The notes under the pieces are model-generated. The model saw only the letters and a program-made list of their open reading frames with translations. It was not told the origin of the DNA and did not search any database. A DNA stretch of 64,000 bases. Origin: Actinoplanes sp. M2I2. GTDB lineage: Bacteria; Actinomycetota; Actinomycetes; Mycobacteriales; Micromonosporaceae. The translations under genes and the position numbers were made by a program. Positions within the stretch are counted from its first letter, which is position 1. Each line of letters starts with the position of its first letter. Of this stretch, positions 1-64,000 are shown in pieces. The DNA is taken from positions 1 through 64,000 of the forward strand of contig NZ_JALPVJ010000018.1 of NCBI RefSeq assembly GCF_023544445.1. Direction: 5' to 3'.

Positions 1-8
1 CGGCGGGC

Positions 9-2321
9 TCAGGTGGCCAGGTGGGCGGCTGACGACGGCGGGATGTGCTGGGACGGGATCATGGGGGGCTGCTGGCGGTGGAGTGGGGCGGGCTGGCCGA
101 ACAGGTAGCCCTGGCCGACCGGGCAGCCCAGCTCGGCCAGGGCGTGTGCTCGCGCGGGGGTCTCGATGCCCTCGGCCACCACGACGATGCCCAGGTCGGT
201 GCAGATGGTCAGCACCGACCGGCACAGGGCGCCGGCCCGTTCCGGGGCCACGTCCACGTCGGTCAGCGTCGCGTCGAGCTTGACGATGTCGACGGGGAGC
301 GAGTGGAGCTGGGCCAGCGCATTGAAGCCGCTGCCGAAGTCGTCCAGTGCGATCCGAATGCCGTACGAGCGCAGCCGCTCCACGACCGTGGCGGCCGACG
401 GCAGGTCCTGGATGCGGCGGGTCTCGGTGATCTCCAGGACCAGCCGCGACGCCGGCAGGCCGGTGCGGGCCAGGGCGCCGGCCACCGACTCCTCCAGGCC
501 GGTCTGGCTCAGGCGGGCCGCCGACACGTTCACGTGCATGTCGATGGGGCGGCCGTAGACGATGGCCAGGGCGGCCGCGTCCACGCAGGCCTGGTTGAGC
601 ACGAAGTCGTCGATGGCGGCGACCAGGCCGGTGCGCTCGGCCACCGACACGAAGACGTCGGGGTGGACCGGGCCGGCCACCGGCGACGTCCACCGGGCCA
701 GGGCCTCGACGGCCACCGTCGCCCCGTCGGTGAAGCGGACGATGGGCTGGTAGAAGACCTCGAAACCGGACGCGGCGGGGCGGCCGGACTCCAGTGCCTG
801 GGCCAGCAGGTGCGGCAGGTCCGCGTTCGCGCCGCCGTCGTTCGCGCCGGCGTACCGGGCCATCGCGCCCTTGCCCCGGCGCTTGCTCGAATACATCGCG
901 GCGTCCGCGCGGCGCAGCAGGGCATCCGCGGTCAGGGGTTCCTCGCGGTCGGAGGCCACCAGCCCGATGCTCGCGCCCACCCCGAGGGTGCGGCCGTCGA
1001 TCACGAACGGCTCGCGCAGCGCCGCCAGGATGCGCCGGCCGGTGTCCTCGGCGCCGGCCGGCGTGTGGTCGAGCAGCACGGCGAACTCGTCGCCGCCGAG
1101 CCGGGCCACCAGGTCGTCGGGCGATACGCAGCGCTGGAGGCGTTCGGCGATCGCGCGCAGCACGCGGTCGCCCATGGCGTGGCCGAAGCTGTCGTTGATC
1201 AGCTTGAAGTCGTCGAGGTCGGCGAAGAGCACCGCGACCGGCTTGGCGCCGAGCGCCCCGGTCAGCCGCTCGCGGAACAGGGCCCGGTTGGCCAGGCCGG
1301 TCAGCGGATCGTGGTAGGCCTGGTGGTGCAGTCGCCGCTGCCCCTCCGAGACCCGTTCGAGCAGCACCGTGTTGTCGACGATCGTGAACATCTGGCGGGC
1401 CACGACCAGACCCAGCCCGAGCCAGCCGAGGTATGCCTCGAACGGCGACAGCGGCTTGCCGGCCCCGCTGTTGATCGCGATCATCATGCCGGTCGCGGTC
1501 ACCGGCACGTACGGGAGAAGCAGGTGAAGCCACTCGCGCTCGCCCTCGTCGACGGGCGCCGGCCGCCCGGCCGACGGGCGGGACACCGCGGCCAGGGCGA
1601 GCAAGGCGGGGCCGAGCAGGTGCCCGGCCGACTGCCAGGGCGCGAGTGGACCGTCGGCCAGGTGGATCAGCCGCAGGGTGTCGGACACGCCGAAGGCCAG
1701 CAGGGCCAGCCCGCCCAGCGCCAGCGGCCGGCGGCCGGCGCGCGAGTCGGGCCGGATGAGCAGCAACAGCCCGACCATGGTGACCAGCACGAGATCGGCA
1801 ACGGCATAGGCGGCCGCGGCCACGATCAGACCGGTCGGCTGCCCGGACCAGTGGAACCAGTCGCGCGGGACGACCGACCAGATCAGCGCGAGCAGCGACC
1901 CGGCGATCAGCACACTGTCGATCAGCAGGGCGATCTGGTCACGCCGGGCCGAGGTGGGCACCGGCCGCGGGCGGGTGTACGGGGCGTGGAGCAGCGCCAG
2001 CAGGAAGCACGCGGGCAGCACGAAGAACCCGAGGTCGGACAGCATCGTGACCGGCCGATCGGGAAGCATGACGTCCTGGACGAGCCACCACAGCCGGATC
2101 AGCGCCCACGCGGCCAGCCCGAGGCCCATGAGCACCCGCCACCGCCGTTGCAGCCCCGACCGCCCGCGCGCCGCCGCGAGGCAGATCGACGCCGCGGCCG
2201 CGCCCACGACCAGTTGAGCGGCGTCGGTGTAGAGACGCCAGCCCTGCGGCTCGATCAGCTCACCGAGCGCCGTGACCCCCAGGACGACCGCCAGCGTGAC
2301 GAACAGACGCGCCGTCATCAT
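9..2321 (-). CDS. Membrane GGDEF-EAL c-di-GMP turnover protein
   Basis: About 770 aa. The N-terminal half is a run of hydrophobic segments (about 8-10 predicted helices, residues 10-330). A diguanylate cyclase domain with intact GGDEF at residues 409-413 follows, then a phosphodiesterase domain with EAL at 539-541, plus NVSAARL, DDFGSG, KLDATL and AEGIET. The usual RxxD inhibitory site before GGDEF reads SPDD, so product inhibition through that site is probably absent. I start at the ATG of the ATG-ATG pair just before the first hydrophobic segment; an in-frame ATG 24 codons upstream (2393) would add an unlikely basic leader. It follows the PP2C gene by about 85 bp on the same strand. The family makes and/or degrades cyclic di-GMP; which activity dominates cannot be told from sequence. 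Confidence 0.88.
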   Translation of the reverse strand: MMTARLFVTLAVVLGVTALGELIEPQGWRLYTDAAQLVVGAAAASICLAAARGRSGLQRRWRVLMGLGLAAWALIRLWWLVQDVMLPDRPVTMLSDLGFFVLPACFLLALLHAPYTRPRPVPTSARRDQIALLIDSVLIAGSLLALIWSVVPRDWFHWSGQPTGLIVAAAAYAVADLVLVTMVGLLLLIRPDSRAGRRPLALGGLALLAFGVSDTLRLIHLADGPLAPWQSAGHLLGPALLALAAVSRPSAGRPAPVDEGEREWLHLLLPYVPVTATGMMIAINSGAGKPLSPFEAYLGWLGLGLVVARQMFTIVDNTVLLERVSEGQRRLHHQAYHDPLTGLANRALFRERLTGALGAKPVAVLFADLDDFKLINDSFGHAMGDRVLRAIAERLQRCVSPDDLVARLGGDEFAVLLDHTPAGAEDTGRRILAALREPFVIDGRTLGVGASIGLVASDREEPLTADALLRRADAAMYSSKRRGKGAMARYAGANDGGANADLPHLLAQALESGRPAASGFEVFYQPIVRFTDGATVAVEALARWTSPVAGPVHPDVFVSVAERTGLVAAIDDFVLNQACVDAAALAIVYGRPIDMHVNVSAARLSQTGLEESVAGALARTGLPASRLVLEITETRRIQDLPSAATVVERLRSYGIRIALDDFGSGFNALAQLHSLPVDIVKLDATLTDVDVAPERAGALCRSVLTICTDLGIVVVAEGIETPARAHALAELGCPVGQGYLFGQPAPLHRQQPPMIPSQHIPPSSAAHLAT

Positions 2322-2406
2322 CACCACCCAGTCGAGCCGCGGGCCCCCTGATCCGCGACCGCTGTAACCTACCGCAGCCCTGAGCAGGTGCAAGTGGCTC
2401 GAAGGG

Positions 2407-3129
2407 TCAGTCGACCTCGGTCAGATCGGCGACCAGCACCGTGACGTTGTCGGGACCGCCGCCGCGCAGCGCGAGATCGATCAACCGCTCGCAGCACGAC
2501 TTGGGGTCGGCCGCGGCGAGCATCTCCTGCTCGATGGTCTCGTTGGTGACCACCGCGGTCAGGCCGTCGCTGCACAGCAGCCACCGGTCGCCCGGCTCGG
2601 GCTCGACGATCACGTAGGCCGGGCTGACCGGCTCACCCTGCAGCACCCGGGTGACCACCGAACGGCGCGGGTGCCCGGCGGCCTCGTCGGGACGGATCAG
2701 CCCCTGGTCGACGAGCATCTGGACGTACGTGTCGTCCTTGGTCAGCTGGTTGAGCCGGCCGCCGCGCAGCAGGTAGGCCCGGGAGTCGCCGACGTGGGCC
2801 ATGGCCGCCCGGGTGCCCGAGAACAGCACCGCGGTGAGGGTGGTGCCCATGCCCTGCAGGGAGTTGTCGGCCTCGACCTGCTCGGCGATCCGGCCGTTGG
2901 CCATCTCGAGCGCCTTGTGCAGCGCGTCCATCTGGTGCTCGTTGTCGATCGGGACGTCGAGCGGTGTCATCGCCTCGATGGCGAGACGGCTCGCCAGGTC
3001 ACCGGCGGCCATCCCGCCCATGCCGTCGGCCACGACGAGGAGTCGGTCACCGGCGTAGTAACAGTCCTCGTTGTTGCTCCGGACATGTCCTTGATCGGTG
3101 CCGGCGGCCCACCGCAGGTGCAAGGTCAT
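2407..3129 (-). CDS. PP2C-family serine/threonine protein phosphatase, soluble
   Basis: 240 aa, a complete PPM/PP2C catalytic domain with no membrane segment. Visible metal and phosphate motifs in order: DQGHVRSNNED near residue 12, ADGMGG near 34, HVGDSRAYLLR near 112, CSDGLT near 187 and GGGPDNVTVLVAD at the C-terminus. The family removes phosphate from Ser/Thr in a Mn/Mg-dependent reaction and in actinobacteria often opposes Pkn-type kinases. The usual bacterial partner kinase is not adjacent; the gene instead follows a polytopic membrane protein and a membrane-anchored solute-binding protein on the same strand (112-bp gap). Start is ATG. Function as a phosphatase is well supported; the substrate is unknown. 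Confidence 0.93.
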   Translation of the reverse strand: MTLHLRWAAGTDQGHVRSNNEDCYYAGDRLLVVADGMGGMAAGDLASRLAIEAMTPLDVPIDNEHQMDALHKALEMANGRIAEQVEADNSLQGMGTTLTAVLFSGTRAAMAHVGDSRAYLLRGGRLNQLTKDDTYVQMLVDQGLIRPDEAAGHPRRSVVTRVLQGEPVSPAYVIVEPEPGDRWLLCSDGLTAVVTNETIEQEMLAAADPKSCCERLIDLALRGGGPDNVTVLVADLTEVD

Positions 3130-3241
3130 GGCGTGCAGCTTCCCAGATCATCGCAACCCTGTCTGCACGCGGTCCGCGGCGTTTCGCGCGAAAGCACGTC
3201 CCGCGTCCCGTTTGCGGTGGTGGGCAGCTCGGCGGAACGGG

Positions 3242-4267
3242 TCAGCGGGGCGTCAGCGGTCGCCCTAGGCATCGTGGATCGACCTCCGTCACACGGCGTG
3301 TCGGCGCTATCCAAGACAGAGCGGAGTCGGTCACCGCCCACCCGCGCACCGAGGCGGCGCTGTCGGGCGGCCGGGCCGGTTCCGGGCAGAGCGTCTTGGA
3401 AACCACCTGTTCATTGGGGATGAACTTCACCAGTCCACCATCTTCGAGGACCGTCGTCGAGGTGTCGTCCACAGCGATCAGCTGTCCGCGTAATACCTTG
3501 GCCGATTCGCCCGGCTCGCCGACCTCGACCGCGCTGCTCGGCAGCACCGGGGCTCGCAGGAAGACCACCCCGATCGCCAGCGGCGCGACCAGCGCCGCGG
3601 CGACCGCCGGCCAGTGCGTGACCAGGCGCGCGGCCCGGGCCGGCACCGGGCCGGTCAGCAGCGGACCCAGCAGGGGCGGCACTCCCAGCAGCAGAGCCGT
3701 GGACGTCTCGCCGAGGCGCAGCGCCTGGACGATGCCCGGCCACACGAAGATCAGCACGAGCACACCGGCCAGCACCGGTACGCCGATCGTGATCCAGACC
3801 ATCAGCCACCGCTCGGTGTGGAAGCGCTGCACGGCGGTGAGCCCGAGGATCGCGACGATCAGCATGCCCAGCAGCGGCAGCAGGCGCAGCTGCCAGGTGA
3901 ACGCGGCCAGCATGGCGGCGAGCAGCACCACCCAGTCGGGCATGCGCAGCGCGGTCACCGCGACCAGGGACCGGCCCGCGTCCTCGGGCGCGCTGACCAG
4001 CAGGACACTGCCGAGCAGCCGCAGCACGAGCACGACGGCGGGCACGCTCCAGATCAGCGTGATGAACAGCGCGCTGATCATGCCGAGCGGCGAGATGTAC
4101 TGCACCAGCAGCAGCATCGTGGGCAGGTCCTGCCGGCTGAGATACCAGAGCCGCAGCACCAGCAGCACGAGCGGGAACGCGGGCAGGATGGTGAGCAGGT
4201 AGTTGAGCTGCGCTCGACGACGCCGGGCCGGGATCGGGCCGCCCTTGACGTAGATGCTGTCGCTCAT
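3242..4267 (-). CDS. Polytopic membrane protein coupled to a solute-binding protein
   Basis: 341 aa. After a short basic N-terminus there are about seven hydrophobic segments (residues 20-250), then a roughly 90-residue mostly polar C-terminal domain with a small beta-rich stretch (around LIAVDDTSTTVLEDGG). I recognise no catalytic motif and no ABC-permease EAA loop. The ATG overlaps the stop of the upstream binding-protein gene (ATGA), so the two are translationally coupled. In mycobacteria the binding protein GlnH works with a membrane protein GlnX to control the kinase PknG; this gene sits in the equivalent place, but I cannot show it is a GlnX homologue. An upstream in-frame extension to 4489 is a shadow of the neighbouring gene. 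Confidence 0.85.
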   Translation of the reverse strand: MSDSIYVKGGPIPARRRRAQLNYLLTILPAFPLVLLVLRLWYLSRQDLPTMLLLVQYISPLGMISALFITLIWSVPAVVLVLRLLGSVLLVSAPEDAGRSLVAVTALRMPDWVVLLAAMLAAFTWQLRLLPLLGMLIVAILGLTAVQRFHTERWLMVWITIGVPVLAGVLVLIFVWPGIVQALRLGETSTALLLGVPPLLGPLLTGPVPARAARLVTHWPAVAAALVAPLAIGVVFLRAPVLPSSAVEVGEPGESAKVLRGQLIAVDDTSTTVLEDGGLVKFIPNEQVVSKTLCPEPARPPDSAASVRGWAVTDSALSWIAPTRRVTEVDPRCLGRPLTPR

Positions 4268-5385
4268 CCGAAGACGTCCTCCCACGGCTGCTCCCGGATG
4301 TCCGGCCGCACGACCCGGGGCTGCTCGCCGACCGCGATCGGAGCGCCCTTGTTCGCGTCCATCTCGGAGCGGAAGTTCCGGTCGTACGCCTCCTCCCACC
4401 GGGCGTCCTTCGGATCCGCGTACGACCGGTAGAGCGTCAGGTCGACCAGCCGCTGCAACGCCGGGTTGTCCCCCACGTTGACGCCCCACGTCTCGTTCGC
4501 CGGCTCACCGACGTCCCAATGGTCGAACTCGTTCCGAGAGCGTGATTTGAAGCCGGCCAGGATCGCGGCATCCGTCGTCACCGCGCTCACGCGGCCCGCG
4601 CGCAAATCCTCGATGCACTGGCTGATCCGGTTTCGGGGAATGACGATCGCGCCCGCGGCGCCGGGTGCGATCACGCTCGTCGACGCCGAGATGGAGCACA
4701 CACGCTCGCCGTCCAGATCCTTCAACGTCGAGACGCGCGGATGCTTGGCGCTGCGCAGTGTGAGAACCGACTGCTCGGTGTAGAGGTACGGCTCCGAGAA
4801 CCGGACCCCGGCCGTGGCCTTTCGAGCGGCATTGATGCTGAAGCTGGCGATCACCAGCTTCACCGGGACCCTTCCACCGTTCGCGTCGGTGGCCTGCATC
4901 CGCGGCCGGTCCTCGCTCTCGATCGCGAAGAACTTCACCTCGTCCCGCCGGAACCCGAGATCCTCGGCGATCATGTACGCGATGTCGACGTCGAAGCCGC
5001 TCCACCGCCCGTTCCGGTCCCGGAAAGCCGTACCCGGCTGATCGTCCTTGACCCCGATCGGCAACTCGGTCCACGACTCCACCCCGGCCTGCGCCCGCAA
5101 GTCAGCCACGGACGGCGGCCCGCCCACGAACAGCCGCACCATGGCCAGCCCCAGCGCCAGCACCAGCGCGAGCCCCAGCGCGGCCAGCCGGAACGCCGCC
5201 AGGTTGAACCGCGGCGGCTCGATCAGCGGCTCGGGCTCGGGCGGCGGCAACCGCTGCTCGGCGGCCTCGCGCTCGGCCAGATCCTGCACCGCGATGTCCT
5301 CGGCGGTGCCCTCCGGCCCCGGTGGCGTACGGCGTCGCACCGGCCACGTGAAGCGGCCGGTCACCCCGCTGCGATCGGACCCCAT
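4264..5385 (-). CDS. Membrane-anchored family-3 solute-binding protein (GlnH-like)
   Basis: 373 aa. A cytoplasmic, acidic and proline-rich N-terminus (1-60) precedes one transmembrane helix (about 62-87), then an extracellular SBP family-3 fold: an ELPIGVKDDQPG entry strand, GRWSGFDVDIAYMIAEDLGF, then the INAARKATAGVRFSEPYL segment and a second lobe. Family 3 binds amino acids such as Glu, Gln or Asp. There is no lipobox, so anchoring is by the helix rather than lipid. No ABC permease or ATPase gene is nearby, so transport is unlikely and ligand sensing more likely. It heads a minus-strand set with a membrane protein and a PP2C phosphatase. The region upstream is a short divergent gap to the plus-strand gene at 5465. 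Confidence 0.85.
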   Translation of the reverse strand: MGSDRSGVTGRFTWPVRRRTPPGPEGTAEDIAVQDLAEREAAEQRLPPPEPEPLIEPPRFNLAAFRLAALGLALVLALGLAMVRLFVGGPPSVADLRAQAGVESWTELPIGVKDDQPGTAFRDRNGRWSGFDVDIAYMIAEDLGFRRDEVKFFAIESEDRPRMQATDANGGRVPVKLVIASFSINAARKATAGVRFSEPYLYTEQSVLTLRSAKHPRVSTLKDLDGERVCSISASTSVIAPGAAGAIVIPRNRISQCIEDLRAGRVSAVTTDAAILAGFKSRSRNEFDHWDVGEPANETWGVNVGDNPALQRLVDLTLYRSYADPKDARWEEAYDRNFRSEMDANKGAPIAVGEQPRVVRPDIREQPWEDVFG

Positions 5386-5464
5386 GGGCGCCTATCGTGC
5401 CGCACGAACGTCACGTCTGCGTACCCGCGCGAGTTCACCCGCCCGTTCCGGGTAGACCGAAGGC

Positions 5465-6163
5465 ATGAAACGCCCCCTGCTCGCCGCCGTCGCCGTCGCC
5501 CTGGTTGTCCGGGTCGTCCACTCCCGCCACCAGCGCTTCCTGCACCCGGACGGCCGTTCCTTCACCGGTGAGCTGATCGTCTGGGGTTCCGGCCGGAAGG
5601 AAGGCGCCGACCTGCTCGACCGGCCGGGCCGGCACCCGGCCGTCGTCCGGATCTCCAAGGGGGTGGGAACGAGAGGTGAGCGGGCGGACATCCGCGGAGT
5701 CGCCGTGCGAGTCGCGGGTGAGAGGCCGCTCGACCTGCTGATGTCGACCTCCGGAGAAGGCCGTTTCACCCGGCACCTGCCGGCGCCCCGGCGCACCTTC
5801 GACACGTTCTACGGCTCGATCGTGGCGTACCGGACGGGGTCCGAGCGCAAGATCTACCTCGGGGCGCGCGCCGACGAGGAGACGCCCCTGGGGCGCGATT
5901 TGGCGGGGCTCTCCGGCGGGGCGCTCGTCCTCTACGCCGACGACCGCGCCTTCGGCAGGGTCACGTTCGGAAAGCAACTTCCCTCCCGTACGGATGAGGA
6001 GCTCGCGTTCGACCCGGTCCGAAACACGACTCCCGACCTGCACCCGACCGGGACGATCCACTTCACGCGGGCGTTGGCTTATCGGGTCAGTCAGCGATGG
6101 CGCGGGGTGCGGCCTGCAGCGCCGGCTCCCGAGGCGGTGGAGAGGACGGGGCTGCACCGCTGA
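5465..6163 (+). CDS. Catalase-fold-like conserved protein
   Basis: 232 aa. A short hydrophobic N-terminus (residues 4-16) may be a membrane anchor or weak signal. The core carries the pattern HPDGRSFTGEL, then AVVRISKGVG and ADIRGVAVRV, resembling the VRFS and RDVRGFAVKF segments of the catalase fold; DLLMSTSGEGRF and a C-terminal HFTRALAYR follow. It is less than half the length of a true catalase, and I cannot confirm the distal catalytic His or proximal heme Tyr. Actinobacteria contain small heme-dependent catalase-like proteins of this type. Treat any enzyme function as unproven. It is divergent from the GlnH-like gene, with 79 bp between the two starts. Confidence 0.72.
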   Translation: MKRPLLAAVAVALVVRVVHSRHQRFLHPDGRSFTGELIVWGSGRKEGADLLDRPGRHPAVVRISKGVGTRGERADIRGVAVRVAGERPLDLLMSTSGEGRFTRHLPAPRRTFDTFYGSIVAYRTGSERKIYLGARADEETPLGRDLAGLSGGALVLYADDRAFGRVTFGKQLPSRTDEELAFDPVRNTTPDLHPTGTIHFTRALAYRVSQRWRGVRPAAPAPEAVERTGLHR

Positions 6164-6667
6164 CCCTGTCCGGGCGTCGGTGCTGCTGGTAAACCCTGGG
6201 GCTCTGCCCCAGACCCCGGCCATCGCTGGAGAGCTCTCTGGCGATGGTTGCGGTGAGGGGCTTGGGGGCTCTCCGGGCAACGACAGGCGCAAGCGAATCG
6301 CAAGCAAGGGCAGAACGCAAGCACACCCCGCTTGCGTCCTGCCCTTGCTCACGATGAGCGGCGACTGCCGTCGCCCGGAGAGCCCCCAAGCCAAGACCCC
6401 GGCTTAGAAAAGACCAACCCCAGCCGTTTACGACGGAGCCGAAGGCGGACGCAACCGGCGCGGTGCGTCCGCTTGACCCACCACCTAGCCCAGCCTGCCC
6501 GAGATGACCGCCTGGCTTCGACCCCAACGCGGCAGCCAGACCACAGACCCGTCAGGGGACCGCCTCCGCAACCCCGCACTCAGCAGCGAGTGACCCACCA
6601 CCTGCCCGCCGGTTGACTCCCGGCCGTCCCACCGCAACAAACCCCACAAAGCCCAGCCGAGACCGGG
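6164..6667. repeat. Gene-free 0.5-kb block of palindromic intergenic repeats
   Basis: I see no convincing gene here: the open frames have no family motifs and read through inverted repeats. The block holds a CTGGGGC-TCT-GCCCCAG hairpin (6196-6212), an imperfect 28-bp palindrome centred on AGAGCTCT (6220-6247), the large hairpin at 6303-6349 nested inside outer arms sharing CTTGGGGGCTCTCCGGGC, and a 9-bp-arm hairpin (6445-6472). TGACCCACCACCT occurs twice (about 6473 and 6592). It lies between convergent genes, so it probably ends transcription from both sides. The GGGGCTCTGCCCCAGACCCC style is familiar from dispersed repeats in actinomycete genomes. Confidence 0.7.
6303..6349. terminator. Long hairpin, likely bidirectional terminator or REP-like core
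   Basis: Two 20-base arms (6303-6322 and 6330-6349) pair with one mismatch around a 7-base loop. Outside them a second pair of arms sharing CTTGGGGGCTCTCCGGGC lengthens the structure to about 6258-6390. It lies between the catalase-like gene and treZ, which converge on it. There is no T tract, as is common for actinobacterial terminators. Confidence 0.65.
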
Positions 6668-8397
6668 TCACCGATAAGCGACGACAACCGCGCTCTCAGC
6701 CGGCAGCTCCACCCGATCCCGCTGCAACACCACACCCTCGGACGTAGCCAGCAAGACCTTCGACGGCACATCCCGCAACGAGACCGTCTGCGGCGCCCCC
6801 GCGAAGTTGACCGCCACCGCCGTGTTGCCGCGCCGCATGACCAGATGCTGATCTCCGTGCCATACCTCGACCTTGTCGAGCCAGGGGTCGGTCAGCTCGG
6901 GCCGGCTGCGCCGCAGGGCGATCAGCCGCTTGTAGAGGTCGAGGATCTCGGCGTGTTCGGGCTTGGCGCGCTCGTCCCAGTCCAGTTTCGACCTCAGGAA
7001 CGTCTCCGGGTCCTGGGGATCCGGCACTTCGGCCTCGTCCCAGCCGTGGGCGGCGAACTCGCGCCGGCGGCCGTTCTTGACGGCGGCGGCCAGTTCGGGT
7101 TCGGGGTGGCTGGTGAAGAACTGCCAGGGGCTGCTGGCCGCCCACTCCTCGCCCATGAACAACATCGGCGTGAACGGGGACGTCAGCAGGAGCGTGGCGC
7201 CGACCTTGAGGAGCCCGGGCGACAGCGTCGCGGAGATGCGGTCGCCGATGGCGCGGTTGCCGATCTGGTCGTGGTCCTGCAGGAACGCGACGAAGCGGTG
7301 GCCGGGGGTGCGGGTGCGGTCGACGGGCCGGCCGTGGCGGCGGCCGCGGAAGCTCGACCACGTGTTGGCGTGGAAGTAGGCGCTGGTCAGCACCGTTTCG
7401 AGGCATTCCAGGGAGCCGAAGTCGCCGTAGTAGCCCTGCCGTTCGCCGGTGAGGGTGGCGTGCAGCGCGTGGTGGATGTCGTCGTCCCACTGGGCGTTGA
7501 GGCCGTAGCCACCGGCCTCGCGAGGGGTGATCAGCCGGGGGTCGTTGAGGTCGGACTCGGCGATCAGCGACAGCGGGCGGTTGACGTGGGCGGAGAGCGA
7601 CTCGACCTCGACGGCCATCTGTTCGAGCAGGTGGACGGCCGAGTGGTCGGCCAGCGCGTGCACGGCGTCGAGGCGCAGGCCGTCGATGTGATAGTCGCGC
7701 AGCCACATCAGGATGTTGTCGACGATGTAGCGGCGTACCTCTTCGGCGCCGGGGCCGTCGAGGTTGACCGCGGCGCCCCACGGGTTGGAGCCGGCTTCGC
7801 TCAGGTAGGGGGCGAACATCGGGGCGTACGCGCCGCTGGGGCCGAAGTGGTTGTAGACGACGTCCAGGACCACGCCCAGCCCCTTGTTGTGGGCGGCGTC
7901 GACGAAGCGCTTGAGGCCGTCGGGGCCGCCGTAGGCCTCGTGCGGCGCGAACCAGGCCACGCCGTCGTAGCCCCAGTTGTATTCGCCGTTGAACGAGTTG
8001 ACCGGCAGCAGTTCGACCAGGTCGACGCCGAGCTCGACGAGGTGGTCGAGTCGGTCGATCGCGGCGTCGAAGGTGCCCTCGGCGGTGAACGTTCCGATGT
8101 GCATCTCGTACAGGACCGAGCCGGGCAGCTGGCGGCCGGTCCAGGCCGTGTCGGTCCACGCGTAGGCGCCGTGGTCGTAGACGCGGCTGGGACCGTGCAC
8201 GCCTTGCGGCAGCCACGGGGATCTCGGGTCGGGCAGCGGCTGCGCGGCGTCCGGCAGCACGTACGCGTAGTCGGCGCCGGGGCCGGCCGACGGCACGTCG
8301 ACGCGCCACCACCCGTCCGCGCCGCGTTCCATCTCCAGCTCCTCGCCTCCGAGAGACAGACGCACGGTCTTCTCCGGGGCCCACACCTCGAACAGCG

Positions 8398-8401
<4 letters not shown>
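6668..8401 (-). CDS. treZ: Malto-oligosyltrehalose trehalohydrolase
   Basis: 577 aa, GH13 family. It releases trehalose from maltooligosyl-trehalose made by TreY. An N-terminal beta-sandwich (FEVWAPEKTVRLSL) precedes a TIM barrel with the GH13 signatures DVVYNHFGPSGAY, DGLRLDAVHAL (nucleophile Asp), IAESDLNDPR (acid/base Glu) and FLQDHDQIGN (third acid). A C-terminal beta-domain ends the protein. The ATG overlaps the treY stop (ATGA), which fixes the start; the longer open frame to 8833 is out-of-frame treY sequence. Last gene of treX-treY-treZ; its 3' end faces the palindromic block. Confidence 0.96.
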
Positions 8402-12780
<4,379 letters not shown>

Positions 12781-13007
12781 ATCGTGCTCCCACCCCTCGA
12801 CCTTCGGTGCGCTGCGACCGCACAGCTTCGGCACCGCGGCGGGAGGCAATTGCCCACCCATCCGCGGGTGTAACCCTGTGCGGCCGTGTCGTGGGCCATT
12901 CTCACCGATGGGGCGGACAAGTTTTCGCGCTACGGACCCGATACCCAACTCAGGTGGACTGCCACACTTCGGGGTTTGACTTTCCGCAAATTGAGCATAA
13001 GGCGGGC
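12781..13007. promoter_or_regulatory. Divergent control region of treXYZ and the GH133/GT4 pair
   Basis: A 227-bp gap between two divergent starts must hold promoters for both operons. I see no long palindrome or convincing -35/-10 pair. The part nearer the plus-strand gene is somewhat less GC-rich (around GACAAGTTTTCGC and TTTCCGCAAATTGAGCATAA), and AAGGCGG precedes the GTG at 13008. Confidence 0.45.
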
Positions 13008-14906
13008 GTGCCGATCACTTTCGGACCGCACGAGTGTGGTTCCCCGGACCGCGAATGGCTGGTGACGGACGGTCTGGGCGGCTTCGCCACCGGCACTGTC
13101 CCGGGTCTGCGGACCCGGCGCTACCACTCGCTGCTGACGCTGGCCGCGGTGCCCGGCTCCGGGGACGCCACCGGCGAGCGGCGCCTGGCCCTGGCCGCGC
13201 TCGACCTCACCGTGACGCTCCCCACGGGGGCCAAGGTCCCGCTGTTCACCCATGAGTGGGAGTCGCGCGCGCTCGTCCCCCGCGGGGATCGCCATCTGGA
13301 GACCTTCGCCCTGATCGACGGCGTCCCGCGGTGGCGCTGGCGGATCGGCGGGGTGGTGATCGAACGCGAGCTCGCCATGCGGCACGGGCACCCGGGCGTA
13401 GCCGTCACCCACCGGGTGGTGTCGGCCGCCGAGCCGGTCGGGCTGGCCGTCGCGGCCATGTGCACCTGGCGTGACGCGCACGACCTGCGCCGGGCCGGCA
13501 GCGGGCCGCTGCGCGTGGAGCAGGTCGCCGGCGGCGTGATCGTGGAGGACGCGTACCGGATCGCCGGACCCGGCTGGCAGGCCGGCGGCGAGTGGCACCT
13601 CGGCGCGTACGCCCGGGAGGAGGCCGCCCGCGGGTTGCCCGCCGTGGAGGATCTCTGGCACGCGGGCACGTACTTCGAGCAGGTGAGCCCCGGCGGCGTG
13701 ATGGAGATCTCGGCCTGGGCCGGCGAGCTGACCGAGCGACCGGTCCCGGCCACGTCGGTGATCACCGCGGCTCGGGCCCGGTCGCGCGAGCTGGTGGCCG
13801 CGGCCAAGGCCGAGGGATCCGTCGAGACGCTGGTACTGGCGGCCGACGCGTTCGTGGTGCACGGCGCCGACGGCCCGGACGTCGTCGCCGGCTACCCGTG
13901 GTTCGGCAGCTACCTGGGCGACACGATGACCTCGTACGAGGGCTTGTTCCTGGACACCGGCCGGGTCGAGGAGGGCCGCGAGCTGCTGCTGGCCCACACC
14001 GTGAGCGCCGCCGAGCAGATCGCCGAGCCGGGTGGCCCGTGGGCGCCTCGGAGCTCGCCGGACGCGCCGCTCTGGCTGGCCCACGCGATCGACCGGCACG
14101 TGCGCCGCACCGGCGACACCGACCTGGCCGCCGAGCTGGTCGACCCGCTGGGCCGGCTGCTGCGGCGTCACCTCGACGTCGACCCGGCCGACGGGCTGGT
14201 GCGCCTGGGCACCGCGGCCACCTGGATGAACGGCTACACCGAGGACGGCCTGGTCACCCCGCGGATCGGCAAACCGGTCGAGATCAACGCGCTCTGGGTG
14301 AACGCCCTGGCCGTCCTGGCCGGGCTGACCGCCGAGGCCGGGCGGGACGACGCCGGTCCGCGGGCCGGGCACGACCGCGCGCGGGCCTCGTTCCGGGCCC
14401 GCTTCCCGGCGCCCGAGGGCTGGCTGTACGACGTGATCGACGGCCCGGCCGCGACCTATCCACTCGGGGCCGGCAGCCGCCACGACGACCCGTCGCTGCG
14501 GCCCAACCAACTGCTCGCCTGGTCGCTGCCGCACGCGCCGCTCGACGAGGGGGTGGCCGCCCTGCACCGGATCGGCGACGCCCTGCTGACCCCGCTCGGC
14601 CTGCGCACCCTCGCCCCGACCGAGTACGGCTACCAGGGCGAGCACCGCGGCGACCGGGACGAACGCGACATCGCCTACCACCAGGGCACGGTCTGGCCGT
14701 GGCTGATCGGCCCGTACGCCGACGCGTGCGCCGCCCTCGGCCGGCCCACCGACGACCTGCTCGACGGTCTCGAGGCGCACCTGCGCGAGTGGGGCGCCGG
14801 GTCGGTGAGCGAGACCGCCGACGGCGACCCGCCGCACCGGGCCGGCGGCAGCCCCTTCTCGGCGCGCTCCGTCGCCGAGCTCCTCCGTGTCCTCCGAAAG
14901 GCCTGA
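13008..14906 (+). CDS. Amylo-alpha-1,6-glucosidase-type debranching enzyme (GH133-like)
   Basis: 632 aa. The N-terminal domain opens with REWLVTDGLGGFATGTVPG and TRRYHSLL, the signature of archaeal/bacterial glycogen debranching enzyme N-domains. The C-terminal (alpha/alpha)6 domain has GYPWFGSYLGDTMTSYEGL, TWMNGY, NALWVNAL and YHQGTVWPWLIGPYADA, typical of the GDE_C/GH133 group. It hydrolyses alpha-1,6-linked glucose. GTG at 13008 is chosen because it lies just before the conserved domain and has an AAGGCGG ribosome site; in-frame ATG 12807 lies inside the divergent control region. The next gene is a glucan glycosyltransferase 3 bp downstream. Confidence 0.88.
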   Translation: MPITFGPHECGSPDREWLVTDGLGGFATGTVPGLRTRRYHSLLTLAAVPGSGDATGERRLALAALDLTVTLPTGAKVPLFTHEWESRALVPRGDRHLETFALIDGVPRWRWRIGGVVIERELAMRHGHPGVAVTHRVVSAAEPVGLAVAAMCTWRDAHDLRRAGSGPLRVEQVAGGVIVEDAYRIAGPGWQAGGEWHLGAYAREEAARGLPAVEDLWHAGTYFEQVSPGGVMEISAWAGELTERPVPATSVITAARARSRELVAAAKAEGSVETLVLAADAFVVHGADGPDVVAGYPWFGSYLGDTMTSYEGLFLDTGRVEEGRELLLAHTVSAAEQIAEPGGPWAPRSSPDAPLWLAHAIDRHVRRTGDTDLAAELVDPLGRLLRRHLDVDPADGLVRLGTAATWMNGYTEDGLVTPRIGKPVEINALWVNALAVLAGLTAEAGRDDAGPRAGHDRARASFRARFPAPEGWLYDVIDGPAATYPLGAGSRHDDPSLRPNQLLAWSLPHAPLDEGVAALHRIGDALLTPLGLRTLAPTEYGYQGEHRGDRDERDIAYHQGTVWPWLIGPYADACAALGRPTDDLLDGLEAHLREWGAGSVSETADGDPPHRAGGSPFSARSVAELLRVLRKA

Positions 14907-14909
14907 GCC

Positions 14910-16166
14910 GTGACCCGCATCCTGATGCTGTCCTGGGAGTACCCGCCGCTGCTGGTGGGCGGCCTCGGCCGGCACGTGCACGCGCTCGCCACCACGCTGG
15001 CCGCCGCCGGGCACGACGTCACGGTGGTCACCCGGCAGGCGCCGGGCGCGCTGCGCGAGGAGTACGCCGAGGGCGTCCGCATCCTCCGCGCGCCCGACGA
15101 CCCGGCCCGCTTCGAGGTACGCGACGGCGACATGCTGGCCTGGGCGATGGCGTTCAACCACACGCTGACCCGGACCGCCCTGCGCGCCGCCCGCACCGGC
15201 CGCTACGACGTGATCCACGCGCACGACTGGCTGGTGGCCCACGCCGCGGTGACCGTGCGCGACCACCTCGACGTGCCGCTGGTCGCCACCATCCACGCCA
15301 CCGAGTCGGGCCGGCACCAGGGCTGGCTGCCGCACCCGCACAACCGGTCGATCGACGACATCGAGCGGTGGCTGGCCGGCGAGGCGTCCCGCACGATCGT
15401 CTGCTCCGACTACATGAGCGACGAGGTGCGCCGGCTGTTCGACGTGCCCGCGGCCGGCATCGACGTGGTGCCCAACGGGGTGGACGCGCTCGTCTGGAGC
15501 CCCCGGCCGCGCGCGGTGGCCGCCGCCCGCCGCCGGTACGCCGGGGCGGACGGCCCGCTGGTCAGCTTCGCCGGCCGGCTCGTCTACGAGAAGGGCGTCC
15601 AGCACCTGCTCGCGGCCGTGCCGGCCCTGCGCGAGCGGCACCCCGGGCTCCGGGTCGTCATCGCCGGCGACGGCCCGTACCGCAAGGATCTGGAAGCTCT
15701 GGCCACCGACGGGGTGACCTTCGCCGGCTTCCTGACCGGCCATCACCTGACCGCCCTGATGGGCGCCTCCGACTGTTACGTCGTGCCGAGCATCTACGAG
15801 CCGTTCGGCATGGTGGCGCTGGAGGCGGCGGCCGCCGGGACGCCGGTGGCGGTGGCGGACACCGGCGGGCTGGCCGAGATCGTCGACCACGGCGTCACCG
15901 GGGTGAAGTTCCCGCCCGGCGACCCGGACGCCCTGGCCGCCGCGGTCGGGGCCGTGCTGGCCGACCGCGAGCACGCCCGCGCGGTGGCCCGCCGGGCCCG
16001 CCGCCGGGTGCACGACGACTTTGCCTGGCCGGGCATCGCCGCCGCCACCCTCGCCGCCTACGAACGAGCCTGCGAGGAGGACGCCCACCGGGTCAGCCGG
16101 GAGGCCGAGAGTGTGCTGGCGACCACCCCCGGTCGCGCCTGGTCAGCCACCGGGGGCTGCCCCTAG
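14910..16166 (+). CDS. GT4 glycosyltransferase, alpha-glucan synthase type (Rv3032-like)
   Basis: 418 aa. N-terminal Rossmann lobe: ILMLSWEYPPLLVGGLGRHV, the nucleotide-sugar and acceptor motif of bacterial glycogen-synthase-like GT4 enzymes; DVIHAHDWLVAHAA follows. C-terminal lobe: FAGRLVYEKGVQHLL, VIAGDGPYR and the EX7E-type PSIYEPFGMVALEAAAAGTPV. It closely recalls mycobacterial Rv3032, which elongates alpha-1,4-glucans in capsular glucan and methylglucose lipopolysaccharide synthesis. GTG start, 3 bp after the GH133 gene, so the two form an operon that makes and trims alpha-glucan next to treXYZ. Donor specificity (ADP-glucose, UDP-glucose or GDP-sugar) is not readable. Confidence 0.87.
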   Translation: MTRILMLSWEYPPLLVGGLGRHVHALATTLAAAGHDVTVVTRQAPGALREEYAEGVRILRAPDDPARFEVRDGDMLAWAMAFNHTLTRTALRAARTGRYDVIHAHDWLVAHAAVTVRDHLDVPLVATIHATESGRHQGWLPHPHNRSIDDIERWLAGEASRTIVCSDYMSDEVRRLFDVPAAGIDVVPNGVDALVWSPRPRAVAAARRRYAGADGPLVSFAGRLVYEKGVQHLLAAVPALRERHPGLRVVIAGDGPYRKDLEALATDGVTFAGFLTGHHLTALMGASDCYVVPSIYEPFGMVALEAAAAGTPVAVADTGGLAEIVDHGVTGVKFPPGDPDALAAAVGAVLADREHARAVARRARRRVHDDFAWPGIAAATLAAYERACEEDAHRVSREAESVLATTPGRAWSATGGCP

Positions 16167-16177
16167 GATCTCCGGCT

Positions 16178-16405
16178 ATGGGCAAAGGCGTTCGCATCCA
16201 GGAACTTCCCGGCCTCGGCACCCGGTACGACGTCGACCTGCACTCCGGCAGCGACCGCGTGTCGATCGTGGTCGGCCGGGACGGCAAGCGGCACCTCTAC
16301 GTGTTCACCACGGCCGGGGACGAGCCGACGGCGGTGATCGAGCTCACCGAGGAGCAAGCCCGCAAAATCGGTGCCGTGCTCGCCGGCACGTTCTTCGTGG
16401 ACTGA
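16178..16405 (+). CDS. Short cation:proton antiporter regulatory subunit (N-domain only)
   Basis: 75 aa, beginning MGKGVRIQELPGLGTRYDVD and continuing with VSIVVGRDGKRHLYVF and IELTEEQARKIGAVLAG. This matches the N-terminal domain of the KhtT-like subunits that sit beside CPA2 antiporters in actinobacteria. Those are normally about 160 aa and end with a TrkA-C/RCK-C ligand-binding domain; that domain is missing here and the stop is followed 4 bp later by the antiporter GTG. It may be a genuine minimal subunit or a shortened remnant. The coding frame is intact and its codon use matches its neighbours. Start ATG. Confidence 0.82.
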   Translation: MGKGVRIQELPGLGTRYDVDLHSGSDRVSIVVGRDGKRHLYVFTTAGDEPTAVIELTEEQARKIGAVLAGTFFVD

Positions 16406-16409
16406 CCGC

Positions 16410-17888
16410 GTGCACGCGAACCTCATCGGGCTCGGCGCCCTGATCCTGGTGGCCGGCCTGCTCGCCCGTCTCGGGCGCCGGATGGGCCTGCCCACCGTCC
16501 CGTTCTTCATGCTGGCCGGCATCCTGCTCGGTCCCAGCACGGCCGGTCCGGTCGCCTTCGAACACCCCGAGGACCTCGACATCCTGGCCCTGTTCGGCCT
16601 GGTCGTGCTCCTGTTCCACCTGGGCCTGGAGTTCCCGGTCGAGCAGGTGCTGGGCAGCGGCAAACGCCTGTTCTGGGCGGCCGGGGCCTACATCGGCATC
16701 AACATCGGCGCCGGGCTCGGCTTCGGCTTCGCCCTGGGCTGGGGGGCCAAGGAGGCCTTCGTCATCGCCGGCGCGGTCGGCATCTCGTCGTCGGCCATCG
16801 CCACCAAGCTACTCATCGAGATGCGCCGGCTGGCCAACGCCGAGACGCCGGTCATCCTGGGCATCATCGTCATCGAGGACCTGTTCCTGGCGTTCTACCT
16901 GGCCCTGCTCAGCCCGATCCTGTCCGGCGCCACCTCGGCCGGCGAGCTGATCCTGCGCATCGGCATCAGCTTCGGCTATCTGGCCGTGCTGTTCGCGGTG
17001 GCCCGCTGGGGCGCCAAGTGGATCGGCCGGGCGCTCGACACCCGCGAGGACGAGCTGGTCGCGATCATCATGGTCGGCCTGGTCGTGCTGATCGCCGGCA
17101 TCTCGGCCGAGATCGGCGTCTCCGACGCGATCGGCGCGCTGATGATCGGTCTGGTGGTGGCCCGCACGTCGATCCGCGAGCGCGCGGAACGCATCATCGT
17201 GCCGTTGCGCGACGTGTTCGCCGCGATCTTCTTCGTCGCGTTCGGCACCAGCATCGACGTCGGCGAGATCGGCTCGGTCGTCGTGCCGGTGCTGATCGCC
17301 GTGGGCATCACGGTCGTCACCAACGTCTCGGCCGGCCTGATCACGGCCCGGCTCTTCGGGCTCAACCAGCGCGGCGCGGCCAACGTGGGCCTGACCGTGC
17401 TCGGCCGGGGCGAGTTCTCGCTGATCCTGGCCACGCTGGCCATCGGCGCCGGGCTCGACGAGCGGATCGGCCCGTTCATCGCGCTCTACGTGCTGATCCT
17501 CGCGGTGCTCGCGCCGATCCTGGCCGCGAACTCCAAGTACCTGGCCCGGATCATCCCCGACCGGCTGCTGCACGACCGCTGGCGGTACGTGCGGGAGGAG
17601 ACGATCAGCACTGCGTGCACCCACCTCGATCGGATCCAGATCACCGAGACCGACGAGGAGGAGTGCGCGGAGTGCGTCGAGACGGGCGACACCTGGGTGC
17701 AGCTGCGCATGTGTCTGACCTGCGGCCTGGTCGCCTGCTGTGACGACTCCAAGAACAAGCATTCGACGGCCCACTACGAGGACAGCCGGCACCCGTTGAT
17801 CCGCTCGCTGCAGGAGGGCGACGGCTGGCAGTACTGCTACGAGGACCAGTCGCTGGTGCGCGAGCCGGCCGGTTCGGCGCGGTCCTGA
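16410..17888 (+). CDS. CPA2 cation/proton antiporter with C-terminal UBP-type zinc finger
   Basis: 492 aa. Residues 1-375 form about 12 membrane helices of the KefB/CPA2 fold, including LLLFHLGLEF-type and GISSSAIATKLL segments and the VIEDLFLAF acidic helix typical of monovalent cation/H+ exchange. After a short linker, residues 403-480 form a Zf-UBP-like domain: CTH, CAEC, CLTCG, CC, then HSTAHYEDSRHPL, matching the Cys/His order of the ubiquitin-specific-protease zinc finger. There is no NAD-binding RCK domain. GTG start 4 bp after the short regulatory subunit. In eukaryotes this finger binds the C-terminus of ubiquitin; its role in bacteria is unknown. The ion carried is not known. Confidence 0.9.
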   Translation: MHANLIGLGALILVAGLLARLGRRMGLPTVPFFMLAGILLGPSTAGPVAFEHPEDLDILALFGLVVLLFHLGLEFPVEQVLGSGKRLFWAAGAYIGINIGAGLGFGFALGWGAKEAFVIAGAVGISSSAIATKLLIEMRRLANAETPVILGIIVIEDLFLAFYLALLSPILSGATSAGELILRIGISFGYLAVLFAVARWGAKWIGRALDTREDELVAIIMVGLVVLIAGISAEIGVSDAIGALMIGLVVARTSIRERAERIIVPLRDVFAAIFFVAFGTSIDVGEIGSVVVPVLIAVGITVVTNVSAGLITARLFGLNQRGAANVGLTVLGRGEFSLILATLAIGAGLDERIGPFIALYVLILAVLAPILAANSKYLARIIPDRLLHDRWRYVREETISTACTHLDRIQITETDEEECAECVETGDTWVQLRMCLTCGLVACCDDSKNKHSTAHYEDSRHPLIRSLQEGDGWQYCYEDQSLVREPAGSARS

Positions 17889-17902
17889 GCAATTTCCCCG
17901 CC

Positions 17903-17916
17903 GAAGTGAACACTTC
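17903..17916. promoter_or_regulatory. Palindrome upstream of the OleA-like operon
   Basis: GAAGTG-AA-CACTTC is a perfect palindrome with 6-bp arms about 43 bp before the first start codon of the five-gene cluster. It has the size of an operator for a dimeric regulator. No regulator gene is adjacent, and such short palindromes occur by chance, so this is tentative. Confidence 0.35.
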
Positions 17917-17923
17917 TACTCAC

Positions 17924-17943
17924 GTGCCGGAGCCGTCCGGCAC
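17924..17943 (+). terminator. Hairpin between antiporter gene and OleA-like operon
   Basis: GTGCCGGA and TCCGGCAC (8-bp perfect arms) flank a 4-base loop just before the GGAAGG ribosome site of the thiolase gene. It could end antiporter transcripts or act as a leader hairpin limiting the next operon. No T tract follows. Confidence 0.4.
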
Positions 17944-17958
17944 GGAAGGCTGACGCCC

Positions 17959-18948
17959 ATGACTGTGGGGATCACCGGGATCGCGTACGCCCTGCCGGCC
18001 CGGACCGAGCTGACCGACGATCTGCAGCAGCGGGTCGCCGGCGGGCTGCCGGTGCCGGCCGGGCTGTTCCGCCGGACGACCGGCATCCGGCAGCGGCACG
18101 TGGCGGCCGACGACGAGTACGCCTCGGACCTGGCCGTCGACGCCGCCACCAAGGTGCTGGCCGACACCGGCACCGACCCGCACGACCTCGACCTGCTGCT
18201 GTTCGCCAGCGCCACCCGCGACATGACCGAGCCGGCCACCGCGCACGTGGTGCAGGCCGCCCTGGGCAGCCGGGCCCACGCGCTCGACGTCACCAACGCC
18301 TGCAACAGCTTCCTCAACGGCATCGACCTGGCTCGCTCGATGATCCTGGCCGGGCGCGCGAGCAGGGCGCTGGTCGTGACCGGCGAGACGCCGACCCGGG
18401 CCCGGCGTCCCCGGTTGCGCACCCTGGCCGAGGCGCGGGCCGCGTTCGCGGGCTACACCTTCGGCGACGCGGGCGCGGCCGTGCTGGTCGAGCCGGTCGC
18501 GAGCGGCGGCATCCTCGACATCGACACCGAGACGCACTCCGAGCACTGGGCGGTGGGTGGCATCTTCGGCGGCGGCTCCCGGCATCCCCGCGGCGACGAG
18601 CACACGTACTTCACCGGCGACGGCCGCCGGCTGCGCGACGTGTTCGAGCAGATCGGCGCCGGCCTGATCGAGCGGGTCGCCGCCCGCACCGGGCTGGGCT
18701 GGGACGACTACGCCAAGGTGCTCGTGCACCAGGTGACCCGGCCCTACCTGGAACGCTTCGTCGCGGTCACCGGCGTCCCGCGGGACAAGCTGGAGGTGAC
18801 CGTCGGCGAGCTGGGCAACATGGCCTCCGCCTCGATCGGCGTCCAGCTGGGCCGCGTACGCCCGGGCCTGAACGCCGGCGACCGGGTGCTCCTGGTCGGT
18901 CTGGGCGGCGGCGTCAGCCTGATGACCATGGTGTGGGAGGTCTCGTGA
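17959..18948 (+). CDS. Beta-ketoacyl synthase III-type thiolase (OleA-like)
   Basis: 329 aa, thiolase fold of the KAS III/OleA group. Catalytic Cys115 lies in DVTNACNSFLNGI, the His in VLVHQVTRPY and the Asn in LGNMASASIG, so the Cys-His-Asn triad is complete. OleA-type enzymes condense two acyl-CoAs (non-decarboxylatively) to a beta-keto acid; KAS III proper condenses acyl-CoA with malonyl-ACP. The downstream AMP-ligase and SDR genes favour the OleA reading. ATG start with GGAAGG nine bases upstream; the stop overlaps the next GTG (GTGA). First of five coupled genes. Confidence 0.85.
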   Translation: MTVGITGIAYALPARTELTDDLQQRVAGGLPVPAGLFRRTTGIRQRHVAADDEYASDLAVDAATKVLADTGTDPHDLDLLLFASATRDMTEPATAHVVQAALGSRAHALDVTNACNSFLNGIDLARSMILAGRASRALVVTGETPTRARRPRLRTLAEARAAFAGYTFGDAGAAVLVEPVASGGILDIDTETHSEHWAVGGIFGGGSRHPRGDEHTYFTGDGRRLRDVFEQIGAGLIERVAARTGLGWDDYAKVLVHQVTRPYLERFVAVTGVPRDKLEVTVGELGNMASASIGVQLGRVRPGLNAGDRVLLVGLGGGVSLMTMVWEVS

Positions 18949-19679
18949 CCGCCCCGCTGTGGGTGATCGTCCCGGCCTACAACGAGGCGGCCCGGATCGG
19001 TGCGACCCTGAAGGCCCTCGCGGCGCAGACCGACCCGGATTTCACGCTGCTCGTGGTCGACAACGGCTCGACCGATGCCACCGCCGACGTGGTACGCGCG
19101 TTCCGCGGGCCGTTCCCGACCCACCTGCTCGTCGAGCCCGAGAAGGGCGTGGGCTGCGCGGTCGACACCGGTTTCCGGCACGCCATCGCGGCCGGCGCGG
19201 TGCACCTGGCCCGGACGGACGCCGATTGCCTGCCCGCCCCCGGCTGGGTGGCGGCGGCCCGCGCGGCGCTGGTCTCCTCGCGGGGACTGGCCTGCGGCCG
19301 CATCACCGCCCGGGCCGACGAGCACGGTCCGGGCGGGCGCGCCTTCTTCCGGCTGCTGGTGGTGCTCGCGGCGAGCTTCGGCCGGCTGCGCCCGGCCCAC
19401 TCCGGGCCCGAATTCAAGGCGCCGTACCGCATGCACGCCGGCAACAACATGGCCATCACCGCGGCGCTGTACGAGGCGTGCGGCGGCATGCCGAGGCGGC
19501 CCTCCCCCACCGACCGCACGTTCCTCAACCGGGTACGCCGCACCACGCCGGCGATCGTGCACAGCCGCCACATGGTGGTCGCCAACTCGACCCGGCGCCT
19601 CCGGGCGTACGGGGTCGTCGGCACCGCGAAGTGGTATCTGGACCAGGGCAGCGGGGCGCACACGGCGGACCCGCGCTGA
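18945..19679 (+). CDS. Family 2 glycosyltransferase in the OleA-like cluster
   Basis: 244 aa, GT-A fold. Motifs: PLWVIVPAYNEAARIGATL, VVDNGSTDATADVV and the metal-binding RTDADCLP (DxD-type), with GNNMAITAALYEACGG near the acceptor site. No membrane segment, so probably cytosolic. GTG overlaps the thiolase stop, and its own stop overlaps the next ATG (TGATG), so it is embedded in the operon. It suggests the final lipid is glycosylated, or that a sugar is used in tailoring; donor and acceptor are unknown. Standard olefin (ole) operons have no such gene. Confidence 0.86.
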   Translation: MTAPLWVIVPAYNEAARIGATLKALAAQTDPDFTLLVVDNGSTDATADVVRAFRGPFPTHLLVEPEKGVGCAVDTGFRHAIAAGAVHLARTDADCLPAPGWVAAARAALVSSRGLACGRITARADEHGPGGRAFFRLLVVLAASFGRLRPAHSGPEFKAPYRMHAGNNMAITAALYEACGGMPRRPSPTDRTFLNRVRRTTPAIVHSRHMVVANSTRRLRAYGVVGTAKWYLDQGSGAHTADPR

Positions 19680-21094
19680 TGCTGACCGAGCTGATCGCCG
19701 GGCTGCGCGAGGACGACGCCCGCCCGGCGCTGCCCGGCACGAGCCGCGGCGACCTGGCCCGGCTGGTGGGCGGCTACGCCGTGGCGCTCGCCGCCGAGGG
19801 GCTGACCGCCGGGGAAACGGTCGCGCTGGCCGTGCGGCCCGGCCCCCGTTCGCTGGCCGTCCTGCTGGCGGCCTACCACCTCGGGTTGCGCCTGGCCGTG
19901 GTCGACCCGTCGGCCGGTCCCGAGGTGGTGCGGGCCCGCCTCGCGCTGGCCGGGCCCCGCCTGGTGCTGGCCGACGCGGCCGCTCAGGCCGTGGCCGGGT
20001 GGGCGGCGCCGCTGGCCCGCCGCGCCCATCTCGCCCTGCCCGATCTGAGCGCCATCGCGCCCGTCCGGACGGTGGGGCGCCGGCTCCCCGGTTCGCCGCC
20101 GGCCCTGCGTCCGCGGCCGGGCCGGTTCCCCCGGGCGTACGCCGGTGAGGGCGACGCCGTGGTCGTGTTCACCTCGGGGACGACCAGCCGGCCGCGCGCG
20201 GTCGTGCACACCCGGGCCTCGGTCTCGGCCGGCATGGCGGCGGTGCGCGACCTGGTGCGGCCGGTGCCGGGAGCGCCGGTGCTGGGCGGCACGTTCTTCG
20301 TGCTGCTGCCGTCGCTGGCCAGTGGGGCGCCGGTGGCCCTGCCGGCCCGCCGCGGGCTGCGACGCCAGCTCCGCTCGCTCCGGCCGCAGGCCGTCTATCT
20401 GACCCCGCCGCAGTTGCGGGCCGCGCTGGCCGCCGGTTGCCAGTTCGACGGGCGGGTCTACAGCGGCTCGGCCCCGGTCAGCGCCTCGTTGCTGGCCGCG
20501 GTGCGCCGCGCGGGCGCCCGCGAGGCCTGGGGGGTCTACGCGCTCACCGAGGTCTTCCCGGCCGCCGCCGTCGAGTCGGCCACCAAGAGCGCCTACGACG
20601 GCGACGGCGACCTGGTCGGCGAGCTGCTGCCCGGCGTGGACGCCCGGGTCGGCCCCGACGGTCAGGTGCAGCTGGCCGGGCCGACCGCGGCCGACCGCTA
20701 CCTCGGCGAGGAGCCGTTCTCGTGGGTCGTCACCGGCGACGTCGGCCGGGTCGAGGGCCGCACGGTGGTGCTCGGCGGCCGCGCGAAGGACATGATCCTG
20801 CGCCGGGCCGAGAACATCTACCCGGGCCTGTACGAGCCGGCGTTGCACGTGCCCGGGGTCGAGCTGGCCCTGCTGGTCGGCGTCCCGGCCGGCGACGGCG
20901 ACGAGCGCGTGGTCGCGGTCGTGCAGGCCGCCGCGGGCGCCGCCGAACGCGACGTCCGGCTGGCGCTGCGCGAACCGCTGGCCCGGATGGGCTCGGCCCG
21001 GCCCGACGCCGTGGTCTTCGCCCGCATCCCGCTGGCCGGCCGCTCCCGCAAGCCCGACCGGGCCGCCGCCGCCCGCCTGGTGGCCGGCGCGTGA
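19679..21094 (+). CDS. AMP-forming acyl-activating enzyme (OleC-like)
   Basis: 471 aa, ANL superfamily. P-loop VFTSGTTSRPRAVVHT, YALTEVFP (A5), TGDVGRVEGR, hinge RAKDMILRRAENIYP and C-terminal catalytic lysine region SRKPDRAAAARL are all present, so adenylation should be intact. It is about 80 residues shorter than typical OleC. In OleABCD systems this enzyme uses ATP to turn a beta-hydroxy acid into a beta-lactone; a plain fatty-acid CoA or AMP ligase is the alternative. ATG overlaps the preceding stop; the longer open frame from 18959 is a shadow of the glycosyltransferase gene. Confidence 0.85.
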   Translation: MLTELIAGLREDDARPALPGTSRGDLARLVGGYAVALAAEGLTAGETVALAVRPGPRSLAVLLAAYHLGLRLAVVDPSAGPEVVRARLALAGPRLVLADAAAQAVAGWAAPLARRAHLALPDLSAIAPVRTVGRRLPGSPPALRPRPGRFPRAYAGEGDAVVVFTSGTTSRPRAVVHTRASVSAGMAAVRDLVRPVPGAPVLGGTFFVLLPSLASGAPVALPARRGLRRQLRSLRPQAVYLTPPQLRAALAAGCQFDGRVYSGSAPVSASLLAAVRRAGAREAWGVYALTEVFPAAAVESATKSAYDGDGDLVGELLPGVDARVGPDGQVQLAGPTAADRYLGEEPFSWVVTGDVGRVEGRTVVLGGRAKDMILRRAENIYPGLYEPALHVPGVELALLVGVPAGDGDERVVAVVQAAAGAAERDVRLALREPLARMGSARPDAVVFARIPLAGRSRKPDRAAAARLVAGA

Positions 21095-22209
21095 CGGCCC
21101 GGTCCCGGGACAGGCGGGTCTATCTGAGCAGCCACCCGGTGCTGTTCGCGCTGCTGGCGGCCACCCGGCGGCGGCCGGCGCTGCGGCTGGGAAGCACGGT
21201 GCTGGTGCACGACCAGGAAGCGTTCCGCACGGCGCTGACCCGCGTGCCGCTCGACCGGACGGCCGCCGGCACCACCGGTGGGGCGGCCGGTGAGCTGGCC
21301 GGGGCGGGCGCGCTCTTCGACCAGCAGGGCGCCGAGCACCGCGACAGCCGCCGGGCCACCGCCACGCTGCTCGGCGCGGCCGGGGTCGCGAAACTGCGCC
21401 CGACCTGGACCAGGCTGCTCGACGACCGGCTGCCGGTGCTCGCGACCGGTGGCGCCGTCGACCTCGTGCCGCTGGCCGCCGAGATCGCCGGAGCCACCGC
21501 GGCCGAGCTGCTCGAGCTCGACGTCGACCCGGTCGAGCTCGCGACGGCGGCCCGCGTGGCGGCGGCCGCGGCGGCCCGTGCCCACCTGCCCGGGGTGGGC
21601 CGGTGGCGGGCCGGGCGCTCGGCCGCGGCGGCCGCGGACCGGCTCATCGGCCTGGTGGCCCCCGGCCGGCCGGCCGACGCGGGCCGCAACGTGATGCTGG
21701 CCGTGGCGGCCGTCAACACCACGGTGGCCGCGCTGCCCCGAGCCGTGGCCTGGGCCTGCGACGACGACCTGTGGGAAAACGCCGGCCGGGCTCTGGCGGA
21801 CGAGCTGATGCGGGTCACCGCGCCGACACCGCTGCTGCCCCGGGTCGCGGCCGGGGACGCGACCGTCGGCGGCTGCCCGGTGCGGTCCGGCGACCGGCTG
21901 CTGCTGATCGCCCGGCACGCCGCCGAGGCCCACCGCGCCGGCCCGGAGCCGGACCATCCGCAGCCGGCCCGCACGGCCCAGCTGGTCTTCGGGGCCGGCT
22001 CGCACTTCTGCCCGGGCGCCGGTCTGGCCCGCGCGCAGCTCGCCGACCTGCTGGCGGCGCTCGCACCGTACCGACCGGTCGTGGCCCGGGCGCGGGCCGA
22101 CCGGCGGGCCGCGCTGCCGGGCTGGCGCTCGCTGACCATCCGCGGCACGGCACCCGGCGCACGCATCCCGCTCGACCAGGCGGCACCGCTCCAACAGGGC
22201 ACGCCGTGA
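21091..22209 (+). CDS. Cytochrome P450
   Basis: 372 aa, slightly short for a bacterial P450. The heme loop FGAGSHFCPGAGLARAQL has the axial Cys, and ELMR supplies the ExxR pair (K helix). The I-helix region reads AVAAVNTTVAAL, without the usual acid-alcohol pair before the threonines, which may alter proton delivery. GTG overlaps the AMP-ligase stop (GTGA). In this operon it probably oxidises the acyl chain or the product. No ferredoxin or ferredoxin reductase gene is nearby, so electrons must come from elsewhere. Confidence 0.9.
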   Translation: MTARSRDRRVYLSSHPVLFALLAATRRRPALRLGSTVLVHDQEAFRTALTRVPLDRTAAGTTGGAAGELAGAGALFDQQGAEHRDSRRATATLLGAAGVAKLRPTWTRLLDDRLPVLATGGAVDLVPLAAEIAGATAAELLELDVDPVELATAARVAAAAAARAHLPGVGRWRAGRSAAAAADRLIGLVAPGRPADAGRNVMLAVAAVNTTVAALPRAVAWACDDDLWENAGRALADELMRVTAPTPLLPRVAAGDATVGGCPVRSGDRLLLIARHAAEAHRAGPEPDHPQPARTAQLVFGAGSHFCPGAGLARAQLADLLAALAPYRPVVARARADRRAALPGWRSLTIRGTAPGARIPLDQAAPLQQGTP

Positions 22210-23039
22210 GGGTGGCGGTGACCGGTGCCAGCGGTTTCTGCGGCGCCGTGGTGGCGCGGGCGGCGGCCGGATCGGGCGCCGACGTGGTCTGCGTGGGCCG
22301 GCGGCCGGGGCCGGTCGGCGAGCACGTCTTCTGGGACGCCACGACCGGGACGCCCGATCTGCGCGGGGCCGACGTGGTGCTGCACCTGGCCGCCGCGGTC
22401 GGTGACTCGGGCCCGGAACGGGAGTTCGCGGCGGTCAACGTCGACGGCACCCGGCGGCTTCTGGAGGCGGCCGGGACGACGCCCGTCGTGTGGGTGAGCA
22501 GCGCGAGTGTCTACCGGCCCGGCCCCTACCCGGCGGCGGTGCGCGAGGACCGGCCGACCGACGGGCAGCGGACGGCGTACGGAAGAACGAAGGCGGCCGG
22601 CGAACGCCTGGCGCTGGCGGCCGGGGCGGTCGTGCTGCGGCCGCGGGCCGTCTACGGCCGGGGCGACCCGCACCTGCTTCCCCGGCTGCGGCGGACCGTC
22701 CGGGCCGGTCGCGCCTGGCTGCCCGGTCCGGACGTCACGCTGAGCCTGACCGCGGTGGAGAACCTGGCCTCGGCCTGCCTGACGGCCCACCGGTGGCCGC
22801 CCGGCGCCTACAACATCGCCGACGCGACGCCCTACTCACGGGACGCGGCGGTGGCGGCCGTCCTGGGCGTGCCGGTGCGGCGGGTGCCGGCCCGGCCGGT
22901 CCGGATGGTCGCGGCGACCGGCCTGCTGCCGGCCCTGACCCCGTACGCGCTGGATCAGATCACCGACGGCCTGGTGCTCGACATCGGGCGGGCCCGGGCG
23001 CGGGGCTGGACCCCGAAGGCGCGGCTCACGACGTCCTGA
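22206..23039 (+). CDS. NAD(P)-dependent epimerase/dehydratase (OleD-like SDR)
   Basis: 277 aa, extended short-chain dehydrogenase. N-terminal TGASGFCGAVV is the dinucleotide-binding glycine motif; YGRTKAAGE gives the YxxxK catalytic pair and WVSSASVY the upstream Ser. OleD enzymes of this family reduce the beta-keto acid made by OleA to a beta-hydroxy acid, which fits the cluster; nucleotide-sugar epimerases and hydroxysteroid dehydrogenases share the fold. GTG overlaps the P450 stop. The 3' end overlaps the convergent lipoprotein gene by 14 bp. Last gene of the operon; no OleB-type alpha/beta hydrolase follows. Confidence 0.87.
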   Translation: MRVAVTGASGFCGAVVARAAAGSGADVVCVGRRPGPVGEHVFWDATTGTPDLRGADVVLHLAAAVGDSGPEREFAAVNVDGTRRLLEAAGTTPVVWVSSASVYRPGPYPAAVREDRPTDGQRTAYGRTKAAGERLALAAGAVVLRPRAVYGRGDPHLLPRLRRTVRAGRAWLPGPDVTLSLTAVENLASACLTAHRWPPGAYNIADATPYSRDAAVAAVLGVPVRRVPARPVRMVAATGLLPALTPYALDQITDGLVLDIGRARARGWTPKARLTTS

Positions 23040-23607
23040 CGACTCGGGAGCGCGCGACCGTCGCGGCGAGCGTGCCGTCGCTGTCGTGGCGGGTGGTCAC
23101 CATGTCGACCGAGAAGACGTAGCGGGTTCTGCGATCCAGACCGGTCACCGTGGCCGTCCGGTAGCCGCACGTGGTGCCGGGCGTGACGACGGTCCAGCCG
23201 ACCTCCCGCTGCGGGCCGAGCATCGAGTCCTGGGTGATCGCGGTGACCCGGTACTCCACGATGTTCGAGGTGGCCGGGTCGTACCAGGTCACGGTGCCGC
23301 TGGTGGCGCCCGTGGTGGCGTCGGCGCCGTTGATCACGTTGCCCTTGACCGGCGGGCAGGACGGGCTGCCGGTGGGCTTCGCGGCCGCCGCGTCCGACGG
23401 CAGCGGCAGGAAACCGCTGGGGACCGGGCTCGGCGTACCGGTCGCCCGGCTCGCGACCGGCGAGGGGGTGGCCTGACCGGTGGCCACGACGACCCACGGC
23501 GTCGCGCCGTTCTCGCTCGGAGTGGCGCCCGGCGTGTCGCCACTGCCGCAGCCGCCCAGCACGAGCGGCGCGACAACGAGCCCCAGTCCCAGCCAACGAC
23601 GACGCAC
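23026..23607 (-). CDS. Secreted lipoprotein with fibronectin-III-like domain
   Basis: 193 aa. A lipoprotein signal peptide (LGLGLVVAPLVLGGCGS, lipobox LGGC) gives a mature protein anchored through its Cys. A Ser/Thr/Pro linker (about 22-85) precedes a single beta-sandwich domain with TVTWYDPATSNIVEYRV and VTGLDRRTRYVFSVDMVT, typical of fibronectin type III. The domain probably mediates surface binding; no enzyme motif is seen. GTG start with GGAGG 5 bases upstream. It converges on, and slightly overlaps, the SDR gene. Confidence 0.8.
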   Translation of the reverse strand: MRRRWLGLGLVVAPLVLGGCGSGDTPGATPSENGATPWVVVATGQATPSPVASRATGTPSPVPSGFLPLPSDAAAAKPTGSPSCPPVKGNVINGADATTGATSGTVTWYDPATSNIVEYRVTAITQDSMLGPQREVGWTVVTPGTTCGYRTATVTGLDRRTRYVFSVDMVTTRHDSDGTLAATVARSRVVRTS

Positions 23608-23620
23608 GCAGCCTCCTTGA

Positions 23621-23647
23621 GATCGGATCCGTTCAGCAGATCCGATC
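23621..23647. terminator. Inverted repeat between PPOX and lipoprotein genes
   Basis: GATCGGATC and GATCCGATC are perfect 9-bp arms with a 9-base loop. It lies 20 bp past the PPOX stop and just before the lipoprotein GGAGG. It may be a terminator or an operator for the lipoprotein gene. Confidence 0.4.
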
Positions 23648-23666
23648 GTCCGGCGCGGCGGCGGGC

Positions 23667-24095
23667 TTAGCTGTAGACGCGCGTGGGGCTGATCAGGACG
23701 GCCGTGCGGCGCTGCTCACGCATCACCCGGTCGTACTCGTCCCAGTCGTCGTGGCTGCCGCCGGCCGCGGCGAAGATCTCCCGCAGCAACAGGCGCAGCC
23801 CTTCGGCGTCGAGACCGGGCCACGGGTCGTCCGGGCCGGCCAGTTGCGCCCGGCCCTCGACCGCGGCCCATTTCCACCCCTGCCGGAAACCCACGGTCAC
23901 CTGGGGCCGGGCCCGCAGGTTGGCCAGCTTGACCGGCCCGTACGTGACGAAGGCCAGGAACGGCTCGCCGCGGGTGACGATGCCGGTGTTGACCAGCGAG
24001 GTCTGGATGCTCTGGTCGGCGCGCAGCGTCGACACCAGCGCCAGACCCGAGTCGGCCCGGCTGAGTTCCCAGGCCTCGGTCAGTGTGATCCCCAT
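23667..24095 (-). CDS. PPOX-class F420-dependent oxidoreductase
   Basis: 142 aa, split beta-barrel of the pyridoxamine-phosphate-oxidase-like superfamily. ALVSTLRADQSIQTSLVNTGIV begins the barrel, AFVTYGPVKLANLRARPQVTVGFRQG gives the cofactor-contacting strand-loop, and VEGRAQLAG and MREQRRTAVLISPTRVYS end it. This set is typical of the actinobacterial TIGR03618-like group that binds F420, though FMN use is possible. Either ATG 24095 or the GTG at 24104, two bases after the EcsC-like stop, may be the start; neither has a strong ribosome site. Confidence 0.8.
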   Translation of the reverse strand: MGITLTEAWELSRADSGLALVSTLRADQSIQTSLVNTGIVTRGEPFLAFVTYGPVKLANLRARPQVTVGFRQGWKWAAVEGRAQLAGPDDPWPGLDAEGLRLLLREIFAAAGGSHDDWDEYDRVMREQRRTAVLISPTRVYS

Positions 24096-24105
24096 GCGGG
24101 GCACG

Positions 24106-24825
24106 CTAGCGTGGTTGCGGGTCGGGTTGGCGGGTGTGGCTGTACAGATCGCGGGCGCGCTCGGCCAGTTCTCGGGTGGCGGCCGAGTTGACCCAGGTGC
24201 CGAGCACGATCGCCGCGCCGGGGATCATCTTGGCGAACACACGCCGGGCGGCGTGGACTCCCGCCATCTGGGCCAGTTTGACGCCGAGCCGCAGCATCAC
24301 GCCGCTCAGCGGGCGGGTGCCCGCCCCGGCGAACATCTTGACGGCGCGCTCACGCCCGGCGGCGACGCCCAGGGCCAGGCGGGCCGACTGGGCCAGCTTG
24401 TGCACGCGCTGGAGGACCAGCAGCTCGGTCGCCCGTTCGGGGGCGGCCGGGTCGTGGCCGTGGGCGGCGGCGATGTGCAGCACCATGCGGGCCTGGTTCC
24501 AGGCCAGAACGCCGACGTCCAGCACCGCCCCGGGCAGGCCGGTGGCGCCGGACACCGCGCCGGAGATGCGGGCCAGTGTCGTGAACCGCTTGACGGCCTG
24601 GGCGGCCAGCTGCTCGGGAGTGCGGTCGGGGTGTTCGGCCCGGGCGCGTTCGGCCCAGGCGGCGGCCTCGGGGCCGAGCCGGCGGACCGCTTCGAGGGCG
24701 AGGTGCTCCGGCGCGTACTGCGGATCGGCCTTCATCCGCGACCAGAGGGTGCCGGGAGGCGCGTCGGTTTCGGTGATCGTCGCTGGTTCGGTGAGCTCGG
24801 TGGAAGAGTTCAAGGGCTTGGTCAC
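24106..24825 (-). CDS. EcsC-family protein
   Basis: 239 aa. The core resembles the EcsC domain: a helical stretch with TTLARISGAVSGATGLPGAVLDVGVLA, a central ELLVLQRVHKL and a C-terminal KMIPGAAIVLGTWVNSAATRELAERARDLY. Glycine-rich hydrophobic segments suggest peripheral membrane association. EcsC is encoded with an ABC transporter in Bacillus, but its molecular role is unknown. I start at the GTG at 24825, which has GGAG eight bases upstream; an ATG 18 codons further upstream lies in the divergent control region. Divergent from the second GGDEF-EAL gene. Confidence 0.72.
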   Translation of the reverse strand: MTKPLNSSTELTEPATITETDAPPGTLWSRMKADPQYAPEHLALEAVRRLGPEAAAWAERARAEHPDRTPEQLAAQAVKRFTTLARISGAVSGATGLPGAVLDVGVLAWNQARMVLHIAAAHGHDPAAPERATELLVLQRVHKLAQSARLALGVAAGRERAVKMFAGAGTRPLSGVMLRLGVKLAQMAGVHAARRVFAKMIPGAAIVLGTWVNSAATRELAERARDLYSHTRQPDPQPR

Positions 24826-24947
24826 CAGATCGCTCCGAGGGGGGAAGGGAACGTTCCTTTGCCATTGTGCCGTGCACATGCACGTGCACGCGAGCGTTCG
24901 TGATCGTTGTGTTCAACCAGAGACCTGTCCGGCCGATATCTCAGAGC
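24826..24947. promoter_or_regulatory. Divergent intergenic region with short palindromes
   Basis: GGAACGTTCC (24848-24857) is a perfect 10-bp palindrome, and a TGCAC-rich near-palindrome follows at about 24871-24890. Both lie between the divergent starts of the EcsC-like and GGDEF-EAL genes and could be operators. No matching regulator is adjacent. Confidence 0.35.
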
Positions 24948-27284
24948 GTGACGAACGATCGCCCGGTGGCTCGGCTGCACCTGACGCCCCTGCTCGCCCT
25001 CGGCGCGTTTTTGCAGGTCACTGCCATGGTGCTGTACGCCGTCAACGCGTCCGAGCCTCGGTTCAGCCCGGTCTGGGGCTGGGTGCCGGGTATCGCCCTG
25101 ACCGGTGTGACGGCCGTCGCATGCTGGCAGACCGCCGGCACGCCCGGCCTCGACCGGGTCGCCGCCCGGCTCTGGCGCTCGATCAGCTGGTGCGCCGCGC
25201 TGGTCGCGCTGGGCAACGCCGGCGACGCCCGGCAGTCCCTGATCGACCCGGAACGGGTCACGCAGCAACAGCACGACCTGCCCACGACCATCTGCTACGT
25301 GCTCGCCGTCGGCATCGTCGTGTGGGCGCTGCTGCGGCTGCCGCTGGGCGGGAACCGCAGCACCACGACCCGCTTCATGCTCGACGCGCTCACCATCGGG
25401 GTCACCGTCAGCATCTTCGCCTGGTACTTCACGGTACGGGCGATCGACGGCGGCGACGCCCAGCGCACCACCGTGCCGATGCTGATGCTCGCCGTCCTCG
25501 GGCTGATCGTGGCCCTGGCCATGGTGAAGGTCGCCATGACCGGCATGGGCGGGCTCGAACACGGCACCCTGCGCTGGTTCGCCGCGGCGGCCATCGTGGG
25601 CACCGTCGGCGGCGGCCTGTTCCCGCTCGTCGTCCAGGCGCCGGTCGGCCTCAGCGGCTCCCAGATGTTCGTCCCGGCGACCATGCTCTGCGTCGTGCTG
25701 GGCGCCGACCGGCAGCGGCGGGCCGCCGGCGTGCGGCCCGGCCCGTCCCGGCGGCGGCTGTTCAGCGTGGTGCCGTACGCCGCCGTGGCCGCCACCGACG
25801 GCCTGCTGCTCTGGGTCAGCAGTGACTCCGGGCGCGTCGTGCTCGTCGTGGCCACGGCCGCCTCACTGCTCACCGCGCTGGTCGCCGTGCGGCAGTTCGG
25901 CGCCCTGCGCGACAACGGGCGCCTGCTGAACCGCGTCGACCAGCAGCTCACCCAGCTCAACCGCTATCAGGACGAGCTCACCCACCGCGCCACCCACGAC
26001 GTGCTCACCGGACTGGCCAACCGCTACCTGTTCGAGGAGTCCGCCCAGAAGCTGCTGGCCGCCGGCGCCCCGCTGTGCGTGGCCCTGGTCGACCTGGACG
26101 ACTTCAAGGCGATCAACGACCGGTTGGGGCACGCGGTCGGTGACGCCTTCCTGGTCGCGATCGCCGAGCGCCTGCGGGGGTCGCTGCGCGAGGGCGACCT
26201 CGCCGCCCGCCTCGGCGGCGACGAGTTCGGGCTGCTGCTGCCCGGACTGACCAGCGCCGAGGCGCTCGCCCTGCTGAGCCGTCTGGACGAGACGATGAGC
26301 CGGCCGTTGCCCGCCGGCGGGCACGAGTTGCTGGCCCGGGCCAGCATCGGCGTGGCCGAGGCCTGGCCCGGGGCCACCGCCGCCGAGGTGCAGCGCCGCG
26401 CCGATGTCGCGATGTACTCGGCCAAGGATCGCGGCAAGGGGCGGTTCGCCGTCTACGACGCCGCGCTCGAACGCACCCACGAGGCCGATCAGCAGCTCGG
26501 CGCCGACCTGCGCCGGGCGCTCGACGCCGGCGAGTTCACCCTGGTCTACCAGCCGATCGTCGCGCTGCCCGACGGCCGGTGGACCGGCCTGGAGACGCTG
26601 GTGCGCTGGCCGCATCCCGAGCGTGGCCCGATCGGGCCCGACACCTTCATCCCGATCGCCGAACGCACCGGCCTCATCGTGCCGCTCGGCTCCTGGATCC
26701 TGCGCACCGCACTGGAGCAGCTGGCCGCCTGGGACACCGAGTTCGGCGAGGGGTCTCCCCGCCACCTGGGAGTCAACGTCTCGGCCCGCCAGCTGCGGGA
26801 GCCCGGCTTCGCCGACGAGGTGCGCGACGCGCTGGAGGACGTCGGCGTACGTCCGGACCGGCTCGTCGTCGAGGTCACCGAGACCGCGGTGTTCGACGGC
26901 GGTGTGGCGCTGGACACGCTGGTCGCCATCTCGGCCCTGGGCGTCCGGGTGGCGCTGGACGACTTCGGCACCGGGCATTCGTCGCTCGGCCTGCTCCGGA
27001 CGGTCCCGGCCGACACCCTGAAGGTCGACAAGTCCTTCGTGGCCGACATCGGTGGCCGTTCCGAGGAGGCGGTCATCGCCAGTGCCATGATTCAGATCAC
27101 CGAGGGCCTGCACCTGTGGGCCGTCGCCGAGGGTGTGGAGACCGCGGCCCAGGCCGACCTGCTTCACGAGCTGGGCTACCGTTTCGCCCAGGGGTACCAC
27201 TTCTCCCGCCCGCTGCCGCCGGCCGAGGTGCGCTCGCGCCTCGCCGAGAGCGAGTTGGCAAGATCGTCCGTGGTCCGGAATTAA
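24948..27284 (+). CDS. Membrane GGDEF-EAL c-di-GMP protein, ETL variant
   Basis: About 778 aa. Eight or so N-terminal hydrophobic segments (to about residue 320) precede a coiled linker (QQLTQLNRYQDELTHRATHD), an intact GGDEF at 423-427 with the inhibitory RxxD site (REGD) five residues before it, and an EAL domain whose signature reads ETL at 549-551. The Glu ligand is kept, as are NVSARQL, VTET, DDFGTG, KVDKSF and AEGVET, so phosphodiesterase activity is still plausible. Unlike the first GGDEF-EAL protein it has the product-inhibition site. Start GTG 24948 is chosen because it lies just before the first helix; GTG 24909 is an alternative. Confidence 0.87.
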   Translation: MTNDRPVARLHLTPLLALGAFLQVTAMVLYAVNASEPRFSPVWGWVPGIALTGVTAVACWQTAGTPGLDRVAARLWRSISWCAALVALGNAGDARQSLIDPERVTQQQHDLPTTICYVLAVGIVVWALLRLPLGGNRSTTTRFMLDALTIGVTVSIFAWYFTVRAIDGGDAQRTTVPMLMLAVLGLIVALAMVKVAMTGMGGLEHGTLRWFAAAAIVGTVGGGLFPLVVQAPVGLSGSQMFVPATMLCVVLGADRQRRAAGVRPGPSRRRLFSVVPYAAVAATDGLLLWVSSDSGRVVLVVATAASLLTALVAVRQFGALRDNGRLLNRVDQQLTQLNRYQDELTHRATHDVLTGLANRYLFEESAQKLLAAGAPLCVALVDLDDFKAINDRLGHAVGDAFLVAIAERLRGSLREGDLAARLGGDEFGLLLPGLTSAEALALLSRLDETMSRPLPAGGHELLARASIGVAEAWPGATAAEVQRRADVAMYSAKDRGKGRFAVYDAALERTHEADQQLGADLRRALDAGEFTLVYQPIVALPDGRWTGLETLVRWPHPERGPIGPDTFIPIAERTGLIVPLGSWILRTALEQLAAWDTEFGEGSPRHLGVNVSARQLREPGFADEVRDALEDVGVRPDRLVVEVTETAVFDGGVALDTLVAISALGVRVALDDFGTGHSSLGLLRTVPADTLKVDKSFVADIGGRSEEAVIASAMIQITEGLHLWAVAEGVETAAQADLLHELGYRFAQGYHFSRPLPPAEVRSRLAESELARSSVVRN

Positions 27285-27343
27285 TCGCCGGACCGGGTTG
27301 TTCGCAGGGTTTACCCCCCACCGCCGACACTGGAGGCCTCGAC

Positions 27344-28255
27344 GTGCTCGATCCGAACGAGCTCTACGAGCTGGTCGACGACCTGCCCGAGCTGTCCCAG
27401 CCGGTGCTGATCCAGGCCCTCACCGGCTTCGTCGACGCGGGCAGCGCCATCCAGCTCGCGCGCGAGAACCTGCTGGAGCGCCTCGACAGCCAGGTCGTCG
27501 CCACCTTCGACCTCGACCAGCTCCTCGACTACCGCTCCCGGCGCCCTCCGATGATCTTCGACGAGGATCACTGGGTCAGCTACGAGGAGCCCAGCCTCGC
27601 CCTGCACCTCGTGCGCGACCAGCTCGGCACCGAGTTCCTGCTGCTCGCCGGGCCCGAGCCCGACCTGCAGTGGGAGCGTTTCATCGCGGCCGTGACCGGC
27701 CTGGTCGAGCAGTTCGGGGTGCGCCTGACCGTGGGGCTCAACGCGATCCCGATGGCCGTGCCGCACACCCGCCCGGTCAGCGTCACCGCGCACGCCACCG
27801 ACAAGTCGCTGCTCGGCGACCGCGAGCCCTGGCTGCAGAAGGTGCAGGTGCCGGCCAGCGTCGGCAACCTGCTCGAGTTCCGCCTGGGTGAGAGCGGCCA
27901 CGACGCCATGGGCTTCGCCGCGCACGTGCCGCACTATCTGGCCCAGACGACCTACCCGGCCGCGTCCGAGCTGCTGCTCGACTCGGTGTCGTCGACCACC
28001 GGCCTGGCCCTGCCCACCGGCGAGTTGCGCGAGGCGGCCAAGATCGTCCGTGAGGACGTCGACAAGCAGGTCGCCGACGACGAGCAGGCCGGTCGCCTGG
28101 TCACCTCGCTCGAGGCCCAGTACGACGCGTTCCTGCGCGGCCGCGAGGGCAACCTGCTCGCCGACGGCGACCGCCCGCTGCCCACGGCCGAGGAGCTGGG
28201 CGCCGAGCTCGAGCGCTTCCTGGCCGAGCAGCAGGGCCGCGACAACGAGAGCTAG
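27344..28255 (+). CDS. PAC2-family (proteasome assembly chaperone-like) protein
   Basis: 303 aa. The PAC2 fold is shown by LSQPVLIQALTGFVDAGSA near the start, VATFDLDQLLDYRSRRP, LAGPEPDLQWERF and HVPHYLAQTTYPAAS. Actinobacteria encode PAC2 proteins, often alongside a proteasome, but their role is not settled and they need not act as chaperones. The GTG is fixed by a good TGGAGG eight bases upstream. The C-terminal 60 residues are charged and helical. Its stop overlaps by 4 bp that of the convergent esterase gene. Confidence 0.88.
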   Translation: MLDPNELYELVDDLPELSQPVLIQALTGFVDAGSAIQLARENLLERLDSQVVATFDLDQLLDYRSRRPPMIFDEDHWVSYEEPSLALHLVRDQLGTEFLLLAGPEPDLQWERFIAAVTGLVEQFGVRLTVGLNAIPMAVPHTRPVSVTAHATDKSLLGDREPWLQKVQVPASVGNLLEFRLGESGHDAMGFAAHVPHYLAQTTYPAASELLLDSVSSTTGLALPTGELREAAKIVREDVDKQVADDEQAGRLVTSLEAQYDAFLRGREGNLLADGDRPLPTAEELGAELERFLAEQQGRDNES

Positions 28256-28992
28256 CCCTTCATCAGGAAGTCCAGCACCCGCGGGATGTGCCTGTCCCAG
28301 AACGACCACTCGTGGCCGCCCGGCTCGAACTCGCTGTCCAGCGGGAGGCCGGCCCGGGCGCACGCGTGCGCGAAACGCTCGTTCTGCTCGAACAGATAGT
28401 CGCCGGTGCCGCAGCGCAGCATCAGGCGCGGCAGGGCGGCCTTGTCGGCCCCCTCGAGCAGGTGGAAGAGATCGTCGCCGGTGCCGGCGGTGTCGCGGCC
28501 GGCGAAGACCCGGTCCATCACCTCGCGGATGTGCGGGCGGTCGTCATCGGCCTGCAGCCGGGCCACGTCGAGGGCGCCCGAGAGGCTGGCGGCCGCGGCG
28601 AACCGCTCGGGCTGACGCAGCGCCCACTTGAAGGCGCCGTAGCCGCCCATGGACAGACCGGCGACGAACGTTTCCTCGCGCCTGTCCGACACCTTGAAGA
28701 ACCGCTCGACCACGCGCGGCAGCTCGTCGGACAGGAACGTCCAGAACTTGAGCCCGTGCGCCTCGTCGGCGTAGAAACTGCGGTGCACCTGCGGCATGAC
28801 GACGGCCAGCCGGTGGTCCGCGGCGTACCGCTCGATCGAGGTGTACCTGGTCCAGGCGGTGTGGTCGTCGGTGAGGCCGTGCAGCAGATAGAGCACCGGC
28901 GGGGGCGTCGGCCCCTCCTCCGGCAGCAGGACGGTCATCGACGTCGCGAGGTCGAGCGATTCGGCGTAGAAGTCAACGTGGATCAGGGCCAT
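28252..28992 (-). CDS. Esterase D-type alpha/beta hydrolase
   Basis: 246 aa, putative-esterase family. VLYLLHGLTDDHTAWTRYTS supplies the oxyanion segment, VAGLSMGGYGAFKWAL the nucleophile Ser (GxSxG), and FEPGGHEWSFWDRHIP the catalytic His near the C-terminus. The layout matches tributyrin esterase/EstA and S-formylglutathione hydrolase relatives. No signal peptide, so cytosolic. Natural substrate unknown. ATG start; an alpha/beta hydrolase on the same strand lies just upstream with only 21 bp between. Confidence 0.88.
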   Translation of the reverse strand: MALIHVDFYAESLDLATSMTVLLPEEGPTPPPVLYLLHGLTDDHTAWTRYTSIERYAADHRLAVVMPQVHRSFYADEAHGLKFWTFLSDELPRVVERFFKVSDRREETFVAGLSMGGYGAFKWALRQPERFAAAASLSGALDVARLQADDDRPHIREVMDRVFAGRDTAGTGDDLFHLLEGADKAALPRLMLRCGTGDYLFEQNERFAHACARAGLPLDSEFEPGGHEWSFWDRHIPRVLDFLMKG

Positions 28993-29013
28993 CGGCCCAG
29001 TCTGCCCGACCGT

Positions 29014-29655
29014 TCACAGCAGCGCGCGCAGGCGGGCGGCGAAGCCTTCCGGATCGGTGAGGTGGCCGAAAGTCCTTTCCGGCGCGGGTCCGGGGGCTCC
29101 CGGGCGGGCGCCGGCGACGGCGAGCCGGCGGGTGGGTGGCTGGGACCAGCCCGCGTACGCAGCCAGGAGCGCGGGATCGCGCCGGGGCTCGGCGAACGGC
29201 CGGTAGTGCTCGGGCACCGCGGCCAGCCCGGCCGCCGCCACGAGGTCGTCGACCGTGCCGGGCAGGCAGCCGGCCGGCTCGTCGAGCGTGAGCACGCACT
29301 GGGTGGCGTACGCGTCGGCGAACGCCAGGGCCAGCCAGGCCGATGTCCCGTGACCGACGACGATCGGCGCCCGGTGCATCTGCAGACCGAGCACGAGCCC
29401 GGCGAGGTCCTCGGCGATCCGCTCGAGGCTGTAGTCGGCCCGTGACGGGCTCTGACCGTGCCCGGGCAGGTCGGGCGCGATCACCGTGCAGTCACCGGCC
29501 AGCTCGGCCGCGACCGGCCACCACATGGCGCGGTCGAAGAGCAGGCCGTGCAGCAGCAGCACCGGGCGCCCGAACTCGCCCCACCGGTCGTAGACGAGCC
29601 GGTTGAGCGGGCTGTTGGTGGCGTGCGTGGAGCGGCGCGGCGGCTGAGGCTGCAT
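29014..29655 (-). CDS. Alpha/beta hydrolase lacking the usual nucleophile Ser
   Basis: 213 aa. The fold is clear: VLLLHGLLFDRAMWW (oxyanion), IAPDLPGHGQSPSRADYS, and a nucleophile-elbow stretch IVVGHGTSAWLALAFADAY. Where active members read GHSxG, this one reads GHGTS, so the Ser at the elbow is Gly. A His remains near the C-terminus (TFGHLTDPEGF). It may be a non-catalytic paralogue, or use the nearby Ser two residues on. It is shorter than typical (250-290 aa), missing part of the cap. ATG start; possible operon with the downstream esterase. Confidence 0.75.
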   Translation of the reverse strand: MQPQPPRRSTHATNSPLNRLVYDRWGEFGRPVLLLHGLLFDRAMWWPVAAELAGDCTVIAPDLPGHGQSPSRADYSLERIAEDLAGLVLGLQMHRAPIVVGHGTSAWLALAFADAYATQCVLTLDEPAGCLPGTVDDLVAAAGLAAVPEHYRPFAEPRRDPALLAAYAGWSQPPTRRLAVAGARPGAPGPAPERTFGHLTDPEGFAARLRALL

Positions 29656-29763
29656 GGGCGTCGGTCCTAACTCTGCGCGCAGGACGAGTGGTGGCTATAC
29701 CCGGAGAACGGAACCGGATGCCTCGAAGCCGTGGCCGTTACCCGACATTTATCGAAGCACCAG

Positions 29764-30414
29764 CTAGCTCGCAGTCAGCGCGATCGTCAGCGCGCCCGTG
29801 CCGACCATCACGCCGGCCCACAGCCGGTCCATGTTGAACCAGGCCCGGCGCAGGATGGCGACGCCCACGAACTGGTAGACGGCGATCGCCAGGGCCGCCA
29901 TGACGGCGAACATGGCCAGCGTGTGCACCCCGGCCGCGGCCAGCCCCTCGAGAGCTGCGACCGGGGTGCCGTCGAGGCGCGTACCCGGCATCGCATGGTC
30001 GGCGTGGCCGCCGGCCGCGCCCACCGCCAGCACGGGCAGCAGCATCAGCCCGGCCCCGTGCGCCGAGGACATCAGGAACGACCAGCCGGCCAGTTGTGAG
30101 GTCGACAGGCGCATGCCGGCCCAGCGGAAGTGCCGCTCGGAGAGCAGCCGCCACAGGCCGAACGCCACCAGCACGATCCCGCCCACGATCCCGACGACGT
30201 TGCCGGCCACCACCGACTCGGTCGCCGAGACCACCGAGGCGACGATCGCCACCGAGGCCAGGTGGCCCAGCGCGATCGGTGGCAACGACCTGAGCAGGAC
30301 GCCGCGGGACCGCTCCTGCATGCCCCGGGCGACCGAGAACAGCCAGCCCATCGCCGGGTTCAGCCCGTGGAACGCGCCGAGCCCGGCCAGGGCCGCGATC
30401 TGTCCCCAGCTCAC
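29764..30414 (-). CDS. Polytopic membrane protein coupled to the SBP56-like gene
   Basis: 216 aa with about six hydrophobic helices. It starts VSWGQIAALAGLGAFHGLNPAMGWLF and contains PPIALGHLASVAIVA, SAHGAGLMLLP and a His/Asp-containing loop (GGHADHAMPG). Such HGxNP and His-rich features occur in NicO/HupE-like metal permeases, but I cannot assign a family. GTG overlaps the stop of the methanethiol-oxidase-like gene (GTGA), so the two are coupled; because that enzyme family needs a metal, a metal transport or assembly role is a reasonable guess. The upstream extension to 30807 is an out-of-frame shadow. Confidence 0.8.
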   Translation of the reverse strand: MSWGQIAALAGLGAFHGLNPAMGWLFSVARGMQERSRGVLLRSLPPIALGHLASVAIVASVVSATESVVAGNVVGIVGGIVLVAFGLWRLLSERHFRWAGMRLSTSQLAGWSFLMSSAHGAGLMLLPVLAVGAAGGHADHAMPGTRLDGTPVAALEGLAAAGVHTLAMFAVMAALAIAVYQFVGVAILRRAWFNMDRLWAGVMVGTGALTIALTAS

Positions 30415-31817
30415 GCGGAGGGGAAGCAGTACGAGTCGGAGCTCGCGTCGCCGCCCTGCAGCCGGGTCTGGTGCACGCGGCGTCCGCGGAAGTCGTCGCC
30501 GTGCGGGAAGAACGCCGGGTCGACGGTCAGGCCCCCGCCGCCGGCCACGTCGATCTTGGCGAGCCAGGCGCCGACGCCGTCCGGGTAGAACTGGTCGTCC
30601 CACGAGCCGTACAGCGAGTTGGTGACGTAGACGCGCTTGCCGTCGCGCGACACCTCGACCATCTGCGGGCCGCCCGCGAGCCGCTCGTCGGGGAACGACG
30701 GGTGCGCGACCCGCCCGACGACCCCGCCGAGCCGCACCGAACCCACCTCGACGGGGTGGAACGGGTCGCTCACGTCGTACTGCTTGAGCTCGCCGGTCCC
30801 CCAGCACGACACGTACAGGAACTTGTCGTCCACCGAGAGGTCGATGTCGGTGACCAGCGGCGGCACGGCCCCGAAGGGCTGCAGCGCGGGCGGCAGGTCC
30901 TCGGCCGCCGCGGGCTCGGCCGGGATGTCGATCACCTTGGTGACCTGGAACTCGCCGCCGTCACGGTGCCACACCCAGACGGACGCCGACAGGTCCTCGA
31001 CGCTGACGACCACGCCGACGAAGCCGTACTCCTTGGTCGGCTCGTGGGCCGGCCTCAGCTCCAGCGTCATCTGGTACTGGTCACCGAGGTCGACCGACTG
31101 CACCAGCGTCCGCTTGGCCAGGTCCCAGAAGTGCAGCCGGTGGCCGTACTTGCGGCCCAGCAACAGCTCCGGCACGATCCCGTCCTCGATCATGTCGGGG
31201 GTGCCCCACTCGGAGGTGACGAGCACGTCGCGGGTCAGGTGCCACCAGAAGTCGTACGCGAGGTGCTGATCGCCGCGGTCGGCCTCCCACTGGCCGCGTA
31301 CCTCGAAGGTGGTGTGGTCGAGCACGGCGATGCCGCCCGGACCGCCGCCGTCGGTGCCGTTGCCCAACGCGGACACATAGATGCCGTCCGGTCCGCAGTG
31401 GATCGTGTGCGGTCGCGAGTAGCCGGCCGCCGCCAGGTCCTGGGCCGGGATCTCCTTGACGACGCGCGGCGCCCGGGGGTCGTCCTTCGTGTCGATCACG
31501 TAGATGCGGGACGACCGCAGGCCGGGCACGATCAGGTAGCGCCGTTCGACATGCGGGTGCGGCGCGGTCGGGCAGAGCGCGCTGCTGCATGCGTTCCATC
31601 CGAAGTGGTGCAACTCGTCGCCGGTGTGCGGCAGATCGGTCCAGCCGACGACCCGGCCGTAGGTCTCCGAGCCGGGATCGGTGTCGACGACGGCGATGGC
31701 GTCGGGTTGCTCGGCGGCCCGGTCGAACGCGGCCACATAGGCCAGCTTCTCGGCCGGGGCGCTCGCCGCGTCACGGGGGGAGGGATAGAACGTCGGGTCA
31801 GGTGTCCACCGGGTCAT
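30411..31817 (-). CDS. Selenium-binding protein 56 / methanethiol oxidase family
   Basis: 468 aa, close to the family length. A seven-bladed propeller is suggested by repeated blades with DTDPGSETYGRVVGW, DELHHFGWNACSSALC, SRPHTIHCGPDGIYVS, LAYDFWWHLTRDVLVTSEWGTP and ITDIDLSVDD-type strands. The HFGWNACSS stretch and multiple His residues match SBP56/SELENBP1, which oxidises methanethiol to formaldehyde, H2S and H2O2 in studied members and requires a metal. No signal peptide is seen, so cytosolic. ATG start, with no other gene on its strand immediately upstream. Its stop overlaps the start of a membrane protein gene. Confidence 0.92.
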   Translation of the reverse strand: MTRWTPDPTFYPSPRDAASAPAEKLAYVAAFDRAAEQPDAIAVVDTDPGSETYGRVVGWTDLPHTGDELHHFGWNACSSALCPTAPHPHVERRYLIVPGLRSSRIYVIDTKDDPRAPRVVKEIPAQDLAAAGYSRPHTIHCGPDGIYVSALGNGTDGGGPGGIAVLDHTTFEVRGQWEADRGDQHLAYDFWWHLTRDVLVTSEWGTPDMIEDGIVPELLLGRKYGHRLHFWDLAKRTLVQSVDLGDQYQMTLELRPAHEPTKEYGFVGVVVSVEDLSASVWVWHRDGGEFQVTKVIDIPAEPAAAEDLPPALQPFGAVPPLVTDIDLSVDDKFLYVSCWGTGELKQYDVSDPFHPVEVGSVRLGGVVGRVAHPSFPDERLAGGPQMVEVSRDGKRVYVTNSLYGSWDDQFYPDGVGAWLAKIDVAGGGGLTVDPAFFPHGDDFRGRRVHQTRLQGGDASSDSYCFPSA

Positions 31818-31886
31818 TCCGCCATCCTCGTCCGGCGGTCAGCGCGTGACCAGAGTCACCACTGTCAACAGGTTGTCAACGACCCG

Positions 31887-33902
31887 TCATCGAGCGTCCA
31901 GGGGCAGCCGCACGAGCACGGTCGTGCCGCCCTCCTGGTCGACCAGCTCGATGCTGCCGTGGTGCCGGCTGACCACCGCGCGGCTCAGCGTCATGCCCAG
32001 CCCGGTGCCGGGGATCGCCGAGTCGCGGGCCCGGCTCGTGCGGTACAGACCGGTGAACAGCTTCTCGCGCTCGTCGGCCGAGACGCCCAGCCCGGTGTCG
32101 GACACGGCCAGCTCGGCCGCCCGGCCCGACGCCTTGAGCGTGATGCCGATGTGCCCGCCGTCCGGGCTGTACTTGACCGCGTTGCCGAGCAGGTTGTCCA
32201 CCACCTGGCGCAGCCGTTTGCGGTCCCCGGGCAGCACCAGCCGCTCGGGCAGGTCGTCCTCGATGACCAGCGGCGCCCCGGCCACCGCGGCCCGCGCCTT
32301 GGTCACCGAGTCGCGCACCACCTCGGCCAGGTCCATGGGCATGAGCTGGACGTCGGCGTGCCCGGTGTCGAGCGCGGACAGCTCCATCAGCTCGTTGATG
32401 ATGTCGCGCAGCTGGTTGGTGTTGCGCTCGATCACCTCGATGAGCCGCGGCCCCTCCTGGATCAGGCTCACCTCGTCGGCCTCGCGCAGCAGCTCGGTGT
32501 AGGCGCTGATCGACGTCAGCGGCGTACGCAGCTCGTGCCCGACCAGCGCCAGATACTCGTTCTTGCTGCGGATCAGCTGCCGTTGCAGATCCTCGACCAG
32601 GCTCTTCTCGACGAACTGGCCGATGTGCGCGGCTATCCCGGACATCAGCGCGAGCAACTCGTCCTCGGGGTCCTCGACCGTGTCGGCGAACACCGTCAGC
32701 ACCCCGAGAGTCTCGAACCCCTCCCGTACGGGCACCGCGAGCGCCGAGTGCAGCTCGCCCGACGCGGCGGTCTCGGGCGAGATCAGGCTCTGCGGCCGGC
32801 CCACGTCCCGGATCCACAACGGCTTGCCCGCCTGCCACGCCCGCCCGGCCAGCCCCACCCCGAACGCCAGGTGGGTCGGCACCTCGATGTCGAGCTGCCA
32901 CCCGGGCGCGCTCCACCGGGCCGCCGGCCGCACCACCCCGGCCGCCTTGTCGACCAGCCAGAGCTCGGCGTGCACCCACTCCAGCGTGCTGACCACGGCC
33001 TCGAGCACCCGCGGGCCGGCCGCCTCGATGCTCGGCGCGTCGGCCAGCGCCGTGGTGACCGCCAGCTCACAGGTGCGGAACCGCTCCGCGCGCTTGCGCC
33101 GGGTGACGTCCTGCACGGCCTGCACCGCGCCGACCGTCTGCCCGCCCGGCCCGGCGATCGGGTGGGCGTCGACCAGGTAGTGCCGGGCGCGCCGGTTGTG
33201 CCCCTGAAGCACCACGTCGCTGTCGTGCAGATGCTCGCCCCGCAGGGCGCTGAGCAGGCCGAGGTCCTCGCCGGACGAGCCGAGGTCGGCCCAGATGCGG
33301 CGCATCCGCTCGTTCACGAAGACGACGCGGCCCTGCTCGTCGCAGGCGGTGACGCCGTCGTGCAGGCTGTCGAGCACCGCGTCGAGGAAACGGCGCTGGC
33401 GGTCGATCTCGTACCGGGAGAGCTGTTCGGTGATCAGCAGAGCGCCGACCACCGCGGCCTCGGCGACCGACGCCCGCTCGTCAGCCGACCAGACCCGCGG
33501 CCGGACGTCGGCGGCGCAGCAGACGGCCAGCACCGAGCCGTTCCGGTCACGCATGGGATGGCCGAGGTAGGCGCCGGTGCGACCGGCCGGGGCCCGCTCG
33601 TCGGCCGACAGGTCGTCGATCACCAGCGGGGCGCCGGTCTCGACGACGACCGCCGCCAGCGTGCCCTCGAGCGGGGCCTCGCGACGCATCTCGTCGGTCA
33701 GGCCGTAACCGCCGTAACGCCGCAGGGCGCGCTCGTGGACGAGGTGGATGAGGCCGACCGGGGCGTTCGCGGCGCGGGCGAGCAGGCCGGCGAGCTCGTC
33801 GCCGCCCCCGCCGTCCAGCGAGGCCGGGTGCAGCTCGGCGACCTCCAGCAGGAGACCCTCGTCGAGGCGCCCGGTCCGCGACGACAACCCGGCGACTTCC
33901 AC
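31887..33902 (-). CDS. Soluble sensor histidine kinase, GAF-PAS-GAF-HisKA-HATPase
   Basis: 671 aa without membrane helices. A GAF domain (about 20-155; GLIHLVHERALRRYGGYGL), a PAS domain (165-270; LDSLHDGVTACDEQGRVVFVN), a second GAF (280-430), then HisKA with phospho-acceptor His456 in LVGHELRTPLTSISAY, and HATPase with NLLGNAVKYSPDGG (N box), SDTGLGV (G1) and GTGLGMTLSRAVV (G2). It should sense intracellular ligands or redox state and phosphorylate an unknown response regulator; none is encoded alongside, so it is an orphan. GTG start, a few bases inside an overlapping ATG in another frame. Confidence 0.92.
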   Translation of the reverse strand: MEVAGLSSRTGRLDEGLLLEVAELHPASLDGGGGDELAGLLARAANAPVGLIHLVHERALRRYGGYGLTDEMRREAPLEGTLAAVVVETGAPLVIDDLSADERAPAGRTGAYLGHPMRDRNGSVLAVCCAADVRPRVWSADERASVAEAAVVGALLITEQLSRYEIDRQRRFLDAVLDSLHDGVTACDEQGRVVFVNERMRRIWADLGSSGEDLGLLSALRGEHLHDSDVVLQGHNRRARHYLVDAHPIAGPGGQTVGAVQAVQDVTRRKRAERFRTCELAVTTALADAPSIEAAGPRVLEAVVSTLEWVHAELWLVDKAAGVVRPAARWSAPGWQLDIEVPTHLAFGVGLAGRAWQAGKPLWIRDVGRPQSLISPETAASGELHSALAVPVREGFETLGVLTVFADTVEDPEDELLALMSGIAAHIGQFVEKSLVEDLQRQLIRSKNEYLALVGHELRTPLTSISAYTELLREADEVSLIQEGPRLIEVIERNTNQLRDIINELMELSALDTGHADVQLMPMDLAEVVRDSVTKARAAVAGAPLVIEDDLPERLVLPGDRKRLRQVVDNLLGNAVKYSPDGGHIGITLKASGRAAELAVSDTGLGVSADEREKLFTGLYRTSRARDSAIPGTGLGMTLSRAVVSRHHGSIELVDQEGGTTVLVRLPLDAR

Positions 33903-33931
33903 GCCATCAGCCTATAAGGCCCCCCTTGTGA

Positions 33932-34681
33932 TCAAGACCCGTTTGCGGTACGACGCCGGTAGCGCAGGTCGGTGATCGGCCGGCCCGCCCCGACGCCGCG
34001 CCGCTCGAACTTGGTCTCGGGCCGCCCCGCGCGCTCCCGGTCGACGAACTCGAGTCCCGGGTCGGCGTCGAGCGTGGCCGCCATCGCCTCGGCGTACCCG
34101 GGCCAGTCGGTCGCGCAGTGCAGAAGGCCGCCCGGGCGCAGCCGGTCCCGCAGCAGGGCGATGTTGGCCGGCTGGACGAGCCGGCGCTTGTGGTGGCGGG
34201 CCTTGGGCCACGGGTCGGGGAAGAAGATGTGGACGGCGTCCAGGCTGCCGGGCGCCAGGCGGTGCACCAGCTGCATGGCGTCGCCGAGGGCCACCCGTAC
34301 GTTGGACAGGCGGTGATCCTGGATCTCGGCGAGCAGGTTGCCGATGCCGGGCGTGTGCACCTCGATGCCGAGATAGTCCCGCGCCGGGTCGGCGGCGGCC
34401 ATCGCGGCCAGGGTGTCCCCCATGCCGAAGCCGATCTCGAGCACCTTCGGCGCCCCGCCGCGGCCGTTGGCGCTTCCGCGGGCGTCGTTGCTCTCGCCGG
34501 CGTTGGCGCCTCCGCGGGCGTCGTTGCTCTCGCGGAACAGCTCGTCGAGGTCGAGGGGGGTGCGGTCGCCGTCGAGGACGGTCAGGCCGTGGCTCGGCCA
34601 CAGGGCGGCGTGGGCGTCGGCGTGGCGGGTGCTCATCCGGCCCCGGCGCGGATGGAAGGTGCGGATCGGCGGGTGGGTCAC
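33932..34681 (-). CDS. trmB: tRNA (guanine-N7)-methyltransferase
   Basis: 249 aa, class I SAM-dependent methyltransferase. PPIRTFHPRRGRM at the N-terminus is the conserved actinobacterial TrmB start, which decides GTG 34681 over downstream ATGs. VLEIGFGMGDTLAAM binds SAM, GIEVHTPGIG follows, and FFPDPWPKARHHKRRL and ATDWPGYAEAM are TrmB hallmarks. It methylates G46 of tRNA. Residues about 50-73 form a small repeat (SNDARGGANAGESNDARGSA) encoded by two 36-bp tandem copies, an insertion not expected in the family. Confidence 0.94.
   Translation of the reverse strand: MTHPPIRTFHPRRGRMSTRHADAHAALWPSHGLTVLDGDRTPLDLDELFRESNDARGGANAGESNDARGSANGRGGAPKVLEIGFGMGDTLAAMAAADPARDYLGIEVHTPGIGNLLAEIQDHRLSNVRVALGDAMQLVHRLAPGSLDAVHIFFPDPWPKARHHKRRLVQPANIALLRDRLRPGGLLHCATDWPGYAEAMAATLDADPGLEFVDRERAGRPETKFERRGVGAGRPITDLRYRRRTANGS
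34465..34535. repeat. 36-bp tandem repeat inside trmB
   Basis: Two head-to-tail copies (34465-34500 and 34501-34535), each beginning CGTTGGCGC and containing CCGCGGGCGTCGTTGCTCTC. The period is a multiple of three, so the reading frame is kept and a 12-residue peptide repeat is added to TrmB. Confidence 0.85.
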
Positions 34682-34691
34682 GCCTGTCTTT

Positions 34692-35072
34692 CTACGCCGA
34701 GACGTCGATCCGGCTCGCGCCGCCCTGGTTCTCGGAGAGGTACGCCAGGGCCTTGGGCAGGACGGCGGCGACCGGGTTGGGTCCACCCGTGCGCTCGTAA
34801 CGCCGGTTGAGGTCCTTGAGGTACAGCGCGCCGGCCTCCTGCCCCGGAGCCAGCCGCCCCGCGGCGCGCTCGGTGGCCAGGATCGCCGCGAAGGCGGTGG
34901 CCCCCTGCTTCGCCGGGTCACGCACCCCCGTGACCTGGAAGATCAGCTCCCGGTCGCGGCCGGTCAGGTGGTCCTCGGTCCGGTCGGCCGGTGCCTCCGG
35001 ACGCGAGGCCCGGTGCACCGGCGTGAACGGCGAGAGGGGCGTGCGAGCGGTGCCCAGGCCGGAAACGGTCAT
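34692..35072 (-). CDS. Hypothetical protein, 126 aa
   Basis: I do not recognise this protein. The N-terminal third (to about residue 45) is rich in Pro, Thr and Ser and probably disordered. The rest (REL IFQVTGVRDPAKQGATAF-type stretch, then AGALYLKDLNRRYERTGG and VLPKALAYLSEN) looks helical. No signal peptide, membrane segment or cysteine. The start at ATG 35072 has an excellent GGAGGAA nine bases upstream, so the gene is very likely translated. Its stop is 11 bp from the trmB start. Confidence 0.7.
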   Translation of the reverse strand: MTVSGLGTARTPLSPFTPVHRASRPEAPADRTEDHLTGRDRELIFQVTGVRDPAKQGATAFAAILATERAAGRLAPGQEAGALYLKDLNRRYERTGGPNPVAAVLPKALAYLSENQGGASRIDVSA

Positions 35073-35207
35073 CGGGTTCCTCCATCGAAAGCCGGCCGGC
35101 GACAACCCCGCTGCCCCCGGTCAACACCCCTATCGGCAACCCCAGCGGTCTTGCTTAGCCTCGACGGCGGCTTGGGTCACGGCGGTCCCGGCGGCCCGGG
35201 GGGCAGG

Positions 35208-36257
35208 TCAGCGCACCGGTTGCACGCTGGGCTGCGACCCCTCGTGGAACGGGGTGCGGGCGCCGGTGGCCAGGCCGACCACCATCACCCACGAACCCTT
35301 GCCGTACTGGCCGGTGGCCACGCCGCGGCCGGCGTCGAGGTAGGCGAGCTCGCGGTCGAGCGCTCCCCCGACGGTCCGCTTCGCGCGGGTCCTCGTGTCG
35401 TACTCGACCAGGTGCACGGGCCGGTCGGCCGCCTTCGTCTCGCCCTTCTCGTACGCGGTCCAGGCCAGCTTGGCCCCGTCGGCCCGCCAGCTCGGCACGA
35501 CGGCGAAGCCTCGGTTCTGCAGGCTCCCCCCACCGTAGGCGGCGACCGTCTGCTCCCCGCCGCTCGCGACCGTCCCCACACTGAGGCACGCGTCGTAGAC
35601 CGACTCGCAGGCGCCGCCCCGGAACGCCACCTTGGCCCCGTCGGGCGACCAGGCGACCGCGTCGTCCGTGCTGAGGCGCTCGCTCAAAGACCCCGTACGG
35701 GCGGTGACCGGCGTCGGCTCGGCCGGCAGATCCTCCCCGCGGCAGTCCCGCGGGAACAGCACCTCGGCCGGCCCACCGGCTGCGGCGATCCTGTAGACCC
35801 CCGGCCCGCCCGAACAAGACAGCGAGGCGAACGCGAGGGACTTCCCGTCCGGCGACCACGACGGCCCGCTCGCCGCGCGCGACGAAAGCTTGCGCTGCCC
35901 GCTGCCGTCGGCCCGCATCACCCAGAGCAGCCCGCTCCGGAGATAGGCGATCGACTTGCCGTCCGGCGACCACCGCGGTCGCGCATGGGTGCCACCACTG
36001 GTGAGCCGCTTCTCCGCGGCGCCCTTGCTCACGAAGATGTCCCCGTTGCGCACATAGGCCACCAGGCTGGGCAGGCTCGGAGCAACCGCGACGGAAGCCG
36101 CACCGGCCCCCCGCCCGCCGCCTGCCGCCGTTCCCGCACCGGCCGTCGTTCCGGCGCCGGCCGTCGTTCCCGCGCCGCCGGCGTGCGCGGCCACCGGGTG
36201 CAGCATCGCCCCTGCCGCGACCCCCACCAACGCCAGATTCCTGACCAGCACCTTCAT
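35208..36257 (-). CDS. Secreted WD40-like (TolB/PD40) beta-propeller protein
   Basis: 349 aa. Signal peptide MKVLVRNLALVGVAAGAML...AHA with a predicted cut near residue 26, then a short Gly/Ala/Thr tandem repeat (GTTAGAG units), then PD40 propeller blades: ARPRWSPDGKSIAYL, SGPSWSPDGKSLAFA, AVAWSPDGAKVAF and VPSWRADGAKLAW. Such propellers bind proteins or glycans at the cell surface; no catalytic motif is seen. Start at ATG 36257 by the signal peptide and a GGGGGG tract upstream; the extension to 36410 in the open frame is unlikely. Confidence 0.83.
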   Translation of the reverse strand: MKVLVRNLALVGVAAGAMLHPVAAHAGGAGTTAGAGTTAGAGTAAGGGRGAGAASVAVAPSLPSLVAYVRNGDIFVSKGAAEKRLTSGGTHARPRWSPDGKSIAYLRSGLLWVMRADGSGQRKLSSRAASGPSWSPDGKSLAFASLSCSGGPGVYRIAAAGGPAEVLFPRDCRGEDLPAEPTPVTARTGSLSERLSTDDAVAWSPDGAKVAFRGGACESVYDACLSVGTVASGGEQTVAAYGGGSLQNRGFAVVPSWRADGAKLAWTAYEKGETKAADRPVHLVEYDTRTRAKRTVGGALDRELAYLDAGRGVATGQYGKGSWVMVVGLATGARTPFHEGSQPSVQPVR

Positions 36258-36486
36258 GACGAACGCCCCCCGACGCGTCGGACCTGCCGTGTACATCGAG
36301 AGGATCGTCGCAACCGTTCTGCTCCTAAGGCATTCCCCGCCCCGAAACCCGGATTTCCCACCGTTCCGGTGAGTCCCGGGGGCCCTTCCGGCCAGTCCGC
36401 AGTTATCCACAGTCGCGCCCTGTCCACAGCCCCGCCGTCGCGAACTCGTGATCAGGACCGGCCGGGGCCGGCTCGGCCGGGGGCGG
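36258..36486. other. Non-coding gap between propeller gene and ArsR gene
   Basis: A 229-bp gap. It holds the promoter of the propeller gene and the 3' end of the ArsR operon. One perfect DnaA-type box (TTATCCACA, 36403-36411) and a partial one (TGTCCACAG, about 36421) occur, but no cluster, AT-rich element or origin gene is present. A GC-rich inverted stretch near 36450-36480 may terminate the ArsR transcript. Confidence 0.4.
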
Positions 36487-36831
36487 TCATGGGGCGGGTG
36501 GTTGGTTGTCGGTTGTGGGGGCGCTTTCGGCCAGGTGCTTGATCGTGGCCAGGCGGTCGTCCCAGCGGCGGGCGGCGGCGGCCATCCAGCGGGCCGTTTC
36601 GTTCAGGCGCTCGGCCCGTACGGCGTAGCGCATCTCGCGACCCTCGCGCCGGGCGGTCACCAGCCCTGCCCGTTCGAGGACGGCCAGGTGTTTCACCACG
36701 GCCTGCCGGGTGACCGGCAGGCCGGTGGCGAGCACCGTCGCGGTCGCCTCGCGCCGGTCGGCCAGCTGGTCGAGCAGTCCCCAGCGGGTCGGGTCGGCCA
36801 GGGCGGCGAAGACCTCCAGTTCGGCGATCAC
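36487..36831 (-). CDS. ArsR-family transcriptional regulator
   Basis: 114 aa, a winged helix: FAALADPTRWGLLDQLADR (helix 1), TATVLATGLPVTRQAVVKHLAVLERAGLV (recognition helix) and TARREGREMRYAV (wing). No ArsR metal-binding Cys set is evident, as is usual for the ArsR proteins paired with SRPBCC genes. GTG overlaps the stop of the SRPBCC gene (GTGA). The palindromes upstream of the operon are likely its operators, giving autoregulation. Ends with a proline-rich tail. Confidence 0.9.
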   Translation of the reverse strand: MIAELEVFAALADPTRWGLLDQLADRREATATVLATGLPVTRQAVVKHLAVLERAGLVTARREGREMRYAVRAERLNETARWMAAAARRWDDRLATIKHLAESAPTTDNQPPAP

Positions 36832-37274
36832 TTCTCGGCGTACTCCTTGAGGATCTCGACGATGCTGCGCCAGCCCTCGTCGTGGCTGTCGTAGCCGGCC
36901 GTCGCGACGCGTTCGGCCGGGATGGTCAGCGCCGCGAAGCCGGTCTCGACGACGCGCAGCCGCGTGCCCCCGGCCTCGGGCTCCAGGAAGAACTCGACCA
37001 GCGTCGAGTTGCCCTCCCGCGCGACCTCGTCCGGAAAGGCACTGGCCCAGCGGTAGGCCAGGTAGCGCGGCGGCTCCACGGCGACGATCAAGGTCGGGAA
37101 GACGCCGTACTGCCCGTGGTCGAGCCGCATGATGCCGCCCGGCCGCAGGTCGATCTGAGCCGGCTCGCCCTCCCCGAACCACACCCCGACGTGCTCGGGC
37201 TCGGTGATCACGGCCCAGACCCGTTCCACCGGCGCCTGAACGAACGTGTCCCGCTCGATCCGGTCGTTGCCCAT
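36828..37274 (-). CDS. SRPBCC (AHSA1-type) protein
   Basis: 148 aa, Bet v1-like START/AHSA1 fold: IERDTFVQAPVERVWAVITEPEHVGVWF at the start, LVEFFLEPEAGGTRLRVVETGF in the middle strands and HDEGWRSIVEILKEYAEK as the long C-terminal helix. These proteins have a cavity for a small hydrophobic ligand; the ligand is unknown. First gene of a coupled pair with ArsR, a very common arrangement. ATG at 37274 has GGAGGGAAG upstream; an earlier in-frame ATG (37319) would start inside the operator. Confidence 0.9.
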   Translation of the reverse strand: MGNDRIERDTFVQAPVERVWAVITEPEHVGVWFGEGEPAQIDLRPGGIMRLDHGQYGVFPTLIVAVEPPRYLAYRWASAFPDEVAREGNSTLVEFFLEPEAGGTRLRVVETGFAALTIPAERVATAGYDSHDEGWRSIVEILKEYAEK

Positions 37275-37295
37275 GTCGCTTCCCTCCGCTCCGAA

Positions 37296-37323
37296 GAATG
37301 TGCAACCCCAGAGTTGCACATTC
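37296..37323. promoter_or_regulatory. Palindromic operator upstream of the SRPBCC-ArsR operon
   Basis: GAATGTGCAAC and GTTGCACATTC are perfect 11-bp arms around a 6-bp spacer, ending 22 bp before the SRPBCC start. Size and position fit an ArsR dimer site covering the promoter. Confidence 0.75.
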
Positions 37324-37331
37324 TAGGAGAT

Positions 37332-37351
37332 GCGCAACCCCCGGGTTGCAC
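37332..37351. promoter_or_regulatory. Second, related operator half-pair
   Basis: GCGCAACCC and GGGTTGCAC are 9-bp arms with one mismatch and a 2-bp spacer, repeating the TGCAAC core of the neighbouring operator. It abuts the 3' end of aroA and sits upstream of the main palindrome, suggesting two bound dimers. Confidence 0.6.
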
Positions 37352-37353
37352 TT

Positions 37354-38607
37354 TCAGCGGGCGAGCGCCTCGAGGTCCGCGAAGAAATCGGGATAGGTCT
37401 TGGCCACGCAGCCCGGATCGAGGATCTCGATGCCGGGCACCCGCAGACCCAGCAGCGCCAGGCTCATCGCCATCCGGTGGTCCTCGTACGTGTGGAAGGC
37501 GGTCGGCCGGGGCTCCCCCGGGTTGATCGTGAAGCCGTCCTCGTCCTCGACGGCGTCGATCCCGGCCCGGCGCAGCTCGGTGACCACCGCCGCGATCCGG
37601 TCGGTCTCCTTGCCCCGGATGAAGCCGATGCCCCGTACCCGGGTCGGCGAGTCCGCGAAGACCGCCACCGCCGCCAGCGTCTGGGCCGTGTCGGAGATGT
37701 CGGCCATGTCGACGTCGACGCCGCGCAGGGTGCCCGTCGAGGCCACGGTCAGCGTGTCGGCCGTCCGCGTCACCGAGGCGCCCATCCGCTCGAGCACGTC
37801 GGCGAACCGGACGTCGCCCTGCAGACTCGCGGACCCGAGCCCGCGTACGGTGACCCGCCCGCCCGCGACCGCCGCCGCGCCCAAAAGGTACGACGCGGCG
37901 CTGGCGTCGGGCTCGATGTCGTAGGCGCGGGCCTCGTAGGCGCCCGGCCGCACCCGGAGACCGTCCACCGGCACGCCGAAGGCCGCCATCACGGCCTTGG
38001 TCATCTCCACGTAGGGCACCGACACGAGCTCGGAGGTGAGCGACACGTCGAGCCCGTCCCGCAGGAGCGGCCCGGCCATCAGCAGACCGGAGAGGAACTG
38101 GCTGGAGACGTGCCCGCTGACGTGCACCGCGCCGCCGTGCATGGGACCGCCGACCGCCGCCGGCAGGAAACCGGGCTCGCCGAGCTCCTCCACCTTGGCC
38201 CCGGCCTGTCGCAGAGCGTCGAACACCGGCCCGAACGGGCGGGCGCGCAGCTGCGGCGTGCCGTCCACGACCGTACGGGTGCCGAACAGCGCAGCCGCCG
38301 GCAGCACGAAACGCGAGGTGGTGCCCGACTGCCGCGCGTCGATGACGGCGCCCGGCTCGGGTGCGCCGCCACCGCGGACGACGACGGTCTGCCGGCTCGG
38401 ATCGGCGTCGACGGCCGCGCCCAGTGCGGCCACCGCGCTCATCATGGCGCGGGTGTCGTCGGCGAACAGCGCCCCGGTCAGTGTGGAGACGCCGGGCGCG
38501 AGGGCGGCGCAGATCAGCGCGCGGTTGGTGATGCTCTTGGACCCGGGCGGGCGCACGTCGGCGTCGAGTTCCCGGTCCACTGGTCGTACCGCATGAGGTG
38601 AGGTCAC
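37354..38607 (-). CDS. aroA: 3-phosphoshikimate 1-carboxyvinyltransferase (EPSP synthase)
   Basis: 417 aa. It joins phosphoenolpyruvate to shikimate 3-phosphate in the chorismate pathway. Visible family motifs: RPPGSKSITNRALICAAL at the N-terminus, ARQSGTTSRFVLPAAAL, DGTPQLRARPFG, GIGFIRGKETDR and TYEDHRMAMSLALLG near the C-terminus. Length is normal. GTG at 38607 gives the family N-terminus; an in-frame ATG 40 codons upstream would add an unconserved leader. A 41-bp tandem repeat lies in the upstream region. No other aro gene is adjacent. Confidence 0.96.
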   Translation of the reverse strand: MTSPHAVRPVDRELDADVRPPGSKSITNRALICAALAPGVSTLTGALFADDTRAMMSAVAALGAAVDADPSRQTVVVRGGGAPEPGAVIDARQSGTTSRFVLPAAALFGTRTVVDGTPQLRARPFGPVFDALRQAGAKVEELGEPGFLPAAVGGPMHGGAVHVSGHVSSQFLSGLLMAGPLLRDGLDVSLTSELVSVPYVEMTKAVMAAFGVPVDGLRVRPGAYEARAYDIEPDASAASYLLGAAAVAGGRVTVRGLGSASLQGDVRFADVLERMGASVTRTADTLTVASTGTLRGVDVDMADISDTAQTLAAVAVFADSPTRVRGIGFIRGKETDRIAAVVTELRRAGIDAVEDEDGFTINPGEPRPTAFHTYEDHRMAMSLALLGLRVPGIEILDPGCVAKTYPDFFADLEALAR

Positions 38608-38710
38608 CGCGCCATTGTCCCGGCACCGCGACGTCGGCAGTTCGCCCATTTCCGACAGATGGACACTCCCGCCGGCAGCCACGCGACCGCCCCGGCCGTC
38701 GTTGGCGGCG

Positions 38711-38827
38711 GAGGCCGGGGCGGTCACGGGCCGTCGCGTGCCGCCGTCGGCGAGGCCGGGGCGGTCACAGGCCGTTGCGCGCCGCCGTCGGCGAGGCCGA
38801 GGCGGTCACGGGCCGTCGCGAGCCGCC
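38711..38827. repeat. 41-bp tandem repeat upstream of aroA
   Basis: Three units (38711-38751, 38752-38792 and a partial 38793-38827), each beginning GAGGCC and containing GCGGTCAC and GGCCGT. They lie about 100 bp upstream of the aroA start and 35 bp past the stop of the next gene. The period is not a multiple of three and no gene covers it. Confidence 0.85.
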
Positions 38828-38862
38828 ATTGCCGGAGGGCAGGGGCGGCTCGCGGGTCGGGG

Positions 38863-39534
38863 TCAGGCGGCGGGGGTGCTCCACATCGCGGTGAAGGCGG
38901 CTGCCTCGCCGGCCAGCCAGGTCTCGATGTCGCCGGGCTTGGCCGCCGGGTCGAGGCGGTGGACCGCACCGCGGCGGAGGTCGACCAGGACCGGCTCGGC
39001 GTTGGGCAGGATCTGGTCCATGTGACGGGCCATCAGGTGCAGCGTCGCGGTGACGGCCTCGGGCGTGGGCGGCAACTCGTCGAAGTGCAGCCGCACGGCC
39101 TCGCGGCGACCGTCCTCGTACCGCAGTCCGAAGTGGGGGTTGACCTTGACGACCAGCGGCCCCACCGAGGCCAGCGCGTCGCGGGTCTGCGCCAGCCCCA
39201 CCTGCTCGGGGTCGCCGAGGGACGCCAGGTAGGTCTTGGCGCCGGCGCTGACCGACTCGTAGAGCGGCTTCCACCTCTCCTTGACGAGGTCGACCACGCC
39301 GGACAGATAGCTGCCGCCGGTGCGGAACGCGATGTCGGCCTTGAGCGCCTTGACGAGCTGGCCGTGCGGGTTGAAACCGGACCGCCGCTCACGCGCCCGG
39401 CGCAACCCGCCGACGAACGTGGCCTTCGCCGGGCCGGTGCGGGTCACGTAACGCGTGAAGCCGAGCATGGTCGCGTAGGGCGGGATGACGGGCACGGGAT
39501 GGGTCGAGGGGACAGTCCGAACGGGCGCGGTCAC
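38863..39534 (-). CDS. Conserved hypothetical protein, 223 aa
   Basis: I do not recognise a named family. No signal peptide or membrane segment; mixed alpha/beta. Notable stretches are PPYATMLGFTRYVTRTGPAKATFVG, LGDPEQVGLAQTRDALAS, VVKVNPHFGLRYEDGRREAVRLHF and a Leu/His-rich helix (ATLHLMARHMDQILP). The pattern suggests an intact globular protein of a type found in actinobacteria. GTG start with AGGAG seven bases upstream. A 283-bp gap separates it from the divergent MOSC gene. Confidence 0.75.
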   Translation of the reverse strand: MTAPVRTVPSTHPVPVIPPYATMLGFTRYVTRTGPAKATFVGGLRRARERRSGFNPHGQLVKALKADIAFRTGGSYLSGVVDLVKERWKPLYESVSAGAKTYLASLGDPEQVGLAQTRDALASVGPLVVKVNPHFGLRYEDGRREAVRLHFDELPPTPEAVTATLHLMARHMDQILPNAEPVLVDLRRGAVHRLDPAAKPGDIETWLAGEAAAFTAMWSTPAA

Positions 39535-39817
39535 GTCGATCTCCTAACTGGCCCGCAACCGACCCACGGACGTCGGAAAGACGCCGAAGATCAGCAGCTC
39601 ACGGGCCCTTTTCGTACATACATTCTAATCGACGGGTACGACATTCCCAAGCCGCCGGAGGCCCGCAGCCGCGATCGCTTCCGCGCGAGCCTCGCGGGCC
39701 CGGACCGCCTTGCCGATGATCTTGCGCAGGGCCGAACACCGGTCGCGGATCCAGGTCGGACGGCGGCGACGAGCCGTCTGGCACGGCTGGTGAGTCGCGA
39801 TCTTCTACTGTCGGGCG
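39535..39817. promoter_or_regulatory. Divergent intergenic region before the MOSC gene
   Basis: 283 bp between divergent starts. It includes a comparatively AT-rich stretch (TTTTCGTACATACATTCTAATC, about 39610-39630), the likeliest promoter zone. No gene or long palindrome is evident. Confidence 0.4.
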
Positions 39818-40522
39818 GTGAAGGTCGTCGAGATCCGCCGTTACCCGGTCAAGTCGATGCTCGGCGAGGTGGTTCCGGTCGCTGACGTCGGTGAGCGAGG
39901 GCTGGCCGGCGACAGACTGTGGGCGGTGCGCGACCCGGACGGCAAGTTCGGCAGCGGCAAGAACACCCGGCGCTTCCGGCGGATGCCGGGCCTGTTCGAT
40001 CTTCGGGCATCCGGGGCCGAGCCGGCTCCGGTCATCGAGTTGCCCGACCACCGTCGCTTCGCTGCCGACGATCCCGAGGGACATCGCGCGGTGGGGCAGT
40101 TTCTCGCCCGTCCGGTGACGCTCACCCGGGAAGGAGCGGTCCCGCATCATGACGAGGGGCCGGTCAGCCTCATCACCACGGCCTCGTTGCGCCACCTGAC
40201 CGAGCTGAGCGCCGGCGAACCAGGCGGCGCCGACATCGACCCGTTGCGGTTCCGGGCGAACCTGCTGATGGACGTTCCCGGTGACGGTTTCGCGGAAGAC
40301 GACTGGTCCGGTCGCCGACTGAAGATCGGCCCGCATGTCGTGCTGCGAGTTGTTCGTCCGCTCACCCGGTGCGCGATGATCGATATGGCGCAGGACCGGA
40401 TCGGCGAGCGGGACGATCTCCTCAAGACCCTCGCCGCGCATCACGCCCTGACCTTCGGGGTCTTCGCCACCGTCGAGCAGCCGGGCCGGATCACCGCCGG
40501 CGATCCGTGCTCGTGGCTGTGA
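39818..40522 (+). CDS. MOSC-domain protein
   Basis: 234 aa. An N-terminal MOSC beta-barrel domain (VVEIRRYPVKSMLGEVVPVADV, ERGLAGDRLWAV) is followed by the MOSC domain with LITTASLRHLTEL, DPLRFRANLLMD and VVRPLTRCAMIDMAQ, where the Cys corresponds to the sulfur-carrying Cys of MOCO-sulfurase C-terminal domains. Such proteins act on the molybdenum cofactor or reduce N-hydroxylated compounds (YiiM/mARC type). No molybdenum gene is adjacent. Start GTG 39818 begins the conserved domain. Confidence 0.9.
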   Translation: MKVVEIRRYPVKSMLGEVVPVADVGERGLAGDRLWAVRDPDGKFGSGKNTRRFRRMPGLFDLRASGAEPAPVIELPDHRRFAADDPEGHRAVGQFLARPVTLTREGAVPHHDEGPVSLITTASLRHLTELSAGEPGGADIDPLRFRANLLMDVPGDGFAEDDWSGRRLKIGPHVVLRVVRPLTRCAMIDMAQDRIGERDDLLKTLAAHHALTFGVFATVEQPGRITAGDPCSWL

Positions 40523-40576
40523 GGACCCGCTCAGTGAGCCCGGGGGCTTGCCCGGCCGGCACGTTAGGCTTCGCGG

Positions 40577-41128
40577 ATGGCCCTCGACGTCGTGGATCGG
40601 ATCATCGCGCGCGAACCGGTCAACGGCATCCGGATCGTCGGCGTGGACGGTCCCAGCGGCTCGGGGAAGAGCCACCTCGCCCGTGAGCTCGCCGACGGGC
40701 TTCGGGCGCCGATCATCGAGATCGACGACTTCGTGTCGTGGGACAACTTCGCCGGATGGTGGCCGCGGTTCGACGCGCAGGTGCTCACGCCGCTGTTGCG
40801 CGGGGAGGACGCCGTCTATCAGGCCAGGGACTGGACCGACTGGCACGGCAGCACGCTCGGCGGGTGGAAGACCCAGCCCTGGGCGCCCACGGTGATCGTC
40901 GAGGGCGTCACCTGCACCCGGCGCGAAACCGTGGGCCGGCTCGCGTACGCCATCTGGGTCGAGGCGCCGGCGCCGCTGCGCCTGACCCGTGGCCTGCGCC
41001 GGGACAACCAGATCGACGAGAAGGAACAGCTCTGGCGCACGTGGATGGTCGAGGAGGAGGCGTTCTTCGCCGCCGACGGCACCCGCGAGCGCGCCGACCT
41101 GGTCGTCGACACCACCCGCCACGGCTGA
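40577..41128 (+). CDS. P-loop kinase of the uridine kinase type
   Basis: 183 aa. RIVGVDGPSGSGKSHLAREL is the Walker A loop, IEIDDFVSWDNFAGWW the Walker B/substrate region of nucleoside-kinase-like proteins, and VEGVTCTRRETVGRL and RGLRRDN supply the lid Arg residues. It resembles the uridine kinase/phosphoribulokinase group and is annotated that way in many actinobacteria, but the real phosphate acceptor is unknown. ATG start; its stop overlaps the next ATG (TGATG). Confidence 0.86.
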   Translation: MALDVVDRIIAREPVNGIRIVGVDGPSGSGKSHLARELADGLRAPIIEIDDFVSWDNFAGWWPRFDAQVLTPLLRGEDAVYQARDWTDWHGSTLGGWKTQPWAPTVIVEGVTCTRRETVGRLAYAIWVEAPAPLRLTRGLRRDNQIDEKEQLWRTWMVEEEAFFAADGTRERADLVVDTTRHG

Positions 41129-41640
41129 TGACGAACCCCTGGCTCGCCGAGCCCATGCCCGCCGGCCGGTTGCCCCGGGAACGGCTCGAGGAGCGCATCC
41201 TCAACCTGCTCTCGTCGCAGAACATGTGTGTGCTGGCCACCGCGGGCGACGACGGGCCGCTGGCCACTCCGGTGCGCTACTACTCACTCGGGTTCGCGGT
41301 CATGTTCACCGCCTCGCCCCGGTCTCCCAAGGTTCGTAACCTCGGGGCCGACCCGCGCGCCTCGGTCGGGATCTTCGCGCCGCTCGTCGGCCTGGCAAGC
41401 AGTCGCGGCGCGCAGCTCTTCGGCCGGGCCCGGGTGCTGCCACCCGACCATCCCGACCGGCCGCGCTACTGGGCGGCGTTCCGCTGGGAGAACGAACACG
41501 CCGAGCAGGGCCGCCCGGTCACCGAGCCGCCCCGGGACACCCTGGTGGTCCTCGACCCCGACCGCATCGTCTACACCGAACACTGGCTGCGCCGTGACGG
41601 TTTCGCCGCCCGTCAGTTCTGGCGGCCGGCCCATGACTGA
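41128..41640 (+). CDS. Pyridoxamine-phosphate-oxidase-like flavin/F420 protein
   Basis: 170 aa, split beta-barrel. ERILNLLSSQNMCVLATAGDDGPLATPVRYYSLGFAVMFTASPRSPKVRNLGADPRASV is the PPOX core (strand-loop for the cofactor phosphate), with LFGRARVLPP and VVLDPDRIVYTEHWLRRDG at the end. Whether FMN, F420 or heme is bound is not readable. ATG overlaps the kinase stop, and its own 3' end overlaps the shortened GrpB gene by 8 bp, so it belongs to a coupled set from 40577 to 42354. Confidence 0.82.
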   Translation: MTNPWLAEPMPAGRLPRERLEERILNLLSSQNMCVLATAGDDGPLATPVRYYSLGFAVMFTASPRSPKVRNLGADPRASVGIFAPLVGLASSRGAQLFGRARVLPPDHPDRPRYWAAFRWENEHAEQGRPVTEPPRDTLVVLDPDRIVYTEHWLRRDGFAARQFWRPAHD

Positions 41641-41905
41641 CCGGCCGAGACAGGACCCGATCACGATCCTTTTGTACGATCCCCGCCGGCCCGACGCCTT
41701 CGGGCAGCAGCGTCACCACCTGCACGTCTTCGAGGACGCCTCGGACCGCTGGCCCCGCCTGCCGGCGTTCCGCGATCACTTGCGGACTCATCCCGACGAC
41801 GCCGCCGCGTACGCGCGCCTCAAGCACACCCTGGCGGCGGCCGACGCCCACGACCGCCCCCGCTACCGGGCCGGCAAGGCCCCGTTCATCGAACGACTGT
41901 CGTGA
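41633..41905 (+). CDS. Shortened GrpB/UPF0157-family protein
   Basis: 90 aa, about half the usual 170-180. The beginning ITILLYDPRRPDAF corresponds to the N-terminal strand of GrpB proteins, but it jumps directly to HHLHVFEDASDRW, AFRDHLRTHPDDAAAYARLK and GKAPFIERL, which form the family C-terminal third. The central roughly 90 residues that hold most of the nucleotidyltransferase-like fold are absent, although the frame is kept. It is probably non-functional or a relic. ATG lies inside the preceding gene (8-bp overlap); the stop overlaps the next GTG. Confidence 0.7.
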   Translation: MTDRPRQDPITILLYDPRRPDAFGQQRHHLHVFEDASDRWPRLPAFRDHLRTHPDDAAAYARLKHTLAAADAHDRPRYRAGKAPFIERLS

Positions 41906-42354
41906 TCCTCCGCCGGCGGCGCGACGACGACCTGGACCGCTGCGTCGAAGCCCTGCGTCTCGTGCACCACGCCGACAGGTACCCGATGAAGTGGCCCCGC
42001 GACCCGCGAGCCTGGCTGTCCCGGGCGGACGCCGCCTGGGTCGCCGAGGATGAAGCCGGCCGGATCGTCGGGCACGTCGCCGTCCGGGAGGGCCGCCCGG
42101 CCGAGCTCTGCCGCCTCTTCGTCGTCCCCGAAGCGCGCCGCTCCCCCGGCTCGACCGGTCGCGCCCTCGTCGACCAGGTCCGCGCCTGGGCGGCCGAACG
42201 CGGCTGCGGTCTGACCCTGGAAGTCGTCGACGAGCACCGCTCGGCCGCGATCGCCTTCTACGAGGCCACCGGCTGGCGCCACACCCACACCACGACCGCC
42301 GACTGGACCGGCCCGGACGGCGAACCCGTCCGGCTCCGCCACTACGAAGGCTGA
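41902..42354 (+). CDS. GNAT-family N-acetyltransferase
   Basis: 150 aa. The GNAT core is visible: AAWVAEDEAGRIVGHVAVREG (beta4), CRLFVVPEARRSPGSTGRALV (acetyl-CoA pyrophosphate loop, reading RRSPGSTG instead of RGxGxG/A) and AAIAFYEATGWRHTHT (C-terminal motif B). The substrate is unknown. GTG overlaps the shortened GrpB stop (GTGA). It converges on the broken nitrilase gene. Confidence 0.88.
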   Translation: MILRRRRDDDLDRCVEALRLVHHADRYPMKWPRDPRAWLSRADAAWVAEDEAGRIVGHVAVREGRPAELCRLFVVPEARRSPGSTGRALVDQVRAWAAERGCGLTLEVVDEHRSAAIAFYEATGWRHTHTTTADWTGPDGEPVRLRHYEG

Positions 42355-42363
42355 CCGCCAGGA

Positions 42364-42838
42364 TCAAGACCCGTGATAGGTCACGGAGAGCACATCCCGA
42401 CGGCGCTGGCGGAGGTACCAGTCCCCCGTCTGCTCCAGGTCGACGGTCCGCCGGAGCAGGTCGGTATGCCCGATGGGAAGCTCACCGAGCACCTCGCCGC
42501 GCGGTGACACCATCAGGCTGGGGCAGTGCTGATCGGGGTGGGCGATGTTCGCCGAGGCCAGGAAGCGCTGGTTCTCGGCGGCTCGGCTCACCAGATGGCT
42601 GCGCCAGACGCCGGGGACTTCGCGGGTGTTGGCCGCGTTGGTGAGGTAGACGAAGAGCTGGGCTCCGGCCGTCGCGAGGTACTGCCACTGTTCCGGGAAT
42701 CGGATCTCGCGGCACAGTTGCACGCCGGCGCGGATCATCGTCCCGGCGCGACTCGCGCAGGACGTCTCGCGCGGTGGTCAGATTGGTCTCGACGTTCCAG
42801 ACGACGGGGACCTGGGCGATCACGATCGAAGTCGGCAC
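42364..42838 (-). pseudogene. Carbon-nitrogen hydrolase (nitrilase) remnant
   Basis: Two pieces of one nitrilase-type gene lie in different frames. From the GTG at 42838 the frame reads VPTSIVIAQVPVVWNVETNL, the family N-terminus. About 35 codons later homology stops, and in the next frame from about 42738 the protein continues AGVQLCREIRFPEQWQYLA (catalytic Cys), LTNAANTREVPGVWRSHLVSRAAENQRFL and a normal C-terminus to 42364. Roughly 90-100 residues including the catalytic Glu and Lys are missing, with a frameshift at the junction. It cannot make an active enzyme. The 124-aa open frame alone should not be annotated as a nitrilase. Confidence 0.8.
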
Positions 42839-42877
42839 CGCACCATCCTGGCTCGCCGGCGGATCGACCGGATCGGA

Positions 42878-42922
42878 ACGACTGTGGGGCCCGGCCGCTC
42901 GGCGGCCGGGCCCCACAGTCGT
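42878..42922. terminator. Strong hairpin terminator downstream of ggt
   Basis: A perfect 21-bp stem with a 3-base loop, centred near 42900 (arms 42878-42898 and 42902-42922, containing GTGGGGCCCGGCCGC). It begins 8 bp past the ggt stop, the expected place for a terminator on the minus strand, and also shields the nitrilase remnant. Confidence 0.85.
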
Positions 42923-42929
42923 CAGAGGA

Positions 42930-44723
42930 TCAGCGAGCCGGGTGCACGACCCCGGCCGCTCCGCCACCTCGGCGGACGGGCTCCGCGGAGGCGATGAAGC
43001 CACCGTTGCGGGTGAACTCGATCGCGGTGGCCGCGCCCAGCTCGGGGACGTCAGCCGCAAAGCTGTGGCCCCGGGCGATCAGCGCCGGACCGTAGGTCGT
43101 CCGGAAGGCGGGCTCGGCCTGGATGCCCGCGGTGTTGCGCTGGGACGCGCGCGGGGCGGCCATGGCCTCCGGCAGGGACTGGCCCAGCACGACCCGGTTG
43201 AGCAGGATCTGCAGGACCGTGGTGATGATCGTGGCGCCGCCGGGCGAGCCGAGCGCCAGGAAGGGCTTGCCGTCCTGCAGGACGATCGTGGGCGACATCG
43301 AGCTGCGCGGCCGCTTGCCGGGGCCGGGCAGGTTGGGGTCGGCCGCGGGCGCCTGGGTGTTCGTGAAGTTGAAGTCGGTCAGCTCGTTGTTGAGCAGGAA
43401 GCCGCGACCGGGGACGACCATGGCGTTGCCGCCGGTCTGCTCGATCGTGAACGTGTACTCGACGATGTTGCCCCAGCGGTCGGCGACCGTGAGGTTCGTC
43501 GTGCTCTGGCCCTGCTCGGTGGGGCCGCCGACGGCCGCCGGGGTGCAGCCGGTGGCGTTGAGGTCGCCGGGCGGTACGGGCTTGGTCAGCGCCGCGGTCG
43601 GGCTGATCTGGCAGGCGCGCTGCTGGGCCCAGCTGTCCGAGACGAGCCTCTTGAGGACCGGCTGCGGCGTGTACGCCCCGACGTACCGGTTGCGGTCGGC
43701 GAAGGACAGCGCCGACGCCTCGAGGTAGTAGTGCAGCGCCTTGGCCACGTCGGCCTTGGACAGCTTGGCGGTCTCGAGGATGTTGAGGGCCTCGCTCACG
43801 GCCACGCCGCCGCTGGACGGCGTGCTCATGCCGTAGACGGTGAGGTTGCGGAAGTCCGATCGGGTCGGCGCCGGGTGGTTGACCCGGTAGCGGGCCAGGT
43901 CGGACAGGGTCAGCGTGCCCGGGCGGATGGGGTAGGCCCAGGTGCCGACGGGGGTCTCGGAGACCGGCGGGTCCTGCACCGTGCGCACGATGTCACGGGC
44001 CACGGCGCCCCGGTAGAGGACGTCGGTGCCCTGGCGGGCGATCAGGCGGTAGGTGTCGGCCAGGTCGGGGTTGCGCTGGGTGGAGCCGACCGCCGGCGGG
44101 GCGCCGCCGGGTAGATACAGCGACGACGTGGAGTCGAACTGGCCGAAGGCGGCGGCGTTGTCGGCGATCTGCTGGCGGAAGGTGGCGTCGACCGGGAAGC
44201 CGCGGTCGGCGACCCGGGCGGCCGGCTGCAGCAGGCTGGCCAGCGAGCGGGTGCCCCACTTGCGGGTGGCCGACTCCCAGGTGGCCAGGGTGCCGGGCGC
44301 GCCGACCGACAGACCGGAGACGCGGGCCTCGGCGAAGTCGTACGGCTGACCGTCGGCCGGGTCGATGAAGTGGGTCTCCCTCATCGTGGCCGGGCCGGTC
44401 TCGCGGCCGTCGATGGTCTGGACGCTGCGTTTGCGGGCGTCGTAGTAGACGAAGAAGCCGCCGCCGCCGATGCCGGCCGAGAACGGCTCGGTGACGCCGA
44501 GGGTGGCCGCCGCCGCGACCGCCGCGTCGACCGCGTTGCCGCCGCGGCGCAGAACGTCGAGGCCGACGGCGGTCGCGGTCGGGTCGACCGTCGACACGGC
44601 GCCGCCGTACCCGGTGGCCGTGGGGCCGAGGGCGGGGGCCGAACCGCCGGCGAGGGCCGGTGACGGCGCGACGAGCAGCGCCGCGGACAGCGAGAATGTG
44701 CCTAGGACCGGCAGAATCCGCAT
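42930..44723 (-). CDS. ggt: Secreted gamma-glutamyltransferase
   Basis: 597 aa. Signal peptide to about residue 25, then the Ntn-hydrolase precursor: GGNAVDAAVAAAATLGVTEPFSAGIGGGGFF at the N-terminus of the large subunit, and GQSTTNLTVAD, where the Thr after the Ser is the auto-cleavage and catalytic residue. FLLNNELTDF, PRSSMSPTIV and LGSPGGATIITTVLQ complete the small subunit. It transfers or hydrolyses gamma-glutamyl groups outside the cell; since actinobacteria lack glutathione, substrates may be gamma-glutamyl peptides or imported glutathione. ATG with GGAGGA upstream. It follows the ABC exporter genes by 70 bp. Confidence 0.95.
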   Translation of the reverse strand: MRILPVLGTFSLSAALLVAPSPALAGGSAPALGPTATGYGGAVSTVDPTATAVGLDVLRRGGNAVDAAVAAAATLGVTEPFSAGIGGGGFFVYYDARKRSVQTIDGRETGPATMRETHFIDPADGQPYDFAEARVSGLSVGAPGTLATWESATRKWGTRSLASLLQPAARVADRGFPVDATFRQQIADNAAAFGQFDSTSSLYLPGGAPPAVGSTQRNPDLADTYRLIARQGTDVLYRGAVARDIVRTVQDPPVSETPVGTWAYPIRPGTLTLSDLARYRVNHPAPTRSDFRNLTVYGMSTPSSGGVAVSEALNILETAKLSKADVAKALHYYLEASALSFADRNRYVGAYTPQPVLKRLVSDSWAQQRACQISPTAALTKPVPPGDLNATGCTPAAVGGPTEQGQSTTNLTVADRWGNIVEYTFTIEQTGGNAMVVPGRGFLLNNELTDFNFTNTQAPAADPNLPGPGKRPRSSMSPTIVLQDGKPFLALGSPGGATIITTVLQILLNRVVLGQSLPEAMAAPRASQRNTAGIQAEPAFRTTYGPALIARGHSFAADVPELGAATAIEFTRNGGFIASAEPVRRGGGAAGVVHPAR

Positions 44724-44793
44724 TGATCCTCCGAAAGGGAAAGCGGTTGATCTTGAGGGATGTGGATCGGTCTATCCCTGCCTACCAGATCCG

Positions 44794-46713
44794 TCAGGAA
44801 TGCGCCGCCCAAGTGGCGAACATGTCCGCGTATCGGCCACCCGCGGCGACCAGTTCGGCGTGCGAGCCGGTCTCGATGATGCGGTGGTCGTCGACCACGA
44901 TGATCCGGTCGGCGCGCATCGCGGTGGACAGCCGGTGGGCCACCAGGATCGCCGTCCGGCCCTCCAGCAGGGCGTCCAGCGCGGCCTCGACCCGCAGCTC
45001 GGAGCGCAGGTCGAGACTGGACGTGGCCTCGTCGAGCACGACCACGCGGGGCTCGGCCAGGAAGGCCCGGGCCAGCGCCAGCAGCTGGCGCTCGCCCGAG
45101 GACACCGACTGGCCACGCTCGTGCAGCGGGGTGTCGAGCCCTTCCGGGGACCGTTCGACCAGGTCACGCAGGCCGACGGCGTCGACCGCGGCCCACACCT
45201 CGTCGTCACCGGCGGCCGGGCGGGCGAACGCGATGTTGTCGCGCAGCGTGCCGGCGAACAGGAAGGGCTCCTGCGGCACGACGCCGATCTGCGTGCGCAA
45301 CGAGGCCAGCGTCACGGATCGCAGGTCGTGGCCGTCGATCGTGATCGCCCCGGCGGACGGGTCGTAGAAGCGGGTCACCAGCTTGGCCAGCGTCGACTTG
45401 CCGGCGCCGGTCGGGCCCACGCAGGCGATCGTCTCCCCCGGCTCGATGCGCAGCGTCACGCCTTCGAGCACGGGACGGTCGGGCCGGTAACCGAATGTCA
45501 CGTCGTCGAAGACGATCTCCCCGCGTACGGGTGGGAGCTCGGCCGCGTCCGGGCGTTCCACGACCGTGGGGGCCAGCGACAGCAGCCCGCGGATCTTGCC
45601 GATGGCCGCCTTGCCCTGCTGGTACTGGGTGTAGAGCTGGACCAGCTGCTGCACCGGCTGGAAGAACGAGTTGATGTAGAGCACGAAAGCGGTCAGCTCG
45701 CCGATCGTCAGCGTCCCGCGGAGCACCATGCGGCCGCCGAGGAACAGCAGCACGGCCATCGCGATCAGGCCGATGACCGACGTGCCGGGGCCGTAGAGCG
45801 CGTTGATCCGGCCGGTGAAGTCGTTGGCGTCGCGGTAGCTGCCGACGACCTCGCGGTGGGCGACGACGTTGCGGTCCTGCCGGTTGTGGGCGGTCACCAC
45901 CCGTACGCCGTTGAGGCTCTCGGACAGGTCGGCGAACATCGCGGCGATCGCGTCGCGCTGGCGGTTGTAACCCCGGTCGGCCGCGTGCCGGAACCACAGC
46001 GACGCGACGGTCAGCGGCGGCACGACCAGCGCGAGCGTGATCAGCGCCAGCGTGGCGTTGTAGTGGAACAGCACCCCGGTGACGACCACCATCGTCAGAC
46101 CCTGGATGAGGAACTGGGCGAAACCGTCCTGCAGCAGGCTCTGCAACGACTCCACATCGGAGGTCATCCGGGTCATCGTGACCCCGGCCTTCTCCCGGGT
46201 GTAGTAGTCGAGGGACATCCGCTGCAGGTGGGCGAAGATCCGGATGCGCAGGTCGCGGGTGGCCGCCGCGGCGAGCAGGCCGCTCTTGCGCATGCGGATC
46301 GCGGTGGCCACGCCGGTGAGCAGCACGGCCGCGACGAAGCAGATCGTCGCGACGATCAGCACCCGGAGGTTGCCGGCCGCCATGCCGTCGTCGATGCCGA
46401 CCTGGACGAGGTAGGGCCCGGCCTGCAGCAGCAGGGTCTCGACGAGGACCGCGATCGACGCCGCGAGCAGCAGGCCGGGACGCCCGACCAGCAGGCGGCC
46501 GAGCGAGATGGGGCCGCCCGAGTCGCCCGCCGGGTCGAACGTGACGCCCGGATCGCCGTGCGACGGTTCCCGCGACTCCAGTTTTGCGACGCCGGCCTGC
46601 AGATCCTCGGGGATACCGGCGAAGGGCAGCCCGTTGCCTTTGCGGCCGGCGGCTCCCATCGTCGGCCGGCCGCCGACGTTGAAGCCCCCGAAGCCACCGC
46701 CGAACATGGTCAT
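44794..46713 (-). CDS. ABC exporter subunit with canonical Walker B, degenerate signature
   Basis: 639 aa, a half-transporter. A glycine-rich N-terminal tail (1-65) is followed by six membrane helices (about 75-370) and an ATPase domain: Walker A GPTGAGKST, signature VSSGERQ (degenerate, canonical LSGGQ) and Walker B VVVLDEATSSLD with the catalytic Glu, then an H-loop AHRLST. Its ATP site 1 partner is the upstream subunit; together they form a heterodimer with one full and one degenerate site. ATG overlaps the stop of that subunit (ATGA). The open frame to 48057 is an out-of-frame shadow. Confidence 0.9.
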   Translation of the reverse strand: MTMFGGGFGGFNVGGRPTMGAAGRKGNGLPFAGIPEDLQAGVAKLESREPSHGDPGVTFDPAGDSGGPISLGRLLVGRPGLLLAASIAVLVETLLLQAGPYLVQVGIDDGMAAGNLRVLIVATICFVAAVLLTGVATAIRMRKSGLLAAAATRDLRIRIFAHLQRMSLDYYTREKAGVTMTRMTSDVESLQSLLQDGFAQFLIQGLTMVVVTGVLFHYNATLALITLALVVPPLTVASLWFRHAADRGYNRQRDAIAAMFADLSESLNGVRVVTAHNRQDRNVVAHREVVGSYRDANDFTGRINALYGPGTSVIGLIAMAVLLFLGGRMVLRGTLTIGELTAFVLYINSFFQPVQQLVQLYTQYQQGKAAIGKIRGLLSLAPTVVERPDAAELPPVRGEIVFDDVTFGYRPDRPVLEGVTLRIEPGETIACVGPTGAGKSTLAKLVTRFYDPSAGAITIDGHDLRSVTLASLRTQIGVVPQEPFLFAGTLRDNIAFARPAAGDDEVWAAVDAVGLRDLVERSPEGLDTPLHERGQSVSSGERQLLALARAFLAEPRVVVLDEATSSLDLRSELRVEAALDALLEGRTAILVAHRLSTAMRADRIIVVDDHRIIETGSHAELVAAGGRYADMFATWAAHS

Positions 46714-48515
46714 GCCGACGCCACCTCCGCCCCGGACGAGAGCGCGGAGTCCGGCTCCCCGGTCTGCACCGTGGCCGCCAGCACCTGGGCGTACCGCGGC
46801 TCGGAGGCCAGCAGCGACGCGTGGGTGCCGTCGGCGACGACCCGGCCGGCCTCCATCAGCACGACCCGGTCGGCCAGCCCGATCGTCGACAGCCGGTGCG
46901 CGACGATCAGCGTCGTCCGCCCGCGCATCTGGTCGCGCAGCGAGGAGTGGATGCGTTGTTCCACGGTGACGTCGATGGCGCTGGTCGCGTCGTCGAGCAC
47001 CAGCACGGGCGGGTTGACCAGCAGCGCCCGCGCGATCGCGACCCGCTGCCGCTGCCCGCCGCTGAGCGTGTAGCCGCGCTCGCCCACGACCGTGTCGTAG
47101 CCCTCCGGCAGCTCCCGGATGAACTCGTCGGCGCCCGCCGCGACGGCCGCCTCGACGACCTCGGCCCGGCTCGCGGACGGTTTGCCGTACGCGATGTTGT
47201 CGTGGATGGACAGCGAGAACAGGAACGGCTCGTCGGGCACGATGCCCACCTGTTCGCGCAGGGAGGCCAGCGACAGCGAGCGCACGTCGTGCCCGTCGAT
47301 GGTGACCCGCCCGGCCGTGACGTCGTAGAACCGCGCCGCCAGCCGGCCGAGGGTCGACTTGCCCGATCCGGTGCCGCCGACCACGGCGACCGTCTCCCCC
47401 GGGCGTACGCGCAGGGTGAGGCCGTCCAAAGCCGGGGTCCCGTTGGGGTACGAGAAGGACACGTCCTCGAACGCCAGGTCGCCGCGCAGGGGCACGACCA
47501 GCGGGTCCGGCCCGTCGACGACCTCGCTGGGCGTATCGAGGATCTCGTAGATGCGGCGGGCCGACGCCGACGCCCGCTGACCCATCATGATCATCATGCC
47601 GAGCATCCGGAACGGCGGCTGGAGCATCAGGACGTACGAGTTGAAGGCGACGATCGTGCCGACCGTGGTGCTGCCGTCGATCACCATGTAGCCGCCCACC
47701 AGCAGCACCAGCGCCAGCCCGAGGCGGGGCAGGTTGTCGAGCAGCGGGTTCCAGCGGCTGCGGATCCGCGCGTCCTGGCGGTACGCCCACCGGATGCGGT
47801 CGGCGCTCTCGGCCAGCGACCGCAGTTGCCGGCCCTCGGCGGCGAACGCCTTGACGATGCGGACGCCCTGGATGTTCTCGTCGACGACGGTGGCGAGCTG
47901 CGCGAGGCGGGCCTGGATCATCCACGACACCGGGAAGATCGCCTTGCGCATGCTGACCCCGAGGATGCCGATGACCGGCATGGTGACCATCGCGACGATG
48001 GCCAGCGGCACGTTGATCGAGAGCATCAGCCCGAACGCGACGACCGCGATGAGGCACTGCACGAGGATCGACGGCCCGAACGACAGGTACATCTGTACGG
48101 CGCGGATGTCCGAGCCGGAGCGCGACATCAGCTCACCGGTCTGCACCCGGTCGTAGAAGCCGAACGGCATGCGGACGAGATGGGAGTAGACGATGTTGCG
48201 GAGGTCGTACTCGAGCTCGTAAGCGGTGCGCAGCAGGTAGAGCCGCGCGACGAAGTTGATCAGGCCTTGGAGCAGGGCCAGGCCGACGATCCACCACACG
48301 TACGTGCTCAGCTGTGCGGTCCGGTCGACGACGGCCCGGTCGATGCCGATGCGGACCAGGTTGGGGATCTGCACCTGCACGACGAGGCCGGCGAAGGACA
48401 GCACCAGCGACGTGACGAGCAGCGCCCGATGGGCCTTGACCAGTGGCAGCGCGCGGCGCAACCAGCTCTTGCGGACGTCCGGATGGATGGACGCCCGGGG
48501 TGCGCGGCGGCTCAA
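46710..48515 (-). CDS. ABC exporter subunit with degenerate Walker B, canonical signature
   Basis: 601 aa. Six N-terminal helices (about 25-310) and an ATPase domain: Walker A GGTGSGKST, canonical signature LSGGQRQRVAIARA, and Walker B LVLDDATSAID, where the catalytic Glu is Asp. This complements the next gene, whose Walker B is intact and signature is not, as in TM287/288- and BmrCD-type heterodimeric drug or lipid exporters. TTG start with GGAGG five bases upstream. The MFS gene ends 22 bp before. Substrate unknown. Confidence 0.9.
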   Translation of the reverse strand: MSRRAPRASIHPDVRKSWLRRALPLVKAHRALLVTSLVLSFAGLVVQVQIPNLVRIGIDRAVVDRTAQLSTYVWWIVGLALLQGLINFVARLYLLRTAYELEYDLRNIVYSHLVRMPFGFYDRVQTGELMSRSGSDIRAVQMYLSFGPSILVQCLIAVVAFGLMLSINVPLAIVAMVTMPVIGILGVSMRKAIFPVSWMIQARLAQLATVVDENIQGVRIVKAFAAEGRQLRSLAESADRIRWAYRQDARIRSRWNPLLDNLPRLGLALVLLVGGYMVIDGSTTVGTIVAFNSYVLMLQPPFRMLGMMIMMGQRASASARRIYEILDTPSEVVDGPDPLVVPLRGDLAFEDVSFSYPNGTPALDGLTLRVRPGETVAVVGGTGSGKSTLGRLAARFYDVTAGRVTIDGHDVRSLSLASLREQVGIVPDEPFLFSLSIHDNIAYGKPSASRAEVVEAAVAAGADEFIRELPEGYDTVVGERGYTLSGGQRQRVAIARALLVNPPVLVLDDATSAIDVTVEQRIHSSLRDQMRGRTTLIVAHRLSTIGLADRVVLMEAGRVVADGTHASLLASEPRYAQVLAATVQTGEPDSALSSGAEVASA

Positions 48516-48537
48516 CGGCGCCTCCTGGGATACGGAT

Positions 48538-49743
48538 CTAGTTAGCCTGGCTAACGATACCCCGGGCCGGATCGGCCGCTGGATCGGCGGCCGGAGTGAC
48601 GCGGCCCACCAGCACGACGGCCACCGCGCCGAGCACCTGGCACACCGCGATCGCGGCGAGCAGGGCCGGCGCGCCGATCCCCGCGGCCAGTCCGGCGGCC
48701 GCCGCCCCGGCTGCCGCCGCCGTGACCTTCAGCCCGGCGCCGAGGGTGAACACCTGGGTGCGGACCCCGGGCGGGGACTCCTGATCGCGCACCGCGAAGA
48801 CCGCGACCGACACGGGTGCGCCGAGTCCGCCGGCCAGCGCGAAGAGCGGCAGACCGAGCCAGCCGCCGGGCAGGAAGACCAGGATCACGAACGGTACGGC
48901 GGTGGCGGCCAGGCAGACCGCGACCACCCACTCCGGGCGCCACCGGCGGATCGGCCAGCGGGTGCACAGCAGCGAGCCGATCAGCCCGCCGGCCGCGCCC
49001 GCCGACAGGATGACGCCGGTCAGCTCGGGCCGCTCCTGCTGGGCCGCCAGCAGCGCGCCGACCAGCGGCAGGGCGCCCAGCCCGGCCAGGCTGAACACCG
49101 TTCCGGCAGTCACCGCGCCCAGCCGCGGGCGGCGCCACATCAGCCCGAGCGCGGCGAACGGCGACGCCAGCCGCCGGCTTCCGGTGCCGAGCGGGAGCGG
49201 CAGCGTGGTCACCAGCACGGCGGCGACCAGCACCAGGGCGGCCAGCCCGGCGGTGGCCCAGGCCGGGCCGGCCAGCCCGGCGAGCACCGCGGCGAACGCC
49301 GGACCGGCGATCCCGGCCATGCTGTACGACATCACGTCGAGCCCGAAGGCCCGCTCGAGCCGGCCGGGCACCAGGTCGCCGAGCAGGCTGCTGAGACCGC
49401 CGATCAGCAGCGGGGCGACACAGCCGGCGACGACCAGCACGGCCACCGCGCCCGCCGTGGACCGGCCGATCAGCACCGCCGCGGCGCCCAGGCAGGCGGC
49501 GTAGATCAGGTACGCCGACACGTAGACCACCCGGCGTTGCCGGGCGGCGTCCGCGACCGAGCCGACGACCGGGGCGGCCAGCACGTGCGGCACCATCAGC
49601 GCGGCGATCAGGGCGCCACCGAGGGACGCGCTGCCGGTGCGCTCGAGGACGAGCAGGAGGATGGCCACCCGGGCCCCCTCGTCGGCGAGCCGCGCGCACA
49701 CCGCGACGCCCAGGTAACGGGTGAGCACCAGAGAGGACGACAC
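48538..49743 (-). CDS. MFS transporter
   Basis: About 401 aa with twelve predicted helices. LVLTRYLGVAVCARLADEGARVAILLL and VPHVLAAPVVGSVADAARQRRVVYVS (loop 2-3) are typical of the major facilitator superfamily; a second repeat half begins near residue 205. Probably a drug or metabolite exporter. GTG 49743 is chosen as the start at the first helix; GTG 49779 in the same frame would overlap the upstream gene by 11 bp and is possible. It lies between an S33 peptidase and the heterodimeric ABC exporter, all on minus. Confidence 0.85.
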   Translation of the reverse strand: MSSSLVLTRYLGVAVCARLADEGARVAILLLVLERTGSASLGGALIAALMVPHVLAAPVVGSVADAARQRRVVYVSAYLIYAACLGAAAVLIGRSTAGAVAVLVVAGCVAPLLIGGLSSLLGDLVPGRLERAFGLDVMSYSMAGIAGPAFAAVLAGLAGPAWATAGLAALVLVAAVLVTTLPLPLGTGSRRLASPFAALGLMWRRPRLGAVTAGTVFSLAGLGALPLVGALLAAQQERPELTGVILSAGAAGGLIGSLLCTRWPIRRWRPEWVVAVCLAATAVPFVILVFLPGGWLGLPLFALAGGLGAPVSVAVFAVRDQESPPGVRTQVFTLGAGLKVTAAAAGAAAAGLAAGIGAPALLAAIAVCQVLGAVAVVLVGRVTPAADPAADPARGIVSQAN

Positions 49744-49768
49744 GTCGGCCCAAGCTACCCGCCGGGCC

Positions 49769-51256
49769 TCACCCCACACCGAACGGCGGGGGATCGACCG
49801 CCGGGCAGCGCGTTCCGGTCGCGACCGGCACCAGGGTGAGCAGGTAGTTGTCGACGGCCGCGGCCGCGCACGGGCTCTTGCTGTAGACGACGTGCCCCCA
49901 GCCGTCGTAGGTGAGCAGCCGCGCCGCCGGACCGAGCCGGGCCGTCACCTCGCGCGCCCACGCGTACGCGGTGGCCGGGTCGTGCACCGCGTTGACCAGC
50001 AGCACGGGGGTCGGGCCGGTCAGCGGGGGCAGCGGGCGCTGCGGGTTGTCCGGCGGGGACGGCCAGCCCAGACAGCCGGTGACGGCGATCAGCGCGAGCG
50101 GCGAGATCAGCATCTGCGGCGCCCCCGCGGCCAGCCCCCGCAGCCGCCGCTGGAAGTCGGCGAAACCGGTGACCGGCAGATGCCAGTCCTCGCAGAACAC
50201 CGGCGAGAAGCTGAAATCGACCAGGTCGACCGGGGGCGCGGTCGCCGCGGGCGCCCGGCGGCCGGTCAGCATCGCGTCGCGCAGGTAGTAGGCGAACGAG
50301 TACCACTGCGGGTCGTAGAACGCGGAGAACGCGGCCATGGTCAGCTGGGCCACGGTGAGCTTGTTGGGCGGGTCGTACGGGTTGATCAGCTGACCGGCCC
50401 GGGCGCGGGCCATCGCGGCGACGAACAGCTTGGCGATGTCGTGCCCACGCAGCACGCAGCTCGGGTCCCGGCCGCACCACTTCACGAACTCGGCGAACGC
50501 GTTCTGGGCGGCCTCGGTCTCCTGCACGAGGAAACGGTCGAGGTCGGCGCTGTGGTCCATCACGCTGTCGAGGACCAGGCCACGCAGCCGGTCCGGGTAG
50601 CTCTCGGCGTATTGCAGCCCGATCAGCGTGCCGTAGGAGGCGCCGTACAGGGTGATCTTCTCTTCGCCCAGGGCCGCGCGCACGGCGTCGTAGTCGCGGG
50701 TGACGCTGACCGTGTCGACGTGACCGAAGACCGGGCCGGTGCGGGCCGCGCAGTCGGCGGCGAGCTTGCGGTTGTGGGCGACCGTCGCGGCGTACTGCTC
50801 CTCGGACTCGATCAGCGCGGACGGCTGGGCGTCGACCAGGTCACGCGAGCAGAGCACGGGGGCGCTGCGGCCGGTCCCCCGCGGGTCGACGCCGACGATG
50901 TCGAACCGGCGGCGCACCTCCTCGCCGAAGAACGTGGTGGCGGCGAAGGTGAAGTCGACGGCCGAGCCGCCCGGGCCGCCCGGGTTGACCAGCAGCGTGC
51001 CGATGCGCCGGGCCGGATCGGTGGCCGGGCGCCGGGCCATGGTCAGGCTGATCGCCGGGCCGGCCGGGTGGGCCCAGTCGGCCGGCACCGCCAGCGTGCC
51101 GCACTGCACCTGGGCGTCCTCGGGGCACGCGGCCCAGGCGATCGCGGCGGTGGTCGCCGGGCGGGCGTGGGCGGGCATGGTCCCGTACGGCAGCAGGGCG
51201 GCCACGGTGAGGACCGCGGCCCGGAAGGGTCGCGTGAAAGCTCGCACCCGGCTCAT
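49769..51256 (-). CDS. Secreted S33-family alpha/beta hydrolase (tripeptidyl aminopeptidase type)
   Basis: 495 aa. Signal peptide with RPFRAAVLTVAALLPYGTMPAHA, then an alpha/beta hydrolase domain: TLLVNPGGPGGSAVDF (oxyanion), IVGVDPRGTGRSAPV, nucleophile LYGASYGTLIGL, Asp in AVHDPATAYAWA and His in DGWGHVVYSKSP. The pattern is that of the Streptomyces SlpD/SlpE and tripeptidyl aminopeptidase group that removes N-terminal tripeptides outside the cell. It heads a minus-strand run with MFS, ABC and GGT genes. ATG start. Confidence 0.92.
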   Translation of the reverse strand: MSRVRAFTRPFRAAVLTVAALLPYGTMPAHARPATTAAIAWAACPEDAQVQCGTLAVPADWAHPAGPAISLTMARRPATDPARRIGTLLVNPGGPGGSAVDFTFAATTFFGEEVRRRFDIVGVDPRGTGRSAPVLCSRDLVDAQPSALIESEEQYAATVAHNRKLAADCAARTGPVFGHVDTVSVTRDYDAVRAALGEEKITLYGASYGTLIGLQYAESYPDRLRGLVLDSVMDHSADLDRFLVQETEAAQNAFAEFVKWCGRDPSCVLRGHDIAKLFVAAMARARAGQLINPYDPPNKLTVAQLTMAAFSAFYDPQWYSFAYYLRDAMLTGRRAPAATAPPVDLVDFSFSPVFCEDWHLPVTGFADFQRRLRGLAAGAPQMLISPLALIAVTGCLGWPSPPDNPQRPLPPLTGPTPVLLVNAVHDPATAYAWAREVTARLGPAARLLTYDGWGHVVYSKSPCAAAAVDNYLLTLVPVATGTRCPAVDPPPFGVG

Positions 51257-51328
51257 CCTGAGGGCCGCGACGATCCACAGTGCGGCAAACGACGGAAGTT
51301 CGCCGGGCCGTGGCCTCTTGACGCGGAA

Positions 51329-51358
51329 AGGCCCGGTCCGGGTGTCCGGACCGGGCCT
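51329..51358. terminator. Hairpin terminator after the small gene at 51366
   Basis: AGGCCCGGTCCGG and CCGGACCGGGCCT are perfect 13-bp arms around a GTGT loop, 8 bp past the small gene's stop on the minus strand. It separates that gene from the S33 peptidase gene. Confidence 0.82.
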
Positions 51359-51365
51359 CGCCGAG

Positions 51366-51611
51366 CTAGTTGGGCGGCAGTTGGGGAAGGGACGAGATCG
51401 CCGTGGCGTACTGGGCGATCTGACGGCCGTTGGGCACCACGCCGACGGCGCGGAGCTGGTCGTGAATGGCCTGGGCGACCTGGTCCTCGTTGCGGCCCCG
51501 ATGGGTCTGCATGACCTTGTTCACGACGTAGTCGACACGGATCTGCTGTTGCCAGCCGGCGGTACGGTAACCGCCCGACCTGGCGTTGCTGATGGGGGCG
51601 ATGGCTTCCAT
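51366..51611 (-). CDS. Small conserved hypothetical protein, 81 aa
   Basis: 81 aa, no signal peptide or membrane helix. It reads MEAIAPISNARSGGYRTAGW at the start, a basic segment QQQIRVDYVVNKVMQTHRGR, and HDQLRAVGVVPNGRQIAQYATAISSLPQLP. It looks like a compact helical actinobacterial protein. I do not recognise a named family. The ATG at 51611 has ACAGGG upstream; an in-frame ATG 12 codons earlier has no ribosome site. A strong terminator follows. Confidence 0.72.
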   Translation of the reverse strand: MEAIAPISNARSGGYRTAGWQQQIRVDYVVNKVMQTHRGRNEDQVAQAIHDQLRAVGVVPNGRQIAQYATAISSLPQLPPN

Positions 51612-51700
51612 GCCCTGTCTATCGGTTGCCCGACCCCCCGATCTCAAGGATTGGGGTGGCGGTGCAACCCGACGGCTACCGGGTCACACCGCCTCGGACA

Positions 51701-51997
51701 TCAGTGCGCCGGGGGCCGGTCGTCCGTGTCCTCGAGATCCGACGGCTCGGGCGGCTTGGTCGGGTTGAGGCGCAGCCACAGGAGGAACAGCAGCCCCAGG
51801 GCGAGCATGCCCAGGCCCATCCACAGGTTGATCCGGACGCCCTGCGCCTTGTCGATCTCGGCCTGAGAGTCGAAGAGGCCGATCAAGGTGACGATCACGC
51901 CGTAGACGACGAACAGGCCACCGATCACCCGCCGTACGTCGAACAGCCGTGCCGCCGCCGACAGCTTCTTCTGGTCGACCTGGTCTTCATCTGCCAT
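51701..51997 (-). CDS. Small two-helix membrane protein beside the symporter
   Basis: 98 aa. A charged N-terminus (MADEDQVDQKKL) precedes two hydrophobic helices (about 25-43, VIGGLFVVYGVIVTLIGLF, and 58-76, LWMGLGMLALGLLFLLWL) and an acidic proline-containing tail. It is 12 bp after the sodium/solute symporter gene and has GGAGGCTCC upstream of its ATG, so they are probably co-transcribed. Small accessory proteins of this kind accompany some SSS transporters; its function is unknown. Confidence 0.85.
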   Translation of the reverse strand: MADEDQVDQKKLSAAARLFDVRRVIGGLFVVYGVIVTLIGLFDSQAEIDKAQGVRINLWMGLGMLALGLLFLLWLRLNPTKPPEPSDLEDTDDRPPAH

Positions 51998-52009
51998 GTC
52001 GGAGCCTCC

Positions 52010-53677
52010 TTACCAGACCGGGATGTACAGGAGCAGGGCGAGCACGACGGCGATCACGCCGAGCAGGACGGGGTTGCGCCACCAGACCTTCTCGCCGGAG
52101 ACGATCACGGTGCCGCCGCTGGTGCCGCCGAGGCCGTAGACGAGACCGCGCAGTTCCTCCTCCGGCTTGGAGGGCGTGAAGAAGGTGACCGCCACGGCGA
52201 CCACGACCGCCGTCACGAAGGCCACCCCGGCGCCCCAGAAGCTCTGCTCCAGCGCCGAGTTGAACGCGACCGCGTCGGTCAGGTAGAGCACGTAGAGCGT
52301 CAGCGAGGCGAGGAAGCCCAGCAGCAGCGACCAGAAGCCGGCCCACGGGGTCATCCGCTTCCAGAACATGCCGACGATGAAGGTGGCGAACAGCGGCGCG
52401 TTGAACAGCGAGAACAGCTGCTGGATGTACTCCATGATGTTGCCGTAGCCGGAGGCGATGAACGCGGTGCCGATGCCGACAATCACACCGCCGATCGTGG
52501 CGTAGCGGCCGATCCGCAGGTAGTACTCGTCGCTGCGGCCCTTCTTGATGTAGGCCTGCCAGATGTCGTACGTGAAGACGGTGTTGAAGCCGCTGACGTT
52601 GGCCGCCATGCCGGCCATGAACGAGGCCAGCAGACCGGTGACCGCGATGCCCAGCACGCCGTTGGGCAGCAGGTTCTCCATCAGCAGGGGAATCGCGTTG
52701 TTGTACTGGAGGTCGCCCTCCTTGGCGCCCAGGCCGCTGATCGTGACCGCGGCGATCAGGCCGGGGATCACCGTCACGCCCGGGATCAGCAGCTTCGGGA
52801 AGGCGGCGATGATCGGCGTACGGCGGGCGGCGTTCATGTCTTTGGCCGAGAGCGCACGCTGCACCTCGGCGAAGTTGGTCGTCCAGTAGCCGAACGACAG
52901 CACGAAGCCGAGCCCGAAGAGGATGCCGATCCAGTTGGCCCCGAGCGGGTTGTCGGCGCTGCTGCCCGTGTTGGACCAGGTGTGCAGCGCGGCGTCACCG
53001 AGCGGCCCCTGCCGCACCTTCTCGAACAGCCCGTCGATGCCGCCGACCTTGACCAGACCGATGATCGTCAGCGGGATCAGACCGGCCAGGATCACGAAGA
53101 ACTGCAGCACCTCGTTGTAGATGGCCGAGGACAGGCCGCCGATGGTGATGTAGGTCAGCACGATCGCGGCGCCGACCAGGATCGACACCCACAGTTGCCA
53201 GCCGAGCAGCGCGTCGAGGATGAGCGCCAGGGCGAACAAGTTGACGCCGGCGATGAGCACCTGCGCGACGGCGAAGCTGATCGCGTTGAAGATGTGGGTC
53301 GGCCGGTTGAAGCGGCGCCTCAGGAACTCGGGGACGCTTCGCACCTTGGAGCCGTAGTAGAAGGGCATCATCACGATGCCCAGGAACACCATGGCCGGCA
53401 CCGCGCCGATCCAGTAGTAGTGCAGCGTGAGCAGGCCGTACTGGGCGCCGTTGGCGGCCATGCCGAGGATCTCGAGGGCCCCCAGGTTGGCCGACACGAA
53501 CGCGAGCCCGGTCACCCAGGCCGGCAGTGATCGCCCGGAGAGGAAGAAGTCGGCACTGGTCTTGATCGCTCTCCGGGCCGCGAAGCCCACCCCCAGGACG
53601 GTGGCGAAGTAGAGGATCAGGATCAGGTAGTCAAAGATGTCGAGATCGAGCCTCAGCCCGCTCTCCGCGGCATTCAC
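52010..53677 (-). CDS. Sodium:solute symporter (SSS/SLC5 family)
   Basis: About 555 aa with 13-14 predicted helices. The second-helix signature SADFFLSGRSLPAWVTGLAFVSANLGALEILGMAANGAQYG is that of SSS transporters; TYITIGGLSSAIYNEVLQFFVI and AGMAANVSGFNTVFTYDIWQ follow. Most members take up sugars or organic acids with Na+. GTG 53677 (or 53680, the previous codon) follows GGAGG by 6-9 bases; the open frame extends further upstream without a ribosome site. A small membrane protein follows in the same operon. Confidence 0.9.
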   Translation of the reverse strand: MNAAESGLRLDLDIFDYLILILYFATVLGVGFAARRAIKTSADFFLSGRSLPAWVTGLAFVSANLGALEILGMAANGAQYGLLTLHYYWIGAVPAMVFLGIVMMPFYYGSKVRSVPEFLRRRFNRPTHIFNAISFAVAQVLIAGVNLFALALILDALLGWQLWVSILVGAAIVLTYITIGGLSSAIYNEVLQFFVILAGLIPLTIIGLVKVGGIDGLFEKVRQGPLGDAALHTWSNTGSSADNPLGANWIGILFGLGFVLSFGYWTTNFAEVQRALSAKDMNAARRTPIIAAFPKLLIPGVTVIPGLIAAVTISGLGAKEGDLQYNNAIPLLMENLLPNGVLGIAVTGLLASFMAGMAANVSGFNTVFTYDIWQAYIKKGRSDEYYLRIGRYATIGGVIVGIGTAFIASGYGNIMEYIQQLFSLFNAPLFATFIVGMFWKRMTPWAGFWSLLLGFLASLTLYVLYLTDAVAFNSALEQSFWGAGVAFVTAVVVAVAVTFFTPSKPEEELRGLVYGLGGTSGGTVIVSGEKVWWRNPVLLGVIAVVLALLLYIPVW

Positions 53678-53771
53678 CACAGGCCACCTCCAAGGGGAAA
53701 GTCGCCCGCCCACTACCCGTGGCGAATATCTTTCACACCTGGATGTGTCCTCCGCTTCCCGGGTTGCGGAT

Positions 53772-54428
53772 TCACCGAAGGCTTTCGATGCCTTCCGGGG
53801 TCAGCTCGGCGAGATCGCGGACGACCAGCGAGGCCCGGGCGAGGGCGTCGGCGGCCGGCGGGTAGACCCCGTGCGGTACGGCGATGACGGCGAAGCCCGC
53901 GGCGGCCGCCGAGCGCAGCCCGTTGCTCGAGTCCTCCACGGCGGCGCAGACGGCCGGGCTCACCCCGAGCTTGTCGGCCGCGGCGAGGTAGACGTCGGGG
54001 GCCGGCTTGCCCCGCGGCACCTCCTCGGTCGAGAGCGTGACCTGGAAGGCGTCGGTCAGGCCGGCTGTCTCGAGCACCTGGTCGATCAGGATGCGGGCCG
54101 ATGAGCTGGCCAGTCCGAGCGGAAAGCGGGCGGCCAGGCGGCGTACGGCCTCGACCGATCCGGGGATCAGCGGCAGCGACGTGCGGTAGCGCTCGGCCAT
54201 CCGGCCCAGCACGTCGGCGGCGACCTCCTCGGGTGTCCGCGGGACGCCCACGTCGGTGGCCAGGTGCCCGGACCACTCGGGGGTGCTCATCCCCATCATC
54301 CTGTCCTGGGTGTCGGGCAGGAACTCGCGGCCGTACTCGGCGACATAGCCGCGCCGGACTTCCTCCCAGACCTCCTCGGTGTCGATGATCACACCGTCCA
54401 GGTCGAACACCACCGCCTCGATGCTCAT
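53772..54428 (-). CDS. HAD-superfamily hydrolase (beta-phosphoglucomutase-like)
   Basis: 218 aa. AVVFDLDGVIIDTEEVW has the nucleophile Asp and the acid Asp of HAD subfamily I; LGLASSSARILIDQVLETAGL supplies motif II, GKPAPDVYLAAADKLG motif III and AVEDSSNGLRSAAAAG motif IV, with a helical cap between residues 20 and 85. Phosphatases or mutases of sugar phosphates share this set. ATG 54428 precedes the first strand. Divergent from the GT2 gene. Confidence 0.9.
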   Translation of the reverse strand: MSIEAVVFDLDGVIIDTEEVWEEVRRGYVAEYGREFLPDTQDRMMGMSTPEWSGHLATDVGVPRTPEEVAADVLGRMAERYRTSLPLIPGSVEAVRRLAARFPLGLASSSARILIDQVLETAGLTDAFQVTLSTEEVPRGKPAPDVYLAAADKLGVSPAVCAAVEDSSNGLRSAAAAGFAVIAVPHGVYPPAADALARASLVVRDLAELTPEGIESLR

Positions 54429-54493
54429 GGGAGCAAACCCTACCCCGACCCCATTTCCCGTACGCAGTGTAGTGACGAACTGCCCTTTTCGGA

Positions 54494-54509
54494 CGACGGC
54501 CAGCCGTCG
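54494..54509. promoter_or_regulatory. Short palindrome between HAD and GT2 genes
   Basis: CGACGGC-CA-GCCGTCG, a perfect palindrome with 7-bp arms, lies in the 193-bp divergent gap. It may be an operator; chance occurrence in GC-rich DNA is possible. Confidence 0.3.
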
Positions 54510-54621
54510 GGCGGCTCCGGAAGAACCGCCAAGACGATCTTCCTCCACCGTTCCGACGAGTTGCCGCACGGTTGCCGACCGGTAGTTTCCGTGGTCAGGA
54601 ACCAGTCTGAGGAGCACCGCC

Positions 54622-55899
54622 ATGCCTCCTTCGCCGCTTTCCGCAGCGACGAGTCGACGCTCGAATCCGTCACCCTCCGTAAGCGTCGTCATCCCGGTCC
54701 GCGACCCGGCCGCGCTGCACCTGATGCTGCGCGAGATGCCGCCGGTGGACGAGGTCGTCGTGGTGGACGTCGACGGTGGCCTCCCACCGCTGCCGGGCAC
54801 GGTCCGGGTGCGGCCGGACCACCCCGGACCGGGCCACGCGCTGGCCTGCGGCGTGCGCGCGGCGAGCGGCGACGTGGTGGTGACGCTCAACGGCGACGGC
54901 TCGACCGACCCGGCCGAGATCCCCCACTTCGTCGGCGCGCTGGTCGCCGGGGCCGACGTGGCGCTGGGTTCGCGCTACTCGGCCGGCGGACGCGATCTGA
55001 CCGGCGGCCGGTTCCGCCGCTGGGCCGACCTGCTGCTCATCTGGTCCCTCAACATCCTGCTGGGCGTCCGGCGGACCGACCCCGGCTACGGGTACGCCGC
55101 GTTCTGGCGCGACACCGTGCCGGACCTCGGCCTGCCCGGCCCGGACGCCGGCGCCGGCTGGGGCGCGGGACCGGAGATCGGCCCGCTGCTCGCGCTGCGG
55201 CCCGCGGTGCGTGGCCTGCGCGTCGCCGAGGTCGCCGGCGTCGCCCACCCGCCGATCCGCCGGACTCCCCGCGCCGAGCGGCCCGGCCCACTACACTGGT
55301 TGCGGACAGCCCTGGGCGAGCTGAGCCAGGGCCGCCGAGGCAGTAACGTCCCGACCGCGCCGGCTCCGACCGCCGATCCGCGGTCGTCGCACGTCCCCGT
55401 GGCGCCGGACCATCGGACGCGCGGATACAACGAGACGGGCGCGGGGCGGCGGGCTCTCGACCGGCGCGCGGTCGAGGCGCTGGCCGCCGAGCGGCAGGCG
55501 GGCGAGCGCCTGGCCCGCGAACGGACCCCGGAGCCCCGGTTCACCGGGTCGTCGGGCTGGGAGCAGGCCGACCGCCGCTCGGGCGGACCGCTGTGGGCCC
55601 CGTCGGGCGGCCGGCCGGCGGCCGCCCGTCATCTGTCGAACGCCTCGCCGCCGGTGTGGCGCGACGGTCACCCCGAGCGGCTCGGCGGGCCCGACCTGCA
55701 GCCGCGGATCGCGCCGGCGCCCTGGCCGGTCGCCGGCCCGCCGCAGCCGGCGTTCCGCCCGGAGGTGGGCTCGCGACGGCGCCGCATCGCCGGTGTCCGC
55801 CAGTCCCAGCCGGACCTGCGCGTGATCAACGGCGAGGGCTCGGGCACGCCGTCCGGCCGGCGTGCCCGCCTCCGCTCGGTCAAGAAGCCGCTGATCTAG
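54622..55899 (+). CDS. GT2 glycosyltransferase with long disordered C-terminal tail
   Basis: 425 aa. Residues 18-215 form a GT-A domain: SVSVVIPVRDPAALHLML, VVVDVDGG, LACGVRAASGDVVVTLNGDGSTDPAEI (the DxD-type metal site is NGDGSTDP) and LGSRYSAGGRDL, resembling polyprenyl-phosphate glycosyltransferases. Residues about 225-425 are Arg/Pro/Gly/Ser-rich and look disordered, with a helical patch (RRALDRRAVEALAAERQAGERLA) and a basic end (RRARLRSVKKPLI). ATG with GAGGAG upstream. Acceptor unknown; a cell-envelope glycan is plausible. Confidence 0.83.
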   Translation: MPPSPLSAATSRRSNPSPSVSVVIPVRDPAALHLMLREMPPVDEVVVVDVDGGLPPLPGTVRVRPDHPGPGHALACGVRAASGDVVVTLNGDGSTDPAEIPHFVGALVAGADVALGSRYSAGGRDLTGGRFRRWADLLLIWSLNILLGVRRTDPGYGYAAFWRDTVPDLGLPGPDAGAGWGAGPEIGPLLALRPAVRGLRVAEVAGVAHPPIRRTPRAERPGPLHWLRTALGELSQGRRGSNVPTAPAPTADPRSSHVPVAPDHRTRGYNETGAGRRALDRRAVEALAAERQAGERLARERTPEPRFTGSSGWEQADRRSGGPLWAPSGGRPAAARHLSNASPPVWRDGHPERLGGPDLQPRIAPAPWPVAGPPQPAFRPEVGSRRRRIAGVRQSQPDLRVINGEGSGTPSGRRARLRSVKKPLI

Positions 55900-55905
55900 C
55901 GCTCG

Positions 55906-56904
55906 TCAGGCGCGGGAACGCAACTGCGGGAGGATGCGCTCGCTGTAGAGGCGCAGGAAGCGCTCCTGGTCGGGCCCGGGCGCGTGGAACACCAGGTGCT
56001 TGAAGCCCATGTCGAGATACTCGGTGACCTTGCCGAGGTGCTCGTCCGGGTCGGACGAGCAGATCCAGCGGGTGGCGGTGCGCTCGACCGGCAGGGCGTC
56101 GGACAACCGCTGCATCTCGATCGGGTCCTCGACGCCGGTCTTCTCGTCGGGCGAGAGCGCCAGCGCACCCCAGTGCCGGGTGTCGTTGCGGGCCTTCTCG
56201 TCGTCCTCGTCGAAGCTGACCTTCACCTCGATCATCAGGTCGAGGTCGTCGATCGTGCGACCGGCCTTCTCGGCGCCCTCCCGCACGGCCGGGAGCAGCG
56301 TGTCGGTGTAGAGCGCGTGGCCCTTGCCGCTGGTGGTGATGAAGCCGTCGGAGATCCGGCCGGCGAGCCGGGTCGCCGCGGGACCGGACGCGCCGATGTA
56401 GATCGGCACCTGGGTCTCGGGCTTGTCGTAGATGGTCGCGTTCTCGGTGCGGTAGAACTGCCCCTCGTACGTCACCCGGTCTTCCGACCACAGCTTCTGG
56501 ATCAGCTGGACGGCCTCCTTGAGACGGGCGAAGCGCTCCTTGCCGTCGGGCCACTGCAGTCCCAGCGGGACCTCGTTGAGCGACTCGCCCGAGCCGACGC
56601 CCAGGATCACCCGGCCGGGCGCGAGGCAGCCGAGAGTGGCGAACGCCTGCGCGACCACGGCCGGGTGGTAGCGGAACGTCGGGGTGAGCACGCTGGTGCC
56701 GATCAGCACCCGCTCGGTCCGGGCGGCCAGCGCCCCCAGCCACGGCAGCGCGGCCGGGGCGTGCCCGCCGTCGTGCCGCCACGGCTGGAGGTGGTCGCTC
56801 ACGAACACCGAGTCGAAGCCGAGCTCCTCGGCGAGCACGCCGTAGTTCAGCAATTCCACCGGCGGGAACTGCTCCGCCGAAGCCTTGTACCCGAACCGAA
56901 TCAT
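55906..56904 (-). CDS. fgd: F420-dependent glucose-6-phosphate dehydrogenase-type LLM oxidoreductase
   Basis: 332 aa, a TIM-barrel luciferase-like flavin-class enzyme. The start FGYKASAEQFPPVELL, FVSDHLQPWRHDGGHAPAALPWL, TSVLTPTFRYHPAVVAQAFATLGCL and SDGFITTSGKGHALYTDTLLPAVREGA follow mycobacterial Fgd1 closely, including the His/Trp/Glu residues near the F420 and substrate site. The family oxidises glucose 6-phosphate to 6-phosphogluconolactone while reducing F420, supplying F420H2. Some relatives use other sugar phosphates, so the substrate is not proven. ATG start; it ends convergently with the GT2 gene. Confidence 0.87.
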   Translation of the reverse strand: MIRFGYKASAEQFPPVELLNYGVLAEELGFDSVFVSDHLQPWRHDGGHAPAALPWLGALAARTERVLIGTSVLTPTFRYHPAVVAQAFATLGCLAPGRVILGVGSGESLNEVPLGLQWPDGKERFARLKEAVQLIQKLWSEDRVTYEGQFYRTENATIYDKPETQVPIYIGASGPAATRLAGRISDGFITTSGKGHALYTDTLLPAVREGAEKAGRTIDDLDLMIEVKVSFDEDDEKARNDTRHWGALALSPDEKTGVEDPIEMQRLSDALPVERTATRWICSSDPDEHLGKVTEYLDMGFKHLVFHAPGPDQERFLRLYSERILPQLRSRA

Positions 56905-56914
56905 GAAGGAGAGC

Positions 56915-58735
56915 CTAGCCCGCTGCTCGATACGCCTTCCCGGCCTCGGTGGGGCTGTCGCCGTCGCGGTAGAGCCCGAAGTCGGCGCTGTCGCCCACGG
57001 CGGGCAGGCCGAACCAGGCGTACCGCTCGACGTACGACCGCTTCTGCAGGCCCTTCGTGGTGCCCTGGATGAAGGTGACCAGCTGACTCTGGGTCGGGTA
57101 CTTGGGCGAGCCGCTGAAGTTCATCAGGCCGTACTCGGTGACCCAGATCGGCTTGCCGTAGCGCTTGTGCACGGCGTCGACGTAGCCGAGGAACTGATTC
57201 ACCGCGGCGGGCGAGAAGTCGGAGCCGTACCAGTGAACGGTGATGAAGTCGACGCGGTAGCCCTTCTGCTTGGCGCCGGTCATGAACCGGTCGAGCCAGC
57301 CACCCTTGGTGTCGCCGCCGAAGGCCACCGCCGGGCTGCCCAGACGCCGGCCGGTCGCCTGGAGCTTGGGCCAGTCGCCGAGCGCCTGCTCGACGGTCAT
57401 GTTGGCCTGGCCGGCCATGTCGGGCTCGTTGAAGCCGAGGAGGACGTCGCCTTCCTTCTTCGCGTCGGCCAGGGTCGCGTCGGTGACGTCCTTCTGGCCC
57501 CAGATCATCGGCACGAACTCGACGTCGGACGGGCCGGGCATGCTCCGGTTGTTCGACGACCAGTTGTAGTACCAGCCGGCGCCGACGTCGTCGAGCGCCG
57601 GCTTGGCCTGGGCGAACTCCCAGACGCCGACACCCTTCTTCTTGCTCGCCTTGGCGGTGACCACCACGGGCGCCTTGGTGGTGGGCTTCGGCTTGGGCGT
57701 GACCTTCTTCGAGGGGCTGGGAGAGGGGCTGGGGCTGGGGGACTTCGTCGTCGGCGCCACGGCCCGGGGCGTCGTCCTCGGCGCGACCACGGCCGCGGTG
57801 GCCACCGGCGGCGGATCGGGTTGCTGGGTGACGACGACCGCAGCCGCGCCCCCGGCGACCGCGGTGGTCGAGAGCGCCGCGGTGAGCACCTTGCGGGAGA
57901 GACTGAAGCCGACCTTGGCCGCGAGGTGCTTCGCGGTGATCGTGGTGCCCAGTTTGGCGGCCACCGCACCCTTGCCGAGCAGCCCGGCCGGCAGCGGCAC
58001 CAGCGCCATGCCGGCCAGCAACCGCTCGGCGGCGACCAGCCCGTTCCAGGACGGTGAGCAGTGCCGGCACTCGCGGGTGTGCCGGGCGATGCGCTTGCGC
58101 CACAGCGGGCTCGGCCGCCTGTCCCATTCGACGAGAACTGCCTGCAGGTCGGGGCAGGGCGGGCTGGCGGTGAGTGCCCGCACGACGACCCGGGCTGTCT
58201 CGAGCTGGCCCTTCATCCGCTGGATGCGCACCGCGGCGTGCTGGCGGGTGACGTCGGTGGCAGCGACGATCTCGTCCCGGGTGAGCTCGCCCGAGGCCTC
58301 CAGCCACCACAGCGACAACAGCTCCCGGTTGTCCTCGTCGAGCCAGCGGGTCGCCTCGGCGGTCTCGCGGCGCTGACCGCTGAGCTCGAGCCGGGTGATC
58401 GCCAGGTCGGTGAAGTCGGCCCCGGGGTCGCGGACGTCCTCGTGCAGCAGCGCCTCGGGGGCGCCGCGCCGGGCCCGGAAGCGCTCCCGCACCTGACGCA
58501 CGGTGATCGCCACCAGCCACGACCGGAACGCCTCGGGCTCCCGCAGGTCACCCAGGTTGCGCAGCACGCGCAGCATGACGTCCTGCACCACGTCGTCGAC
58601 ATCGGCGTGACCCTCGAGCGCCCGCCCGACGATCGTGTAGACCAGCGGCAGATAGCCGGCGACCAGCCGGTCGATCGCCACCGGATCACCGGCGCGCGCG
58701 GCGATCACGACCGCGATGTCGGGTTGCTCCGCCAT
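56915..58735 (-). CDS. ECF sigma factor fused to zinc anti-sigma motif, TM helix and extracellular glycosidase
   Basis: 606 aa. Residues 20-90 form sigma-70 region 2 (LVYTIVGRALEGHADVDDVVQDVMLRVLR) and 128-190 region 4 (LTRDEIVAATDVTRQHAAVRIQRMKGQLE). At 219-226 HTRECRHC is a HxxxCxxC zinc anti-sigma motif. A hydrophobic helix (about 283-303) follows, then a Ser/Pro/Lys linker (304-365), then a Glyco_hydro_cc/GH128-like TIM-barrel (368-606) with FNEPD (Glu437) and WVTEYG (Glu534), the acid/base and nucleophile pair. GH128 enzymes cut beta-1,3-glucan. The layout puts the sigma domain inside and the glycosidase outside. ATG at 58735 with AAAGG upstream. Actinobacterial ECF groups with glycosidase tails (ECF52/53-type) have been described, but function is unknown. 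Confidence 0.9.
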   Translation of the reverse strand: MAEQPDIAVVIAARAGDPVAIDRLVAGYLPLVYTIVGRALEGHADVDDVVQDVMLRVLRNLGDLREPEAFRSWLVAITVRQVRERFRARRGAPEALLHEDVRDPGADFTDLAITRLELSGQRRETAEATRWLDEDNRELLSLWWLEASGELTRDEIVAATDVTRQHAAVRIQRMKGQLETARVVVRALTASPPCPDLQAVLVEWDRRPSPLWRKRIARHTRECRHCSPSWNGLVAAERLLAGMALVPLPAGLLGKGAVAAKLGTTITAKHLAAKVGFSLSRKVLTAALSTTAVAGGAAAVVVTQQPDPPPVATAAVVAPRTTPRAVAPTTKSPSPSPSPSPSKKVTPKPKPTTKAPVVVTAKASKKKGVGVWEFAQAKPALDDVGAGWYYNWSSNNRSMPGPSDVEFVPMIWGQKDVTDATLADAKKEGDVLLGFNEPDMAGQANMTVEQALGDWPKLQATGRRLGSPAVAFGGDTKGGWLDRFMTGAKQKGYRVDFITVHWYGSDFSPAAVNQFLGYVDAVHKRYGKPIWVTEYGLMNFSGSPKYPTQSQLVTFIQGTTKGLQKRSYVERYAWFGLPAVGDSADFGLYRDGDSPTEAGKAYRAAG

Positions 58736-58902
58736 TGTCCAGCCTTTCGTGAGGCGTTCCCAGCCTGGCCTCAACCGGCCACGGGAGAGGAGACGCCCAA
58801 GCCGCCCATGGATAACACGTTTTCCGTCGAGGATCGGATGAGGTGGTACTCCACCAGCCACGATTAGGCCTCCGATCGAGCGGGAATCAAGAGGCCATGC
58901 GT

Positions 58903-59289
58903 ATGACAGTCCGGCTGGATCTGCCGCGGGAAGCGGACAGCGTGCCCACCGTCCGCCGGTTGCTGCGTTCCGCGCTCGCCGTCCTGCACATCGACAACGA
59001 GGCCCAGGACGATCTCGAGATCGCGGTCACCGAGGCCTGCTCGAACGTCGTGCGGCACGCCGGCGGCGCCGAGATGTTCGAGGTCTGCCTGGACGTCGCC
59101 GAGAACCACTGTTCGATCGACGTGCGCGACAACGGCGCCGGCTTCGACCCCGACCAGGTCGGCCCGGCCGGGCCCGGCAGCGAGAGCGGGCGCGGCCTGG
59201 CGCTGATCAAGGCCCTGGGCGAGAACGTCCGCATGCACTCCGTGCCCAAGCACGGGAGCTTGATCCACTTCGAGAAATCGTTCGCGTAG
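58903..59289 (+). CDS. RsbW-like anti-sigma / ATP-binding kinase
   Basis: 128 aa, GHKL ATPase fold. LEIAVTEACSNVVRHA is the N box, DVRDNGAGFDPDQV the G1 box and SGRGLALIKALGENV the G2 box, as in RsbW/SpoIIAB serine-kinase anti-sigma factors. The ATG at 58903 is chosen because AGAGG lies eight bases upstream; ATG 58897 has the site only two bases away. Starts divergently, 167 bp from the fused sigma gene. RsbW proteins normally bind SigB/SigF-type factors and phosphorylate an anti-anti-sigma partner; none is adjacent. Confidence 0.88.
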   Translation: MTVRLDLPREADSVPTVRRLLRSALAVLHIDNEAQDDLEIAVTEACSNVVRHAGGAEMFEVCLDVAENHCSIDVRDNGAGFDPDQVGPAGPGSESGRGLALIKALGENVRMHSVPKHGSLIHFEKSFA

Positions 59290-59377
59290 ACCTCGTGACA
59301 CAGGCCAGGGAGCAGGCGCTTATGATGCTTGCTCCCCGGCAACTACTGCCCGTGAGCGTGGGAGAGGGAGAGAGCGA

Positions 59378-60520
59378 GTGTCCGTACGCCCGACGTCCGC
59401 CGGCTCCTTCCTGCGCGCCGCGCCGCCCGACCGCCTTCCCGAGGCCGCAGCCGAACACCTGCGCACCTGGTTCCCGGTCGACACGGTGGAAGTCCTCCTG
59501 AGCGACCTGACCGTCACCACCCTGTGGCCGGTCCTCGGTCCCGAGACGCCGGCCGGCGGCCCGCTCGAGCTGCGATGCTTCGGCAGCCAGCAGCCGGTGA
59601 CCGACAACAGCTCGGGCCGGGTACTGCTGCCGCTCACCACCTGGGGCGACCGGCTGGGCGTGCTGCGGCTCCGGCTCACCCGCGCGCCCGACGGCGACCT
59701 GATCGCCGAACTGGCCGCCGTGGCCGACGAGCTGGCCGTCGCGCTCCGCGCCGCCGACAAGGACACCGACCGCTACCGCCAGGTCGTCCGCCGGCAACGC
59801 CTCACCATGGCCGCCGAGCTGCAGTGGGAGTTACTACCCGGGCGCTCGCTCGGCGGCGAGAGGTTCCGCCTGGCCGGTCAGCTCGAGCCGGCGTACGCCA
59901 TGTACGGCGATCACTACGACTGGTCGCTGACCGACAACCGGCTCACCCTCACCGTGCTCAACGGCCACGGCGACGGCATCGAGGCCGCCCTGCTGACGAC
60001 CGTCGCGGTCAACGCCATGCGCAACGCCCGCCGCTCCCGCGCCAACATCGTCGAGCAGGCGGAGCTGGCCTCCGACGCCATCTACTCGCGGTACGCCGGC
60101 AAGGCGCACGTGGCCACCCTGCTGTTCGAGATCGGCCTGATCGACGGCACGGTCGAGGCGGTCGACGCCGGCTCGCCGCGAGCGCTGATCGCCCGCGACG
60201 GCGACATCCGGCCGCTCAGCCTCGATCAGCAGCTGCCGCTCGGCATGTTCGGCGACAGCCGGTACGAGACCCAGAAGTTCCAGCTCGAGCCGGGCGACCG
60301 CCTGCTCGTGATCAGCGACGGCGTGCACGCGGCGACACCGGGCGGCCGGGCCCCGTACGGTGAAGCCGGCCTCATCAGCGCCCTGCGCCGGACGCGCCTG
60401 CAACCACCCAGCGAAGCGGTCGGCACGGTGATCCGCGCCCTGCGCGACTACCACGCGGGCGTCGACCAGGAGGACGACGCCGTCCTGGTCTGCCTCGATT
60501 GGCTCCGCCAGACGGCATGA
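59378..60520 (+). CDS. SpoIIE/RsbU-type phosphatase with N-terminal GAF-like domain
   Basis: 380 aa. Residues 1-125 look like a GAF-type sensor domain (VDTVEVLLSDLTVTTLWP, LPLTTWGDRLGVLRLRL). The PPM-type phosphatase has YGDHYDWSLTD, LNGHGDGIEAALLT, VDAGSPRALIA, LLVISDGVHAA and EDDAVLVCL. Compared with typical SpoIIE domains, the Asp usually just before the GxG segment reads Val (VLNGHG), so one metal ligand may be absent. It would dephosphorylate an anti-anti-sigma protein and release a sigma factor. GTG with GAGAG-rich site upstream. Confidence 0.87.
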   Translation: MSVRPTSAGSFLRAAPPDRLPEAAAEHLRTWFPVDTVEVLLSDLTVTTLWPVLGPETPAGGPLELRCFGSQQPVTDNSSGRVLLPLTTWGDRLGVLRLRLTRAPDGDLIAELAAVADELAVALRAADKDTDRYRQVVRRQRLTMAAELQWELLPGRSLGGERFRLAGQLEPAYAMYGDHYDWSLTDNRLTLTVLNGHGDGIEAALLTTVAVNAMRNARRSRANIVEQAELASDAIYSRYAGKAHVATLLFEIGLIDGTVEAVDAGSPRALIARDGDIRPLSLDQQLPLGMFGDSRYETQKFQLEPGDRLLVISDGVHAATPGGRAPYGEAGLISALRRTRLQPPSEAVGTVIRALRDYHAGVDQEDDAVLVCLDWLRQTA

Positions 60521-60586
60521 TTCCCGTCGCCGCCGGGTAGGGGCATGGCGCAGCCGGGTACGTCCGACGAACGAGGTGCAGCCGCC

Positions 60587-61048
60587 ATGAACCGGGTCAC
60601 GGACCTCGCCGCCGCCGTCGAGTCGACCGTCGACGCGTTGGTGACCGTTCTCGGCGCGGCCGACCAGGCCCAGACCCCCAGCGTGCCGCCCGCGCAGCTG
60701 CGGGTGCTGGCCATCGTCGCGCAGAACCGGCCCACCAACATGAGTCGTCTGGCCGAGGCGCTCGAGGTCGTGCCGTCGTCGGCCAGCCGGCTGTGCGACC
60801 GGCTCGAAGCCACCGGCCTGCTGCGCCGGGTGCCCGATCCGCGCGACCGGCGTGAGGTGCGGCTGCTGCTCACCACCTCCGCCCGGACGCTGCTCGACCA
60901 GATCCGCGAACGGCGGCGGCAGGCTCTCGGCGAGGTGCTCGAGCGGATGTCGCCGGCCGACCGGCAGGAACTGGTGCACGCGCTGCGCTCGTTCGCCGAC
61001 GCCGCGGGCACCGGCGAGGACGGGACCGGCGCTTTGCGTACGGCTTAA
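60587..61048 (+). CDS. MarR-family transcriptional regulator
   Basis: 153 aa, winged helix: PPAQLRVLAIVAQ, TNMSRLAEALEVVPSSASRLCDRLEATGLLRR (recognition helix) and VPDPRDRREVRLLLT (wing), followed by a dimerisation helix (LLDQIRERRRQALGEVL). The ATG at 60587 has GAGGTG eight bases upstream; an in-frame ATG at 60545 is possible and also has a purine-rich site. It is the third plus-strand gene after the RsbW-like and RsbU-like genes. Ligand unknown. Confidence 0.88.
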   Translation: MNRVTDLAAAVESTVDALVTVLGAADQAQTPSVPPAQLRVLAIVAQNRPTNMSRLAEALEVVPSSASRLCDRLEATGLLRRVPDPRDRREVRLLLTTSARTLLDQIRERRRQALGEVLERMSPADRQELVHALRSFADAAGTGEDGTGALRTA

Positions 61049-61151
61049 TCACGGGCTTGCTTTACCCGTCGCCGGCCGCCCGTTTTACCCGGCACCGCTC
61101 GCCGGCTGTGGCTGAGGCTTTTCCCGGCCCGCGTCGTAAATCGCCCGCCGG

Positions 61152-61505
61152 TCAGTGGCCGTTCGCCGCCCGGTATGCCTGCGTCACGCTCTGCGGAATG
61201 CGGCCACGCTCGGAAATCTCATGCCCGTTGGCCAGCGCCCACTCGCGGATCTGGCGATTCTCGTCACGCGAGCCGGCCGTCCGCCCCGCGGGCGGGCCCG
61301 GACGACGAGGCGAGACCCGGCCGTTCGCCCGGCCGAGCCGGGTACCGGCGTTGATGTAAGGGTCGAGGGCCTTACGCAGCTTCCCCGCATTGGCCTCGGA
61401 AAGGTCGATCGTGTAGTTAATGCCGTCGAGACTGAACTCGACCGAGCGATCGGCCTTCTTTCCGTCCAGATCGTCGATCAGAGTGGTGATTACCTGGCGC
61501 GCCAT
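61152..61505 (-). CDS. lsr2: Lsr2 nucleoid-associated protein
   Basis: 117 aa. Lsr2 is the actinobacterial H-NS-like silencer of AT-rich DNA. The dimerisation part reads ITTLIDDLDGKKADRSVEFSLDGINYTIDLSEANAGKLRKAL; the C-terminal DNA-binding part contains ENRQIREWALANGHEISERGRIPQSVTQAY, with the AT-hook-like RGR in SERGRIP. MARQVITTL begins at 61505; the earlier in-frame ATG adds six unconserved residues. Convergent with the MarR gene. Its upstream region is comparatively AT-rich. Confidence 0.96.
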   Translation of the reverse strand: MARQVITTLIDDLDGKKADRSVEFSLDGINYTIDLSEANAGKLRKALDPYINAGTRLGRANGRVSPRRPGPPAGRTAGSRDENRQIREWALANGHEISERGRIPQSVTQAYRAANGH

Positions 61506-61703
61506 GACGACTCCCGAGTCCATCCGACCAACCGCGCCCAGTGTTGCTCGTGAACGGGTTCGCGCGCAACTGTCTCGGGCATATTCGCCATTCTTTTCGC
61601 GCGGCGGCCCGGCCGGTATACAAATAGCGGGACGGCATTCACCGAAATCACGGCGGATAGATCGGCTTGGCCCGGGCGGCGGGCATCACCTAGGGTCGCT
61701 GGC
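61506..61703. promoter_or_regulatory. Divergent control region of lsr2 and the gene at 61704
   Basis: 198 bp between divergent starts, with lower GC than its surroundings. TTCTTTT (about 61590) and TATACAAATAG (about 61617) are the most promoter-like stretches. No long palindrome is seen. Lsr2 might bind here itself, but that is only a guess. Confidence 0.45.
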
Positions 61704-62132
61704 ATGGACCGCGGAGCCGACTGGGAGGAACAGCGGCGGCAGGCCATCGCCGGTCACGCCGCCGCGCTCGAGGCCGGCCGGGCCGCCGAGGCCCGTGAGG
61801 CCGGTGCCCTGCTCTCCGACTTCGTCCGCCGCGCGGCCGAGCGGGGTCTGACCCCCCGGACGCTGCAGGCTCGAACCTTCGACGGCCGCGCCACGTATCG
61901 GACACATGTGCGTGGCTGGTACCTCAAATCCAACCGTTCGGTCGCCGTGGGCGAGGACGGGAAGTACTACGTCCTGACGGTGCCGGGGTCGCTGCGGGCC
62001 CGCTTCGCCGGCGCCGACCTCAGCCCGAGCACGCCCCGGCTGATCGTCGGGGCGGGCGGCGGGGACGGCGAGACGGTGCCCTTGAAGCAGCTGCTCGACA
62101 AGCGGCTCGAGGCGGGAGTCTCCTGGCCTTGA
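61704..62132 (+). CDS. Conserved hypothetical protein upstream of dacA-like gene
   Basis: 142 aa. Residues 1-55 are a charged helical stretch (EEQRRQAIAGHAAALEAGRAAEAREAGALLSDFV), followed by a beta-rich part with RATYRTHVRGWYLKSNRSVAVGEDGKYYVLTVPG. No signal peptide, membrane segment or cysteine. I do not recognise a named domain; it is the kind of protein found across Micromonosporaceae and Streptomyces. ATG start. Its stop overlaps the TTG of the next gene (TTGA), so the two are coupled. Confidence 0.75.
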   Translation: MDRGADWEEQRRQAIAGHAAALEAGRAAEAREAGALLSDFVRRAAERGLTPRTLQARTFDGRATYRTHVRGWYLKSNRSVAVGEDGKYYVLTVPGSLRARFAGADLSPSTPRLIVGAGGGDGETVPLKQLLDKRLEAGVSWP

Positions 62133-63385
62133 TCCGTCATGCTCTGGCGGCGGTCTGCGCCGCCGCCCTGACCCTTCCCGCCCCGGCCCTGGGGGCGGGC
62201 CCTGTTTCTGGTGCGGCACCGGCCGCCGCGGCCGGGCGGGCCGAGGTTCCCTGCCCCAAGCCGAAGGTCGCCCCGCCGCCCAACCGGCCGGCTCCCCCGG
62301 TGCCGCCGCCCGACGACCCGGTCGGCAGCGCGATCGGCGGGGACGCGCTCGCGACCCACGGCCTGGTCGTCCCGGCCGGAGCCAAGCCGCCGCCCGCGGT
62401 GACGGCGACCACCTGGATGGTCGCCGACCTCGACACCGGCGAAGTGCTGGGCGGGTGCGGGCCGCACGTCTTCCACACCCCGGCCAGCGTGCAGAAGACC
62501 CTGCTGGCCGCCACCGTGATCGGCAAACTCGAGCCCAAGCAGCGGATGACCGTGGTCCCCGGCGACCTGGACATCGAGCCCGGCAGCTCGGCCGTCGGGC
62601 TGCTCGTGGGCGGCAAGTACCCCATCTCCACGCTGTGGCTGGGCCTGATGCTCAACTCGGGCAACGACGCGGCCAACGCGCTGGCCCGGCTGGCCGGTGG
62701 CGGCGGGCCCGACGGGGTGGCCCGGACGGTGGCCGAGATGAATGCGACAGCGCGGCGCATCGGCGCCTACCAGACCCACGCCGTCACGCCCTCGGGCCTC
62801 GACGGCAAGGGCCAGTTCACCAGCGCGTACGACCTGGCCCTGATCGCCCGGGTGGCCTTCGCCAACGCCGACTTCCGCCGCTACGTGCTCACCGAGCGGG
62901 CCCAGATGCCGGCCCAGCCGCACCTGAAGAAGGGCGGCTTCCAGTTCCAGAACGAGAACAAGCTGATCTTCAACTACCCGGGCGCGCTGGGCGGCAAGAC
63001 CGGCTTCACGACGCTGGCCCGGCACAGTTACGTGGGCGCGGCCCAGCGCAACGGCCGCCGCCTGGTGGTGACTCTGCTGGGCGCCGAGGCGCGCCCGCTG
63101 CGGGGCTGGCAACAGGGCGCCGCCCTGCTCGACTGGGGGTTCTCGCTCCCCCGGGACGAGTCGGTCGGCAAGCTGGTCTCCCCGGAGGACATGGCCACCG
63201 CCGAGCCCTCCCCCACCCCGAAGCCGGCGGTCGCGCCCAAGGCAGCAGTCACCGACGCGAAGCAGGACGACCCGCCGCGGGCCCTGTCGTTCCTCGCGGC
63301 CGCCTCCGTCGCCCTGGTCCTGGCCGGCGCCCCGCTGCTGCTCCTGCTGACCCAGCGCCGCCGCCGACGCCCGGGCCGCCGCTGA
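62129..63385 (+). CDS. D-alanyl-D-alanine carboxypeptidase (PBP5/DacA-type)
   Basis: 418 aa. Signal peptide to about residue 23 (MIRHALAAVCAAALTLPAPALGAG), a Pro-rich linker, then the serine-peptidase domain: SxxK at Ser120/Lys123 (HTPASVQKTLL), SGN at 177-179 (MLNSGNDAAN) and KTG in ALGGKTGFTT. A C-terminal helix (LAAASVALVLAGAPLLLLL) and basic tail anchor it. It trims the terminal D-Ala of peptidoglycan stem peptides. TTG start overlaps the upstream stop; the signal peptide begins at that codon. Confidence 0.93.
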   Translation: MIRHALAAVCAAALTLPAPALGAGPVSGAAPAAAAGRAEVPCPKPKVAPPPNRPAPPVPPPDDPVGSAIGGDALATHGLVVPAGAKPPPAVTATTWMVADLDTGEVLGGCGPHVFHTPASVQKTLLAATVIGKLEPKQRMTVVPGDLDIEPGSSAVGLLVGGKYPISTLWLGLMLNSGNDAANALARLAGGGGPDGVARTVAEMNATARRIGAYQTHAVTPSGLDGKGQFTSAYDLALIARVAFANADFRRYVLTERAQMPAQPHLKKGGFQFQNENKLIFNYPGALGGKTGFTTLARHSYVGAAQRNGRRLVVTLLGAEARPLRGWQQGAALLDWGFSLPRDESVGKLVSPEDMATAEPSPTPKPAVAPKAAVTDAKQDDPPRALSFLAAASVALVLAGAPLLLLLTQRRRRRPGRR

Positions 63386-63394
63386 CTCGTACCG

Positions 63395-63910
63395 TCAGGG
63401 GAGCAGCCAGCCCGACCAGAGCAGGCCGAAGACCCAGATGACGGCGACCGCCAGCGCCGTCGTGAACTCGATCAGCATGGCCATGCCGGCCGCGTGCAGC
63501 GCCTGCTTGGTGGAGGGCCAGGCCCGGCCCGCGCCCAGGCGAGCGCGCTCGACCAGATAGATGCCGAGCACGAAGCCCAGCGGCAGGCCGAGCACCGGGA
63601 TCACGAAGAAGCCGATCACCCCGAGCAGGCCGCCGGCCAGCAGGGCCGAGTTGGGTACGCCGGCGCTCTTGAGGCGGCGGCCGGGCACCAGGTATTTCAC
63701 CAGGGCGCCGAGCAGGGCCACGGCGGTGGCCACGCCGAACGCCAGCCAGCGGACCCCGCTGCTGCCCTCGCCGAGCGCGGCCCAGAGCAGCACCCCGGCC
63801 CAGCTGAGGAGCAGGCCGGGGACGACCGGCACCACGACGCCGACCACACCGACGGCGATCGCCAAGCCGGCGATCAAGTTGATCACCCACGCGCTGTCGG
63901 TCAGACCCAT
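63395..63910 (-). CDS. DUF456-family small membrane protein
   Basis: 171 aa with about five hydrophobic helices. The opening WVINLIAGLAIAVGVVGVVVPVVPGLLLSWAGVLLWAAL, then GALVKYLVPGRRLKSAGVPNSALLAGGLLGVIGFFVIPVLGLPLGFVLGIYL, with the GxxVPxxPG and GxxG glycine motifs, is typical of DUF456. The role is unknown. I start at the ATG of MGLTDSAW (63910); an in-frame upstream start (63970) would add 20 residues, including an extra helix-like leader. Convergent with the carboxypeptidase gene; 63911-64000 holds nothing recognisable. Confidence 0.85.
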   Translation of the reverse strand: MGLTDSAWVINLIAGLAIAVGVVGVVVPVVPGLLLSWAGVLLWAALGEGSSGVRWLAFGVATAVALLGALVKYLVPGRRLKSAGVPNSALLAGGLLGVIGFFVIPVLGLPLGFVLGIYLVERARLGAGRAWPSTKQALHAAGMAMLIEFTTALAVAVIWVFGLLWSGWLLP

Positions 63911-64000
63911 GCGCCCAAGGTGCCAGGCCGCCGCAACGGCGAAAAGACGCAGCGCCGAAGTCTCAACCAACCCACAGCCATTCCGATGCTCAAACCAACA

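What the first reader, a model, noticed from the sequence alone, without database searches (positions are those of the whole stretch)
56915..58735. One polypeptide joins a sigma factor, a zinc anti-sigma motif, a membrane helix and an outside glycosidase
Seen: sigma regions 2 and 4, HxxxCxxC at 219-226, a hydrophobic helix near 283-303, a Pro/Ser linker and a GH128-like barrel with two Glu residues in NEP and TEY contexts, in a continuous frame. Known: ECF groups with C-terminal glycosidase or carbohydrate-binding tails are reported in actinobacteria, function unproven. Inference: an extracellular glycan is the signal, and cleavage or conformational release frees the sigma part.
Basis: partly seen in the sequence, partly recalled or inferred. 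Interest (0 to 1): 0.85.

Follow-up and report, generated by a model that had tools for sequence, protein, structure and literature searches.

The report
Membrane sigma factor carrying outside glucanase
A soil actinobacterium makes one protein that looks like a gene switch inside the cell joined through the membrane to a sugar-chain-cutting enzyme outside, and its likely target promoters sit in front of the gene itself, glucan-cutting enzymes and sugar-uptake genes, so it may let the cell sense a polysaccharide directly.

Summary
Window 56915-58735 (-) is one intact 606-aa frame: ECF sigma factor, zinc anti-sigma motif, membrane helix, Pro/Ser linker, and a GH128 domain with both catalytic Glu. 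All 20 genus genomes searched have it, as do Micromonospora, Asanoa and Sanguibacter.

The architecture is not new: some ECF52/53 proteins are reported with predicted glycosyl hydrolase domains, unvalidated (PMC10766802).

Added here: (1) the same core carries seven named outside domains among 127 relatives. (2) A candidate ECF promoter, TGTTATC-N15..17-GTCYCC, precedes the fusion gene in 20 of 20 genus genomes, with no reversed-pattern control hits. (3) It also precedes a BTAD regulator (11 genomes; in six it heads a sugar-uptake/GH2 run), GH16 glucanase-like genes (4 exact, 7 degenerate) and DUF1996 proteins.

Best reading: an autoregulated, one-polypeptide receptor and sigma factor for an outside glycan, probably beta-1,3-glucan, released by proteolysis. 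Ligand, enzyme activity, cleavage and promoter use are inferred, not shown.

The parts
56915..58735 (-). Fusion gene, 606 aa: ECF sigma - ZAS - TM - Pro/Ser linker - GH128
   Evidence: orthologs in 20 of 20 genus genomes searched
58196..58678 (-). ECF sigma part, residues 20-180 (TIGR02937); region 2 is residues 24-90
58001..58180 (-). ZAS-like anti-sigma segment, residues 186-245; C194, H219, C223, C226
   Evidence: helical in the AF2 model of residues 1-250, block pLDDT 75-94 over residues 191-240
58058..58081 (-). HTRECRHC motif, residues 219-226
57830..57886 (-). Predicted membrane helix, residues 284-302, positive on the N side
   Evidence: KD 1.75 here, 1.56-2.63 in the 24 GH128-type members; mean net charge +2.8 in the 15 residues before, -0.7 after
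57650..57826 (-). Pro/Ser/Lys linker, residues 304-362; conserved Ala-Ala 314-315 just outside the helix (candidate cleavage site, inference)
56918..57649 (-). GH128 catalytic domain, residues 363-606
   Evidence: PF11790; PDB 6uaq and mutants; AF2 block pLDDT 82-98 over 411-540 and 551-570, lower elsewhere
57425..57427 (-). Predicted catalytic Glu437 (NEP)
   Evidence: 24 of 24 members of A4; aligned with the Ala of 6uat
57134..57136 (-). Predicted catalytic Glu534 (TEY)
   Evidence: 24 of 24 members of A4; aligned with the Ala or Gln of 6uas and 6ufl
58789..58817 (-). Candidate ECF autoregulatory promoter TGTTATC-N16-GTCTCC (-35-like 58811-58817, -10-like 58789-58795)
58743..58748 (-). GAAAGG ribosome-binding-site-like stretch

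Best explanation
A one-polypeptide glycan receptor and transcription factor. The N-terminal ECF sigma is held inactive by the zinc anti-sigma segment fused to its C-terminus; one membrane helix carries the chain out, and the GH128 domain on a disordered linker binds (and probably cuts) a beta-1,3-glucan such as that of fungal walls. Engagement of the outside domain exposes the juxtamembrane stretch to proteolysis (site-1, then an intramembrane protease), the ZAS segment is removed or undone, and the sigma turns on promoters of the form TGTTATC-N15..17-GTCYCC: its own gene (positive feedback), a BTAD regulator with, in several species, a sugar ABC transporter and a GH2-AbfB enzyme, GH16 glucanases and a DUF1996 protein. 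Shown by sequence: the architecture, conserved catalytic and zinc residues, the conserved motif and the genes behind it. Inferred: ligand identity, hydrolysis, inhibition in cis, proteolytic release, and that this sigma uses the motif.
For: Domains and catalytic residues. ZAS ligands invariant in 81 of 81 rows. Positive-inside topology. Exact motif before the fusion gene: the window plus 23 of 23 GH128-type relatives, 20 of 20 genus genomes with 0 reversed-pattern control hits, and the only hit in each of 4 genomes of other genera. Found without a preset pattern in the GH128 group (17 of 24) and the sister CAP group (33 of 46), null 2-3; AbfB paralogs best 4 of 33, null 2-3. Of 19 other exact sites in the genus: 11 before BTAD regulators (ten of them 60.6-91.4% identical to the window genome's), 4 before GH16, 2 before DUF1996, 1 before an alginate-lyase-like gene, 1 unassigned. 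At -96 to -104 of GH16 genes, 11 of 23 have the motif with at most 2 mismatches, against 1.4% of shuffled upstream regions at any position. In the window's genome the BTAD gene is followed by a sugar-binding protein, GH2-AbfB and ABC transporter genes; of the other ten genomes five keep all of these and a sixth the first, up to its contig end. The AF2 model of residues 1-250 is closest to SigW bound to the zinc anti-sigma RsiW (TM by target 0.76-0.79); RNAP-bound ECF sigmas give 0.36-0.44. Precedent: a truncated SCO4117 activates its own expression (PMC5826349, Discussion).
Against: No experiment. No zinc-finger Pfam hit in the window protein. AF2 pTM is 0.67 for residues 1-250 and 0.40 for the whole, so docking of ZAS on sigma is not established; other anti-sigma-bound sigmas (SigE-RseA, AlgU-MucA) match the model only at 0.45-0.48. 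L035 (Actinotalea), in the GH128 clade by its sigma part but cut off before its outside domain, has no motif within 2 mismatches. In the window's own genome only the fusion gene and the BTAD gene have exact sites; DUF1996 has 1 mismatch and one GH16 gene 2. The other full-length GH16 gene (C6) and the stand-alone GH128 have none. Ten of 23 GH16 genes show no near-match at the shared place. Four of the ten other BTAD genomes lack the sugar-uptake run in the stretch fetched, and its enzyme bears AbfB domains, which do not suggest glucan. CAP-type relatives share the motif with a different outside domain, so the motif does not itself point to glucan.
Confidence: 0.6

Rival explanations
1. Same receptor, but the sigma is switched by conformational change or pulling on the linker, without cleavage; it acts from the membrane or the zinc segment lets go reversibly.
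For: No protease site is proven; the linker is modelled as disordered; conformational activation is proposed for other ECFs with C-terminal extensions (PMC8999054, passages).
Against: A review expects ECF48/52/53 to be controlled by proteolysis. An Ala-Ala pair 5-20 residues outside the helix is present in 23 of 24 GH128-type and 37 of 46 CAP-type members, against 4 of 24 and 6 of 46 at 25-40 residues; in AbfB paralogs the two are alike (21 and 17 of 33). This fits a first cut but is weak in Ala-rich linkers.
Confidence: 0.2
2. The signal is not beta-1,3-glucan but another glycan (for example an arabinose-containing polysaccharide) or wall damage; GH128 serves as a wall- or glycan-binding module.
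For: The enzyme behind the BTAD gene has GH2 and two AbfB stretches; BTAD regulators and DUF1996 are not glucan-specific (recalled); exact GH16 sites are in only 4 of 20 genomes.
Against: Both catalytic Glu and N436, P438, H501, W502, Y503 are kept in 24 of 24, which pure binding would not need; GH128 enzymes cut beta-1,3-glucan (PMC10956234, passages) and many GH16 enzymes do too (recalled).
Confidence: 0.2
3. A membrane-anchored glucanase whose sigma part is a relic and does not act in transcription.
For: Only sequence evidence exists for sigma function.
Against: The sigma part has the lowest dN/dS of the five segments in each of the eight Actinoplanes-group pairs printed (0.06-0.19), and its clade shares a candidate promoter.
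Confidence: 0.04
4. Frame fusion by assembly error or a chimeric pseudogene.
For: None found.
Against: Intact in the 20 genus genomes searched and in 4 loci of other genera.
Confidence: 0.01

Closest known systems
ECF52/ECF53 sigma factors; SCO4117 of Streptomyces coelicolor (ECF52)
   Same: Sigma - zinc finger - TM - Pro-rich linker - outside carbohydrate module in one chain, actinobacterial; positive feedback suggested (PMC5826349, abstract and two sections; PMC8999054, passages)
   Different: SCO4117 has a carbohydrate-binding module and a reported motif CSGYN-17-SRHA; here GH128 with both catalytic Glu, and TGTTATC-N15..17-GTCYCC
SigI/RsgI biomass sensors of Clostridium thermocellum
   Same: Outside GH10, CBM3, CBM42 or PA14 sensor, TM helix, sigma-binding part inside (PMC12203970, passages)
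   Different: Two polypeptides and a self-cleaving periplasmic domain there; here one chain, a ZAS-type anti-sigma, and no such domain in the Pfam scan
GH128 beta-1,3-glucanase of PDB 6uaq and mutants (AmGH128_I; the name for this entry is recalled)
   Same: Domain aligned over its whole length with both catalytic Glu
   Different: There a crystallised enzyme domain; here it sits behind a sigma factor and a membrane helix
SigW-RsiW (PDB 5wuq)
   Same: Zinc anti-sigma; the predicted sigma shape is closest to this bound form
   Different: Separate proteins; an outside enzyme is not part of that pair (recalled)

Membership tests
ECF sigma factor | Family HMM above cut-off, region 2 present | tested here: met
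   TIGR02937 60.4 bits against 42.9; PF04542 50.4 against 24. Region 4 alone has no Pfam hit in this protein.
ZAS anti-sigma domain | Four zinc ligands, last three as HxxxCxxC | tested here: met
   C194, H219, C223, C226 invariant in 81 of 81 rows
ZAS anti-sigma domain | Pfam zinc-finger model (zf-HC2) matches | tested here: not met
   No hit in the window protein; one relative, L152, 16.7 bits against a cut-off of 22.2. The residues fit, the model does not ring.
ZAS anti-sigma domain | Binds and inhibits its sigma | tested here: inconclusive
   AF2 pTM 0.67; closest solved shape is SigW-RsiW, other bound sigmas are not close
ECF52/ECF53 | C-terminal fusion of zinc finger, 1-2 TM helices and a carbohydrate-active domain, Actinobacteria | tested here: met
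   described in PMC8999054 and PMC10766802 (passages)
ECF52/ECF53 | Placement by the group HMMs of the ECF classification | not testable with these tools
   Those models are not among the libraries; the classification paper tried is not held
GH128 | Sequence family and both catalytic Glu | tested here: met
   PF11790 E 1e-52; 6uaq E 4.3e-81; E437 and E534 in 24 of 24
GH128 | Hydrolysis of beta-1,3-glucan | not testable with these tools
   Needs an assay
RsgI-type sensor | Separate anti-sigma protein with a self-cleaving periplasmic domain | tested here: not met
   One chain; Pfam at E up to 1 names no domain between 90 and 385

The most novel reading that the evidence does not exclude
This is the GH128 member of a plug-in family of membrane sigma receptors: one sigma-zinc-helix core onto which evolution has put at least seven named outside domains, each then inherited with its own sigma lineage. 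The GH128 lineage is a direct glucan-to-promoter switch that controls itself, a BTAD regulator with sugar uptake, and glucanases, perhaps to detect fungi.
Probability: 0.45. Interest if true: 0.82.

Novelty: new member of a known kind. Interest (0 to 1): 0.62.

Why it matters
ECF sigma factors fused to predicted glycosidases are on record without validation (PMC10766802). A defined candidate promoter, a short list of predicted targets and an enzyme domain with close crystal structures turn 'function unproven' into a set of simple reporter and binding tests. If right, one protein does what two-component or sigma/anti-sigma pairs do, and the outside domain might be swapped to build sensors for other polysaccharides.

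Tried and rejected
Rejected: assembly artefact; sigma as relic; the stand-alone GH128 of the same genome as a target (no site within 2 mismatches). Paralogs with other outside domains as users of the same promoter, within 0 / 1 / 2 mismatches: AbfB 0/0/0 of 33, beta-helix 0/1/1 of 13, Lcl_C 0/0/0 of 3, GH99 0/0/0 of 1, none 0/0/0 of 2, DUF4185 0/0/2 of 2, unrecognised 0/1/1 of 2, truncated L035 0/0/0 of 1; CAP does use it, 24/43/46 of 46. For the genus paralogs I held only 124-206 bases upstream, so sites further out would be missed.

Led nowhere: pdb_via (library missing); TGTTATC with 'sigma factor' gave 67 papers, 10 listed, none by title about sigma factors of this kind, none read; the domain combination gave none; GH128 with 'sigma factor' gave one, on a lignocellulose consortium, not read; a paper on Actinoplanes sigma factors, passages only, has no 'ECF5' term. 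These searches cover only the open-licence library.

One-mismatch sites in the genus: 66 listed, 64 examined (60); not fetched: G013:C13 and G013:C17. Behind them: 3 GH16 (L251, L252, L268), 3 DUF1996 (L227, L259, L260), 1 weak pectate-lyase-like (L269, below the Pfam cut-off). The reversed pattern gave 18 hits in the same 20 genomes. A rough coding test flagged 24 of the 60 as inside a frame, but it also flagged true upstream sites such as L251, so I make no count of chance sites; in the window's genome 2 of the 4 lie inside likely genes.

A control drew from loci partly fetched for the motif and is inflated; one search replaces it. Of the 12 GH16 genes with at most 2 mismatches, one (L325) has its hit at another place, so I count 11 at the shared place; two more (L320, L325) have 3 mismatches there.

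Left out before counts: L041, L071 and L087 (frame breaks) and L090, L092 and L093 (contig ends) were not put in A2; L035 (contig end) was kept as 'truncated'. Of 34 plasmid records with a match I fetched 8; L010, L011 and L012 were translated but not put in A2, although their tails look CAP-like, and L014 is a stand-alone enzyme. Of the genus paralogs listed (the list was cut) I fetched 46; weaker or broken ones (such as G013:C11, G019:C3, G013:C24) were not. 'Secreted' for GH16, DUF1996 and the stand-alone GH128 rests on reading N-terminal ends by eye; no signal-peptide tool was run.
Full report
1. The observation. The minus-strand frame 56915-58735 is open and 606 aa long. Pfam finds sigma region 2 at 24-90 (1.9e-13) and PF11790, the glycosyl hydrolase catalytic core, at 385-602 (1e-52). 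TIGR02937 (sigma70-ECF) covers 20-180 above its cut-off. HTRECRHC is at 219-226, a hydrophobic window at 284-302, and a Pro/Ser/Lys linker follows. An upstream GTG start would make 648 aa; I prefer the ATG at 58735 because many relatives match from residue 1 and a GAAAGG stretch precedes it.

2. The enzyme domain. The best solved structures are 6uaq and its mutants, aligned across the whole domain at about 1e-80. In mutant chains the NEP and TEY glutamates are Ala or Gln, and these columns are E437 and E534 here. Both are Glu in 24 of 24 members of A4, and N436, P438, H501, W502 and Y503 are also invariant there. GH128 enzymes are retaining beta-1,3-glucanases with two catalytic Glu (PMC10956234, passages read). 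That 6uaq is the enzyme called AmGH128_I is recalled; the passages name AmGH128_I as subgroup I but do not give this code.

3. The zinc segment and topology. C194 is invariant with H219, C223 and C226 in the 81 rows of A2. The 24 GH128-type proteins each have a helix of hydrophobicity 1.56-2.63, with mean net charge +2.8 in the 15 residues before and -0.7 after; CAP-type relatives average +7.3 before. This is positive-inside: sigma in, glycosidase out. The AF2 model of residues 1-250 (38 sequences) has mean pLDDT 78.5 and pTM 0.67. Its best Foldseek matches are SigW with the zinc anti-sigma RsiW (TM by target 0.76-0.79, rmsd about 6) and CnrH with CnrY (0.74); RNAP-bound ECF sigmas give 0.36-0.44, but so do nearly SigE-RseA and AlgU-MucA (0.45-0.48). 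The shape is compact, like one known inhibited form; docking cannot be claimed. The full-length model has mean pLDDT 62.8 and pTM 0.40: GH128 blocks 82-98 over 411-540 and 551-570, linker 27-37, sigma region 2 only 47-63.

4. Conservation. The 20 genomes of the genus that were searched all hold the fusion (one match is split in two HSPs but reads as one 622-aa frame). Named relatives with GH128 are 19 Actinoplanes-group loci, Micromonospora phaseoli, Sanguibacter suaedae and two Asanoa. The 19 Actinoplanes-group loci all keep the luciferase-like gene downstream on the same strand and the HATPase, SpoIIE and MarR genes divergent upstream; the four loci of other genera show none of these within about 5 kb. 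dN/dS was computed for 23 pairs and printed for 10: 0.06-0.19 for sigma and 0.19-0.45 for GH128 in eight Actinoplanes-group pairs, 0.29-0.41 and 0.46-0.58 in two distant pairs, up to 1.1 in the linker and 1.4 around the helix.

5. One core, many outsides. Across 127 distinct members (A2 plus A3), Pfam and inspection give: CAP 46, AbfB 33, GH128 24, right-handed beta-helix 13, Lcl_C 3, DUF4185 2, unrecognised 2, none 2, GH99 1, cut by a contig end 1. On a tree of the sigma-ZAS core (quick method, SH-aLRT only, several long branches) outside-domain labels need 11 changes with the truncated row as its own label and 10 without it, for 10 and 9 labels; shuffled mean 69. So domains were swapped rarely and then inherited with their sigma; near-copies in the set add to this. 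The window's own genome has two AbfB-type paralogs in tandem and a stand-alone GH128-ricin protein, its GH part 65% identical.

6. The candidate promoter. Aligning regions upstream of the fusion gene shows TGTTATC and CGTCTCC standing out where the rest has diverged, also in Micromonospora, Sanguibacter and Asanoa. The spacing (TGTTAT-N16-CGTC) is that of ECF promoters (recalled). The exact pattern TGTTATC-N15..17-GTCYCC lies before the fusion gene in 23 of 23 GH128-type relatives plus the window and in 20 of 20 genus genomes; the reversed pattern gave 0 hits in those 20. In four genomes of other genera it occurs once each, each time before the fusion gene (with the positions). The truncated Actinotalea member L035, in the same clade, does not have it. 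Enumerating 6-mer/4-mer pairs with no preset pattern gives TGTTAT-N16-CGTC in 17 of 24 GH128-type and GTTATC-N17-TCTC in 33 of 46 CAP-type upstream regions, against 2-3 in three base shuffles each; AbfB paralogs reach 4 of 33 and beta-helix ones 4 of 13, with other words. CAP-type members have 24 of 46 exact and 43 of 46 within one mismatch; AbfB 0 of 33 within two. The motif follows the sigma clade, as a promoter read by that sigma should.

7. The predicted targets. The 39 exact hits in 20 genomes are 20 before the fusion gene and 19 others. Those 19: 11 before a BTAD regulator of about 1,100 aa (ten are 60.6-91.4% identical to the window genome's; Pfam on that one), 4 before GH16-ricin enzymes, 2 before DUF1996 proteins, 1 before an alginate-lyase-like protein and 1 unassigned (L224). 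In the window's genome the BTAD gene heads a same-strand run with a sugar-binding protein, a GH2 enzyme with two AbfB stretches, an ABC ATPase and two permeases. Of the other ten genomes, five keep this whole run, one keeps the binding protein up to its contig end, and four do not show it in the stretch fetched. Full-length GH16 orthologs exist in 20 of 20 genomes; of 23 genes examined, 11 have the motif with at most 2 mismatches at -96 to -104 (4 exact, 2 with one, 5 with two), the window's genome among them with two; 2 have three mismatches there and 10 have none. Shuffled upstream regions reach two mismatches anywhere in 1.4%. These orthologs are related, so this is not 11 independent events. 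DUF1996 genes have an exact site in 2 genomes and a one-mismatch site in 3.

8. How it most likely works. An outside GH128 domain engages beta-1,3-glucan; the membrane-held sigma is freed from its own zinc anti-sigma segment, probably by stepwise proteolysis, and switches on itself, a BTAD regulator with sugar uptake, and glucanases. In outline this is the model proposed for ECF52 (PMC5826349, Discussion, citing Pinto and Mascher 2016, which I have not seen). A truncated SCO4117 activated its own expression there. An Ala-Ala pair lies 5-20 residues outside the helix in 23 of 24 GH128-type members against 4 of 24 at 25-40 and is a candidate first cut. After membrane cleavage the zinc segment would still be attached, so a further step (trimming or zinc loss) is needed; this is inference.

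9. What is known and what is new. ECF52/53 proteins with predicted glycosyl hydrolase and carbohydrate-binding domains are in the literature, with validation said to be missing (PMC10766802, passages, citing Huang 2015 and Pinto 2019, not seen). The RsgI proteins of Clostridium thermocellum carry GH10, CBM3, CBM42 and PA14 sensors on anti-sigma factors (PMC12203970, passages): what it works like, but not its family. I found no paper in the library joining GH128 with this sigma type (the one hit was judged by title) or giving this promoter (titles of 10 of 67), within the limits of that library. Hence: a new member of a known kind, with a new candidate promoter and regulon that make the open question testable.

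Noticed in passing
L209, L210, L218, L219 upstream of GH16: The spacer of these GH16 promoters holds a perfect palindrome GGTTCCGGAACC, perhaps an operator for a second regulator.
   Followed up: no
L118, L128, L132; L152, L156; L116; L117, L086: Sigma-ZAS-TM proteins with Lcl_C, DUF4185, GH99 or an unrecognised outside domain, in the window's genus and, for L086, Catenulispora.
   Followed up: partly
L015 3956-6802: A plasmid-borne Streptomyces member with a beta-helix outside domain and a second hydrophobic stretch near its C-terminus.
   Followed up: no
L273, L285, L293, L299: A small, membrane-protein-like gene product of about 172 aa starts 34-35 bases after the start of a TGTTNTC-N16-GTCTCC site in four genomes; may be another target or another sigma's promoter.
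   Followed up: no
L041, L071, L087: Members whose frame breaks before or within the outside domain; sequencing error or real decay not decided.
   Followed up: no
L154, L157: Two sister paralogs of 306 and 269 aa that end without an outside domain.
   Followed up: no
L035 3022-4074: Actinotalea member in the GH128 clade by its sigma part, cut by the contig end, without the shared promoter motif.
   Followed up: no
window 58897-61048: Divergent HATPase (RsbW-like), SpoIIE phosphatase and MarR genes next to the fusion, kept in the 19 Actinoplanes-group loci examined.
   Followed up: partly
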